A DNA stretch of 64,000 nucleotides from Rutstroemia sp. NJR-2017a BVV2 (lineage: Eukaryota > Ascomycota > Leotiomycetes > Helotiales > Rutstroemiaceae), in NCBI GenBank assembly GCA_002946415.1, contig NJPS01000006.1, positions 434,001 through 498,000 of the forward strand, read 5' to 3'. The position numbers and the translations under genes were made by a program. Below are positions 1-64,000 of the stretch, in pieces (positions within the stretch are counted from its first letter, which is position 1; every line of letters begins with the position of its first letter). Under the pieces are notes generated by a model. That model saw nothing but the letters and a program-made list of their open reading frames with translations, had not been told where the DNA came from and searched no databases.

Positions 1-136
1 AAACTTAACCAACCAAACAACCAATCCAGATGCGATGCAAAGATACTGATTATATATACAGTCAAAAAAGCGATTTTTAAAACCGTATCAATCAATCAAG
101 AAAGAAAGAAAAATCCTCCTCCTCTTCTCCAGTATC

Positions 137-1813
137 TCAGAGCGCAGAAGTATGAGCGAGTTTTCCGCTCCTCAACTCCTCATCTCCTATTAACTTCCTT
201 TTCCTTGCCGACGAACTCGAGGGTATGGGTGGATCGAGTTCTTCCGGCTTTTGCGTCTCCTTCTCCGTCTCTTCATCTATCTCTTTCTCTTTCTCTTTCT
301 CTCCCACCCCATTCTCCCGACTCTGACTCGGCCTCAGCGCCTTCCTCTCACCAGCCTCCATGTTCCTCTCCTCCTCCTTCCTCTCGCTCAAACCCAACTG
401 CTTAGCCTTCTCCCTCGCCTCCCACTTCTCCCTCAACACGCTATACACCATCAAATACTGCGTCGGACGATGCACCATCAGCATCCTCTGATCTCTCAGC
501 CTCTTCACCGTATCGAAAACAGGATCATCGTCTTTCCCCAAATTATCCAATTGCCCCTTTTCTAATTCCCGCGAGAGATGATCCAGCGCAATGAATGTTC
601 CTGTGCGGCCCACGCCCGCCGAGCAATGGATAATGCGCGGAGTGGTGGAGTGATTGTTGGCTATGCGGGAGACGTTGAGGAGAGTGAGGAGGGATTGGAT
701 GTCCTCGGGTGATTGGGGTACGTCGTTGTCGGGCCAGTTCAGGAAGAGGAAATGGTGGATTGTGCGTTCTTCTCCTGATTCTTCTTCTGTTGGTTGAGGT
801 TGGGGTTGGACTTGCTCTTGTTGCGCTTCTTGCTCCGTTTCTTTCGTCTCTTCTCCTTCCACCTGTTCCTCTTTGCTCTTCTCGCTACCACTCGTGCTCG
901 GCACTGGCGACGGCGCGCGCGGGACTCGTTTTAGTTTCAACGTCCTCCTGACCGTACCCCGCTCCTCTTCTCTCGCCACACATTTTACCTCCCAATCCCC
1001 CAATCTCTTCACCTCCCCCACAGTCTCCGGATAATAGACGCCACACTTCTCAATCCCACCCTCCACCGGTCGAGTCAGCATGACCACCACTTCGGCCTTC
1101 TCCTGCCAACACATTTCCCAGAACAATCCCCCATCATGTCCATTATCCCTCGGGCCCTGGGTCGCTATATAATTTTCCGCCACTTCGTCATCTCCCCGCG
1201 CCGTAGCGCTACGTAACATGATCGGCGATGCATTGATATAACCAAATTGTAAAGATGACAAATGAATCCGATGATGTTCCCATGGATAGACGTCGCGGTA
1301 GCGGTTTCGACTGCGCGCGACGGGATGGAACATTATGGAGTTGGGCATCGTTCGTAGAGTCTGCTCATGCTCGCTCAGTAGGGCGAATTTGTTATTTAAT
1401 ATCCTCATTGGCAAGCTCAGAAATTGCGGAATGCTATTGTTCGACTTCTGCTGTTGCGAGTGCCATGATAAATCCGTCTTGACCGCCAAACCAGCCGTGG
1501 GGGGACATATTGCGGGAGAGGGGGATTTCGCTCTTGGTGGTGCGGTTGCCAGTGAAAGTAAAGGTTTGTCCGAAGTCGAAGGGCGTCTTTCGTAAATGGA
1601 GGAAACTTTGCTCTTGAACAGCTCCGATGACGAGGAATCCCCGAGCGAGGGCGCGCTTCTATTGTTGTCGGAACTCATGATGTTCTGCTCGTCGTGGTGG
1701 TGGCGATGACCGGGTTTATGATGATGTATGTAGATGCGAATTCGCTGGGAAAGCGGAACTTTATCCACACCGGGGGTCGTTCTATGGTGCAGATGATGTC
1801 CCAGGAGCCCCAT
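137..1813 (-). CDS. Protein tyrosine phosphatase, classical (PYP-type)
   Basis: Single-exon frame of 558 residues. It hydrolyses phosphotyrosine on proteins, and in fungi such enzymes usually damp MAP-kinase or cell-cycle signalling. Seen in the sequence: the substrate-loop stretch NRYRDVYPWEHHRIHL, the WPD loop (W360-P361-D362) supplying the general acid, and the signature HCSAGVGRTG with nucleophile C397 and R403, followed by QYLMVYSV as the Q-loop region. A Glu/Gln/Ser-rich insert of about 60 residues (roughly 295-350) separates the beta-sheet core from the WPD loop, and the C-terminal 90 residues are charged low-complexity sequence. The first 45 residues are His-rich and look unlike coding sequence, so the ATG at 1678 (MSSDNN) may be the true start. 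The family is certain; the specific orthologue is not. Confidence 0.9.
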   Translation of the reverse strand: MGLLGHHLHHRTTPGVDKVPLSQRIRIYIHHHKPGHRHHHDEQNIMSSDNNRSAPSLGDSSSSELFKSKVSSIYERRPSTSDKPLLSLATAPPRAKSPSPAICPPTAGLAVKTDLSWHSQQQKSNNSIPQFLSLPMRILNNKFALLSEHEQTLRTMPNSIMFHPVARSRNRYRDVYPWEHHRIHLSSLQFGYINASPIMLRSATARGDDEVAENYIATQGPRDNGHDGGLFWEMCWQEKAEVVVMLTRPVEGGIEKCGVYYPETVGEVKRLGDWEVKCVAREEERGTVRRTLKLKRVPRAPSPVPSTSGSEKSKEEQVEGEETKETEQEAQQEQVQPQPQPTEEESGEERTIHHFLFLNWPDNDVPQSPEDIQSLLTLLNVSRIANNHSTTPRIIHCSAGVGRTGTFIALDHLSRELEKGQLDNLGKDDDPVFDTVKRLRDQRMLMVHRPTQYLMVYSVLREKWEAREKAKQLGLSERKEEERNMEAGERKALRPSQSRENGVGEKEKEKEIDEETEKETQKPEELDPPIPSSSSARKRKLIGDEELRSGKLAHTSAL

Positions 1814-2904
1814 TGACTTTCGCGCGAACAGGCTTGCGGTTGGGGATTTTACGTTTCGTGTAACGGGTGAGCGACCGGTTTGAGCTTCGATGCTGTCGGA
1901 TTGGTGAATTGACTGTTTGCTTAAGGAAGGATCCTATATCCTCTCTTGTTGGTGCTACCTAGATGTCGAGAAGAGAGTTTCAGGGACAGGAATAGAAGGA
2001 ACAGTGTCTGGGGCGGTCGTATAGTTCAGGCAAAGCAGGATGAGACAGATAGCGCAAGGAACCATTACTATACAAGCATTACTAGGCAGGTATTTAAAAG
2101 ATCTGTCAGTAGAGAGGAACAAATATACAAGAAAAGCTAGAGAAGAAGGATTGAAAATCAGATTAATAATAATAACAAGTACGGGAAAAGAGTGACCCGA
2201 GAGATTGAAGCAGAACAAGAAGATAGAAGCAGGTTCCAGATGAATGGAAATGTTCCGTCGTGAAGGTTATAGTTATGTAGATCCCAAAGGTGGTGTTTTC
2301 TTTTTTCCCTTCTCTCTGCTTCCCCAGATAACCGATTAGTAACCCGATATTCGGATGGATGGCGGGCCTCTCAGGATGAATACCATGGCTCTGGGAAAAG
2401 GAGTTCCAAAATTAAACTCATCTACTCGAGTGCTCTAAACTTAATCTACCTCGGTATTGGCTATGGGTCCAAGTGTTGGTTGATTGGAGAAGATCAATCA
2501 TGCGGCGCTTGCATTCGAGAATGTTTCAAATCCTTCTTCAGCCCCGCCACCAGATCTCGGAATCGAGGCCATGGATGCCTATCGATTTCGTTTTGCAGGG
2601 ACTTGCGAAACTTAGGCACTTGTCTACCAGTGGCGTCTGAGCTTGGGGTCCAAAGGGGCTCAAATTACTCCATGCATTTGAATCGATGAGCGTGAAGAGA
2701 CGAAGTTGTATTGCAGGGTGCAGATGAATTGCTCGTATGGACCAATTGAACGTATATTAATCCTTACAGTGATACCATATATCTCCGTAGTAATATGCCA
2801 TTAATCTCAAGAATACTTCTTTTCCAGAGCCTGTTGCTGTACCCCAAATAGCGTTCCCATAATGATACATCGTAAGTGTAGCGTAAAGTAAAACCCAGCT
2901 GCCC
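1814..2904. other. Gene-free stretch, about 1.1 kb
   Basis: This lies upstream of the phosphatase and downstream of the Shg1-type gene, both on the minus strand. Only short frames without recognisable motifs are present. It probably holds the phosphatase promoter and the 3' untranslated region of the other gene. I see no RNA gene or repeat. Confidence 0.4.
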
Positions 2905-5257
2905 TTAATCCCGCCTTGACTCTCTCCTGCGACTTCTACTTCTGCTCCTCTTCCTATCTCTATCGCGATCACGATCCCTATCCCTATCCCGGTCTCTATC
3001 TCGATCCCTATCTCTCCTATCCCTATCTCGGCTTCGACTCCTACTTCGATCTCTTCTACGCTCCCTATCTCGGCTACGACTCCTATACCTCCTCGAATCC
3101 CTATCCCTCCTATCATCCGGCGAGCGACTTCTCCCCCTCGTCCTATCCTTATCACGATCTCGCCTAGGACTACGCGAGCGTGATCTTCTCCTCGACTTCT
3201 CGTCATCCCTTGTCCTCCGTAACTCTCTATCCTTATCCCTATCTCTACTTCTCTCACGCTTTCTATCAGGATCTCTCGTCGTGATGCTTCCACGTCTCTC
3301 AGTCGCGCCCGGAACATATCGATCAATGTTGATCGGACTTGTGCTTCTCTCAATACGACTGCCCCGTCGAGTTGGAGATCTGTCTCTTGGGCGAGACTCC
3401 CTCGTGCTTCTATCCTTATCTCTGTGACTTTCCCTATCACGCGAAGTCTCGCGTTTTCTCGTAGAAACCGGACTGCTCATCCTATCATCCTCCTTTGGTC
3501 GCGGCGTCGAAGCAACTTCATCCTTCTTAATTAGTCCCTTCCTCTCTGCATTCCACAATCTAGCTTCTTCAGCGCGTGCCTGTGCAGCAGCTAGTTTGAA
3601 TGCCTCCGTGTCTTGCACCGAAACACTTGGTCTCGTGTGTTCATGTCGTGTATCACGGTCTCGGTCCCTAACTCGATCACGGCTCCGCGACCTGTAGCTT
3701 CTGCGCCTATCTCGCGATCTTGACCGAGGACGATCTCGGCGGTCATCACGATCTCTGCTTGATCTTCGCCGTCTATACTCGCCTCGATCTCGGCTATCCT
3801 TTCGATCGCGATCGCCACGATCTCTGCTATCGCGACGTTTCCTTTCATCCCTGTCTCTACTTCCATGTCGAGATCGCTCATCTCTATCCCTGCGGTCATC
3901 TCTGCTGGAATCTGCGGCTGGCTCATCCTTGGCTTTAGGACGATCAGGAATTGAGGCATTTCCCGGCTCATTACTTGCATCCTTAGTATCAATTGATTTG
4001 ATGGTTGGAGATACCGGTGTCTTCGAGCCTGCCTCTTCCCTGATTTTAGTAACTGCAGTCTTCTTCACTTCTGCTACCTTTGCAGGTGAATCTCTCGAAA
4101 TTGGATTGATCGCCGAAGCAGGCATAGCTTTCCGTGGAGGTGGTGCGAGTGTCTCGTCAACTTCCAACTCCAATTGATGTCTCGAACGTTGAGCGACCCT
4201 TTTCCCTTCATTGAGCAAATCATCCAGTGCTTCCTGTTCAAGACGTTCGATATCCTCTTTAGATAATTCTGGCTTGCGAGCGGATTCCTTAACATCTGCT
4301 GTCGAGTCTTTGTGTTTATCGTCGTCATATCTTCTCCTTCGATCATCCCTCTCCCTATCACGGCTCCTGTCTCTATCACGGCTCCTATCTCTGTCGCGGT
4401 CTCTGCGATCTCTGTCCCTATCTCTGTCGCGGTCCCGATCACGGTCACGATCTCTACCCCTATCTCTACCCTTTTCTCTTTCTCTCCTTTCCTTCTCTCT
4501 CTCCTCCTCCAACTCCAATTCAGCCTTCCTCCTCGCCTCTCTCTTCCTCTCCTGATCAGCCTCAATTCTCTTCTCCTCCTCCCTCCTCTTCAGCTTCTCC
4601 AACTTCCTCTTCTCATCCGCAATCGCCTTCTCTTTCTCCCACAACTCTTCTCTAGCCTTCTCCCTCGCTTCCCTCTTCTTCGCCGCTTCCTCCGCATATT
4701 GTTCATCAGTCTTCCCCCCTCTCAAGAACTCCTTCTCTGCCGCTTCCTCCCCAATGTCATTTTTCCGAATCGTACGAATCCCATTTTCAATCTTTTCAAT
4801 ATGCGCGTCGATCAATTTATCAATTCGCGCTTCCGCAGACTGATAGACACCCGCTCGATCGACCGCTCCCTCAATAAGTAACGTCGCCTTGCTCCGATCC
4901 ATCTCCAGCAATTTCGTATTGTTCTCCAATTGCTCCTCCGCAACACTCAACAAAGAACGTGTAAATTCACTTTCAAACTCCTGTAAAGCATCAATTTAGT
5001 ATATATTCCTCTGTGAAAACCCGAGTCACTTCATCCAATGCCAGCGTCGCAAAGGAGCAGAAGAAATAGAAACCCAAACATACACTCCCCTCCATCTCCT
5101 CCCAAACCTGCTTCCTCAAACTATCATATCCACCCTTCTTCTTAAACGTATGCGCCAGTCCCTCAATCGCCGCTCTCGTCGCCGACGCCAGCGGTAAATC
5201 CGACGTCTTTATTTTCTTGCGCGGCGGCGGTGCATGTGGAGAAGACATGGTTGCCAT
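2905..5257 (-). CDS. COMPASS (Set1C) Shg1/BOD1-domain protein with long RS/RD tail
   Basis: Two exons, 5257-5084 and 4980-2905, joined in phase 0 across a 103-nt GTATGT...CAG intron, giving 749 residues. Residues about 28-125 match the Shg1/BOD1 domain: IEGLAHTFKKKGGYDSLRKQ, the exon-2 stretch FTRSLLSVAEEQL and LIEGAVDRAGVYQSAEARID. In yeast, Shg1 is a small subunit of the Set1 H3K4 methyltransferase complex. Here the domain is followed by a charged coiled-coil of about 100 residues and then several hundred residues of RD, DRDR, RS and SRSR repeats, much longer than yeast Shg1 and resembling splicing-factor tails. This suggests a nuclear protein linking chromatin and RNA processing, which is inference. 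The repeats create long spurious frames on both strands. The domain call is good; COMPASS membership is inferred. Confidence 0.82.
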
Positions 5258-5656
5258 TATCTCTCACTCCCAAATCCCAAATAATTCGAACTTGTATGTG
5301 TTGGCACCTGGCGTAGAATAATTCACTTCATACTGGTGTCATGCGCGCAATTTGAATTTTAAACAAAGCTATTGATAGATCGAGGAATGAATGGAAGCTG
5401 TACTGACCGGGAAAGTTCTCAAGATGCGACCGCGTCACGTGTGAGCTACAAGACAAGTTCACTGCGCGCTAGTGGGGAAGCTAAGATTGGGAACCTTCAA
5501 CTCTGGAGCGACGACATCGAATTCGAGTTGTTTGTAATTTACGGTATACGTCCCTCTAAAGCCACTCATTGAGCAGTCTTGCAATTGGAGACTGTGCTCA
5601 ATTCTCTACGTCCTCATCCATCCTCAAAAGTTTCAAGTTCGCATCACATCTACATC
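5258..5656. promoter_or_regulatory. Divergent promoter region, Shg1-type gene and complex I subunit
   Basis: These 399 bases separate two divergently transcribed start codons, so promoters for both genes must lie here. No specific operator could be recognised. Confidence 0.4.
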
Positions 5657-6007
5657 ATGGTTCATAAAGTTCTCTTCTGGGGTGGTTTCGGTATGTTTCC
5701 CCTCCATCCCTCTCCCCTCTTAATTCTCCGTTCCCGTTACATCCCACTAGTCTGGACCCTCCCAATCTAATACTTCCACTTAGGCATCGCCGTCCGTGTC
5801 TGGCAACTTGGTCTAGAGATGCGACCCTTCTTCAACCGCGAGTCACTGTGGGTATACCCGGTCTTCGGCGGCGCGGGCGCCAGTTTCGGGTATTGGATGC
5901 AAGGTGTAGAGCAGCGACAGCAGGCTATTTTGGGAGCGAGACGGACAGCGATCTTGGAGAAGAGGCAGAGGAGAGCGGAGCGGGAAGCTGCGGAGGGGAG
6001 CGCTTGA
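5657..6007 (+). CDS. Small complex I accessory subunit (fungal 14 kDa-type)
   Basis: Exons 5657-5690 and 5784-6007 are joined across a 93-nt intron (GTATGT donor, CTAAT branch, TAG acceptor), giving 85 residues. The N-terminus reads MVHKVLFWGGFGIAVRVWQL, followed by a conserved block with LEMRPFFNRESLWVYPVFGG and a short hydrophobic segment ASFGYWM. The C-terminus is a basic helix rich in Arg, Glu and Ala. This matches my memory of the fungal protein usually labelled NADH-ubiquinone oxidoreductase 14 kDa subunit, a single-span accessory subunit of the membrane arm. It is an accessory rather than a catalytic protein. The frame is interrupted by the intron after 11 codons, so simple frame searches miss the start. 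The name rests on recognition and not on a motif with known function. Confidence 0.7.
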
Positions 6008-6421
6008 TTGAATATGGGGATAGATCTAGGGATGGTTATACGGGTGAATGCGTGTTTCTAGGGTGCGGAAAAGGAAGGTGAGAAGGGGGGAGAGTGAAGT
6101 TAACAGTGTAGAAGGATGGAGGAATCGCAACTGTACAAAGAGTTACATGCATTCAGCCAATGAGAATAAGATATAACATATACCAGTTCTTGTTTGTACA
6201 AGTACAGTGAAAGAAGATTAGCTTGTTATGGATGATCAAGCAGTTTTATTTCAAAACGAGACAAACCGGGTTGAATCATGCATTTCATTTGTCGTTCAGC
6301 CATTACACTATCATACAGCAGATGTAATCCTGATATCCTCTCCACCGGAGTTCTTTTAAACGCCATAACCAAGCCCTGCTCACGGAGTTATCCTCTTATA
6401 TATTTCCTCATCCATATACTA
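6008..6421. other. Convergent 3' region
   Basis: Short space between the 3' ends of the complex I subunit and the eIF2B delta gene. It should hold both polyadenylation regions. No gene is seen. Confidence 0.4.
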
Positions 6422-7954
6422 CTACTGAGCCTCATTCCCCAGCCTATGCAACACTGGAACTGAAGTCGGTGGTACGTTTCCACTCTCAGTGACAATCATA
6501 TCAATGTACTCGGCCGGCGTAACATCATACATAGGATTGCAGAGTTGTAGCTTCTTGATATCATTCCACTTCTCCAATGGCCCACCAGAAATGACGAGCT
6601 CATCCGCTGGTGCGATTTCGTTGTGGACGATTGAGTCCAGAGCTACACGATCAGTAAACTTAATGGTTTCACAGAGAACAATGACTGGCTTGTCCTCCTC
6701 TTTAGCCTCCATGGCTACCAGTGCTGTTCCTATCCTCGAGAACAGGCGACCATTTCCCATCATTGCATGGGCTCCTAGTAGAACCTTTGTCGTATCCTGA
6801 ATATTGTGGCTCAGCCCGTTAATCAGGCAGTATTTAACTTCAATGCCCAACGTCACAAGTGCTGCTGCCAAATGCTTGCCTTCGTGTAGTGGCCTTGAAT
6901 CTACTACGATGACTCGGAATTTCCTGCCCATTTCATGAGCTTTGACCAATGCTCTTTGCACCAGACTACTTTTAGCGTAAGTCAATATAACATCTCCATC
7001 TCGAATTTTCTCGGCGGCACTGTCAGCGATGACTTTGTCGGCGAAAGTGACCCTCTCGCGCGTGAATATATCTATGGCATCGCATACGCTCTCCTTAGCC
7101 TCGGATTCTGAAAGGTCTGGATCAATTTTAGAGATCTCCAGTTTTAGCCAACGGATAGCATTTCCCATAGATATAGAAAGTGGCCGGCAGGAAGAGAGAT
7201 ACTCAATCTGTGGTGAGAGAACATGCGGAATAAAGTGGCGAGTAAGACTTGCGCCAACTGGCGTTTTGTACGACTCAACGACCTGGATAGACAGTTAGAA
7301 AATAACGAAGCTTGGATACTCCAAAAGGCTTTCAAGACCAAAGAGCATCCCATATTTGGTACTTACCCTCTTGAAGGCTTGCAGTGTCGCTACAAGTCTT
7401 GCACAACTTCCACAAATAGTATAATTGCTCATCTGCAATCCAAGCGCAAGAACTGCGGGATGAACATCTTTTGTAGACCCCGCGATAGAAGTTGTCCGAG
7501 GTTTATATAAATGTCTGAAGAATTCCACAGTCTTGTCCTCCGCTTTAGGCAACTCCGGCGCGACTGGTGCTGATCTTGATGGTCCTCCTCTAATGGGCAC
7601 ATTCCGTGCATCTGTTGGCGATGGGCCGCCCTTCTTCTGTTGACCTTTCCCTCCCTTCGCACCTTCACCCTTTTGCCCTGGAATGGCTGACACAGGTGTG
7701 CTAACTTCCGAAGACTGTTTGTTCTGAACAGCTGCTGCTCTTCGTGCGGCTTTTTCTTCCTTCGCCTTCTTCTTTAATTCCGCTGGTGATAGTTTGGCCC
7801 CCTCACCAGTGGCAGCAGGAGTATCTTTCGATTTCGCAGCTTTACCACCTGCGGGCTTGTTTTGTGATGGTGATGCCGCGGGGTCTGCTGTTTCTGGTTT
7901 GGACTTGACTGGCTCTATAGGCTCAGGAGCCGCAGGAGAATCGGACGAAGGCAT
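6422..7954 (-). CDS. GCD2: Translation initiation factor eIF2B subunit delta
   Basis: Exons 7954-7367 and 7282-6422 are joined in phase 0 (84-nt intron, GTAAGT...CAG), giving 482 residues. eIF2B delta is a regulatory subunit of the guanine-nucleotide exchange factor that recharges eIF2 and responds to eIF2 alpha phosphorylation. The N-terminal 130 residues are Lys/Ala/Pro-rich and disordered, as usual in the delta subunit. The conserved C-terminal Rossmann-like half contains SMGNAIRWLKLEI, GDVILTYAKSSLVQRAL, FRVIVVDSRPLHEGK and the YCLINGLSHNIQDTTKVLLG and AHAMMGNGRLFSRIGTALVA stretches. The protein ends soon after NPMYDVTPAEYIDMIVTE, as in orthologues. Length and domain order agree with the fungal delta subunit; alpha and beta subunits lack the long basic leader. 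Confidence 0.93.
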
Positions 7955-8705
7955 TGTGGGTCTAAGAATTGCTGAAGAATCTAGATACCAGATCTTATGG
8001 CCGAGGCCAACTCGAGAGAGGAGCGCGATCGCGTCGGTATTTCCAAATTTGTGTCTTAACTAGGAATCTTCTGGGATATTTTGATTGTGGTGGGGTTGTG
8101 CGAAGGATGATGGGCAATGAGTCACGTTGAGCGATTCGAATGTTTCGGTCGGAACACAGATCGTAAAGCTTGCTGGCTTCTAGGAATGACTTTCAAGAAA
8201 CCGTAGATCTGAGAAATCCCAGATACAATTTCAAATCAGTAAAGGTAAAGGCTGTAGTTGGAGAGTGAAATTGTTTGTCAAGTTTTATTTGGGGTGAGGC
8301 TGAATGATAAAAGCTTTAGCGCCGTTTTTATCCCTGCACGCGCCCCGCGGGGGCAGCACAGTAGGTGGGTATGTAAGCAAGGCTGTCTTTCCGGTAAGAT
8401 GTGTGCAGTTCTTTTGGATATTATCATTGTGGTTGCTTTTCATATAATCATATTTGGTTGGTTTAATGATCTAATCTGCTTAGCCTCCAAGTAAAGGACC
8501 GCCCATATGTCACTGGGCCACGGTGAAAGCACGACCTGATTTGGTTCAATGTCCGGGTGTTCACATCCTGTTTCATGCCTCATTCTTGAGTTGCGGTTTA
8601 TAATATCATACAAAGGATGATGTGATCCTTGACCAAAGACCTTGCAGCAGCTCACACGAGCGAGCCTTGCACTAAAAATACGAACTCCTCCTCGGTATCC
8701 ATGCA
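7955..8705. other. Intergenic: GCD2 promoter and IF-3 3' region
   Basis: About 750 bases between the eIF2B delta start codon and the end of the IF-3 reading frame. Only short unconvincing frames are present. The stretch next to 7955 should contain the GCD2 promoter. Confidence 0.4.
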
Positions 8706-8718
8706 TCATGTTTCTTTT

Positions 8719-8784
8719 ACCACGGGTTCCTGCTGTAGCGGTGCCTCTTCTGCCACGGGTTCCTACTGTAGCGGTGCCTCTTCT
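8719..8784 (-). repeat. Two-copy 33-bp tandem repeat at the IF-3 stop codon
   Basis: Two direct 33-bp units (8719-8751 and 8752-8784) differ at two positions only. In the IF-3 frame each unit encodes an acidic peptide, EEAPLQ followed by EPV. In the upstream unit the second codon after CTA is TAG, the stop of the gene, while the downstream unit has CAG (Gln) at that site. The length is a multiple of three, so the duplication preserved the frame. Confidence 0.9.
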
Positions 8785-9512
8785 ACCACCACCTCCTGCT
8801 CGACCAGCGCCGCTGCTGCCTCCTTCTTAACCTTTCCTTCATAGAACAGCGTCGCCGTCGCCAACATATTCCCCTCCATGGGCTTAATTTCCCTCGATCC
8901 CTCCACAGCATCTACCGCATCTTTAATTCTCTTAATTAATGCCTCCGCCTCCTCTGGTGTCGCTTTCCTCCCCTTCTTTTTACCAGCCAGCACAACCTCC
9001 ACTTTATTGCCCTTTTCCAGAAACTCCTTGACCCTATTCAACCTATGTCCCAAATCATTCCCATCAATCGCCCAATTCAACTCCACCGTTTTGATAATCG
9101 CACCCGGATTCTTCCCCGCCTTCTTCGCGGCTCTCTTGGCGGCGTGCGCTTCTTTCTTATTGATGATCTTACAGATTGGCGGGATACCCGGTTCACCTTC
9201 TACAACTGTTTGCAGCATATGCGTTTTGAGGTCGATTGACTCGAGGATGGAGGCCGTAGAGCGGGGTTCGTCGAGCTTGCCCTCAGCATTGACAAGTTGA
9301 ACGGACCAGGCTTTAATTTCATTATCGCGGGGCAATCGATCTTCCGGAACAGCTGTAGATGTCCTTTTGAACATAGCGGTCCGGCGTTGCTGAAATGGAC
9401 TTAATGTAGGATACCGCAGAAACTTGGTAGAAGGTTGCTCCATCGGCGCAATAAAAACGCGATGTAGCGCTGTAGCCGTATTGAACACGCATCTTGAGTT
9501 CCGCATGTTCAT
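8763..9512 (-). CDS. Mitochondrial translation initiation factor IF-3
   Basis: Frame open from 9605; I chose the ATG at 9512 (MNMRNSRCVFNTATALHRVF) because it begins an Arg-rich, acid-poor leader typical of a mitochondrial presequence, giving 249 residues. IF-3 binds the small mitoribosomal subunit, prevents premature joining and checks initiator tRNA. Seen: the IF-3 N-domain with RLPRDNEIKAWSVQLVNAEG and PPICKIINKKEAH, then the C-domain with KTVELNWAIDGNDLGHRLNR and VKEFLEKGNKVEVVL. The tail is an acidic Glu/Val/Pro stretch ending at a TAG inside a 33-bp repeat; 17 more in-frame codons follow before TGA at 8706-8708. It is divergent from IMP1, 181 bases away. Confidence 0.85.
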   Translation of the reverse strand: MNMRNSRCVFNTATALHRVFIAPMEQPSTKFLRYPTLSPFQQRRTAMFKRTSTAVPEDRLPRDNEIKAWSVQLVNAEGKLDEPRSTASILESIDLKTHMLQTVVEGEPGIPPICKIINKKEAHAAKRAAKKAGKNPGAIIKTVELNWAIDGNDLGHRLNRVKEFLEKGNKVEVVLAGKKKGRKATPEEAEALIKRIKDAVDAVEGSREIKPMEGNMLATATLFYEGKVKKEAAAALVEQEVVVEEAPLQ

Positions 9513-9693
9513 CCAATTTGGAGTTGAAAGAGCGTGGTTGTGATGTAGCTCGGAGAAAAGATCTGGGGAAGTTGACAGAATAATTTCGACCCCGCCTAAT
9601 CCCAAATAGGCATCAAGCTATCAAAAGATTCCTGAACCTCCACCATATGACGATTTCATATCAGACGTTGTAAATCTAGCAAAAGAACATGTC
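9513..9693. promoter_or_regulatory. Shared divergent promoter, IF-3 and IMP1
   Basis: Only 181 bases separate the two proposed start codons, so the promoters must overlap. Both products work in mitochondria, which makes co-regulation plausible. No factor-binding site was identified. Confidence 0.45.
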
Positions 9694-10367
9694 ATGATAC
9701 CTTTCAGAACACTGACCCGGCCATTTCGGACCTTCAGACCGTTTCGTCCTAACCTCTCTCTTCCACCCCGCCGCGCCTTCTCAACCGCATCTCGGATATT
9801 CAACTCCGCCAAAACTCGGTATGCCGGTCATCCCCTTCGCGTATCCATAGCGGTCGTCAAGTTATGCTTTGCATTCCATGTTGTCCAAGAATACATGTAT
9901 GTGCTAGCGCCAGCAGGTGGTGCATCCATGCTTCCTACGTTTCTTGTAGCCGGAGATTGGTTCCTCATTGACAGAAAGTATCGACGGGGGCACGATATCC
10001 AAGTGGGAGATTGTGTCACGTTTGATTCGGTGGCTGTACCGGGAGAGCGGGCGATTAAGAGGGTGATTGGGTTAGCGGGTGATTGTGTGATGATGGGAAC
10101 GCCCGGATCAGGACATAAAGAGATGATTAGAGTATGTGTGAATGTCACATGCCTTGAGATTGAGTATGAATAAATGCTAAAGCTTCATAGGTACCAGAGG
10201 GCCATTGTTGGTTAGTGGGAGATAACTTACCGTGGTCAAGGGACTCGAGGATGCTCGGCCCGGTACCGATGGCATTAATTAAGGGGAAGGTTATTGCAAA
10301 AGTTCTGCCGTGGAAGGAAAGGAGGTGGATCGAAAATCCTTTGACGCCAGTCGAGGAGGTAGAGTAG
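9694..10367 (+). CDS. IMP1: Mitochondrial inner membrane protease subunit 1
   Basis: Exons 9694-10131 and 10191-10367 are joined in phase 0 (59-nt GTATGT...TAG intron), giving 204 residues. It is a type I signal-peptidase-family serine protease of the inner membrane that trims sorting signals of proteins in the intermembrane space. The first 45 residues are rich in Arg, Pro and Phe, a targeting leader. Then come a hydrophobic segment, box B GGASMLPTF with catalytic S78, GDWFLIDRKYRRG, box D GERAIKRVIGLAGD with catalytic K122, and exon 2 with VPEGHCWLVGDNLPWSRDSR. The Ser-Lys spacing of 44 equals the yeast Imp1 spacing as I recall it (S40/K84). Imp1 is favoured over Imp2 by the NLPWSRDSR box. 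Confidence 0.92.
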
Positions 10368-10758
10368 ACTCAGAGCCCTAGAGGAATCACAAATATTACA
10401 AGTATCCATTCAATTATAGACCCTGCCAAACCTTCGGGATAATCGCATTATGTTGCCTGGTCTTTGAAGATTTTTCGAGCATCATTCGAAGCTGTGGATA
10501 TCATAATCTTCTATCTAATTACACCGGAATAATAACTGGAGTTCCAAATGAGCTGCGTAAAGGTGGAGGAAAACGTGAAAAATATTTATGATGGCCAAAT
10601 CCATAAAATACAGCCATCGAACAGTAATCGGGACTTGTAATACCCATTCTCCGCCAATGCTCGCTTCAAAACGATTATGCCTTTGGTCATACTCCTAACA
10701 CCGTGCCAACCCAAAAGCTAGATGCAAATTACAAAGAAATCTTTTCTTGTGACACCCT
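10368..10758. other. Convergent 3' region of IMP1 and VAC8
   Basis: About 390 bases between two convergent stop codons. No gene, repeat or RNA gene was seen. Confidence 0.4.
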
Positions 10759-12894
10759 TCATCCTTCAATGTGGGAAGACTTTCCACCCTGGCCGAGGAG
10801 TTGCAGAGATCGTTGCGCTAGTGTGATGACCTCTCCCTCGCCGTCTTCCTCGCCCTCATCATCAGAATCAATTTGCTTGTCGGCGATCGTCTTAATCATT
10901 TGCACAATTTCTTCCGATTTCCCAATCAAGTTGATAAGCTTCTTGTCTTCGGATTCCAACAGCTGAAGCAATGTCCAAATCGCAATGTGCTGGAACGTCG
11001 GGTCGCCACTAGCAAGGAAACGCTTCAAATATCCATGGATACCGCCATTGGGTTCTGTCCAGTCCTGAATAAAGATAGAGTAATCACCAACTAGAAAGGC
11101 ATTAGCTTTAATCATCACGAGCATACAATTCACTAGACGCACCTTTAGAAGACAAGTTACCAAGAGCAGCGGCACTGTTTCCTTGTACCTCAATGCTCTG
11201 AGAATCCGTCAATGGAATAAGAACGTCAAATACTCCTAGGTTGAGCAAATGCGTCTTGAGGTCATCACTTAAAGCCAACACAGCAATTGCGGCAGTCATT
11301 TCGGATTGTACGCTAAGTGGAACGTCGAGAACGAGTTGTTTGCACTTCTGTACCGCACCAGCTTCCAAAACCAAAGCCTTATTACGATCAGAGCTTGCTG
11401 CTAAATTCCGGAGCGTCGAGATAGCGTGGCATTGAATTTCCTCGTTGTCGGTTGATCCTAATAAGTCGACCAGGGGTTTTAAGAAGCCAGCGTCTATGAT
11501 AGGGGATTCGTTCAACGGATGTATCGAGATGTTGCGTATACAGGCGACAGCAGATAGTATGAGAGGAAGGTAAGATGATTGTAACAGCCGTAATAAGGGG
11601 GCCAAGCCACGAGCGCGCACAATTTCAAGTTGATACTTTTCGTCGGAAGCAAGATTCCTGAGGGCAAGAGCAGCTTGACATTGCACTTTTGGTGAAGATG
11701 AATCCATTAGGTTTACCAGAGACTGGATGAGTCTATTTTCGTTCTGGGCTAGCTTTTTCCGGTTGTTAGCATCAACTGCAATGTTACTTAAAGCAGTTGT
11801 GCAGTAATATTGGACATCTACATCCGAAGAAGAAAGGAGATGCACGAGGACAGGTATAGCACCAGCGTTGACGAGCTGTTGGCGATTTTCGTCTGTGTCT
11901 GGTTAACATCAAATTATTAGTTGGAGAGAAGGTTGGTATGTGCCTACCAGAGTGCGTCATGTTCAACAGAGCGCCAGTGGCATTTCGCTGAACCCGCATA
12001 TCTTTTGATTTCGCTAGTCGCGTAAGGGGCCCTAATGCTCCTGATCGTGCGATCTTTGCCTTGTTGTCCTCGTGTGTTGCCAGGTTGGTGATACAACCGA
12101 CGGCGTTACATTGCACCTCAACATTTGGGGACATCATCTGTCGAATAAGGGGTGTAAGACCACCGAGAAGCACGATTGCAACTTTGTTCTCCGCTGCTTT
12201 CTGTTACCATTGGTCCATATCACAGGAAACTGTTACTCACTGTTCACGGCCAAATTTCCCAGCGCTGCACTTGCTGCTCGTTGCACTTCGATATCTGGGC
12301 TTTGTAAAAGGAAAAGGATCGGTTCGAGGGTGTCGCGGTTGACCTCGCGCACATCTAAAAAACCATTAGCATTTCGCTCCGTCACGCGATGATAGTCCGA
12401 GTCCATGTGTCAGGAGAAGTTCCGAGAGGATACCGGCATGTAAGGTGTCTGCCAGTCAAGTCTTGAACCCCCATACACAGCCGATCCGTTCCCGGAATCT
12501 CATCCACAGACCCATCTCTATATTACGACAAATAACATACCTCGCTCTGTGATTTCAGCGAATGTTAAACTTGCACTTCGCTGGAGGTCGACGTTGTCCG
12601 AGAATACCAAGGTACTCAAAGCTCGCAGGGGTTCGCCAGAGAAGAAGTCGGTCTCACCGCGCTATGGGGAATTGTCAGTGACTGACATGAATATCAGAGT
12701 AAACCAACGTCTTCTTACATTCTCTAGGTATTGTAGTAGATCTGCAACAGCTTCTCTCTCGCTCTCTGCCAACACCGGTTCATACAAGCCATCTCGGGAT
12801 TTACCTAAAGAAAGCACCACGATAAGTAAATGCAACCCAAGTTAAGGGATCCGCGATACGTACCCCCACAGCAAGAAGAGCAGACACCACCCAT
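10759..12894 (-). CDS. VAC8: Vacuolar armadillo-repeat protein Vac8
   Basis: Seven exons: 12894-12864, 12804-12719, 12661-12541, 12354-12241, 12193-11948, 11898-11143 and 11090-10759. All phases agree and give 561 residues, the usual Vac8 length. Vac8 sits on the vacuole membrane and supports vacuole inheritance, nucleus-vacuole junctions, fusion and selective autophagy. The N-terminus [10 protein letters not shown] supplies G2 for myristoylation and C5, C8 and C9 for palmitoylation. Next comes [20 protein letters not shown], then about eleven armadillo repeats with motifs such as [19 protein letters not shown] and [15 protein letters not shown], and near the end [20 protein letters not shown]. 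The acidic [13 protein letters not shown] segment lies close to the C-terminus. For the fifth exon I chose the acceptor giving NTENKVAIV, since it restores the family consensus; an alternative AG lies 6 bases upstream. Confidence 0.93.
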
Positions 12895-15747
12895 ATCTAG
12901 ATGTTTGTCCCGTAGGACTGATAGGTTGTGCTAGATCGAGGTTCGAATGATTTCTGTTGGAATGCGTTGCGAAGTGAGTCGTGAGATCGTCTAAACAAAG
13001 CGAGGGTTGCGAGACTGGAAGCGATTAAAGATTCTGTTTGGATATAGGTACAGATGACGGCGGTGGGAAGGAAGGTTCGATGACTCTTTTCGACAGGAAA
13101 TAGCGAGTATGGAGATGAAATAATGAAAATAGTAATGATTTGGCAGACCGTCCCTTCTTGATGAAGACGGGTCGAGGTTTAAGTTGGGCGAGAGAGCTTG
13201 TCTTCCCGAGCAAGCTACGGTCTTGGACTTAACTGTACACCACGCCGGCCGCTGGCTGTACACGACAAGAGTGCACGGACCACGCGTCTACACTTTTTAC
13301 CAGCCTCAAGCAAAGTGCCAGCCAACCAGCCAACGAGCCAACTTCGACGAGTAATCCATCTCCATCCATATCCATATCCATCTGATTAATCCCTGTCCAT
13401 GAACAATGAACAAAACAACCATAACAATCTACGACTAGCTCCCTCGTCCCCCCAGTCGCGAAAGGAAAACCTGGGCGACGACGGGAAGTCAAATCACATG
13501 CAGTACAGTTCCGTGCAGTTTACTTCAGTTTACTTCAGTTCATGACCTCTATTGTTGTCCGTCGTGATCGAGATGAAGGTCTTCTGGACACGCCTCCAAA
13601 TCTCGAGTTTCTATAGTTTTTGGTTTTCTCAATGTCCCCTCCTTTCCATTTCGTGAAGCAACACGATGCAGAGGTCCGACAATCAGGGAAGAAGACCTCC
13701 AGTTTGCTTTGGATCCCCGGCCAGTCGATCCAAACATGATACCTACAGCAGGAAAATGGAGCCTTGCGGCTAAAATGTCACAGTGGCTAGGGATGGGTGG
13801 GTGTTGAAGTGCTAGAGAAATCCTAATCCGGGAAAAGATGTCAAAAATCAGAGGTCAAGAGCAACATCAGATCCATCTAAATCCCATTCTTTGAATCTTT
13901 TCGTGTTGCGTAAGGGACTTTCCTAGATATCCGAGCATTCTGATAGGTATCGGTCAAGTGTCTTGGATGTTTTTTGAGACAGTCTGACCTATAGCTATTT
14001 CTCTTACGGACATAAGGTTACGAAAGTAGAGTGAGCAACAAAATCCCAGAAACAGACTTCAACTCAGACTGTCGATTTGACCGATGCACAACTCAGTTGT
14101 GCCTCCCGGACGGAGGAACGAAGGACTGTCCTGCTTTTCTGCCCCCCTTCGTGCCCCCTCTTCTGCCCACGCGATATCGATATCTATGCTATGTACATGA
14201 GCACTATGATATGCCGAGCATAGTTGTGTCTCTCCAGACTCCAGAGTGATTCACATACTTCACATACTTCCCACCCATCCACCTATTTGTGAGGCTTCAC
14301 AACCTAAGAACCCATACATCCCATTTACCAAACACCGGACGCAAGATACATGATCCAGGGAGCGAAGAATCTGCTGCAAGCACGCGTATCCCGGCATAAA
14401 TAAATCCTGTCCTGCTTTGTTATGAAGCATGAAGCTTTGCGGAGGACAAAAATTTATCGTGGATCCACAGTCAGATAATGAATGGTACACTACTATTTAC
14501 ACCGATATTTCGCCCCAATAAAAAGATGCAAACGCATACCTAGAAACCTCGAACTCCTCCCACGTACGGTCGGAACCTACCAATGAACTGACAACAGGCC
14601 ACTAGAAATGGCCGTCTTGTACAGCAAAGTGTTTTATATCGACGTGTTCCTATGGTGATGGTCCTCATGCTTGAAGATCATCATGTGGATATGCTTCTGC
14701 AAGCCAATCGATCTAGGGATATACTACGAAATGGACTTACATACTCCGTACGGAAGTATACCTTTGGTCATCGACCTAGCATGCAGAGAGATGCCTCAAA
14801 CTACTATGACGCCGCCATGTGCATTGTACACTGCACATTGTACAGTAAGTGGCAGCATGCTGCCTCGATTTCATGGGCGGCGATACGGAAAACTAGCTGC
14901 TCTCGGAGTCGAAGTTCATGCATGTAGGTCCAGTCCAACGCAACAAGGGATAGAGGGCTCAAGAGATGTACCCCGAATAGGTACTTGCATACGAGCCAAT
15001 TTTGAGTGATTGCACGGTGGACGCCGAGTATACTGTGAATGGTCTGTTTTCTGGAATTCATGATTGCCTCATGTCCTGCTTAGAGTCGTCTGCAGTAGTC
15101 GCCTCTTGGACGAGTAGATAAAAGCTTGGAGTCCCACCAGGAGATCTTCCATCATACCAAGGAAAGCACCTCTGCACTGGCTGCAGACTATGTCTATGAC
15201 TAATAATCTCGAGAACTTGTATTTATGTCCTCAGAGATCCGGCTCCAAGTCTATAGAGGAGCTATGCGTGGGATCAACTGATTCTCCTTTGGAGGAGGAT
15301 GAGATAGCTGCGGTGAGTGAGTCTTGCCCAGCCATCTATTGAGCAAGTATATTGATGAACTGCCTGTTCGCACCAATCACCATCGACGCCAGCAAAAATA
15401 AATAGAAGCTATGCAATTGCAATGAGACACACTGTGGTTGCAAGAAATATCGATATCTTCTACTTGTATGCATCCTCGAAGCGCAATGCCGGTGCGGCGG
15501 AGGATGGGATAGCTAAGCTAGAATGATCAGCAAAAATCCCCAGACTTTTCGCACATGTAATTCCTGCCCCACCTTCTTCGTAACTTTGTCCCAGCTTCCC
15601 AAGATCAACCATTTCTTTCACTCTGGACAATACAACCTCGACTTTCCATGCCACGCTTTACCCAAAGCTCTCTTTAGATAGAACAACTAAATCCATTCTG
15701 TACCCCAACATCGATGCGCTCCCCACGGATTTACCTAAGCATAATCC
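12895..15747. other. Long gene-free stretch, about 2.85 kb
   Basis: Between the divergent VAC8 and SNF4 start codons. All frames are short and none has a recognisable motif or plausible exon chain. The stretches near each end should be promoters and 5' leaders. A non-coding transcript cannot be excluded from sequence alone. Confidence 0.4.
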
Positions 15748-17097
15748 ATGTCTGATATGGCAGAAGATACACAGCCAGCGGGGTCCAATCCCGCAGACGC
15801 CATCGCATCACAACCACCCATTATCGCTAGACATGATCACGAGTCGCTCATAGCTCAACCCTCGACCTTCCTCCTTCCAAGAGGGAAGCTCACCGAGATG
15901 CAGGTGCAGCCAGAGAAGCCGATGACTGCGCAAGACAAGGACCAGCAGCAGGGTCTGGTAAGAGATTCCCCTTATCGCTCCTTCACCAATGCTACTCATA
16001 AGATGATTATGAGATCGTCGTGGGGGTCTACACTCTGCATTCGAGGCTGACATGTTTTTACCCAACAGAAATCCATTCGAGATTTCCTCAAGCGCCGTAC
16101 GAGTTACGATGTCCTACCACTTTCCTTCCGACTCATAATCCTCAACACGGATCTACTCGTTAAGAAAAGCTTGACCATACTTTTACAAAATGGTAACAGA
16201 CGAAGCGCCTGCGTGCTCAATGTAACACTCGATGCTGATCAAATCTTCTAGGAATCGTCTCGGCACCATTATGGGACTCGCACACGTCGACCTTCGCAGG
16301 TCTGCTTACGACTTCAGACTACATCAATGTTATACAATACTATTGGCAAAATCCCGAAGCACTCAATCAGATAGACCAGTTTAAACTCAGTAGTCTAAGA
16401 GGTAAGACTAAGCATTATGTTACTTGCACATTGGACTAAATATGTGTCAGATATTGAGAAAGCCATTGGAGTTCTGCCCCTCGAGACGATTTCGGTACAT
16501 CCCACTCGACCACTTTATGAAGCATGTAGAGAAATGCTGCAGACTCGAGCTCGAAGAATTCCTCTAGTCGATATCGATGACGAGACTGGAAGAGAAATGG
16601 TGGTCAGTGTAATTACACAGTATCGCATTTTGAAGTTCATTGCAGTGAACGTGAGCGAAACCGAGAAGCTGAGGAAGAGCGTTCTGGAAATTGGACTTGG
16701 GACGTATAGAGACCTACACACAGCAAGCATGGATACTCCTGTGATCGATGTGATCCATTTGATGGTCAAATACAGCATCTCAAGTGTTCCTATTGTGGAT
16801 ACTGAGTCGCGTGTTCTCAACGTTTTCGAAGGTGTGGACGTCATAACAATTATTAAAGGCGGCGTCTACGACGGTCTTACCACAACTGTGGGAGAAGCGT
16901 TGTCCAATAGGCCAGAAGACTTTCCAGGTATCTACACATGTAGCGAAGAGGACAGATTGGATTCTCTCTTTGACACAATCCGAAAGTCCAGAGTCCATCG
17001 TTTGGTCGTTCTGGATGAGGAGAATCGCCTCAAAGGGGTCATCTCTCTCGCTGACATTTTGCAATATGTACTCTTGGAAGGGGAGGTCGATGATTAG
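15748..17097 (+). CDS. SNF4: AMPK/SNF1 gamma subunit (CBS-domain protein), frame break in exon 3
   Basis: Exons 15748-15957, 16069-16192, 16252-16402 and 16451-17097. Snf4 is the adenine-nucleotide-sensing subunit of the SNF1 kinase that controls glucose repression and energy stress. Four CBS motifs follow a 70-residue disordered leader: [15 protein letters not shown] and [20 protein letters not shown], then [19 protein letters not shown] with [27 protein letters not shown], and [20 protein letters not shown]. All splice sites are good and the intron phases agree. However, exon 3 reads ...IDQF and then meets TAA: four T (16380-16383) stand where three would continue the conserved KLSSLR. Read with +1 slip the product is 376 residues; read literally it stops after F155. 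Either a one-base error or a real frame event. Confidence 0.88.
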
Positions 17098-17685
17098 CCG
17101 CAGGTATTGGTCATGATTTATGAGGACGGAAGGCGTTGCATAGCGATCTGGCGTACGGACGATTTACACCGGTCATTGGGAAGACCGTATGGGGGTTTTG
17201 GAACAATTTCTTCACCTTTGTCAATACCATTTTGTGGACTGCAGGGTAGGTGTAGTTTTGCAAGTTTCTGGGCAATACTTAAGGAATTTCATGCGTTTGA
17301 TGGCAGCGTATCAGACTTGCAATTTAAGATATCTTTAACTTCAATGCTGGGGCTTTATGTACATTTTTCTTGCGAATAAGGAGCCTTAGATGGAGGTTTT
17401 GGATCTTTTGGAAAGGAGAACCTGATCCTGGCCTGATTTATTCGCCAACGATTAAGCATGACATTTCTCGACGTTCGAATATGTTAGCTGTAAGTCGCTG
17501 CTTCCTCTTACGCTGTTGCAGTCTTGTCTTGTAAATACATACGGCTAGCTTGCTGCTTGACAGTCAGTGGTAGCAAGAACCATTCAATAGATTCCGTTCA
17601 GTCTTGTTTCTTTGACATCCAAGGAAAATACCTCATATCGCCGAGAAGCTGTTGAATATTGCTCCGGGGTATCTAGCACATCACA
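17098..17685. other. Intergenic: SNF4 3' region and RhoGAP promoter
   Basis: About 590 bases between two genes on the same strand. No frame or RNA structure that I could support. Confidence 0.4.
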
Positions 17686-20600
17686 ATGGGATCTAATAAT
17701 TATCGACTTAACTCAAGGGCATCGTCAGCTACATTATCACTCCGACGGCAACAATTAGATGGGTCCGGAATCCTTACAGTTGACGCAAACATCGCCCAAG
17801 GCCTCTTAAGAAACCAAAATGTTCCTGCGAGAAATGCATCATTAAAAGGACTACCGAACAATTCCAACTTGAATACAACGCTTTGTGAAGACGACGCATC
17901 CGATCACGAGGAACGTCCCAGAATTCGTCGGGGCCTCTGTAGCAGCAATACCTGGACGTCCTCGAGCGGTGGTGTATCTGATGTCGATGACACGGACGAT
18001 CGAATGCATTTCGTGGAAGAGTTCAATCGACTTGCGGAAAAAGTTTGTAGAGCATTTCCATGTCACAAAAGACAAAGCTAACACTTCTACAGCACAGTGT
18101 GCGGACTTTCGCTCCCAGCGAATATGAGACTGACCCAGTAAGTCTATTTTGCTTATAATGCGAATTATAGTATTAAACAGCAACACAGTTTCCTGAAGAT
18201 GTCCCTGACCAGACTGGAAGTTGGCTATCAAGAAAACTCTTCCGAAAACCCTCCTCGCCTCCAAGCATCAGATCAAAGAAAGACCCTCGGCATCTTCGAA
18301 GCAAGAGAAGCATCAGCGACTCCTTACGGTTGAGAGCAAGGCGAAACACGCTGAAAGACAGAGACTTGGTAGAACTTGTCCGTCTATGCGGATCCAGCCT
18401 TCTATATTTGCCGGCGGAATATGCTGCCGGCAGCTTGGCTTTGCCGACATGTCTACGTGCTACAGCTCAATATTTGATCCAGCATGGTAATGGAAACACT
18501 CAATAGTGCGGTTATACTTTACTAATTGGGTCCAGCTCCTGCCACTCGAGGTGTCTTCCGAATTCCCGGATCACAAAACACGATCAATCTATTGTACAAT
18601 CATTACTGTTTAGTAAATGACGAAGGGGGGCTCGTAGCTGGTACAGTCAGGTGTCCCACGCTCCCAGATCACATTCAATGTGACGTACACGATGTTGCAT
18701 CCGCGTTTAAAAAGTTTCTTTCAGGCATACCGGGTGGAATTCTAGGCTCTCTTCCTCTTTTCGATGCCCTTGTTTCCATACAGACACATCTTCGCGGCGA
18801 TCCGGAGTTGACGAGAACAAAGCATAGCAAAGTCCGTGCAAGATTAATTGCCTTGTCCATAGCAACGCTTCGATCAACATACAGGAGAGAGCTTATCTGC
18901 GCAGTGTTTGGACTTCTCTGCATGGTTGGTCGCGCAGCAGAGACTGCCCGAAGGGAAGATGACCGTGGTAGACCACTTCCTACGTCCGATCTCATGGGCT
19001 ATCGTCCGCTTGGAATAGTCTTTGGTCCTCTTCTTGTTGGAGATCTCTTGGAGAACTACAATTTGCGTCTGGCAGATCCTCATGGCAGCTTAGTTCTTAC
19101 TCCGGTTAGCCCACCGAAGCAGAGAAGAGACAGACATAAGAAAAATAAAAGTGCGGAAGAAGGAATAACTTTTAACACGACCGTTGACAAAGTTAAGGTT
19201 GCCAATGGTATTACAGAGATGCTTATTACACACTGGAGGGACATTGTTAGACATATGAAAAATCTGGGGGCTCTTAAGCCTATTGAAGGCAGTAAAAGTG
19301 TGGCCGTTCGTGGCAGGAAGACGCCGACCTTGCGTCCTTCAATGTCAGAATCATTCTCTCTACGGAAACCACCAGATTGGATTCATGAGAAGCCTAGCAG
19401 ATATTCAGATAGAAGCTTGTCGCCTACCCCACCACAACGTAAGTCTTCACCTTAATGTGCTTAAATGAATCTCTTCCTGACAGTACTGGCAGGGCATAAA
19501 GAACACAAAGAGGTTGTGGTAGAGGAAACCCTGAACGACCCCCCTACATCACCACTTGATCCGATACAAGTCAGGAAGCAAAGAGTACGACAGCACAGAA
19601 CGGCACCAAGAAAGGTCGTCACGAATGCTAGATCAGGAAGCACCCTTTCTCCTGCTGTTGTAGAAGAGCACCCGGATGAAGTTTCTTTCGAGCTGAATAG
19701 AAAACTGAGCTTCACGCAGACGCCCAAGCAAGTTCTCCGAGCCGCGCCGTCAAATTCACCCACTCAGAAAGGTAAGGAAAACGAGCCGAGTCCCGTCACG
19801 AAACCTGTCGGCACTGGACCGCGAGTCAAAGGCATCATTAAGAAGCTTGAGAGCGACACGATTGAGCCTCTAACCCAGCCGTCAGAGGTAGATGCATTGA
19901 CTTTTGGTAGTCAGAAAGGACTCAACACCCGGGCAGACTCATGCTCGGAAGTTGGACGTTCGAAAGAGTCCAAGCCATCGAGATTTTCTCTCAAATCACG
20001 CTCTGCTGATGCTAAAACTGCTCAGAACTCATCGCCCCGTACTCAACAATCCTCCAGTAAAGACTATTACAAACATATCAAATTCGAGTCCGTATCGTCA
20101 ATTGAGATAACTGATCCCAAAGAAGCAACTGCTAGATCTCCGAGGCGAAATCGTTTGGCAGATATCACTAGCTCGAAGCAAAGCAATGCTACCGATCAAC
20201 TTTCTAAAGTATCGCATGAGGAAGATATAGCGTCACTGGCTGTACTTGCTAGAGCTTTAGATTCTCCTGTCAAGTCTATTAGTGCCGAGGAGAAATTCAG
20301 AAAGGCTGAGCAAACCAAGCATGATTCGGGTGTTAATTTTCAAGAGAAAGAAGAGAACGATAGGCTGGCCGGAAAAGAGGATGGTCCACACCAGCAAACA
20401 CCTCATCAGAATCCGCTGTCAAAACGCCCTTCCAACGCAGTCCAGAATGATAGCCTAGCACAGTCTTCATTGGGCCGTGATATCCAGCCTACCCCTGGTA
20501 GAAAAGAGTCAACTGATACGCGGAGCAAGTCAAAAGCCGTCGTGCTCTCGGAACAAAAGAGTGATCCGGTGATACCCGGCAACTCAAACTCTCCGAACCC

Positions 20601-21981
20601 GAAAGTGAAGCAAGCGGAAACGTTGTCTCCACGTCAAAGTACATCTAGTGCTACTTTATCGAAGGTGGCGTTCATCAGAGAAAAGTTCCGAAATCGAAAA
20701 TCTCCGGATCAATCTCAGGTCTTGAATAGTGATGTTCCTGACAAGAGTCTCCAACGACCACGGCCACTTACTGTTTCTGAGCCAATCAATACTCCGAAGA
20801 AAGTGAGCGTTAAGGCAATTGCAGACAGATTTAACGCTGTAGCTAAGACGCCTCTTCAGCCTAACCCCTCTCCTCCACCGGCTTCCCTATCAGCGTCGAA
20901 ATCATTTCCCCAGGTGTCACAAACGAATAACGAACTGCAAAAAGATGGTGGGCTAGTATCTCCGTATACTATTAATCCGCCACCATCACCTTCGAGATCC
21001 GTAGCATCAGTTCGTTCCGCACAGTCTGTTCGCTCTATCCGCGCTGCTGCTCTAGCATCTCGCTATCAGCAAGCTCAGGCTCAAGCGTCGCCCACAAAGG
21101 CACCTGCGCCGAAAAGGGTACTGAGAGAATTCATACCAGATGCTACACCATCTCAAGCTTCAGGCGAAGAACTTCCACGTCCAGTTTCATCTCTTTCTAT
21201 ACCGCTAAAATCAATTGAGCCAGAACAGCCACAGCCGCCTGCCACTACTACGATCAACCCCGGTTTGGACGGTGCATACAGCAGTATCAGCAGTTCCGAG
21301 ACCCTGGCACCATCATCCGACGAATTGGAGACAGTGCAAAGCTTCCTGCAACGCTTCCACCGGGAGAATACCTCGGGAGAAGGATTACAGGTCCCAACGA
21401 GAGGGAATAGAGAACTGTACACGCAGATCCAAGAACTGCAGGGTCAAGTTAAGGAGAAGACGGATGAGGTCAGAGAGTTGCAGAGGTGGGCGCAGATGAG
21501 GAGTGTGGAGATGAATGTAAGGTATGAGATTGAGGAGTTGAGTGAGCAGGTCAGGGTGCTGAGGGAGGAGATGGTGGAGTGGAGGAGGAGGGCAGTTGGG
21601 GCGGAGAGGAAGTTGGAGGTATTGGAGGTTATGAGTGGGGAGAGGAGGGGGTTGGCGAGATGGGGTGGGGTGGTGGGTGTGCAGGAGGAGGTGGGGGGCG
21701 AGGAATTGGGGAGGGGGTTTAGTGAGGATAGGGGGTTGAGGAGATTGAGGAGTGGGAGGGAAGGGGGGGATGCGGCGAGGAACAGAGGTGCTAGGTTGGG
21801 TTCGGATGAAAGTGGAGGGAGTAATGGGACGGTGGTTAGGGAAAGGGGATATAGCTATACGAATGGTAGAGGTGCAAGTGGAAGTGGAAGTGGAGGTGGA
21901 AGGGGGTCGATTGAGGGTGGTGCGAGACATAATGAGTGGGCGAAACAGACGTTGAATATTATGGGTAGCTTGGGAGGCTGA
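17686..21981 (+). CDS. Large RhoGAP-domain protein
   Basis: Five exons: 17686-18042, 18093-18137, 18189-18486, 18536-19438 and 19484-21981. All phases agree and give 1366 residues. RhoGAPs switch off Rho/Rac/Cdc42 GTPases in polarity and septation. The GAP domain spans about residues 205-455. GVFRIPGS carries the arginine finger at R242, followed by AFKKFLSGIPGGILGSLPLF and the later helices around LICAVFGLLCMV and YRPLGIVFGPLLVG. The domain contains a longer than usual insert (GRAAETARREDDRGRPLPTS). The remaining 900 residues are Ser/Pro/Lys-rich and presumably disordered, ending in a coiled-coil (about 1115-1200, LQGQVKEKTDEVRELQRWAQ) and a Gly/Arg-rich tail. The target GTPase cannot be told from sequence. 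The 5' donor of intron 1 (GTTTGT) is weak. Confidence 0.87.
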
Positions 21982-23343
21982 ACATGGGGGGATACGAGAT
22001 GGAGATGGAGAGGACGATGGGTAAGGAGATTAATAAGCGAGTGAGTGATCGGCTGAAGTAGTTATTGTTTGTATTCACTATTTATAAAGAGTATCAGTAA
22101 CTGGGTATGGGATTAGCTTAGATTCGATTAGATCATAACAGAACAAACAAAGTAGTGATATCAGAAGAGAAAATAGAAGTATCTTCCACATGAGAGCTTC
22201 ACTTTTGATGCGATTTTTGCGATGAATAGGAGTAGGTCTTTCCTCTCGAAACTAGAAAGTACATGAGGTACCAGAGTAGGTCTCCGAGGATCCGCTGTGC
22301 TTGCTTGAGTTCTGTTCTAATCGAGAAAAGTATGCTTCAACTTCTTTTCTCTTGTTTGTTGACATGTTGTTAAGTGTTTGCGCAACGCATGATGACGAAG
22401 AAGCCTGCTGGGTAGATGGGGATTAGAATGGAATGAAAGTCGTTGATAGGAAGGAGTTTAGTATGGGGAGTGATGTTAAGGAGGAGGAGGGAAGGACAAT
22501 TTACGGGAGGAGGAATTCGGTATTGGTATGGCATCCGGGAAGACGCAATATGATAGATCATACGGCGAAGCAAGATGCGCGATATACTGAGCAGTCGGAG
22601 GGTAGGTTAAGTGTTAGGATCAAAGTCAGTATTACAACAGGAGAGAGTTATGTATACTGTACAGTGTAGGTCTATGAAGGGAATTTTAAAAGAAGGGGAT
22701 TTGTGAATAAGGATATCTTTTCTGCCGTTTTTGCAGTTTACATAGTCTCTTCGTTAGTTGAGAACGAAGCTGTTTTCCATCTTACTGTTAGAACTTAAAA
22801 GTCCCTCTCTTTTGAAGTTCTGCTGTATGGTCCCGGGCTAATGGTTGGAGACTTGCATGTTGTGTTACATAGAAAAACATCGGCGTAGTTGTAGGTAGGT
22901 GGGTTTGGAGTTGATTCACGCTGAGGGATATGTATGATATGGGACGCCGAATAGAGGGATATATGCACTTGCCCGGGAGTGGCACCATTTTTTCCTCAAA
23001 GGAATATGTGTACGGGAGGGAAAGTAGAGTAGGTTTATATCACTTACTGCCTGTGTGAGGATATGGACTACAGGAGAGATTCACTTTATATGCGAATACC
23101 CTCATTTCCACTTGTCCGGCTTGTCTCATATGTACAGGAGTGCATTTTCTTGCTTTTACTAAGCCGGCAACGTGTGCATAAATAGGCCCTTCAGCCCCAG
23201 TTGGCTAACTCATTTACTGCTTCATCTCATTTTTGTGGTTTGGAAGAAGTTGCCAGTGATCAGCAGCGCGGATTTGATTTGAGTTATTTATTGCACAATT
23301 GCGGTTTATCTACCTTGGTTACCTTCGACAGGAAACATTCTCA
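21982..23343. other. Gene-free stretch, about 1.36 kb
   Basis: Between RhoGAP and the small membrane protein. Short frames only, no recognised motifs. The 3' end should hold the promoter of the next gene. Confidence 0.4.
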
Positions 23344-24070
23344 ATGGAATCCGCACCTTTGAAAGTCGCAGAGGAGGGTACGTTTGTGAAGACGGAGGAG
23401 AATAGAGATGTGGTCATGAAGCCTATGTTGACGTTGGATTTTGGAAAGAAGAGTCTTAAGGATCGGTTTTACGGCTTGGATGATGAACGTTTCGTTTTGC
23501 TTGTCGGTGAGTGCGTTTTCTTGTTCTTGCTTTAGTTGAGGTTGAGGATGGTTGAGAGTGTGCGAGCTCGAGAGAAGGACCTGAAGAGAATCCAATACTA
23601 ACAAATCCACACAAAAAGCTTCCCTCAACCTTCTCTTCGCGTGGCTCTTCCTCGACACCGCAGCCATATGGGTATTCGAACAACTCGCAGAGCTCATCCA
23701 TCTCACCGGTATCCCAGCCGCGATCCCGCTCCCAGACACGCTTAAAACAATACTTGGATTGACACTGGAGTTGCTTTTTGTCTTGGGCACGGGTTTGCTG
23801 GTTGCGCTAGGGAGTGGATGGATATTACTTACGGGGAGAATGGAGTGGCAGATGAGGAGGTGGGATGCGATTTTGAGGGAGATGGTCGAGTACTATGGGG
23901 AGATACGAGGGTTAGAGATGGCTATAGAGAATATTAGGAAGGGGAGGATAAATGCGGAGGGGTGGGTGGTTAGCTTGGAGAAAGTTGTGGTGGGGAGTGA
24001 GGTGGTGGGTGGTCTACAGAGTGGGGAGGGTATAACTGGTGAGGAGGATATTATTGGTGAGAAGGTGTGA
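23344..24070 (+). CDS. Small membrane protein of unknown function
   Basis: Exons 23344-23506 and 23619-24070 are joined in phase across a 112-nt intron (GTGAGT donor, TACTAAC branch, AAG acceptor), giving 204 residues. I do not recognise the family. Seen: a 49-residue polar N-terminus ending in FGKKSLKDRFYGLDDERF, a hydrophobic segment at about 50-74 (FVLLVASLNLLFAWLFLD), a loop with HLTGIPAAIPLPD, a second hydrophobic segment at about 100-127 (LELLFVLGTGLLVALGSGWI), and a C-terminal amphipathic region beginning RMEWQMRRWDAILREMVEYY. The likely topology is a hairpin with both ends on one face. An upstream in-frame ATG at 23299 would add 15 residues. The strong branch site and phase agreement support a real gene. 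Confidence 0.65.
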
Positions 24071-25526
24071 GTGGTGAGGAGAGTATGAGTGATGCTGCGG
24101 ATACAAGTGCTGGGAAAGGTGTGAGCGGGGGAAGAAAGAACACTTGAGAAATATAGCTAGAAGAAAGCGGAAGGTGGAAGGGACCATGTTGGTGGTGGAG
24201 ATAGTAGATATTATGGGAGAAAGGAGTGTGAAGCGGTTTTCAAAGGAATAGGTTCTGAGTGCGAGTAGTGCTGCAGATATTGGAGTGTGGATGAGCAGAG
24301 AGAAGATGAGAGGAAATAGAAGTCCAAACGATGTCATCAGAAGTACCGAACAACAGCAGTATAACAGTGGTGATCATCATGGCCAAAATAAGATACGCAT
24401 ATCAAAGACCCATATGCATGATAGCCTAGTAGTAGGCAAATTCAACATCTTTATAGAAAGACCATTGATGTCGCACACACTTGAGTGAAAATAGCCATCG
24501 CTCTTTCAAATCTAGAGTTTCTTTTCAATGAATTCGGCTGCTCTTGAGCATCTGAGACCTAAGTGTCCGCGAACTTCATGGCGACGACCTCACCTTACCT
24601 CAAACAACCCTAAAGAAAGATCAAATAATAATCATGTGATAAAAATGCTTCTCCCACCTCAAAGTCCAACCTAACCTGAACTTACAACCGTCATGTGACA
24701 GAGTCGAAGAAACAGCCATCTCCTTCCAAGCCTCAACATCCACAAACCCGACCCATCATCTGCCAAATTCGAAACCACACCCGGAAAATAAACCGCAGCC
24801 GTACAAGCCCAACCTGACAACAAAAACCCGCCATCACCCGTCTCACATCTGCAGATCAGATAACGTACCATGAAAATCTTACATACATTTAACCGCGTAT
24901 ACTATCTCGTGCTACCCACCCACCTCAAAACCAGTTTTCCCCACGTAGCACACTCTCCAGCACGCAGGGACTTTTTCCAAAGCGAATGCCTGGAATTTCC
25001 TCGTACGCCCTCGTGGAAAAATATTGTATAACTCGCACTCTGGCTCAGCTGCGGACGCTCTCTGTGCGAGGTGAGCTGTCGTTATTAGGAGATGGGTTTT
25101 CTATCCGGGTGAGTCAATGACAACATGCGTATCTGCGCACGTGTATGAGAAACGATAACGGGAGGGAGAGATGAGCGGGCTTGGCGTAAAGGGGGTCTGA
25201 TAAGCCGAGTTTTGTTGTCGGGTTTTGGGGGCTTTTTTTTTCAACTTCGAGGAGATGGTGGTGGTTGGGATGGGATAGGAGAGAACGAACTTGACGAGAT
25301 GGTTTAGTTCCCGTCTGACCGATTGACGGAGCAGTTGAGCGACGGACCGGGGATATTTTATGTATGTATTTGAATTTCAGTTGTTCGCTGCGTCGTAGAA
25401 GTTGAGTCTCGTTTCGGCGATTTTATTCTTTGCTTCTCAAGTCCTTTGCACTGCTTTTTCGGCATAGCGGTTTAGCGCCTCGTTCAGCGTGGAGTCAAGT
25501 ACCTACCTAACCCCGGCCCGAAAAAG
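24071..25526. other. Gene-free stretch, about 1.46 kb
   Basis: No credible frame. The stretch just before 25527 is rich in TTTG/CGG motifs and should be the antiporter promoter. Confidence 0.4.
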
Positions 25527-27159
25527 ATGGCATACCTTCCATACGTCGAGCCTGCCTTGTCAATCATTCTCCCCCTCTCCACATTCATCGTCCTTCTCAA
25601 CCTCACCCGAAACATCCTCGACCACGCTCTCTACTGCGGTCTCATCGGCGAAATCATCATCGGCATCTTATTCGGCCTCCCCACATCCGGCACCCTTCTC
25701 CTCAGCCAACCAACCCAAGAGACCGTGCAATGTCTTGGATATCTTGGACTCGTCGGGCTAGTCTTCGAAGGTGGTCTCACCACCGACTTAGGGCTGCTGC
25801 GGAAAACCATCTGGACTACGCTTGCCGCGGGCGCGGTGGGGATCCTGGCGCCCATGATCCTTTCGCTTTCGTTGCTGTGCATGCGGTTTCCAATCTCCGA
25901 GGAAGAGAAAGGAGAGTACCCAACGCCGTTGGCGGCGTTCTCGGCGAGCGTGGCGCTCTGCTCGACAAGCTTGGGATCAACCTTCATCATACTCACATCG
26001 GCTAATATGCAGAAGACGCCCGTAGGAACGCTGATTGAGGGTGCGGCGATGATCGATGATGTGCTTGTGCTTGTGATGGTCAAAATTGTTATTGCGCTGG
26101 GCCAGGAACAATCTGACGTGTGGACAATTGCTCGACCTGCAGTGTCAAGTTTGGGGCTCATTCTCGTCGCGGTTCTACTTGCTCCCTTCGTCATTAGACC
26201 TTTGTGGCATGCTCTTTGCTCCGCATTTGTAATTGATCGTGGGGATACGACTCCGTTGGAGGAGGAAATGGATGCGGGAAAGGGAATTTCGAGACACACC
26301 GGATTTTTGCTTTCGACGCTCATGCTGATTGCGCTTGTGACTGTTGCGGCGTATGTGGAAGGTTCGGTATTGCTTGCTGCATTTTTGGCGGGTGCAGTGG
26401 TGAGGTATACATGGCAGGAGAATGAGGATATGCTGGTTGATTATCCGACGAGGATGTTTGAGGACTACTACAAGCCTATTATGGACTATGTCTTCATCCC
26501 ATTCTTCTTTGTAAGTATTTTACCCCTTCGACGCATCCCGTGAATCCTCAGACTGAGAATTCCCACAGGCATCCATCGGATTCTCCATCCCAATATTCGA
26601 AATGCTCGTAAGCTCCATCGCATGGAAAGGTCTTCTCTACTCAATCTTGATGTTCATCGCCAAAGGCGCGGTAGGATTAGTTCTCTACTTCGATCACTTC
26701 ATCGCAAAATGGTCCTTTAACTCGAAACGAAAATCTCCCAAACCAACTGACCACGAACAACAAATGACCCAGCAAGAGAGCATCCTGCCCGAAGATCATT
26801 CCATCAGACCTCGCATTCCCAAAGCGCCCCATCTCGACGCCGTCATTGTCGGATCAACTATGATAGCACGAGGAGGATTCGGCTTCCTCGTTGCGTCCGA
26901 GGCGCAAAGTTCCGGAGCCTTGGCGCTGAAACCGAAATCCGTTGGTGCGCATCGGGCTCCGAGAGATGGACTTCACACTTTGGATGTTGTTGAGGATCAA
27001 ATATTCTTGGTCATCATTTGGGCGCTGGTGTTGTGTACGATAGCTGGACCTATCGTTTCTGGATTTGCGGTGAGGCGGAAACTCGCTGGGAACAAGTGTG
27101 AGTGTGGGATAGCTCCGGGAGAGTTTGGAGAAGATGTGGCGTGTCATCTTTGTCTGTAG
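25527..27159 (+). CDS. Cation/proton antiporter (Na+/H+ exchanger family, CPA)
   Basis: Exons 25527-26510 and 26569-27159 are joined in phase 0 (58-nt GTAAGT...CAG intron), giving 524 residues. It is a multi-span transporter exchanging Na+ or K+ for H+ at a cell membrane. Hydrophobic helices run from residue about 8 onward: LSIILPLSTFIVLLNLTRNI, YCGLIGEIIIGILFGLP, LGYLGLVGLVFEGGLTTDLG, then GTLIEGAAMIDDVLVLVMVK, in which the paired Asp residues correspond to the ion-binding position of this superfamily. Later helices include SVLLAAFLAGAVVRY and, after the intron, FSIPIFEMLVSSIAWKGLLY. A polar loop of about 60 residues (SNSKRKSPKP to HLDAV) precedes the last conserved helices. The cytosolic tail is short. 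The cation cannot be assigned from sequence. Confidence 0.85.
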
Positions 27160-27958
27160 ATCGCAATTATTCCTCTCTTTCTTTCCTGTTTGCCTTGGAC
27201 CAACTAATGTTGTCTCTGGATTGGAGGATTAGTGACCACAACTCGTCTAGACGAAATTGAAATGGGAGTAAAAGTATGGATCGGAATCCGGGACGCGCCA
27301 ACGAATTTCCTATTGTCAGAAATATTCACGTTGATTGAATCCCATCCTTCTCAAATACATATAAGCATGTGAAGTTTCGAAATATCGCTCCACACTCGCA
27401 TTTTTCCCCGCAGTACGACGCAAGCGAGTCAGAATATTCCTGATAGGTAGCACCGACGGACGACTGGCGGAAATTTGTCAGCTCATTATAAGTTGTTGTT
27501 ATACGTCGGTCAGCAGAAGTATCACGATATGCTCGTTTCTATTGGGCTGAGCCACTTAGCCTTAGTGATGTATTTCTGTCCACTGAGATCAATTTACATG
27601 CAGAAACCGCTGTCTTTGCCAATGTTGCTCAAGAACGGTATAATCGAGGTGCCGAAACTTGTCTTGGTCGTGATCAACCATGATTGCAGGTGGAAAGATT
27701 GAATTGTATTTGGTAGTGGTAGTTGAGCTTATCTTGAGAGATGTGTGACTTTACACAGAACTGCTACCTCTGGAATCAGACCAAACGGAGACACGACCTG
27801 GGCAAGGAAAAAGATACTCTACAGTTCTTGTTAGGCTTGAGTCTCGGTACACTAGCACCGAGTTGACTGGATGATTAGAGTTATAATGTTAAAAAGAAAT
27901 CATAGCAATTTAAGTATGAAGAAACTCGATAAGATCTCGTTTCATTCTAGATGCAATC
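27160..27958. other. Convergent 3' region, about 0.8 kb
   Basis: Between the antiporter and the DLH/NTF2-like gene, which converge. Short frames only; nothing recognised. Confidence 0.4.
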
Positions 27959-29730
27959 TTATATGTCATCCACCTCCCGAATCTCGAACCCAAACATATA
28001 ATTGCTTACCACGCTACTCTCGTCCAAGAGTTTTTGCGCAGTCTCAGCACCAGCTGTTGGAACACGATACTCGAATCGTTTCCCCTTCGCCGGTTTTCGT
28101 CCGTCGGGCAATGGATACGGGAACGGCAGATATTCTGGCAGGAGTCCTAATTGTCGAAGCACTGTCGCTTGATCCCATGCGATATGCTCGTGATATAAGC
28201 GGTCTCCACGCACATTGACCACGGAGGTAAACGGGATCCGGACGTGTTTGTTCGTTGGTGGAATTCCGGGAATGCTATGGGGGTGTTAGTGGAGGGAGAT
28301 GGGGAGATGGGGAGATGGGGAGATGGGGAGATGGGGAGATGCGGTTGATTACTTACAGCCAGTCAATCACTCTGTCGTGGGTGAAGCTGAAGATGAACTC
28401 ATCGATAACTCGATCGGTGCCGACGGTTCGGCTGACGAGCTCGAGCTTCGTGTCCTCAGGATTGTTGAAGACGAAATGGTCCGTGTAGAATGCCGTGAGA
28501 GCTTTCCTCCCAATTCCGCCAGTTATCTAGAGACAAATGTGCATCAGAAATGGGAGGTGGAATGATGTGGGAAAAATAAAAGTTTTGTGGGAAGTATGTG
28601 CGATGTAATGCTGTAGAGAATTTATTGAAATGGGTGGGGCGTGACGAAAGAAGAGCGAACACCGCGAATAGTACTTGGAAGAGAATCGCATAACAGAGCA
28701 TCAACAAGAGGCATATTTAGACAAGAATCCCACTGTGGCATTTATTGTATCAATTCAAATGTTGCAGGCTGGAAGCCGGCACTCACCGCACAACCTCTTC
28801 AGCATAACAAAACAGCGACATACCGTAGGTACATGATTTACATATGGTTCCTCAACCATGGTGTTCATGGTTTTTGCAACATCTCTTTCCCCGAATTCAT
28901 ATAGCGTGTGTTCATCCCAGATTGCTTCGAGATCAAAATATGGCCCATTGAGAAGCTTTTTCAAAAACCCAAGACTTCGTGTATGCGCGACATTTGCAGC
29001 TCCGGGCTCGTAATCACCATGGCCAGGTAGAGTAAAACCAGCCGATTTGGTATCATCGTATATGTGAGCAATATCATGAGCTCTTAATTGATTTGAGTGA
29101 ACATGCGAGCTGTGGATCATCAATGGTGGCCAAGATAAGGGTGGGACAGGAATGCGAGATAGCTCTTCGTAACAGATAACGCTGCTGATCTCTGTGTGCG
29201 TCAGCAGAAGACGCAAAGTGTCCTCCAATTCTATGGCGCTGTCGGCCGTGTAGACTGTATATTTGCTATTAGTTCATAGTGCGTTTGGTACCATGAGCCC
29301 CGTCGATTTCGGACGGACCACTGAGCTCTGAGAAGGACAACCTACTAATGACGCCCAGACTATGGGGATCGGTACATTTCGCTGTTAATGTTTTGAAAGC
29401 ACCAAGAGCCGTCGTCAGAGATTCTCTGAAGGCCTCTCGCCCAGCATCTGTGGCATCGTCGATTACTTTCACCTCCACCACCACGAACCCCTCCTCAGCC
29501 CACTTTTGTAAAGGTTCAGGGTCCAGGGTTTTTTGCACTCCTCCGTCATTTCTAGCCTTTCTACCACCATACTTGGCTGAAGTAATAAGCAGTAAGCCAG
29601 GACCTATTCCTCGCCGCGTAAGGGGCTCTTGAAGGGCCACATTCGCATCAATGGTGATGGGTTGAAAGGATAGAGGAAAAGGCGTTTGATTTTCCGAGTG
29701 ATTCAACTGAGCGACCGGTGGGTCTGCCAT
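27959..29730 (-). CDS. Carboxymethylenebutenolidase-like protein with C-terminal NTF2/SnoaL-like domain
   Basis: Four exons: 29730-29346, 29254-28824, 28526-28357 and 28274-27959. Phases agree and give 433 residues. I recognise it as the fungal protein usually labelled carboxymethylenebutenolidase. The N-terminal 270 residues resemble a dienelactone-hydrolase fold (GIGPGLLLITSAKYGGRK, SLGVI then IYTADSAIELEDTLRLLLTH, GHGDYEPGAANVAHTRSLGF), but I could not find a clear nucleophile elbow, so activity is uncertain. The C-terminal 160 residues are an NTF2/SnoaL-like region: TGGIGRKALTAFYTDHFVFN, TVGTDRVIDEFIFSFTHDR, then VVNVRGDRLYHEHIAWDQAT and LGLLPEYLPFPYPLP. Intron 2 is unusually long (297 nt). 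Intron 3 holds an octamer repeat. A catabolic or secondary-metabolic role is inference. Confidence 0.78.
28294..28340. repeat. Octamer tandem repeat (GGGGAGAT) within an intron
   Basis: Five perfect copies of GGGGAGAT (28301-28340) preceded by a 7-base partial copy. The array fills more than half of the 82-nt third intron of the minus-strand DLH/NTF2-like gene, reading ATCTCCCC in the sense direction, just upstream of its CTAAC branch site and CATAG acceptor. Confidence 0.9.
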
Positions 29731-31113
29731 GCTGATGGAATGAAGCTTTATGAACGTAGACAGGACGTCTAGACTCGGCTCTGCGTGTATAGACGCGTTC
29801 GAGTCTTGTCAGGGTTAACGGTAAAGGGTTACACGGCGCACTTGGGATCGTGGGATTCAGACGTGCGGGCAGAAGCGATCAGCAACACTCCAGCCAAATG
29901 ATTGGAGAAATGCAGTCACGCGGATGATCGAACGACGGGCAAGGGTTGAGCTGTGGGACGGGGGAGCACAACAGAACCCATGCCGGAGTTCATCTCCGCT
30001 GCTCTTTTTCGACCATACACGTCTCCAATTCTGAGTATTAACATGGAAATGGGAGAAGTGCATGCAAGAATATGCATTAATTTAGCCATCTCCACCAAAG
30101 CCGCGCTCTTCAGAGGTTTGTGCCCCTCCCAAATCCCAGCAGATCCCATGCACAATATCGGCAGCGGGCCTGGAGCCAGTGAGCAAGAAAATTCAGGACT
30201 CCAGAGCCCAGACTGTGTGGTGGGATGGGATAACTATTATAGTATGAACGAAGTATAATTTACAGTACTCGCAGTGCAATATATAATACCTGCGCCACCC
30301 CCACGATGCAGGAAAGAATGAAACTTCTAGAGCTATCGAGATACATCCTGATACAACTTGGTATATCTGGACAAGTATATCTCCTATCCCAGCAAATTAC
30401 AAGTCGACGCCATGCTTCCCACCAGCCTTCCAACCTACCATACTCCGATAGGCAGATGAAAATATGCAGACATTCCAAGATTTTTAATCTCGATTTCGAG
30501 TAACCTTACACCAATCCTATCAATCTCACTAATCCACCACTCTTGTCCCACCATTTGCAGGAAAGCACGCAAAAAGGTTCCAGCAATCGTATATAAGCGC
30601 TTGCACGCCTGCAGACGCTTCAAGTTTTGCTCGTCGCCTACAGCTACGTCATCCGTCCTCCGCGCCCCGCCATTAAGCATTCTCACGAAGTCTTTCCCTA
30701 CCTTAGGAGGAATTGTTCGGTACGATACAAAAGTACGAAAAAGGATAAGAGACACCGGAGGAGAGAGAAAGAGGAAGAGAAAGAGAAAGAGAAAGCGAAC
30801 AGGACACAAAAGGAAAAAGCAAAAGCGGAAAAGGGGAAGAAACCACATCGAGATCCCATTGATTTCTTTCCTTAGAAATCAACCAGCATTCCGCACCAGC
30901 GCCACAGCCAGACACAGTATTTTATTTACCATATCGTCATATTCTGGCCTATTTACACTATTATACTTTGCGATACCCATTGTAAGAATTCAGAGATAAT
31001 GGGATTGGCGTTGCGGCTGGACATAGAATATTATCTGATGTATCTCCATTTTCCCGACCAACGTCGAAGACAATCCTGTCAACTCGGATTCAACTGCTCA
31101 GCTACCGTCCATC
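29731..31113. promoter_or_regulatory. Divergent intergenic region, about 1.4 kb
   Basis: Separates the start codons of the DLH/NTF2-like gene (minus) and the Zn2Cys6 regulator (plus), so it must contain both promoters. A Lys/Arg-rich frame around 30740-30850 is a simple AAAGAG-type run and not convincing as a gene. A local regulator beside a metabolic enzyme could control it; this is inference only. Confidence 0.4.
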
Positions 31114-33611
31114 ATGGATGATTCAAGTAATTCCAAAAGAAGACGCGGCTTAGGTGTCGTAACACCTAATGCCTGCACCGAATGTCGGAAAAAGCGTGCA
31201 AAGGTAACTCATCTCTCATTTGATATGTTCATCCTCGTCTGTTTGTTTGTTTATCTATCTCTTAGTTTTGTATGCTTCACAATCGTCACATTCGAACTGC
31301 CCTGCTGACCTTCTGCCATACTTAGTGCGATGGCCAACAGCCATGCGGAAGATGTGCCTCCCAGAAGAACGGTGAATGTTTCTACGAAGTCCCAGTACGC
31401 CAATCTAAGGAACATATGAGAACCGAGATCGAAAACTTGAAAGCCTACCAAGAACAAAGTGAGCGTGTACTAGCGGCAGTAGCTTCCGGAGATCAAACAT
31501 CTCAGGTCGTCGACCGACTCCGTATGGGCGAAACAGTCAAAGCTATCGCAGAAAAATTGGGCAAGTCACCACAAGAATTGCTACCGAGAGGAAATGTTAC
31601 AACGTATGCGCGCTCCAGAGACCATGAGGCAATTGGCGCTGCTCTCCAGCCAGCTCGTTTCACCTCGCCCTTCGGGACTTTAAAGTCTGCAGAGGCACCA
31701 GGATCATCTTCCGGTAACCAACACGGGGAGGAGCAAAGTCTGTGGACCCCATGGCATGGCATGAGCAATGTAACGGAGCCAATAACCGGAACGATTGATG
31801 ATGCGATGAACTGGACACCAACATCTGACCAACGTCCAGAATCCGTAAATGAGCTTCCGGCCGTAGGACTTTGGGCTGAGCACTCTACGGACCATTCTAC
31901 TCCTGACAGTACAGTACTTCACGCACGCGATCAAGGTCAAGAGGCTATATTGGGCCAGGACTTTAGTGAGCACCAAGGCCATAATTGGACCGATGTCACT
32001 TCCGATAACAACCTTGTGGATCATCTTATGGCTTTATACTTCTGCTGGGAATATCCCACATTCGCTTCGCTCAGCAAGGAACACTTTTTAATTGGTTTCA
32101 ATACGGGGAATCGTGATTACTGCAGTGAGTTGTTAGTGAATGCGATCCTTGCTCTGGGCTGTCGATTCTCCACACTCACGTCAGCACGAGCCGACCCGAA
32201 TGATGAATCTTCTGTGGGTGACCACTTCTTCGCCGAAGCTAAACGACTCCTGAGCGAAGAAAAGGACCACCGCAAACTTACCACCATTCAAGCACTAGGA
32301 TTGATGTCCATCCGTGAAGCAAGCAGTGGGCGCACGAGTCAGAGCATATTTTATACGGGCCAGTCTATGCGCTTGGCGATCGAGATGGGCCTGCATCTAG
32401 AAGCTGAGGGGCAAAAACCGCTCCAGCCAGTCCCAGGAGTACAGGCTGTAAGAGCTGCTACGTTTTGGGGCGCTTTTGCTCTGGATCAGTAAGTACTTCC
32501 TTAGTTCTCGTTAACCATTTATCACCAGAGCCTCAGTTTGTTTGAGCCAATGCTGATACCATTCAGGGCTTGGTCTTTGACTGTCGGGCGACTGCCGCAA
32601 TTCTCTCAGCTCAGCAGCTTAGATGTAAAGCCGGCTATTGTCGATACCGTCGAGGCATCTTCGTGGATCCCTTACACTGACGATGGTAAGCGGTTCCACT
32701 CAAATCGAGCTCTGCGACTAAACAATTTAGGCGCACCACTCGAGCGGAATTGTACCCAGCCGTCCAATATTCGAAGTGTCTACAAGACCTTCTGTGAACT
32801 TTCCGAAATCGTTCACAATTCCTTATATCTTTTACATACTCCAGGCTCGAACTTCACGAGCCACGATTTGCTCGAGCTCTACACATCGTTCCTTCACTGG
32901 TACGATTTGATTCCTGCGACCCTGCGTCTTGGACATAACTTTACACCATTCGTACTATTTTCACAGTACGTACCTTGATGACACTCCACCTGAAATGCAT
33001 CTAAGCTAAGAAAACCCAGCATGTATTACCATTATGCCATCTTACTGCTCTTCCGACCTTTTCTCAAACTTAATCTTATTGGCTCTGGGGTCTCACCTCG
33101 CGATGTTTGCAATCAAGCTGCAGACGCAATATCCGCGCTAGTCAACTCCTATTCACAGCTCTACACACTACAACGAACTCCTTCCTTTGTGCCCTATTTT
33201 GTTCTCACATCCACGATTATCCACCTTATTACGTACGGAAATGGAGGCGCCGGGCCAGAAAAACTTATTCAAGGAATCAAGGATCTCGATAACATGAGAG
33301 GCTGCCATGGATTCGCCACTCGTGCTCGCAAAATTATTTTCTACTTGGCGAAGTCATGGAATATCACGTTGCCAGATGGATGTGATATAGACTCTGAGGT
33401 GGATGTCGAGAAGTCATGTCGCCCTTCATCAGTGTCTTTCAATCAATTTTGTGCAAACGTAGATACATCGGATATGATGAAGGGCATTGGACTCGCGTCA
33501 GAATCCGAGAACCCGTTGTTTTGGCCATTCCCGTTCCAGGGAAGACCGTTATTACCGTTCCAGAGTGAAGATTTGGAGAAACATGGATTCGAGTTGATCC
33601 GTGAAGAGTGA
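31114..33611 (+). CDS. Zn2Cys6 transcription factor with fungal-specific middle domain
   Basis: Five exons: 31114-31203, 31326-32488, 32567-32685, 32731-32965 and 33020-33611. Phases agree and give 732 residues. The zinc cluster reads C21-x2-C24-x6-C31-x5-C37-x2-C40-x7-C48 and is split by intron 1 between K30 and C31. A short linker with KEHMRTEIENLKAYQEQSER follows, probably a dimerising coiled-coil. The fungal transcription-factor domain (about 235-560) includes LVDHLMALYFCWEYPTFASL, LLVNAILALGCRFS, SIFYTGQSMRLAIEMGLHLE and RAATFWGAFALDQAWSLTVG, a layout common in the NirA/Nit-4-like group. The third intron is only 45 nt (GTAAGC...TTTAG, CTAAAC branch), in frame and stop-free, so its removal is inferred from signals and from the smoother junction TDDGAPLERN. 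Targets unknown. Confidence 0.87.
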
Positions 33612-33643
33612 AAGAAGTGAAGGATCTTGGAGGGAATGGATGG

Positions 33644-33710
<67 letters not shown>
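33644..33710. repeat. (TGTC)n microsatellite
   Basis: About 16 tetranucleotide units of CTGT/TGTC with two TGTT interruptions, starting 32 bases after the stop codon of the Zn2Cys6 regulator and therefore probably in its 3' untranslated region. Confidence 0.92.
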
Positions 33711-34378
33711 AAAGAGGAGTAAAAATACTGTCCTTGATGTTTCGAAAAGGGATTTGCTTCTAGTACGAAAAAAGGTATACGTTATAATTTGGCTTGAAAA
33801 GGGCGCGGCTTTATGATACCTTGAGGGAGGCGTGGCGTTTGATATGTGCTGGGACATTCATGCAAGTTCGATGTTGATATGTTTGCTGACGTTAATTATG
33901 AAGAAAGCAGAGGGAAATGATAGAAACTTTGGACCTGAAGAGCGAGTAGATAGTTACGGCCTTGGATTTGGAAAGTCGTTTGCTTGTTGGGCATGAATTG
34001 GGCGGGGACCGGCTCCCGAGAGTGGACTCTGGAAAGCGCAAAATGGTTGCGTCGCTTTGTATATTATGAATATCAAACGAAACTGAATCGAAATATGAAA
34101 TCCGATCTGTTAAAGTTGGTGATATTGCATTCAAATCATCTATATAACCTGAGTCTTATGAGCAGGATATATACAGTGAGGAGGAGGGTTCTATAATCTC
34201 GCGATACCACACAAATCTCAACTCGCATTTTATACTTGCACGATATCTTCAATCCTTCTTACTTAACTTACTCGTCTGAAGCAATCGTCGTACATTGGAT
34301 GTATCCAGCGCTCGCTCAGTGTGTGCGTTTATTTCCATTCATAAATTATAATAACAGGACTTCCATCACAACAAATCA
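33711..34378. other. Intergenic stretch before the first tRNA gene
   Basis: About 670 bases with no credible frame. Short T runs occur, but nothing else recognisable. Confidence 0.35.
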
Positions 34379-34521
34379 GCCTTCTTAGCTCAGTTGGTAG
34401 AGTCAGTACACCCCTATCTTCAATATCCAACAATATTAATTCTAACATTCATTCAGGCGCGACACTAGTAACTTAATACTAAGAAATGTCGAGGTCAACG
34501 GTTCGACTCCGTTAGAAGGCA
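34379..34521 (+). tRNA. tRNA-Thr(AGU), copy 1, with D-stem insert and anticodon intron
   Basis: The mature parts are 34379-34401, 34457-34470 and 34486-34521, together 73 nt with discriminator A73. They form a complete cloverleaf: acceptor GCCTTCT/AGAAGGC, D stem GCTC/GAGC, anticodon stem CGACA/TGTCG with loop CTAGTAA (anticodon AGT), T stem AACGG/CCGTT with TTCGACT. Box A (34386-34397, TAGCTCAGTTGG) and box B (34500-34510, GGTTCGACTCC) are perfect, and a T5 terminator lies at 34526-34530. Two segments must be removed: 34471-34485 is a canonical 15-nt intron after position 37 whose TACT can pair with the anticodon, and 34402-34456 is a 55-nt insert between positions 23 and 24 with GT...CTAAC...CAG features. 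A second copy at 59599 has the same layout. Confidence 0.87.
34402..34456 (+). other. Spliceosome-like 55-nt intron inside the tRNA-Thr D stem (copy 1)
   Basis: Starts GTCAGT, carries TTCTAAC 11-12 bases before the end and finishes TTCAG. Removing exactly this segment restores GAGC to pair with GCTC. The donor has C at position 3, weaker than in copy 2. I see no bulge-helix-bulge pairing that would suit the tRNA splicing endonuclease. Confidence 0.65.
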
Positions 34522-34525
34522 TTCA

Positions 34526-34530
34526 TTTTT
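34526..34530 (+). terminator. Pol III terminator, tRNA-Thr copy 1
   Basis: A run of five T begins five bases after the tRNA 3' end, with another T5 at about 34534, as expected for RNA polymerase III termination. Confidence 0.7.
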
Positions 34531-34799
34531 GTGTTTTTGCGGATGCTTCTGTTAATCAAGTTTTCGGTCAATATCTTTTTTTACCTTTCTGGAGTTTGAA
34601 GATTGAGGTGGGGGTTTAAGTGAGGTGAGGTGGGGTGATAAAGTAAAGATCTATTTTAGCACTGGCTAGTTTAGGTATTATCGGTATATATCATTCCTAT
34701 GTATCTACAGAGTACGACATGGATCACGAGACGGCCAGTACCGAAAAACATTCACCTCTGAATTTGTGATTCAAAATTATAATAACTCCAGCCATTGAG

Positions 34800-35686
34800 C
34801 TACAGCTCGTCATGGTAATCGTCCGCGAAAGGTGCATATCCGGGATCTGGCGGCGTGAGAAACTCCGGAGTCTGGATAATGTGACGAGCCCTCTGCGCAG
34901 CTCCAAAGGCGCCGACGAAATGCGGGTCCAACGACATGCGAAACATGTCCTCGTACTCTGAGAGTGCAGCAGCAAGAGCAAGGCGCATCTCTGCCATGGC
35001 CGAGCTTGACGCTTCTCCGCTTAGTACAACGGCTCGCAGATATTTCAGTGGCTCTCTGAGATTCCACTCCTTTCCGATTTCTTCGGCGAAAGTTTCCAAA
35101 TATAGCTTCAGTTCAGGCTAAAAGTGGTTTGCTGAGAGAGGATTGTCAATCCCTCATCGATTGCCGCTTGGCTGAGTACAGTCAGGTAGTGTCTCAAGTG
35201 GTCCGGAACGGCGATAGAATTGATGGTGACGGTTTCATTCAATGCTGCTTCTGTAGCATTCTTGGCTTGTTGTAGCGTTTCCCTGAAGAGGAGGGCCACG
35301 TCTTCATCACTAAGAGATCTGTGGGTAGCATGATAAGCTTTTATTTCGAAAGCCTAGAAGAATGGCGATACTGACGCCTCGCCCCGTGGCCCTGCCGCCC
35401 AAGTCTCAGAGAAGAAGGATTGCCATTTGGCATTAGCCACAACGCGAGCAACGGCAATCAACTCATTTGCATCTGTGTAATAAGCCGAAGTTCTGCACTT
35501 TTATTTCAGCTCAGTTGTTGAAGACTCGAGATATGTTATAATGTCTTCTGATTGACTTACAAGTAAGTCTGCCCAATGCTGACACCAACTGGATGTGACG
35601 TTGCGTGAGCTACGAATAGTAGAAGCAGTTACAATGGCAATTGCCAACTGATATTTCTGAGAAGAATGGTCATTGAGCTGTTGCAT
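34800..35686 (-). pseudogene. Remnant of a fungal Hsp70/actin-like ATPase family gene
   Basis: Pieces in several frames read towards lower coordinates. A first piece (35686 to about 35561) ends in QHWADLL at GTAAGT. The next (about 35474-35380) reads DANELIAVARVVANAKWQSF. A third (about 35325-35130) has ALLFRETLQQAKNATEAALN and VTINSIAVPDHLRHYL. The last (about 35122-34800) has LRAVVLSGEASSSAMAEMRL and DPHFVGAFGAAQRARHII, resembling the end of fungal Hsp70-like ATPase-domain proteins. The expected N-terminal phosphate-binding loop and the middle of the domain are missing. The splice-like sites do not join the pieces in one frame, and the last junction meets stops in both frames. I read it as a decayed gene with an internal deletion; the family call is tentative. 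Confidence 0.45.
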
Positions 35687-35732
35687 ATAAGAATTAGAAT
35701 CAAAATACTTTGAGAAAACGAATAGAGAGATA

Positions 35733-35808
35733 TCAAGTCAAAGTAAAGATGTCAAGTCGTAGTAAAGGTGTCAAGTCGTAGTAAAGGTGTCAAGTCGAAG
35801 TAAAGCGG
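35733..35808. repeat. Four-copy 19-bp tandem repeat
   Basis: Units start at 35733, 35752, 35771 and 35790 with consensus TCAAGTCGTAGTAAAGGTG. The middle two are identical and the outer two differ at two or three positions. It lies just upstream of the ATPase remnant, in non-coding sequence. Confidence 0.9.
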
Positions 35809-36207
35809 CACAGCATCACCATATCCAACACTATTATCTCGGTGCCTAAGCTAGGTCTATCCCCCATGCGCGCCGTAGATGAGGATTCTCATAGTCCATA
35901 GTAACTTCAATACACTCTCATCGCATTCCGAACTATTTTCAACTCTGTATCTAGCCAGTAAACCTTACTCGTCCCATCAATCGATTTTCGATATTCCAGC
36001 CTTACAGATCAGGCCACAACAACCTTAAATCAACCAAGCTCAAGCTCTACCTGACGTTCATTTGTGCACCTTCGCGAACCTTAATCTCCGTCGCGCAAAA
36101 AATGTAAACCCATCCATCAATCCATCCATCAACCACAATTTCACCCTCCCATTCCACCTCAACCAATTGCCCAATATCCCCCCCAAACCACAACGAGAAA
36201 AAGCGCA
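35809..36207. promoter_or_regulatory. Promoter and leader of the RNPS1-like gene
   Basis: About 400 non-coding bases before the start codon at 36208. The last 130 bases are C/A-rich with repeated CATCCATC and CCCAA-type motifs, typical of a fungal 5' leader. Confidence 0.4.
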
Positions 36208-37562
36208 ATGCCCCGCTCCCCAACCCCAACCCCACCCCCAGCGCGCGGTCGCGCCCGCACCCGCAGCCGCTCCCGCACGCCATATTCAGAGTACACGCGC
36301 CGCTCCATCTCGCCGCGGTCGCGGTCCCGGAGTAGGAGTAGGTCGGCGACGAGGAGTCCAGTGGGAAGGGGAAGATATAGGGAGAGAAGTTTGACGCCTA
36401 GGGGGAGAAGTAGGAGTAGGAGCAGGAGCAGAAGTGAGAGTCGAGGAGGACGGGATAGAGGGGGGAGGGGGAGGAGTGGTAGTAGAGATAGAGGAGCAGG
36501 GGGAAAGGAATTGGGGAGTACGAAGGTTTGTTTTATTTTTTGTTTTTTTTTGGTTTTCTGTTTGGGTTGGAGACAGAGAGAAGGGAGGGGAGATTTCACT
36601 TTCTTGGAAGGGAGGTGGAGAATAATCTGGATATCGCAAAGCTGGAGGAAGACGATATTTTCCTTACTGTCATTCCTTACGCATGGGAGAGCGTAGATGA
36701 ATTGCATGAATTAATAGAATGGATTGAAACGCTAACATAAAATCAATTCTCCAGGTCGTCATCGAAAAACTCACCAAAAACGTCACGGAAGACCATCTGC
36801 GAGAGATCTTTGGAACATATGGCGAGATTCGCGATTTGGATATGCCTATGAATAGACATTGTATGTTCTCACCACCCCAGCCACTACTCTCACCTACTCC
36901 ATATCTCATCTCATCCTCTCTTCTGAAGAACCTCCACTAACACCCCACTCCCAGTCAACACCAACCGCGGCACCGCCTACATCCTCTACGTAACCGCCGC
37001 CTCCGCCTCCGCCGCCATAGCACACATGCACGAATCGCAAATCGACGGCGCCGTCATCAACGTATCGATTGTTCTCCCCCGGCGCAAATTCTCCCCCGCG
37101 CCGCCGATGGCTCGTCGCGGCGTGAATATTGATCCCAGGGTGCCGTTTCGCGCGGCTGAACGACGCGGGGGTGGAGGTGGTTTTGGGGCGGGGGGAAGAG
37201 GTGCTCGGGAGAGGGAGAGGGATGTCGGCGGAAGTGATACGTATAGACCTTCGGAGCGGGGCGCGGGGAGAGAGCGAGATAGAGATCGGAGTAGGAGTCC
37301 GAGGAGACATAGGACGAGGACAAGGAGTAGGAGTTTGGATTCGAGGAGTCGGAGTAGAAGTCGTAGCCGTACACCGGTTAGGAGGGGTGGGGGTGGGGGT
37401 GGGGGTGGGAGAGTGAGGAGTAGGAGTCCGCTTGCAGGGGGAGGGGGAGGAAGGAATGGTGGTGGTGGGAGGGGAAGGAGAAGTGCGAGTTATAGTAGTT
37501 ATAGCAGTTATGACGATAGGAGTCGGAGTCGGAGTCGTAGCCGGGGACGAGGGAGGAGATAG
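36208..37562 (+). CDS. RNPS1-like RNA-binding SR protein
   Basis: Exons 36208-36525, 36755-36860 and 36955-37562 are joined in phase, giving 343 residues. RNPS1 is a peripheral exon-junction-complex/ASAP component that activates splicing and promotes surveillance of mRNA in the nucleus. The N-terminal 106 residues are an RS/RG domain. One RRM follows (about 107-190) with RNP2 VVIEKLTKNV, DHLREIFGTYGEIRDLDMPM, RNP1-like RGTAYILYV and INVSIVLPRRKFSP, the last typical of RNPS1. The C-terminus is a second RS/RGG domain ending SRSRGRGRR. Intron 1 (229 nt) has a weak GTTTGT donor followed by a T-rich tract, and the introns fall within the RRM. The long antisense frame opposite exon 3 is a by-product of the GGAGG-rich repeats. 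Confidence 0.87.
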
Positions 37563-39342
37563 GTTTTGTGGTTTGTTTTTTCGAGACGGAGGGAAAGGGA
37601 CAGTGGAATGATAATGGACTGGGTGGGGTAGGGTGGGATAGGGTATGGATGGGATGGAGAACAGAACAGAACAGGTCGCGCGCACGCAGATTTCATGAGG
37701 AGAAATGGGATAGCTGGTTTTGCTCCGCTGCTCGCGAGGGTTGTGTATGTGTACGATATAAGTGGGAACTACTTGAACAGAGAGAGCATTGGGATTTTTG
37801 TGCGGTGATTGGTAGGCGGGCTCTTTTGCTTCTAGCTTAAAAACAAAAGACAGGGACAGATAAGTCTCCGTCAAAAGTAGTTACAAAACAGAACGGACGG
37901 GAGGGAGTGAGAGGAATACAGACAGACAGATGGGATACAGAGCAGCGCAGAGCAGAGCAGCGCAGAGCAGAAAAACTTGCTTACTACCTGACTTTACTAG
38001 CCAAGGCGGAAGAAAAATGGGAAGAGAGAGAGAGTTGAAGATGAAAATCGAGAGATACCAATAGTGCAGTTGAGATCGATTAAGATGAGATGAGATAATT
38101 AATATAATATAAGAGGACGAGAGATAACATGATATGATATGATGATGGTGAAAGAAAGCCTTGGGTTGATTTCCTGTTGCTGAGTGATTGCCAGGTTGGT
38201 TGGCAGGCTGTTTGCTTGCTTGCTTGCTTGCTTACTTAGTACGAGTAGGTCGATATTGGGACCTCGAGATAGCGAGGTACTGTAGGTAGGGCAGGATAGA
38301 GCGAGCGTATACCAACTAATCTGTGTATTCCCGCCCAATTTAGGACCAGTGATCCTACTTCCCTTCTTACTTCCCTCCCTCCCTACCTCTCTCTCTCTCA
38401 CTCTCCCCCAAGCCCCTCCCCGATTCCAAAAAGCCCACTTACCCACCCATTCACTCACATACACCAAGCAAGCCAAACAACCTCATGCACCTCCACACAA
38501 GTTCGACTTTATTCATTTCATTCCATCTAACTTATCTATATGACCTAATACCGTAGACTTTAATTCATTCGCGCCGTCTGTCGAGCCTTCATGATGTGTA
38601 TTGGTGTAAAATCCTTTCCATTTCTTTTCTTTCTGCATCCCCATCCCCAAGCATTCACAATAATTCCTCTCGTCTCACTTCCTCCCACCGTGGGCCATCC
38701 CACCCCTCAAGACATGAAAATTCACAACACGCTCATCCTCACCCATCAGAAAAAAAATCCTTTTCCCCCAAGTCCTCAAAAACCAAACAATCCATCAGCA
38801 AGAAGAAGAGAAGTAGTAAAAAAGACGCCAATCCACCCCACCAAACCCAACCAATCCACCAATCCACCACCCAAACCAGCCCAACCCAACCAAATATTAC
38901 CGGAAAATGGAGGGGGTATCAAGCAGTGCAGCAAAGCGAAGCAAAATAAAGCAAAGCAAGCAAATGTAAACCATGAAACTTTCCCTTCTCGATAAGATAG
39001 CTCTTGAGTTGTTTCACCAGCCGCCAGCTTTTTCTTGCAAATGAAAACGAGTAGTAGCAGAAAAGATCTAAGTGAGAAAAAAAGAGAACAGCAAATAATT
39101 AAAAGGAACATGGAACAAGAATCGTGAAGTAAAGGAAGAAAGAAGAAAACGGAAACATAATAGACTGACTGGCCGACCATCCGAGCAGAAGACAAATGAA
39201 GACGGACGCCTCATTGTAGTGTACAGGTCCGTCTAGATCATGTACTTCAGTCAGAGTACAAGGCTCAGCCAGAATGTAGAGAGACGGACTCCGAAACAAC
39301 GTAGACTCCAACACCTCCCTCAACATCAGAAGCATCTGTCTC
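37563..39342. other. Convergent gene-free stretch, about 1.8 kb
   Basis: Between the 3' ends of RNPS1-like and ULS1-like genes. It contains many short simple repeats: AGCAGCGCAG-type near 37940-37970, (GCTT)n at about 38213-38231, and pyrimidine-rich TCCC/CTCT runs around 38360-38410. The last 200-odd bases should be the 3' untranslated region of the helicase gene. No credible frame. Confidence 0.45.
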
Positions 39343-42300
39343 TCAAACACCAAACAGAAAAGCCAACTGCCTCTCATCCAACCTCCCCAAACTCCTCATG
39401 GCACCCTCATCTAGCGCCGCATCTACTAACTCTCTCTTCTGTCTCTGCAACTCCAAGATTCTATCCTCAACCGTTCCCTCCACAAGAATACGATGCACCT
39501 CGACCGATTTCATCTGCCCAATACGATACGCGCGATCAACCGCCTGCATCTCAATGAATGGATTCCAGAAAGGATCTAGGATAATGACTCTCGAAGCTGC
39601 AACCAGATTCAGACCCGCATTGCCAGCTTTCAGAGAAATCAACATGATTTTGCAATCCGGGTGTTCGGTGAATCGAACGATTGCGTCGTTGCGACGTTGC
39701 GAGTTCATGCCTCCGTCGTAGCGTTCGCATTTCCAACCTTTCTTTTCGATAGGTACTTGGAGAAGATCCAAGAGCGAAACAAATTGAGAGAAGATGATGG
39801 TTTTTTCTCCTTCGTTGTGGAATCTTTCGAGAAGTTCGACGCATTTGTCGACTTTCGCAGAGGGCTCCCAGTTCTTACGAAGATAGCGCATGTACTTCTT
39901 GCGACCTTCAGCGGAGCGGGAAGCTTCTTTTTTCATCATCGAAATGGAAAGATGTTGCTTCTGCTTAACCTCTTTCTTACCTTTGCCTTTTTTATCATGA
40001 CGTCTCTTTTCCTTTTTCTTGGACTTTTTCTTGGTGCTCTGAGCCGGAGTTTTGGTGCTTTCATTATCAGCATCCTCGGCCTCGTCTTCAGTGGAATAAT
40101 CATCGGGGACAATGAAGCCATCGAGATTTCCTTGGTCATCAACAGCGTCAGTATCATCGGAATCATCCGAGTCGTCGGAGTCACTGTCTGTATCACTTTC
40201 TGTATCGCTATCGTCGCTGACAACTTTCTCTTCCTGTTGTTGATCCGCAGGTAGGTGAACTTTCTTGAAAGCGTTGTAGTCGATGATCTTTTTCATGTCA
40301 ACCACACCACGACAAGTGGGACAGCTCGAGTGGCCACCACCCTCGTTACCATTTTGAACATTGGCGTGTATCGCTTGTTCTGATATCTTGGTTAAGCATT
40401 CGGAGCACGTATCATGGCCACAAGGAATCACGATGCTTGGATTTGAGACCGCGTCGTAGCAGACAGGACACTACAACTGTTAGTAAATGTGGTTATGAGA
40501 CGGTGTAGACAACCTACCTCAAATCCATCAGCGGCAAGTAATCTACCAACAACATCTGGCGCAAGGCTTTTTGCAAGGTCAATCATGGCATCTATAGAGA
40601 GTTCTGCAACAGTTGCTGGGGCCTCTTCATCAAGATCGATGATGAGATGGGGATGGCAGCAACATTGTCGAAGACGAAGAAGCAATACAAGGACATTCGA
40701 GTAGTTTTTCCCAACAGTTCCCGCCTTCTTGTACTTGTTAAATATTACTTGAGTCTTGTTCTCAAGAGCCTTGTAGTAATCCAGTTCGTCAGTATTGAAA
40801 ACGACGTGTTGAGTTTCTTCAATCTTAGGCGGCAAGACGATAATTGGCTTTCCATCAATCAACGAAGTTTTTGTTCGCCGGAGGAGGGTAGCTTTAAGAA
40901 CAGCCTGTAGCTTTTGCATCGCCTTATCGACGGTTCCTTTGCCATGGGCGCCTTTTGATAAACAACCGAATTGCTGCTACAGTTAGCAAGTGAAGACCAT
41001 ACAAACTTGCGTGAGTACGTACATCTGAGAAATTCTGCCAAGAGTTGTAGGGTTTGATACGAAGGAACCTGAAGAGCGAATATAGTTCTTGGATATTGTT
41101 CATCATTGGTGTCCCAGTCAGACAGAATCTGGTTGCAGCCTCAAGTCTGCATGCAGCACGAGCGGCTTTGGTGTTCTTGTTCTTGATGCATTGTGCTTCA
41201 TCTAAGATGACGCGATAGAATTTACTCCTCGGACCAAGGAAAGGGAAAGTTTTCTTCATGCGTTGACCGTCGGGTTCGCGAATTCCCCGTGAACGCATCT
41301 CTTCTTCATGTTTCTCAATGCGGCCAAGCTCGGCACCCAACGTCCCATATGTTGTCAGAACGACGTCAAATTCTTTCAGTTCGTCCCAGCCGAGTTTCTT
41401 GCCGCTTCCATGTGCCATGTGGGTGGTCAGTCTATGCTTAGTGATAATCTTCATACGAATTTCTCGTTCCCACTGGCGGACAAGGGCAACTGGTCCGACA
41501 ATCAGAGTGGTCTGAAGGGAGTTAGTGAGTGAGAAAAATGAGGATTGGAGAACACACCTTCCGTGCACGGTCTGTCGAAGGTCTGCTTAAAAGTAAAGCT
41601 AAAGAACTAATGGTCTTGCCCAGACCCATATCATCGGCCAAGATACCGCCCTTATTGGAACCTTCTTCCATGGATTTCAACCATGTCAAGGCAATCTTCT
41701 GGTGTTCATACTTTCCAGGCGTTAGCAATTTATCCTGACAGAGTAGAGTACTGATGCAGTCCTTACCAATGGGTATTTCAGACCTTCAGGGGTCCCCTCC
41801 CTGTTCTCTTGCGGAATCTCTACTTCGGTCTTGATATTCTGCAAGAGTTCTTGTATTTCTTGGGACGTCTTTCGGGGATCATTCATGATGTACTCCACGC
41901 GGTTCGCCATTTCGTTGGTGAATGGTGTGGAGAAGGAAGAGTTATAGAACTTCATAAATTGCTTGTTAGCTTTCGTCTGATCTTTGAGATAATTTTTGGA
42001 TGACGACCTACATCGTTGGACATCATGCCGTTCGAAGCTCCAGGGTACATAGGGATGTTATTCACGGTATATCCTAAGCTCGGTGTATGCATTCCAGTAT
42101 TTGCATAGGCGGATTGCATACTGCCAATGCTATCTGAATTAGTAGGCGCATACGATGAAGATGGGAAACCATTATGAGTGTTGCCAAAATCGCTGGGGTA
42201 CGAATTGAACGAGTTTCCATAGGCTAAACTGGAGGCCCCTGCATTATTGATAGACGCTTCGGGAGTTGGAGGCAACCCGCTTGAGATCCATTGATGTGAA

Positions 42301-43824
42301 TCCTGAGTTCCGAATATAGCCTGCTGTAGGCTGGCAAGCTGTAGACCTGAACCATTTGTGCTGGTAGTTTGTGCAGAATGGACCGTCTGATTTGGTCTGG
42401 AATACATTTGTGGCTGTTGAGAGGAAGTTTTCTGTTTCCTGTTCGGCCTAAACTGATAAGCCTCAATAATTTCGACATCAGAATCGCTAGCAGTTGACGA
42501 ATCATCCCAGGCGCCAGGTATGGAAGGTGTTGAAGACGGGTTCCCTTCGATTTTCATAGAATTTCCGTTGGAGTTCGAATTGGTAGCGACGCTGAAATCT
42601 GAGTTTGAAGGCTCCCTTGAACGAGCTGAGATTTTCCTGAAGGGCGATAATTGTGCTTCAGCCTTGACAAGATTTTCGGGTTTAACTTCCGTTCTCTTCC
42701 AATGTGACGGAAGAGATCTTCGCAACGCCTCATCATTGTTATTGAAGCTTTGCGTTGTTGGCGTGGATTGAGAGCCTGCAGTTTGATTACTGTTAAAGCT
42801 GGAAGGTTGGGGCCGAATCCCAGATATCCGGTCAAAAGCTGAAGGGGCGTTTGAACTAGGAAGAGCGGCGTGCGATGAGGTGTCGTTTGAGCCTTGCTGA
42901 AGACGACGTGCAAAATTTTCGTCCAGTTTCTGCTGTCTCAGTCTGTCTTCTTCAAGTCTTTGTTGCTCAAGGAAGTCATTGTCCATGAAATCAAACGTCT
43001 CGTCATCGCTAGGGAGAAAACCGTTAGCATACAATACCATAACCCGAGATCTTGATCAGAGAGAAGAAGAGAAGAGGATTTGTATGATGAGTGCACGAAC
43101 GCAGTGAGGTCAAAATAGCTATCACCAATTGCAGCATATCCATACCCTAAGCTTCCCGAAGGACTCGTTGCCCCTGTGCCGAAGGGGCTCGGTGATGTAC
43201 GTCGCGACTTGTTCTCCTCAAACGGTATGAGCCCTGCATCTAAGTGCGTGCTATGGGAACGTTTTCGAGTAGGCAACCCAGCTCGAGAAGAGTTGGCCAT
43301 CGAAGCTCCAGAGCTAGGTGTCGAAGCCGTGGAAGATAGTGATCCCATGGATTCACCGTGGTCGTTTACTATAGCCATAAAAAGTTAACGAAATTGCTGG
43401 CTCAATTGGATTGAAGTCGGAGGGGTAGGTGTTTGCGGAGAAGAAGGCGAAGGGTTTTAGGTGGCGGACACAATATAAGAGAAAGAGAAAACTTGCATTG
43501 GAAGCCAGGCGGCCCTCTTCTGAGCGGATAATCCATTCTTGATGAAGTGAGTGAATGATTCATCTTATTATTTGCAGAGGCAGACGAAGTAAAAGTGAAT
43601 GGAGAGTTTGGGAGTGTTGAGGCTGAAGTGTTTGGTTTGATCATCTCCTTCATCCTCCTCTCCAGAGACTGAATCTTATTCTTGATACTTGTTTCTGCGG
43701 CCTTATCGTCCTCGTTGGAGTTAGAATCTTTCAACGATTCCAGTAAAACTTTCTGAAACATAAGCTCATCCCTTAGGCCTGCAATCGCTGCCTGGGTGGC
43801 AACTGAAGAAGGTTGCTGTGACAT
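39343..43824 (-). CDS. SNF2-family ATPase with RING finger (ULS1/RIS1-like)
   Basis: Eight exons: 43824-43497, 43368-43101, 43008-42012, 41976-41767, 41734-41558, 41511-41023, 40973-40518 and 40470-39343. All phases agree and give 1350 residues. Proteins of this type are DNA translocases with ubiquitin-ligase RINGs; yeast Uls1/Ris1 acts on sumoylated proteins on chromatin. The N-terminal 530 residues are Ser/Asn-rich and disordered. Helicase motifs: GGILADDMGLGKT (K641), VVLTTYGTL, ILDEAQCIKN (DEAQ at 764-767), FCLTGTPMMNN. The C3HC4 RING begins CPVC at 976 with IPCGHDTCSEC and CPTC. Then an Asp/Ser run and a Lys run precede the helicase C motifs RYDGGMNSQRRNDAI and QAVDRAYRIGQMKSVEVHRI. The exon-1 donor is GC (GCAAGT), the only such site seen here. 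Rad5 is less likely since no HIRAN domain is visible. Confidence 0.88.
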
Positions 43825-46800
43825 GGTGAATTATTAGATGCAGACGGCCTGATGTGGGTGAGGGGGATGGTAATCCGTGAGGCTCAAGGCTCAAGGCTCA
43901 ATATCGTTGGTGGAGGCCGTATGCTTCCTCCCGAAATAGATGCTGGGCCACGTAGGTCTAGGTAGTACAGGAACAGAAGCAATCAAAAGAAAGCAGACAT
44001 CTTTGTGGCAAACGGATTTCTCGAATATCTACATAACGGGGGGTAAATATGGGAGCCGTCGCAGCAGGCTGAAGGAGATATGGATGTCGGTGGGTGGGTA
44101 TCAGACCAATTCGGCGAAGTTCGTCGCTGCAGTAGCGCACAGAGGATGTAGGTAGTAGGTAGTAGGTAGTAAGTAGGACCGGCCGACGAACTTAAAAGCC
44201 AAATCGTATTCGCCTTAGGTAAGTGAGTGAGTGCCTACTTGCCTCCTTTGCAGACCGCGTTTTTCACGCTTTCTGTCAAGTTTTCGCGTCGAGAGATTTA
44301 TCTGATAAGTCTGAGCACTGGACTGTGCAATTTACGGAGTAGTTTGACAGTTTCAATGTCCTTGCGCGCGACGATCTATGACGATGTTCTCTCGCGTTTA
44401 TCCCCGCCTTTGGTTCTAACGCAGGAACAAGCTGTTATCGATAGTCCAGATAGAACCTCTAGAACTTTCCTTCCCTAGCCACAGGGCGCAGGGCACAGTG
44501 TCAGGAATTGGGATGATAAGCAAACAGCTGCACGTGCTTTCCCCTACTACTTCTCTTATACTTCAGACTTAATACAAGACAAGACCGTCCAGGTTTGAGC
44601 TTCCAATTTGGAAGTCTGTTCAGGACACCTCCCGGTTCCCTCGTTTGTGAGAAGGCTTAACCCGATAAAAAGTTTGTTATGAAAAGGCTATCATATATGT
44701 GAGGTGTATCATATTGAAATGACCCCTGAGAATCCAAATGGTAATGTTATATCCAACCATGACATCTCTCAATTCTCTCCTGGCCTTCATGTGCGTCGAA
44801 GTAAGCTACAGGTAATGCAGGGCGAGTCGTGCATTGCGGTAGGTAAAGTACCATTACTTACGAAGTACAAGCAAGCTCGGTGTATGAATCTGGACGCTTC
44901 GCGATCATATTGCGGTCCAAGCACCGAGTACTAGGAGTAGTTCCGTAAAGGGCCAACCTATGGATGTCTTTTCTGTCGTGCAAGCCTCGACCTCAATACC
45001 ACCGCATCGGTGTACAAGAATAATTCTTGCATGCAGCACCTACTCTTAGCCACGAGGGGAGAGCTTCGTTCTTCATGCAATCGATGAGCGTTCGAGAATA
45101 ATGGCGGAGGCTTTGGCTTAGCAGTGAGGGGTTGCATTGTGAGATTTTACATCATATCGGCAGCCTTTCATGAACAGTGGTTGTTTAACAGCTTCAGCTC
45201 ATGCACGGTGCGCCTTCACATAGAGTTAATGTCACCATATTCGGCGTCCATGAGGCAAGATAGAGGCACAATTATACACGGCCAAGATAGCTTTGTTAGC
45301 AAGAGGGCTGTACAAAACAGGAGATATTCACATTTTGATCGTTATCCATGCACTTGATGTTGGTAGAATCTTTGACCTCAATCATCCAGTAACGGACGAA
45401 CCAGCAAACCAGCGAACCGCAAGATCCAACCCCGCAACCGCAGCTGCGGGGCCGTCGCAATCACATAAATGCTACCTTAGTACAAGGAAGGACTGAGTAT
45501 CACCTTGAGAACAGACCGAACGAACGCCTAATACAAAGGATAAGTATCTGAGACGAGATGAAAGCGAAGCAATGAGTAATAGTTCGCCATAGATGTGGGT
45601 CCGCTCGCCCGTTGGGCATAAACATGGTGGAGGCAACGGCATGCCCTGCCCAGGTAGAGAGATCTTCGAAGGATATGAAGTTCGTTCCCACCAGTCCCAC
45701 GGTCCAATTCGGAGTCGACTACTGAAAGCACCGTATTTCGCAGCGGTCTCCCGAGCGTCGAGCGCGGAAGAGCCCAGCGGCTGCAGACCCATTGTCCTCC
45801 ATCATCGCCACAAGATTTGCTCTGCTAGAGCCAACAGCAATGAGTTGTACAAAACTCAGCCTCCCCATCTCCATCCCCCTCTGGAAAATTTCTTCACAAC
45901 CAACAGCATCTGAAACGCGCTGCTCTGCATTCGAGGGAGCCTCATGCGAGGAAGGGTTTAGTAGCGTTGGTAGGATTGCATGAAGTGTGCATCAAATAGG
46001 AATATCTTCATTACACGTGATATTGGCGCGCGCGACCTCTTTTGCGGACCACATTTCGCGGTTGGATTATTCGGCGTGCGCAGAAGTTGTGATGTTATTT
46101 TGAGAACCAAAGCGGTATGAAGGGGCTAGGAGGGGGTAGGATGGATAGAAGGGTGAGAGTTGCGCGAAGAATCAATGGAGGTTGGCGGTTTATTCGGCCT
46201 GCTACTCGACCTGCTTCTCACCTCTCCTTCCCGCTGTCAACCAACAGTCGACCGTGGGAACCTACTCTGGGGGCTTAGGCTGTTCCTAACCACGGAACTT
46301 CATATAGAACTTCATATAGGTAGCTTTTATTTGATAGCGCCCTGGACCCTTTGCATTTTCTTTTCTTCATACTCTTCCTTTCCCTTTCCCTTTCCTTTTC
46401 CTTTTCCTTGTCTTTTTCCTTGTGTCTGCCAAAGCAGGCGAAATTCCAGAATATTCGAATCATCAATCATCAATCATCCATTCTAAGACATTGGTGCTAT
46501 TATTTCTCTCATTTGATGTTGTCACAATCTGCTCTCTTTACACCAATCCCAATATCCTTCTCAGGTTTCTGCACGCACGCACACGCCATTCCCAGCTGCA
46601 CAATTACATCAGACGCCAATTCGACCGAGTAGCAGCATCCAAGACCCTGAAATTGCTTCAATCACATCCAGTCTTTTGAGTCACCCCGGTCATTATTAGC
46701 ATTTTTATTCCTCACTTGTCTCTTATCGTCCATTTCTCCATCCTCATCTCATCATAGGGATATAAGGATAGTAGATAATAGATGCATTAAGCAGGACGCT

Positions 46801-47114
46801 CCGTCAAGCCAGAACCAAGTACTGTCCAAGTACCGTGCCTGCCAGAAGAAAATTCTTGCGCGTTTCACGCTCCTTCGTCTGGCAAGATTGGGCTGTGGGA
46901 AAGTTAAAAGAGGAGGGAAATTCCATGATTGTCCTGTGCTTTTGGAAGTCCCCCCACCACCGGCATAACCTACTTTCAGCTGTGTACGCACAAGTGTAGA
47001 GAGCGATTACGGATTACATACATACATACATACAAAGTACATACACACACACATAACCTTACAGCGCGGGCGGGTATCGATCGCTTCTAGATCACATCAC
47101 CGCAAAATCCTACC

Positions 47115-47138
47115 ACCTGCACCTGCACCTGCACCTGC
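47115..47138. repeat. (ACCTGC)4 hexamer repeat
   Basis: Four perfect copies of ACCTGC, in the presumed promoter or leader of the gene at 47773. Confidence 0.9.
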
Positions 47139-47280
47139 GAAACAGCAGCAGCTGCTGCCAAATCCGAAGATCCCAAGATCCCAAACAATCCCCTCCTCCC
47201 CACCTTGTCTCTCCCACTTCCACTTGTCCCAGACTCCCAGGTCCGCTGTCCAACCAAGTCACTCACTCGCCCACTCACCC

Positions 47281-47340
47281 AGTCAGTCAAGTCACCCAGT
47301 CGCCCAGTCACCCAGTCACCCAGTCACCCAGTCACCACCC
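47281..47340. repeat. 9-bp tandem repeat (CCCAGTCAC)
   Basis: Four consecutive AGTCACCC-type 9-base units plus degenerate copies on the upstream side (AGTCGCCC, AGTCAGTCAAGTCACCC). Lies about 430-490 bases upstream of the start codon at 47773. Confidence 0.85.
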
Positions 47341-47772
47341 AAAACTACCCAAAAATACCCACCCACAATTCATCTGGTGCACCAACCTTATTCCACGCAT
47401 TTCTTACCATTTTCCAAGGTTTACCATTCTTCACGAGCCGATTCTAGCTACCTAAATCAGCCCAACCCAATACTCCCCTCCGTCATCCCTTCTCCCCACC
47501 TCTACTTCTTCCATCGACCACCAACACCTTCTCCTACTATTTACCTACTTCACCCGCATACAAAACCGGAATTCTCGTCTATCTACGCTTGTCTCCTCCA
47601 GCCTCGTCCTTTTTTTTCTCTGTGTCCTTTTTGCGATTTTCCCCTCTTTCGCTTCTTGGGTTTCACATTGACAGATCGAGCATTTAATCTGCCCGCATAA
47701 GAACTTTCACTTTTGAACAACATTTAAAATCATTTACCAGCTTCAAGAAAAAACAACCAAAGCGCAATCATC

Positions 47773-49769
47773 ATGTCGAGACACGGCGGAGCCTCACGAG
47801 TGGTGGATTATGAAGAGCGTGATACTTACTACTCTCGAGGTGCACCGGCGGCTCCTCAAGCCCCGGCTGTTCGCATTAGAGAGCGTGATCGTGAAGAAGT
47901 CATCGTTGACAGACGAGGCCCTGAACGCCGAGAAAGGGACCGTCCCGATTTCCTTCGCGACGATTATGGACGACCTGACCAACAAGGCCAGTTGGTCGTA
48001 AGAGAGCGTGAAACTGAAACTTTCAACAGCAGACCATTAGAGAGAAGAGCACGATCACCATCTCCCCCTCGATTCCGCGAAAGAATCGAAAGAAGAGAGG
48101 TTGAGCGAAGAGAGCCTTCCCCAGCAGGCGACCGAGTGCGAACACGAATTGTGGAGAGAGAGAAGGAAACCCAAAGATCACCATCACCCCCACCACAACT
48201 TCGCGCACGAGTCATCGAAACAAGACAGAGATTCAGAGAGCGTTCTCCATCTCCTGCGCCCCCAACTCCAGTCCGTATTCGTGAGCGTATTGTTGAAAGA
48301 GAAAGAGAGCGAGAAAGATCACCATCCCCACCACCAGTTGTGGAAAGAATTCACACTCGAATTGTCGAGAGGAGAGAGCCCTCGCCTTCCCCTTCACCTT
48401 CCCCACCACCAACCCCCCCACCAGAGATTATCCGGGCACCCCCGATTCATCGAGAAATCATCACTCATCACCGTCATATTGATCATGGTATGTTTTTATT
48501 TTAAATCCGCTAATTCATCCCCAAAAATTACTAACGTAATAACACAGGCTTTGAATTTGCTCCTGCCCCAAGCCCACCCCCACCTCCTCGTCGCGCCCGT
48601 ACCCCACAACCACCAAAAACAGAGAAGACCGAGATTGACATTTATTCGTCTCGCAACAACACAGAGGTTGACATCACAAGAACAAAAACCCCAGCCCGCG
48701 AACGCGAGCCTGCCAAACCCACTCCTCTGCGAAAAGATTATTATGATGATTCCATTATCTACGAACAAGAGCGTGATAAATTACGTGTTCGGGATACCCG
48801 TATGGAAATCAGCAGAAGACGAAGTTTGAGTGCTCGACCAGACAAGGAGAGATTCCACCTCGACATTCGAGCAGAGGAGGATGAGGCAGACTTCTACAAC
48901 CGTAAGGCGGAAGAGAGAGCTGTCATTGGAGAAGCCTTCAACGGTGCCACGAAAGATTGGACAATTGTTGACGTTCCTCCGGGAACTGAGAGGATTACCT
49001 TAGACGGCGTTGGAGGTGCCAGCCAAGAAATCACCTGGCAGAGATACAACGGTGTCCGACGAAGTAAATTCAACCCTGAGCGTGAGCGCAAGAATGAGGA
49101 GCTCGAACGTGTCGAGAGGAAAATTGAAATCCGCGAGCGGGACGGTCCAGAACGTACCACAGAACGTATCGAGATCCGTGAACGTGAAAGGGATGCCTCA
49201 CCACGAGAGTCTACAACCAGTGTTGAGATTGACATTTCCAGGAAAGAGTCAAGACGTGGACATACACACGGACCAACCTATGAACGTGAGAGAGAGTATG
49301 AACGTGTTGAAGAAACCACCGATCGTCGTGTTGGCTTCCCACTCCCTCGAGGACCTCCAAAGAACAGAATGGGTGACTTGTGGACCGAGATCACCAAGGA
49401 CTTGGTCGTGAAGGAAGCTATTGAAGAACTTGGATATGATTACGAGGAAACCGAGTTCTTTTACTACATCCTTCAATATCTACGCTACGTAAGTTCCACG
49501 AACACACCTTATTCACACAGCATTTACTAACAGCCTTCCAGCAAGATGTCGAGGAACTCGTTGCTCTCTCCGAAACCATCCGCCGTGAAAGACAAGACCG
49601 CCTTCGAGACATCGAACGTGAGCGTATCAGGATCGAGAGACGTGAGAAGGAACGCGACGACTGGGAGAGAGCCGAAAGAAGACGCGATAGAGAATTCGAC
49701 GATGAGAGGATCATCGAGAGAGAAATCATTTGGGATGATCACCGAAGACGTCCTAGCAGACGCCACTAA
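47773..49769 (+). CDS. Arg/Glu-rich fungal protein with conserved C-terminal DUF8035-like domain
   Basis: Exons 47773-48487, 48548-49488 and 49542-49769 are joined in phase, giving 627 residues. The first 240 residues are made of RERE, RSPSPP and IVER-type repeats. The middle has a folded-looking block (RAEEDEADFYNRKAEERAVI to EITWQRYNGVRRSKF), then more ERERD repeats. The C-terminus carries the best conserved part, about residues 515-580: RMGDLWTEITKDLVVKEAIE, LGYDYEETEFFYYILQYLRY and, across intron 2, QDVEELVALSETIRRERQ. I associate this with a fungal domain of unknown function (DUF8035 from memory). The tail is again charged helix ending RRRPSRRH. A nuclear or scaffold role is possible, but no function can be given. 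No membrane segment or signal peptide is seen. Confidence 0.75.
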
Positions 49770-52700
49770 TTTGCTCGACGAGCGTCCGTTGAGTTGCATT
49801 TTACGAAGGCTTTCTAAAAAGCTCATGAGGGCAATGAAGATTATGACGAACGAACGAACGAACAACGATGTCACGGCTGGCATAATGATTTCAAATGAAC
49901 ACACACCCTTTGCATACCTAACATAGCGTTGTATTTTCCTTTGGATCTTTTTCATTTTTTTTGTTATTTTGTCTTTTTTTGTGTTTTTTTTTCTTTCTGG
50001 TTACAATTTACATTGGTCGGTCGGTCGGTCGGATCTTTCCACTTCTTCTTCATGTATGTATCCATCTACGACGGATAAAGGGATGAATTTACGGAACCGA
50101 TTATCTATCTATCAAAGTCTTTTTTATCTATCCATTGGATCTGAAATGACTTGGTCTGCTTCGGGATGCTGATGACTGATTGATTTGATTTGATTTGATT
50201 GGACTGGGCTGATGGATGGATGAGATGAAGGGATGGTTAATGGATATATCATATGATCAATGGCTGATATGTCCTTTCTTGTGTTTTTCTTTTCTTCTTT
50301 TGTTTCTTTCGGTTGGCTGGTTGTTTTTGGGTTTGTTTGTTCTTGTTTTTCGGGGAGGGGAGAGAGGGGAGAGGAGGGGAGAGGAGGGCGGAGTGGGTGA
50401 TGTTGTTGAGAGGATGAGATGGACTGGGGATGGCTGGGGATGAGAACTGGGGTGGGTGGGTTGGTGTGCATGATATGGGTGGAATGCGGGATAGAGGATA
50501 GGATCAGACAGGGGCGAAGGGGAAAGGGAAATGGAAAGGGAAGGGGATGGATAGGAAAGGGGATGGGAAAGGGGATGTGTAGGAAAGAAGTTCAAACTTG
50601 GGAAGGAAAGGGAAGGCATGAGAAGTACTTAACGACATGATTATGAAATATGATACACTTTTTTTATATAGACAAAAACATTTCTTAAACATGGTTTGGC
50701 TTGCGGCTTTGTGAGTTTCGGTTGTGTGAGTGAGTGAGTGATCTTATTATATCTGATTTCAATTCATCGTGTTTGATTTGACTGTATGGTATATGCAATA
50801 GTATTCTATAGGGCCAACTAATATGGGAGGGATGGGAGGGATGAGGTAGAGGATATTGGTTGGAGATGGGTATGTAAGATTTGGGATGGGGATAGAGATT
50901 TTGTAGGTAAGAGAGGGAGAGAGGGAGAGAGAGAGAGCTTTGGAAGGGGAAGGGGAGGGAAGAGAGGAATATAGCTTTATGAGGAAGAGGTTAGAAGTAG
51001 GTACTTGGATGGCTGGTTGGATTGTATAGTATAGGGGAAGAGGGCAGGGTGGGGAGGAGGGAGAGAGGAAGGAAAGGGGAGAGATGATGTAGATATTATA
51101 ATGGAGTAGGATGGATCGATAGATAGATGATATAGGTGAGGTAAGTGGTAGGAGGGAGAGATGGTAGGGAACTGGTAGGTTGATGTGTTAATAGGTGGGT
51201 GGGAGGGGAAGTAGGAGAGAGGAGGAGAGAGGAGGAGAGAGGAGGAGAGAGGAGGAGAGAGGAGGAGAGAGGAGGAGAGAGGAGGAGAGAGGAGGAGAGG
51301 GGGAGAGATGAGGAGAGGAGAGGATAGGAATTCGGATATAGATATGGATATTCAGATATATAAGTAGATCGAGGAGTGGAATCGAGTAGAGAATTATCTG
51401 GGTTTATTAGTAATTTAAATATGATGAAATGATGTATAAGTAAAGGTAACGAATAAAGTTGATTGAAGGGGAAAAACGATCTTGATATTCAAGAGACGAA
51501 ATGATTAGATAAGTTATTAATACAGTCCAGTCCGGCAAGATGGGGAACGGTGAAGCAAGCCGATGAGAATTAAGGTGATGTTTGGAAAGGGAAAGGAGGA
51601 TCTTCTTAGTAGCGATAAACAAGTAATGGACGAACGAAATAAGAAGGAAACAAAGGGGATAATAAGGTACTGTTTCGAGGATACGAGAGATATAATGTAT
51701 CGTCTCAAGAAATAGGTTGGAAAGATCAAACAGATAACTGCGAGAGTAAGTGTTAGTTTGACAGTCTACACAACTGTGGTTCTCCAAAGAATCATGAAAG
51801 TGATATACTAATTAACTCTTTATATATTGTATAAAGTCAAAGTCAGACTCGCGAAATTAACTAGACATCAACATCAATCAACACAGAATCACTGAAAAGA
51901 GATACCGAAGATTCTTGCAATTCCCAAAGATCACGAATATCCTTTCTGGCGAATATCACTTATACCAATAGACTCCATTGCATCTATTATAATCCTCCCC
52001 CGGGTATCTTTCCATTTCTATCGGATGGATGCTCATTCAGATGACCGCAAATATCAAGCATAACGGTCTTTCGTCGGACAGCCTCCCTCCCAGCTGATCG
52101 TTATAGAATTGTAATGGAATGAAATCCCCACCGCGATTCTCCTAGATTGAAGTTATTCCAGTCGCGATTTATCTTGACGATGAAGTTGTAATTCCCCCGC
52201 TTGTTCCTTGGCTTTGAACGAGCGGGACGACATCGCTCCATACTAGATCTATGTGTTCGTTTCCCAGGTGAAGAACTTATTGTTAGGTGCCCAAGAGGGT
52301 GTTTTCAGGGAGATACGACAGGCGATCATGGAAACGTGTGCTGTGAGCAGAACTGAAAATATATTTCTTTCATTGAGTTTATAAACGCTGCTGAGCAGTT
52401 TCCAGGCCGATCTCGCTCGTGCATCGAACACTTGTTCGTTCCTACAAGTATTCAAGAAGAGAATCCGCAGTTAGAGAGAAACAGTAGTTTGCCGCCACAA
52501 CTGTTGCACTGCGCACATATAATACTTTAGATGATCACGTCTGTTTCATTCGGGAGCTTCTTCTTCGATACGCCCGGTCGTATTCCGGTCATTAGGTGGT
52601 GAATATTCAACGATACTGCCAGAAACCCAGTGCTTAAAACATCAAGTTGAAGATCAGCGTAACTGGTCAAGAGATATGCAAACTACAACTGCTAACCTAC

Positions 52701-53857
52701 ACATCCTCGAGCTGTCTCGAACTATCGAAGACTGACAGAAAGATACATGTATATCACGTGCCAACGAGCATCTGACTTTCACATGTCATGCGCATCCGGT
52801 TGCAGCACGAATTTCTTAAGATTGCTGGCCTGAATCTACTTCTGCCAACCAAAAGTTCAAATACGCTTACGCGCGCACTTTCCGCATACGTGCACCCCAC
52901 CAGCGTCAGCTTGCAGCGGGTGTTGTGTGGGCGACTGACATGCGAAAAGATACGCTTGAACCTTTTCCCGTGTGCTGGGCTGGGCTAGGCCAGGCCCGAT
53001 ACGAAGTTTAAGGATGAACTTTGGAGAGCGAGGACTTTACCCAGCAAAGATGGATGTGGATGGAGATTCCCTCGAAGGATAGATAGAAGTTACGTAAATT
53101 TCGCGATAGTTATCTTCTCCACCTTTTGGCGGGAAGTGGAGCAGGGTTCGGGCGCATCCATTTTTAGACGACTGACGAAGAGGAGATGGACAACAACAAC
53201 GAGGAGAGAGAAAGGAAAGGGAGTGTTGAGGATATATTGTTGGATTGGCGATGATCGTGATAGTAGGTGAAAGGATGGGCACGGGAAGAAGATACAGTAT
53301 TACAAAATTGCAGAATTAAAGATCTGTATGCAGTATGATCAACATGACAAGGCAAGCTAATTGGCTGATATGAGATAGATGATAAGCATTTTGTGTATCT
53401 GTGATCTCCTCTACGACTCCGTCACACCAATGGTGCTGCTTGTTTGCAGTGAATTGGTAGGGGAAAATGTGAAAACGCGAGATATCAAACAAAGATAGGC
53501 AACAATTGAGAACATAACCATGAAAACCCGCCACATAACAGACTGAGGTAGAGCAGCTTTTGTATCAGGAAGATTGATAACGTCCAGGACTAGGATCCCG
53601 CAAGAGCGTGCTAGTCCACCACTACCCCATGCGTCTCCAGGCTATAACTTCCTTATCGAGCATTAGACCCAGATAGCAGGTATACAACCCCTCCCTCTGT
53701 ATCGTCGTGTGCGGCCCTACTGAACTGAAAACCGGGCATTGCAGCCGTCAATTAATAGATAAACTTCGCACCGAAACTTATCTACGTATACTTAAACATG
53801 TCATCTCCCCTCAATTAAAATCTCCATCCGCCGTGATCATCGCATTATCCACTCAAT
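49770..53857. other. Long gene-free, repeat-rich stretch, about 4.1 kb
   Basis: No credible frame on either strand. From about 50330 to 51320 the plus strand is almost purely purine (GGAGAG, GGGATGG, GGAAAGGGG runs), including a 10-bp minisatellite. After 51400 the composition returns to normal. Frames listed on the minus strand there are pyrimidine-run artefacts. The last few hundred bases should contain the permease promoter. Confidence 0.45.
51211..51300. repeat. 10-bp minisatellite (GGAGGAGAGA)n
   Basis: Nine consecutive 10-base units. The seven central ones are identical and the terminal ones each carry one or two changes. It is embedded in a purine-rich tract. Confidence 0.95.
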
Positions 53858-55756
53858 ATGGCGTCCTTAAAGGCTTCGAGAAGTAATGCCTCTGCCGGCC
53901 ATAATATGCCTCGCCCGTCGGTGACGTCTGTATTGCCAAGAGGAGATGTTCCGAATTACGAAGGCTTGACCGCAGATGAGGCGGCGTTGACGGCTTTGGG
54001 TTATAAACAAGAATTTAAGAGAGAGTTTTCGTTATGGACGACCTTTTGCGTTTCCTTCGCCGTCCTTGGATTATTGCCAAGTTTCGCCAGCACCCTGTAC
54101 TATGGTATGGGATATGGTGGTACAGGAGCTATGACTTGGGGTTGGTTGATTAGTTGGTTCTTCATTCAATGTGTCGCTATGGGAATGGCAGAGTTGTGTT
54201 CGAGTATGCCAACAAGGTGAGCATCAATTGAGAAATCGGATGTCCAAAAGCTTATGGTGGTCCAGTGGTGGTTTGTATTATGCAGCAGCAGTCTTGGCTC
54301 CTCCAGGTTGGGGTCCATTTGCGGCTTGGATAACAGGGTGGTCGAATTGGATGGTCCAGGTAACAGGAGCACCTTCTGTCGACTACGCCCTAGCCGCGAT
54401 GATTCTTGCTGCCGCCTCGATAACGCATCCAGAGTATGAACCAACAAACTACCAAACATTCCTATTAACCGTCTTTATCATGATAATTCATGGGATGATT
54501 TCGAGTATGCCGACTTTGTGGATTGCGCGATTCAACTCCTTCGGCTCAACATTAAACATGATCGCTTTGGTGGTGGTGATCATCATGATTCCGGCCTCTG
54601 TTACAGGAACCGAGACGACTCCTAAGTTCTTCCCCTCCAAACAAGTATGGTCTATTCAGAACGGCACAGACTGGCCTGACGGAATTGCGGTACTCATGTC
54701 GTTCATTGCCATCATTTGGACCATGTCTGGATACGATGCCCCGTTCCATCTTTCGGAAGAGTGTAGTAATGCCAACGTTGCATCTCCTCGTGCTATCGTC
54801 ATGACGAGTGGTATCGGTGGATTGATGGGCTGGGCGTTGCAACTGGTTGTCGCATACACTGTTATCGATATTGAGGAGGTGCTTGATTCTCCCCTCGGGC
54901 AGCCGTGGGCCTCGTACCTCGTCCAAGTGATGCCACAGAAGATTGCCCTCGCAGTTCTTGCCATAACGATTATGTGTGGTTTCTTCATGGGGCAAGGTTG
55001 TATGGTCGCAGCATCTCGGGTGACGTTTGCATATGCTCGAGATGACTGCTTCCCCTTTTCTTGGTGGATGAAACGAGTCAATAAGTATACCTATACTCCA
55101 GTAAATGCCGTGTGGTTCAACACGACCGTCGGAATTCTCCTCCTCTTGCTCATATTTGGAGGCTCGGTGGCAATCGGAGCCATATTTTCCGTGGGAGCCA
55201 TTGCCGCATACGTTGCCTTCACCATTCCAATCTTCATTCGAGTATTTTTCGTGGGAGACAGGTTCCGCCGTGGTCCATGGCATCTTGGCAAATTCAGCAA
55301 GCCTATTGGCATTTGTGCTTGCTCTTTTATCCTTGTGATGATGCCAATTCTCTGTTTACCAGCATACAGGGGCGATAACCTCACAGCCTCATTGATGAAT
55401 TGGACAGTAGTTGTGTATGGCGTGCCGTAAGTATATCCACACCATCATAGACGTCGTCGGCGGCTAACAATCGAATCTAGAATGCTCATTGTGATTATCT
55501 GGTGGTTCGTGTCAGCACACAAGTGGTTCAAAGGACCTGTGATCAACGTGGAAGTACGTACATCCCATACTACCATACCGACGACAAAGACTAACACATA
55601 TATCTCCAGCATCATATGATTGGTAGGGAAGATGAGATCGTTGAAGGTGTTGAGACAAGCAGTTTGGATGAAGGAAGAAATACGCCAACGAAGATAGAGA
55701 AGGAAGTTGATTCAAAAGGCGGTCGTGCTCCTGTGTCTGTGATAGGAGGACAATAA
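53858..55756 (+). CDS. Amino-acid/choline (APC) permease
   Basis: Exons 53858-54216, 54266-55426, 55481-55553 and 55610-55756 are joined in phase, giving 579 residues. It is a plasma-membrane or vacuolar proton-coupled permease of the GABA/choline/amino-acid group (Uga4, Hnm1, Bat-like). After a 50-residue cytosolic N-terminus come ALTALGYKQEFKREFSLWTT, the family start of helix 1, and SFAVLGLLPSFASTLYYGMG. Helix 3 has the GGLYYAAAVLAP motif, which is split by intron 1. Further along lie MSGYDAPFHLSEECSNANVA with the conserved acidic EE, GGLMGWALQLVV, and VTFAYARDDCFPFSWWMKRV. About 12 helices in all. The last exon encodes a polar cytosolic tail. Substrate is not predictable; the motif FHLSEE is shared by choline and GABA carriers. 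Confidence 0.88.
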
Positions 55757-56697
55757 AAGCTTGTCTAAATATGTTAGTTTCAATCAAATGTTCTTTCCAG
55801 TTGGCCAATACCTTCAAAGGAATCAGATGTTCTTTTCTTGAAGCAATTGCAGGAAAACCATGGTGACAAAGACTCCCATGCCTAAGACCATACAAGAGAC
55901 TGGTTCCATGTTGATGGGGGTATTCAAAAAGTGCTGTTGGATGATTGCAGTGTGTGCAGAAAATGCTGAGTGCTTACCGATTCCAAAGGAAATCATGAAG
56001 CAAGCAGGAAGATATACTCTTTCCATCCCCCATACAGCTGGTCGATGCTAACCAAGTTGTCTGCAGGTGAGTATTGAGGGATTTTTGCTACTACGTGAAT
56101 CTTGCTTTTAAAAATCCCTCATGCAAACGTCCCCGCCCCAGCTTGCTGCAGGATCAGCTCGGCGACAGAGACATTTATGTACCCTACCAACATGTTTTCA
56201 AAAAATGAAATGAGCGATAAACAGGACTTCTGTTGACTTGCATCCGAAGTCCAACCAAACTAGGTTGTAAATGGGGTGGAAACGGTAGGATAACATGCAC
56301 AGGGTAGGGAAAGACGAGGAAAGACGAAAACGAAGATAATGCAGAGCGACGTGACCAAGCTACACAATGTATGTGATAGACGTCACGACAAGATGTTTAA
56401 GATAGTCCTGAAACACTTCACCAAAGCCATTCGCTTGATAATGACATGAATGTCCACTATAGCCGAAATCTTGGAAAATGTAACTTTTCAGAAGAAGAAA
56501 ATATCTCGCGTAGTACAAGACAGAGCGAGTAACCTACAGCCTGAAAGCCTTAGGCCAAAAATGGTTCTCTAGGCGCTCTGTCAATTGAGGACCCTGGAAA
56601 TAATTCAACATACTTCGATCATTGCGAAATTGTTCAATAAAGTCATGATTGAAGAGACTGCCACTCATTCATCTGTGTAACACGAGGCACATGTGCA
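55757..56697. other. Intergenic stretch, about 0.94 kb
   Basis: Between two genes on the plus strand. A hydrophobic minus-strand frame around 55823-56026 has no supporting partner exon. The stretch near 56600-56697 should be the phosphodiesterase promoter. Confidence 0.4.
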
Positions 56698-59035
56698 ATG
56701 CCGTCAAAAATCTTTCGAAACCCTGCGGGCGGGGATGCATCCCTTCTATCTCCATCTAATTACGACGACGATGCTCCGTCCGTACACTCGAGTCGAAGCG
56801 AAGACGATAGCGATAGCGAAGACGATGAGGCTCTAAATAGAGCGCGAACATCGGCGGACATTAGGAGGTACGATCAAAGTGTGCTGTTAGATGAGGAAGA
56901 ACGAGATAAACTGTTGGAGGACAATAGGCGCAGCGCACAAGGTGGAAATGGGACTGCCGGGGGTTTAGAGGGATTACGGTCCGGCATCAAAGGCCTCTGG
57001 AGCAAGAGCCATCAGCGATTGCCTGGCATTGAGGACAATGATTCTGCGCATCAAGAAGATGTAGTGGATACCGGAGAAAAAAGACGGCAGCGGAGGATAA
57101 GAAGACAGAGGCGGAAAGAGAAGCTAATGGAGGACGCAAGTCACGGAGAGGATGGCGAATTGATGTATGAAATGGAACAGGGCAGAATTAAAGAAGGTAG
57201 CGCAACCGGCTCTAGCAGCGACACTGATGAGAGTGATGATCTCGACCGCCGTGGCTTGTTGAACATACACGATGAGAACATGCAGCGGAGGAAGAGACGT
57301 TGGGCTTGGTGCGCTATTTACTTGTTGATTGTCCTAGGTTTCATGGCACTTTTGCTCGTAGCATGGAAGTTGTCGCAAAAGGCTCGTCTCACGAAAGAAA
57401 ACCAAAAATTCCTAAGCAATGGAACAGCCTTGTTTGCTCCCACGACGATTCTAATCAGTCTTGATGGTTTCCGAGCCGACTTCTTGAACCGTGGTCTGAC
57501 TCCTCGATTGAATACTTTTGTCCAGGAGGGTGTATCACCCGTGTATATGATGCCGAGTTTTCCCTCGGTCACTTTCCCAAATCACTACACCTTGGTTACA
57601 GGACTCTATCCGGAATCTCATGGGGTTGTGGGAAACACGTTTTGGGATGTCGAACTGCAGGAGGAATTCTATTATACCCACCCCTCGGCAATGCATAAGA
57701 AATGGTGGGGTGGTGAACCCTTGTGGGTCACCGCGGAAAATCAAGGGATCAGAACTGCCATACATATGTGGCCTGGAAGCGAAGCACACATTATGGATGT
57801 TGAACCTGCGTATCTGGACAAGTACAATGGGAAAGAGCCTCTTTCAAACAAAGTTAGCAGAGTTCTCGAGCTATTGGACAAACCTGGCCAGGAAGATGAT
57901 AAAGTAGCAGTGGAAGACATGAGACCCCAACTTATTGCCGCATACGTACCAAATGTGGATGCTGATGGTCATCTTTATGGACCGAACAGCACTGAAATTC
58001 GAGTTACCATCTCCGACGTTGATACTATGCTTGACAATCTATTTAAAGGGCTGGAAACTCGAAACTTGACAAACATTGTCAATGTTGTGGTGGTATCGGA
58101 TCACGGAATGGCTACCACAGACACTACTCGTCTCATTCAGTTAGAAGACTTGATTGATACGAGCTTGATTGAGCACACAGATGGCTGGCCTCTGTTTGGA
58201 CTTCGGCCTAAAGATCCTACGGATCTCCAGGCTTTGTATGACGGTTTGGCCGCAAAGGCAGCCACAAATCCGAACATTGACGTCTATCTGCGTGATGTGA
58301 ATATGCCTGAGAGGTATCATTTCTCCACAAACGAGCGCATTGCTCCTCTCTGGATTGTACCGAAGACTGGCTGGGCAATCGTCCACAAGGACGAGTTAGA
58401 TGTGGTTGATGCGAAGGCGAAAGGGATTGCATACCATCCTCGCGGGTTGCACGGTTATGATCACGAACATCCACTCATGAGAGCCATTTTCATTGCTAGA
58501 GGACCGGCCTTTCCACATGAGCCTAATAGCCGTGTTGAACCATTCCGTAAGCCAGTACTACCTTTTCCTGCAAGCATTTGACTAACCTAAACTAGAAAAC
58601 ATCGAAGTTTACAACATTATCTGTGATTCTCTCGCGCTGACCCCAAAACCCAACAATGGCACATTACGTCTTCCGCTCAAACCCGTTGGTCTTCACTCGG
58701 ACGAAACCTCTCCTCCTGAACCTGCCGATCCCGAGCCTACGCCCTCGTTATCGGATGCGGCACCGGATGCGATCCTCTCCATATCACCAATCGAAGCTAG
58801 TTCCGCCGCGGATCCTAACGTGGTGCCGCCGCATATGGTAGGCGTTGATACACCAGATAATCCTGCAGAAGACGACACGAATGTGGATCGGCCAGTAGTT
58901 GAGGATGAGAGCGGAATGACGGAAGAAGAGAAGAACTGGTGGGAGTGGTTCAAAGGGGAATTGGACGACCTCAAAGGCTGGATTGGAGGTTTTGTCCAAA
59001 GTGGTGGGAAGAACGAAACCCAGGCGGGCAAATAG
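56698..59035 (+). CDS. Membrane-anchored nucleotide pyrophosphatase/phosphodiesterase (NPP family)
   Basis: Exons 56698-58546 and 58596-59035 are joined in phase (49-nt GTAAGC...TAG intron), giving 762 residues. It is a type II membrane enzyme of the alkaline-phosphatase superfamily, related to yeast Npp1/Npp2, that cleaves nucleotide phosphodiester or pyrophosphate bonds outside the cytosol. The cytosolic N-terminus has 200 acidic and basic residues, followed by a signal anchor at about 202-225 (YLLIVLGFMALLLVAWKL). Metal and catalytic residues are visible: D256 in LISLDGFRADF, nucleophile T292 in PSFPSVTFPNHYTLV, D421 and H425 in VDADGHLYGP, D468 and H469 in VVSDHGMATTD, and a C-terminal HGYDHEHPLM with H585. 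The Pro/Asp/Glu-rich last 110 residues end with a Trp-rich WWEWFKGELDDLKGWIGGF. Confidence 0.9.
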
Positions 59036-59598
59036 TTTTGTAAGATCACGCGGCGTATGAATGATTCAAGGAATGGATGAATTAGGGCGAGGAGTTTGTT
59101 TTTATATCCATGAAAGGTTATTGCTAGGGTCTGGGTTTATTATAGGCTCCTAGCTAGGCGATTAACGATACACATATAGATTTTTCGGACTGGAGGTCCA
59201 TTCTCTTTGACATATATGAGAATAATCAACGAAATAATGGGCGTGCGTCTGTGATAGCTGTGCTTCCCTGATATCAGAGTGTTATGCAAGTCCAAGAAGA
59301 TCTAGCTTCATCTTCCTTCCCTCTCCTCTCAACTGAAGAGAACAGATCCAACCACCATGTGCTCAATGAAATAACGGACACTCATAAAGCAGCACTCACT
59401 CATATTACTTTCTAAAATCCATACATCCCTCTCACCACACCACACATTATTCTCCCAAGTGGGTCCCTTTCAGAGTGCCTCCACCAGATAGTGGATCTTT
59501 CCCCCCTCCCGAACCTCTTCCATTCTATCGAGCTCTTTTACTATCTCTAATATCTTTTCCAATAACACTCATCGACCCACAAATCAGCTCAACAAATA
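59036..59598. other. Intergenic stretch before the second tRNA gene
   Basis: Holds the phosphodiesterase 3' region and the tRNA 5' flank. No credible frame. Confidence 0.35.
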
Positions 59599-59740
59599 GC
59601 CTCTTTAGCTCAGTTGGTAGAGTGAGTCCACCCATCTTCATCATCCAACAACATCAAATACTAATCATTCAACAGGCGCGACACTAGTAACTTCATACTA
59701 AGAAATGTCGAGGTCAACGGTTCGACTCCGTTAGGAGGCA
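59599..59740 (+). tRNA. tRNA-Thr(AGU), copy 2, with D-stem insert and anticodon intron
   Basis: The mature parts are 59599-59621, 59676-59689 and 59705-59740, together 73 nt. Acceptor GCCTCTT/AGGAGGC contains one T-G pair; D, anticodon and T arms are identical to copy 1, with anticodon AGT in the loop CTAGTAA and discriminator A73. Box A (59606-59617) and box B (59719-59729) are intact, with T4 at 59756-59759 and T5 at 59764-59768. The 15-nt canonical intron (59690-59704) differs from copy 1 at one base and keeps the TACT that pairs with the anticodon. The 54-nt insert (59622-59675) has GTGAGT, a TACTAAT branch-like box and CAACAG. Against copy 1, pair 5-68 changes from T-A to C-G, a compensatory change that supports function. 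Confidence 0.88.
59622..59675 (+). other. Spliceosome-like 54-nt intron inside the tRNA-Thr D stem (copy 2)
   Basis: Donor GTGAGT, branch-like TACTAAT 12 bases before the end and acceptor CAACAG are as good as in the protein-coding introns of this window, which are of similar length (45-60 nt). The segment is alignable with the insert in copy 1 (shared CACCC, ATCTTCA, ATCCAACAA and CATTCA blocks), so the two descend from one ancestor. Precise removal restores the D stem. Confidence 0.72.
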
Positions 59741-61077
59741 CTTCATGAGACATTCTTTTGTTATTTTTGCATTGAATGAGGATTGCTATGATATAGTGAG
59801 GTGAGAAGTTTTGAGTGATGGATATGTTGTAGGAGATACTTTTTGCCTTCTTTTTGCATGTACTGTGTGTGGGGTTGATAAACCCTCGGATCTGGGTGGT
59901 GCAGCGCGCTACAGATTTAGGCGGAGTGCCCCTGAGAACAGATATCTTCTCTTCACTGCAGTAGACGAATACTTGAAGGAGGTTGCAAGAAGGAACAAGG
60001 ATGAATATGTTATCATTTTGAATAATATGAGGGTTTGGGTAAGTTCTCTGGTTTTTCTCCTTGAGAATGACTGGTGAGCTTCTTTTCCAGCTTGAGAAGA
60101 ACTCTGGATTCTCCGGATCAGGGTGCTGCCGCGATTTTCCAATGGTAATGCGGACGAGATAGTGGTTCTAACATAACTCGATCGACTATGGGAATTTCAT
60201 GAGAAGCCCGGAGCTCTTTTTACAGAGTGAGATCAACGTGTTGGAACTTCATTGGGTCTACGATATTCGTCAACTTCAATTTGGAGAATCTCCATATGAT
60301 ATCCGCGGAACGCATGTTCACTGTTCTTGCATCACCCATGCCTACCATATTATGCATGTAGCTTCAGGCTAAGTAGTGCTGGCTTCGGAGGTGGTTCTGA
60401 AGACCAGTTAATATATTAGCCTCGGATACCTTCCCGGAATTGGGTTTTCCAGAGGAAGCCTTGCACGTCTTATCCTGTGGGCTGTTCATTCTGTCGAGCT
60501 CATCACGGGCCTGAGTATGTTCAAAGACCTTCTGGTGGTGACACTGCTTGGCGCCTCGGGAATATTTGTTACATTTCTTGGTCTCTATGTCCTATTCGTT
60601 GAGAAAAGTCAACTTGTACGAAAGCTCACTGTTAATAAAGGTTGGTGCGGAGGGAAGGGGAAGTTACACTTTATGTTGTTTGTTGAAATTCCATTATGTG
60701 TTTGCTGTGGTGTGAAACTCAGATCTGGATAGATTATAAGGATTGTCTCGGGACACTGGCGAGATTCAACGTCTCAATACCAGTGAATTATCGATATACT
60801 CAGATTGACGTATAGGATTCCCACATTACCGTACTAACGGCCGCTCCTTCCTCGTTCGTACGGCATGGAGAGTTTGCGTCCATTTTGCCATCTTTAAATC
60901 CAACAACGACACACACATCGAAACTTTTACGAACAAGTCCAGCGCAATCGAGTGTTTCCGTACCAGCAAAGACCAAGCCCGAAACTTCAACCATCAAATG
61001 CTCACACACTCCAACGACTTACTAGTTCTACTTTCGTCTACGATTCTCTATCTCTAGCCGTCGCTATCGCCTTCAAA
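59741..61077. other. Stretch without a supportable gene, about 1.3 kb
   Basis: A frame at about 59811-60038 (with RYRFRRSAPENRYLLFTAVD) ends at a possible GTAAGT donor, followed by a possible CCAG acceptor at about 60090. The downstream frame soon stops. Another hydrophobic frame lies at 60517-60732. Together they could be a decayed gene, but I cannot assemble one or name a family. Confidence 0.3.
59756..59768 (+). terminator. Pol III terminator, tRNA-Thr copy 2
   Basis: T4 followed four bases later by T5, starting 16 bases after the tRNA 3' end. The first run is short, so the second may act as backup. Confidence 0.6.
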
Positions 61078-61660
61078 ATGCCGACCGCAACTAAGTCAGT
61101 CACCGCAGCTACCATCACGCAAGCATTATCAGAGGTATGAGATACTCCATGGAAGCAAGTTTCTCGAGCTAAATGTATCGAAGAACAGAAAATTCTTGAA
61201 AAAGATAGACACCGACCAAGAACAAGAAATTCGAGAAGCGACACTCGAACGGCTGGATGGCCTCAGCTGTCGCACCCAGAGTGCCGAAATCACGGAAGTG
61301 CTAGAAGCGATGCATCACGAGAGCGCATCGGTGAGACGTGCAAGAACATTTTGCGAAGAAGTGTTATCCGTGATCGAAAAAATGGGCTACAGTATCGAGA
61401 AGGGCGTCGACAGTCCTAGTTTTCGCAGCCTCAAGACAAGCTCCAGGAAATTTCTCACAAGACTAGATAGCATCAGCGTTGCCAAGAGCAGACGTGAGAA
61501 GGTCGATGAGGCGGCTTTTCGAAACTTTATAGGTGTGGTGGAAGAAAAAGATTTTAGGGTCGAAGTCTACAGTCATCGGTCCGGAGCAACGTGGATGACA
61601 CCGGTGATTTACACCTCCAATAAGAATGTATGCATTCCTGCCAGGACTCGTGAGGAGTAG
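61078..61660 (+). CDS. Hypothetical protein, probably two exons
   Basis: A first exon 61078-61134 (MPTATKSVTAATITQALSE, GTATGA donor) and a second exon open to the TAG at 61658-61660. The only acceptor that keeps the frame is a poor AAAAAG ending at 61204, giving 170 residues. A better AG at 61188 would leave the frame two bases out. The second exon encodes a soluble, mostly helical protein: QEQEIREATLERLDGLSCRT, VLEAMHHESASVRRARTFCE, MGYSIEKGVDSPSFRSL, VDEAAFRNFIGVVEEKDFRV. I do not recognise the family. The start may instead be further upstream. It could be part of a larger or decayed gene. Confidence 0.4.
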
Positions 61661-62635
61661 AGAGGAAGTGGTTTGGGCCAGCAACGCCGACAAAGAAGAG
61701 AGTTCATCAAGGATCTACTTTGAGATGGTAACTCATTCAAGCTCATTACATCTCCTGCTGAGAAGTTGTGGAATTCTCGAGAGATGCGGTGGATTTCAGA
61801 GAGACAGAATAGCATGAGAGCCTAGACTTAAGAATTAGGTTGTGGATATCATTGATTGCACACCAGCATGACTTCAGTAGCTTATGGATATATACGTCGG
61901 ACAAAGTTTTAACTCGCAATAGGTCGGACATAGGAAGGCGAAAAGGAATTTACAACGGGTAACATGATTTTCGATGGATGTTGAACTGGAGAATGGCTTT
62001 AGTTGATGGGTTTCGAGGGGAGCTACATGCTACATCAGGAGCTACATATCTGCTTCACAAGCGAAAAAGAACTGCCGCTTCTCTTAATGACAGAACAACT
62101 TTATGATATGTTTGCGAGCAACATTGTGGCCCGGAGCCGGAAAGACACAATTGCCGCAATGCGACACGATGACAATCTCACTGCTACTTTTTCTACCAAG
62201 ACATATTTGCTCGCACAAAGATAAACATTGGCCAGATCCGTACGAGTTCATACGATGTGGTTGGGTGTTCTATGCTGAATTAAGGATTTCAACACTTTGA
62301 TCTGATGTAATATGCTGACGTATTATCTTCTGGATGTCATATACACCAAGAGGAACATTCTAGTAAAGGCCTCGACTGGACAGCCCTTGACTAAGAAAAC
62401 ACCTATGCAAGCGTGAAACAATGGTCCTCCATGTGACTCAGATGAGCGTGTAATTATAAGGGTAGAAGGTCTCACACCATTCATGTTCCTCGGATTCCTG
62501 GCTGCAAGAGTTCGTGCCTGCCGCCGTGCGATCGATAATCTCCCTCTTGGTGGACTTATTGCACCCAATAACACATACGTCTCTGTCAACGATGGTCCAC
62601 AGACATCAATGCTTAAAGACTCCGAAACATTTCGT
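61661..62635. other. Intergenic stretch, about 1 kb
   Basis: Between the hypothetical gene (plus) and the cupin gene (minus), which converge. Frames here are short and without motifs. Confidence 0.35.
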
Positions 62636-63006
62636 TTATTCCCCAATGATATATGTACACCCTTCCGGCCCCATCCACACTTCGTGAACGCGCCCGGCGT
62701 CAACATCGATCCGATCCCCAACACCATAGGTAACTTTCTGCGCGTCTTTCTCCTTTGGATAGGTAATAGTCAACTGGCCGTCGGTGATAAGATGCGTTGT
62801 TAGCCCTCGGTGAGAATGAGGACTGTAGTGGGCATTTCTGCGGCGAGTGAGGCGCGGTCAGCATCAGCCTTGTTCGGGTTGTGGGGTTGAGGCTGTGTAT
62901 GGGTGGTCTGAGGTCTCACTTACGGCCCATCCGTCCAAGTGAAGACAGTCGAGAATCCCCACGAGCGGACCTTTTCCTCTAATTGGGCTTGAGTCTCTTC
63001 TGGCAT
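62636..63006 (-). CDS. Small cupin-domain protein
   Basis: Exons 63006-62924 and 62837-62636 are joined in phase across an 86-nt intron (GTAAGT...GCAG), giving 94 residues. A single-domain cupin barrel: exon 1 MPEETQAQLEEKVRSWGFST then TWTDGP, and exon 2 with motif 1 HYSPHSHRGLTTHLITDGQL (possible metal ligands H35, H37, H43) and motif 2 GDRIDVDAGRVHEVWMG (H79), ending GCTYIIGE. Such fungal proteins are widespread, usually of about this length, and their reaction is unknown; a metal-dependent enzyme or small-molecule binder is likely. No signal peptide. The intron splits the domain, so neither exon stands out as a frame on its own. Confidence 0.8.
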
Positions 63007-63725
63007 TTTTAGATTTTTAGATGTCTCTCCCCGAGTATGTGATTGTTTGACGCGATGACATGTATCGTGAAATGTTGGATGATGGATGGTCCTTGAACGA
63101 GGAAAAGAGGGTCCAGCGTCTAACGGATGGCCCGAAAGTCTGAAGGCATGAATTAAACAACTCTTGGCTACGGTTACAGGCTCTAGCAATGCGGCTTTGA
63201 CCGGGGATATCGCTGGGGGAAGCTGCCAAACGCTGCCAAACGCTGCTAAACAACCCCCCAAACCAATGGTACGGGCCGTTGGAAGAACTACTGTACCCAA
63301 GTACGAAGTACTCCATTTTTCCTATTCCTGTTGCTAAGGTTATGTGCGAGTACTATGTATGATCGGACTGGTGATGGTTCGAATTGATACAACATCCGCG
63401 CAATCTGTGAACATCCACCACTCTTCTCCAATGGAAACCACATAGATACAGCGATTCATCGCATTTGTTACACGTTCTACCCCAAGATGATTCAACCACT
63501 CTCCACCACTTTTCCAATTGGTGTCTTAATGTTTATACATAGAAGTATCCACTAGCAATGTCAGCACTTTCCAGGAACGCCAGCAGCTGAAAGAGCCTCG
63601 TCTTGGCCCCCTTAAAAAGATTACAATCTCTCCTTCGACCACAATCCAAGCCATTTCGCATCATCTGGAGCACTTGGAGATGTCATTCAGCAGATACTAA
63701 TGTCGACAACGCAGAAGCCGGCCAG
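63007..63725. promoter_or_regulatory. Divergent promoter region, cupin and right-edge gene
   Basis: About 720 bases between two divergent start codons. No credible frame. A short GCTGCCAAAC duplication lies at about 63221-63242. Confidence 0.35.
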
Positions 63726-64000
63726 ATGGTTTCCTTCATCAAGAAGAAGTTTAGGAGGTAAGCTTTGATTTTCCTTGCTCTCTGCACCAACCCCACCCAC
63801 CCAGGACAAGGCTGCTATTACGTTGAAACACGTACTGTGCAAAAGTCTACAAAATGGAGTCGATATCCTTGGTCGCAGGTCCGATGTTTTGCAGCAAATT
63901 GTGGTTCCAGCTTGCTCATCCGTTGCTAAATCTAATTCTATTCACTGCAGGATATCTACCATGCCTCTCCTCACACCCTCCGGAAAGTCGTTCTCGCTGC
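63726..64000 (+). CDS. 5' end of a gene cut by the window edge
   Basis: A possible first exon 63726-63757 (MVSFIKKKFRR), a GTAAGC donor, a 193-nt intron with GCTAAAT near its end, a CTGCAG acceptor, and exon 2 from 63951 reading on to the edge (ISTMPLLTPSGKSFSL). An alternative start at 63700 in another frame is also open through the junction. Too little is present to name a product. Confidence 0.35.

Follow-up and report, generated by a model that had tools for sequence, protein, structure and literature searches.

The locus described here raises the question of whether a nuclear tRNA gene can carry an intron of the spliceosomal type, and how such a gene would then give rise to a tRNA. It lies in a 64,000-nt stretch of DNA (hereafter the window), which is part of contig C56 in the 43.4-Mb assembly of Rutstroemia sp. 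NJR-2017a BVV2, a helotialean ascomycete; the window protein at 56653-58578 shows 100% identity over 96% of its length with a deposited protein of this same Rutstroemia. A sequence-only reading had proposed that a tRNA-Thr gene at 59599-59740 becomes a complete cloverleaf once two segments are taken out, a 54-nt insert between tRNA positions 23 and 24 (23|24) and a 15-nt intron at 37/38. We removed the insert in silico and found that 21/21 stem pairs form and that ARAGORN recognises Thr(agt) in the spliced sequence, placing an intron of 15 nt at 37/38, exactly as that reading had it. In the intact 64,000-nt window ARAGORN, and Rfam at gathering scores, gave no match.

The anatomy of this gene, tRNA-Thr(AGT) copy 2, is as follows, all features being on the + strand. 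Exon 1 (59599..59621) holds tRNA positions 1-23, with box A assigned by pattern at 59606-59617. The spliceosomal-type intron (59622..59675) has the form GTGAGT...TACTAAT...CAACAG, so the three signals named in the sequence-only reading can be read directly in the DNA; the branch-site motif TACTAAT occupies 59659..59665, and its CTAAT ends 10 nt from the 3′ end of the insert. Exon 2 (59676..59740) comprises positions 24-73, with box B at 59719-59729, and is split by the canonical anticodon-loop intron at 59690..59704, which was called by ARAGORN on the spliced gene and placed from the sequence. The first downstream T-run, a Pol III terminator-like TTTT, lies at 59756..59759. The insert can be removed in 2 registers that give an identical product, and only 1 of the 2 has GT..AG ends.

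The insert had also been likened, in signals and in length, to the introns of neighbouring protein genes. This likeness was borne out by one 49-nt intron predicted in a phosphodiesterase gene at 58547..58595 (+; GTAAGC...GACTAAC...CTAG), which fits the deposited protein P0001, since that protein matches the window in 2 pieces, one ending at 58548 and the other starting at 58592. The inserts found in tRNA genes of this genome (48-59 nt, see below) thus resemble protein-gene introns in both respects, the comparison being with this one protein-consistent example. A scan of neighbouring protein genes gave 33 overlapping candidate introns of 43-80 nt, all predicted; because GT, CTRAY and YAG were built into its search criteria, these candidates serve to compare lengths only and not signals.

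A DNA search with the whole gene placed 3 Thr(AGT) genes in the genome: copy 2, copy 1 (34379-34521, also in the window) and one more at C40:494000-494141. Each of them contains the insert at the identical site. In copy 1 (+ strand), exon 1 (34379..34401) is followed by a 55-nt spliceosomal-type intron (34402..34456; GTCAGT...TTCTAAC...TTCAG), with the branch-site motif TTCTAAC read at 34440..34446, and then by exon 2 with its 15-nt 37/38 intron (34457..34521). Outside the insert, and with the 37/38 intron included, the Thr copies agree at 84-86 of 87-88 aligned bases, while the inserts agree at 31-40 of 53-54 bases and keep GT, CTAAY and CAG. The same pattern was seen among all paralogues with differing inserts, whose exons are 95-100% alike (79/83 to 83/83) and whose inserts are 44-74% alike (23/52 to 40/54), with GT, CTAAY and YAG kept despite this divergence. 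A genome search with the box A word TAGCTCAGTNGG returned 15 places, and the tRNAs read among them were the 3 Thr(AGT) genes, 2 Ile(AAT) genes and 1 decayed Ile-like copy. Neither the best-scoring candidates of the whole-gene DNA search nor the 15 TAGCTCAGTNGG places included an uninterrupted Thr(AGT) gene, intact copies elsewhere being the main observation that the sequence-only reading had named as refuting it.

The arrangement extends well beyond tRNA-Thr. Inserts were found in 13 genes at 7 tRNA positions and in 7 isoacceptors, with 10 of these genes, at 6 positions, lying outside the Thr family; this recurrence, with all core signals present each time, supports the earlier suggestion that an intron of the spliceosomal type interrupts a nuclear tRNA gene. 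In addition to Thr(AGT) x3 at 23|24, the set consists of Ser(AGA) x3 with a 54-55 nt insert at the 3′ edge of the variable arm (GTAAGC...ACTAAT or TACTAAC...CAG), Pro(TGG) x3 at 10|11, Trp(CCA) at 6|7, Ile(TAT) at 13|14, Arg(CCT) at 4|5 and Arg(TCT) at 53|54, inside box B. Insert lengths across the 13 genes are 48-59 nt. Anticodons are ARAGORN assignments on the spliced sequences, and ARAGORN also places an intron at 37/38 in 8/13 genes (Thr x3, Pro x3, Ile and Arg(CCT)).

These genes were reached by several routes. A tRNA covariance search of the genome gave 62 matches, and ARAGORN, run on 55 loci covering most of them, found a tRNA in all but 2; these 2, the weakest covariance rows, are Arg(CCT) and Arg(TCT), which were read by eye. 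The Pro and Ile genes came from composite motif searches, as did Trp, which is also among the 62 covariance matches. In all, 9/13 genes (Thr x3, Ser x3, Arg x2, Trp) were found without use of the branch motif, and Pro x3 and Ile through it. Composite motif matches were about as frequent as those of a reversed-pattern control (41 vs 41, 42 vs 39 and 44 vs 42), so the evidence here is the tRNA structure of the matches and not their number. Contig pairs C25/C74, C17/C75 and C8/C37 bear the same tRNA matches, so that the assembly may hold some contigs twice; Trp in its interrupted form is present on both C25 and C74 and was counted once. Genome DNA searches with one Ser(AGA) and one Pro(TGG) gene gave 3 + 3 places, 3/3 interrupted in each family, and no uninterrupted gene of either kind was found among the best-scoring candidates of these whole-gene searches. 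The interrupted Ile(TAT), Arg(CCT) and Arg(TCT) genes are likely the only copies of each. For Trp(CCA), the joined exons are identical (72/72) to an uninterrupted Trp gene at C4.

Further searches added no new ectopic insert. Forty further box B places, among the first 100 of 328 matches, yielded 8 that passed a T-arm and T-run filter, 4 of which are tRNA genes (L141, L144, L158, L174), all 4 free of such an insert. Other lengthened tRNA genes that were read have inserts at the anticodon loop only. Searching outside the genome returned 0 matches in the contigs of other genomes and 1 match in viral contigs, which proved on reading to be an ordinary tRNA lacking an insert of this kind.

All 13 inserts begin with GT, end with YAG and contain YTRAY, which is CTRAY in 12/13, and the distance from the end of the branch motif to the 3′ end of the insert is 9-14 nt. 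Less in keeping with spliceosomal introns are the weaker branch motif TTAAC of Arg(CCT) and the unusual donors GTCAGT in 2 Thr copies and GTAATT in Pro_a. Shuffled inserts combined GT, YTRAY and YAG at a rate of <=0.0005 per gene (2000 shuffles for each of the 13). Removal of the inserts restored a tRNA recognised by ARAGORN in 13/13 genes and 269/273 stem pairs, the missing ones being 1 D-stem pair in each Ser and 1 anticodon-stem pair in Ile. Left unspliced, 6/13 genes received no ARAGORN call (Pro x3, Ile, Arg(CCT) and Arg(TCT)), Thr x3 were given wrong isotypes, Trp was displaced and Ser x3 were called as Ser with a misplaced intron. When the removed segment was shifted by -8 to 8, 5 to 13 of the 13 genes were still called; ARAGORN is thus too tolerant of shifts to be more than a weak control, and the case for the register is made instead by the comparison of stem pairs and GT..AG ends among registers, in which each of the 13 genes has GT..AG in exactly 1 of its equivalent removal registers.

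Four things can be read from the DNA itself: the anatomy of these genes, a cloverleaf that is exactly restored, inserts that recur in 13 genes at 7 positions and, in the searches made, no intact gene for Thr(AGT), Ser(AGA) or Pro(TGG). On this basis we consider it highly probable that these are functional nuclear tRNA genes with short U2-type introns removed by the spliceosome, the 37/38 introns being cut separately by the tRNA endonuclease. For the route from gene to tRNA we infer Pol III transcription, lariat splicing and splicing ahead of endonuclease cleavage. An interrupted gene would be transcribed, most likely by Pol III, into a precursor RNA in which the major spliceosome would recognise GT as donor, YTRAY as branch site and YAG as acceptor; the 48-59 nt insert would be excised and the exons joined, restoring the cloverleaf, after which RNase P and RNase Z would finish the tRNA, together with tRNA endonuclease and ligase where a 37/38 intron is present. 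The accessible text of PMC3978253 has the endonuclease that cuts 37/38 introns depending on the place of its site in the cloverleaf, so that an insert breaking the D arm or the acceptor stem would probably be removed first in the 8 double-intron genes. As to origin, the inserts could possibly have arisen by reverse splicing or by an introner-like event.

If this is so, it is likely, although we hold this wider reading less firmly, that the spliceosome is an obligatory tRNA-processing enzyme in this fungus. Thr(AGT), Ser(AGA), Pro(TGG) and probably Ile(TAT), Arg(CCT) and Arg(TCT) would need it, two unrelated splicing machines would act on each tRNA of the 8 double-intron genes, introns would have been gained repeatedly, at sites as far apart as the acceptor stem and the T arm, and the 3′ splice site would itself rebuild box A in 2/3 Pro(TGG) genes.

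Who transcribes these genes is the point at which an alternative carries most weight. The inserts could be spliceosomal introns in genes that are, in part or in whole, driven by Pol II or by an upstream TATA element, with the tRNA cut out of the spliced RNA. Promoter elements were compared across the set. In Thr and Ser the boxes fall in different exons, box A in the first and box B in the second, and the spacing between them is lengthened. Both boxes lie whole within exons, by the pattern used, in 7/13 genes (Thr x3, Ser x3 and Arg(CCT), the last with box A displaced). Of the intact box A, box B and T-run ascribed to this arrangement by the sequence-only reading, the two boxes thus hold for the Thr copies but not for Pro(TGG), Ile(TAT), Trp, Arg(CCT) and Arg(TCT), where the insert splits or displaces one of them. 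In Pro_b, Pro_c and Arg(TCT) the match to a box runs across the insert junction: in the two Pro genes the 3′ splice site TAG joined to TTCAGTGG makes a box A match across the junction, and the 3′ splice site of Arg(TCT) leaves behind a word, AGTTCGAGTC, that resembles box B. No box A match was seen in Pro_a or Ile and no box B match in Trp. Pro_b, Pro_c, Trp and Arg(CCT) each have a single box A match, and it begins 59-66 nt downstream of the mature 5′ end where 7 nt would be usual; that of Trp (at 62 nt) and that of Arg(CCT) (at 59 nt) are entirely in exon 2.

The insert of Pro, Trp and Arg(CCT) lies ahead of box A or within it. The displaced or missing box A of these genes and of Ile is awkward for ordinary Pol III start-site choice, and TATA-like words do precede exon 1, at -47 in Pro_a, -49 in Pro_b, -26 in Pro_c and -54 in Trp, with a 6-of-7 word at -19 in Arg(CCT), within 41 nt of upstream sequence. 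Ordinary tRNA genes, however, have a similar upstream layout. TATA-like words (6 or 7 of 7) were found upstream of 57/70 distinct ordinary tRNA regions (median -44; a raw count with no shuffle baseline) and of 10/13 interrupted genes, suggesting that in this fungus TATA elements may help to determine where Pol III starts. CAA occurs in the 30 nt ahead of 13/13 interrupted and 63/70 ordinary genes, against a shuffle expectation of 0.675. T-runs of 4-8 T follow all 13 interrupted genes, and the intact box A in exon 1 of Thr and Ser also speaks for Pol III. We therefore regard the use of Pol II or an upstream TATA in place of ordinary Pol III transcription as unlikely.

Even less likely, in our judgement very much so, is that the tRNA endonuclease removes the inserts as ectopic tRNA introns, at sites resembling a bulge-helix-bulge, as happens in Cyanidioschyzon or crenarchaea. 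Endonuclease introns need no GT, branch motif or YAG. Among the 46 anticodon introns that ARAGORN called in this same genome, GT..YAG was present in 0/46 in any of 7 registers, compared with GT, branch motif and YAG in 13/13 inserts. Only 2 of the 12 control introns longer than 33 nt, those of the 46 long enough for the branch test, had YTRAY near the end. The narrow range of insert lengths (48-59 nt) likewise contrasts with the 10 to 65 nt of the 46 controls. On the other side, a bulge-helix-bulge test based on central-helix counts gave like values for the inserts, 43 control introns and shuffles and did not separate them, and ectopic introns at such positions are described for algae and archaea in the accessible part of PMC3978253. 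That the interrupted loci are silent pseudogenes, with uninterrupted genes elsewhere supplying the tRNAs, is scarcely credible, given that exons are nearly identical while inserts and flanks diverge with splice signals kept and that every Thr(AGT), Ser(AGA) and Pro(TGG) gene located was an interrupted one, even though an uninterrupted Trp(CCA) copy exists and the genome searches score only the best candidates.

Other candidates were rejected. Chance or an assembly artefact is at odds with 3 diverged Thr copies, 13 genes and kept signals. The inserts also differ from the canonical 37/38 intron, which likewise interrupts a nuclear tRNA gene, by their location at seven other positions (4|5, 6|7, 10|11, 13|14, 23|24, the variable arm and 53|54). 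As for a high-copy introner family, whole Thr, Ser and Pro genes with their inserts matched only their paralogues, in searches that covered these three families. Between families, 8/59 insert pairs were similar at p <= 0.05 in a simple shuffle test, vs 3 expected, an excess that perhaps reflects shared A- and C-rich composition or the relatedness of the counted paralogues.

Spliceosomal removal from a tRNA precursor would have partial precedents. Nuclear tRNA introns are described as short and exclusively at 37/38, with bulge-helix-bulge-type exceptions in algae, nucleomorphs and archaea, in the accessible text of PMC3978253. In red algae, nucleomorphs and archaea, ectopic introns and permuted tRNAs share with our inserts their non-canonical tRNA positions, but they are ascribed to tRNA endonuclease, whereas the inserts here carry spliceosomal signals. 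The available portion of PMC13148404 deals with the ordinary tRNA introns of a yeast. In fission yeast, U6, a Pol III RNA, bears an mRNA-type intron (PMC10484740, accessible portion), and the likeness to the present case is a spliceosomal intron within a short structured Pol III RNA; the host, in contrast, is part of the spliceosome, and its intron is ascribed to reverse splicing near the catalytic nucleotides, whereas here the hosts are tRNAs and the positions are 7. This genome has one U6 match, 106 bases long, which spans the whole model (positions 1-105) with no insert, and an intron in its U6 was rejected accordingly. Fungal U3 snoRNA genes have introns in 138/310 cases, judged normal spliceosomal introns in the accessible part of PMC5832005, and they resemble ours in their GT-AG ends, RCTRAY-type branch sites, noncoding host and the occurrence of genomes with both intron-plus and intron-less copies. 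Unlike the inserts, which are 48-59 nt and scattered over stems and loops, the U3 introns described there average 92 nt and cluster in one stem-loop, and 8/13 of our host genes in addition hold a 37/38 intron. The sequence-only reading had presented a GT-AG intron in a Pol III transcript as new; in that broad form the statement yields to U6 and U3, which appear to be the nearest precedents, and the tRNA host appears to be the new element. In searches of the open-access literature, outside which most subscription journals lie, we recognised no report of spliceosomal introns in tRNA genes.

If confirmed, these findings would make tRNA supply in Rutstroemia sp. dependent on the spliceosome and would provide a natural setting in which to study how introns in short, probably uncapped RNAs are found by the spliceosome. 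The same setting would serve to study intron gain, with the Trp pair as a with/without comparison at base resolution, and the response of Pol III to a box A that is displaced. Genes of this kind can escape tRNA finders, as the blank window and the six uncalled unspliced genes illustrate.

Several minor observations were made along the way. tRNA-Phe and tRNA-Tyr genes were not found among the tRNA genes identified in the genome, the 15 TAGCTCAGTNGG places being Thr(AGT), Ile(AAT) and non-tRNA stretches as far as read; the Phe and Tyr genes may hold split boxes and ectopic introns, or simply a different box A. The decayed Ile(AAT)-like copy (L128, G000:C33:496619) has a changed anticodon loop and T arm. 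Locus L116 (G000:C4:210880-211130) has a 3′ part resembling the neighbouring Leu(TAG)-type gene (L024) and an unrecognised 5′ half, and is either a truncated copy or the carrier of an unrecognised insert. Finally, L028 (G000:C34:1185143-1185793) contains 2 adjacent tRNA-like genes with a long anticodon-loop insert, perhaps decaying copies, one of which ARAGORN calls as Met(cat), 65 nt.
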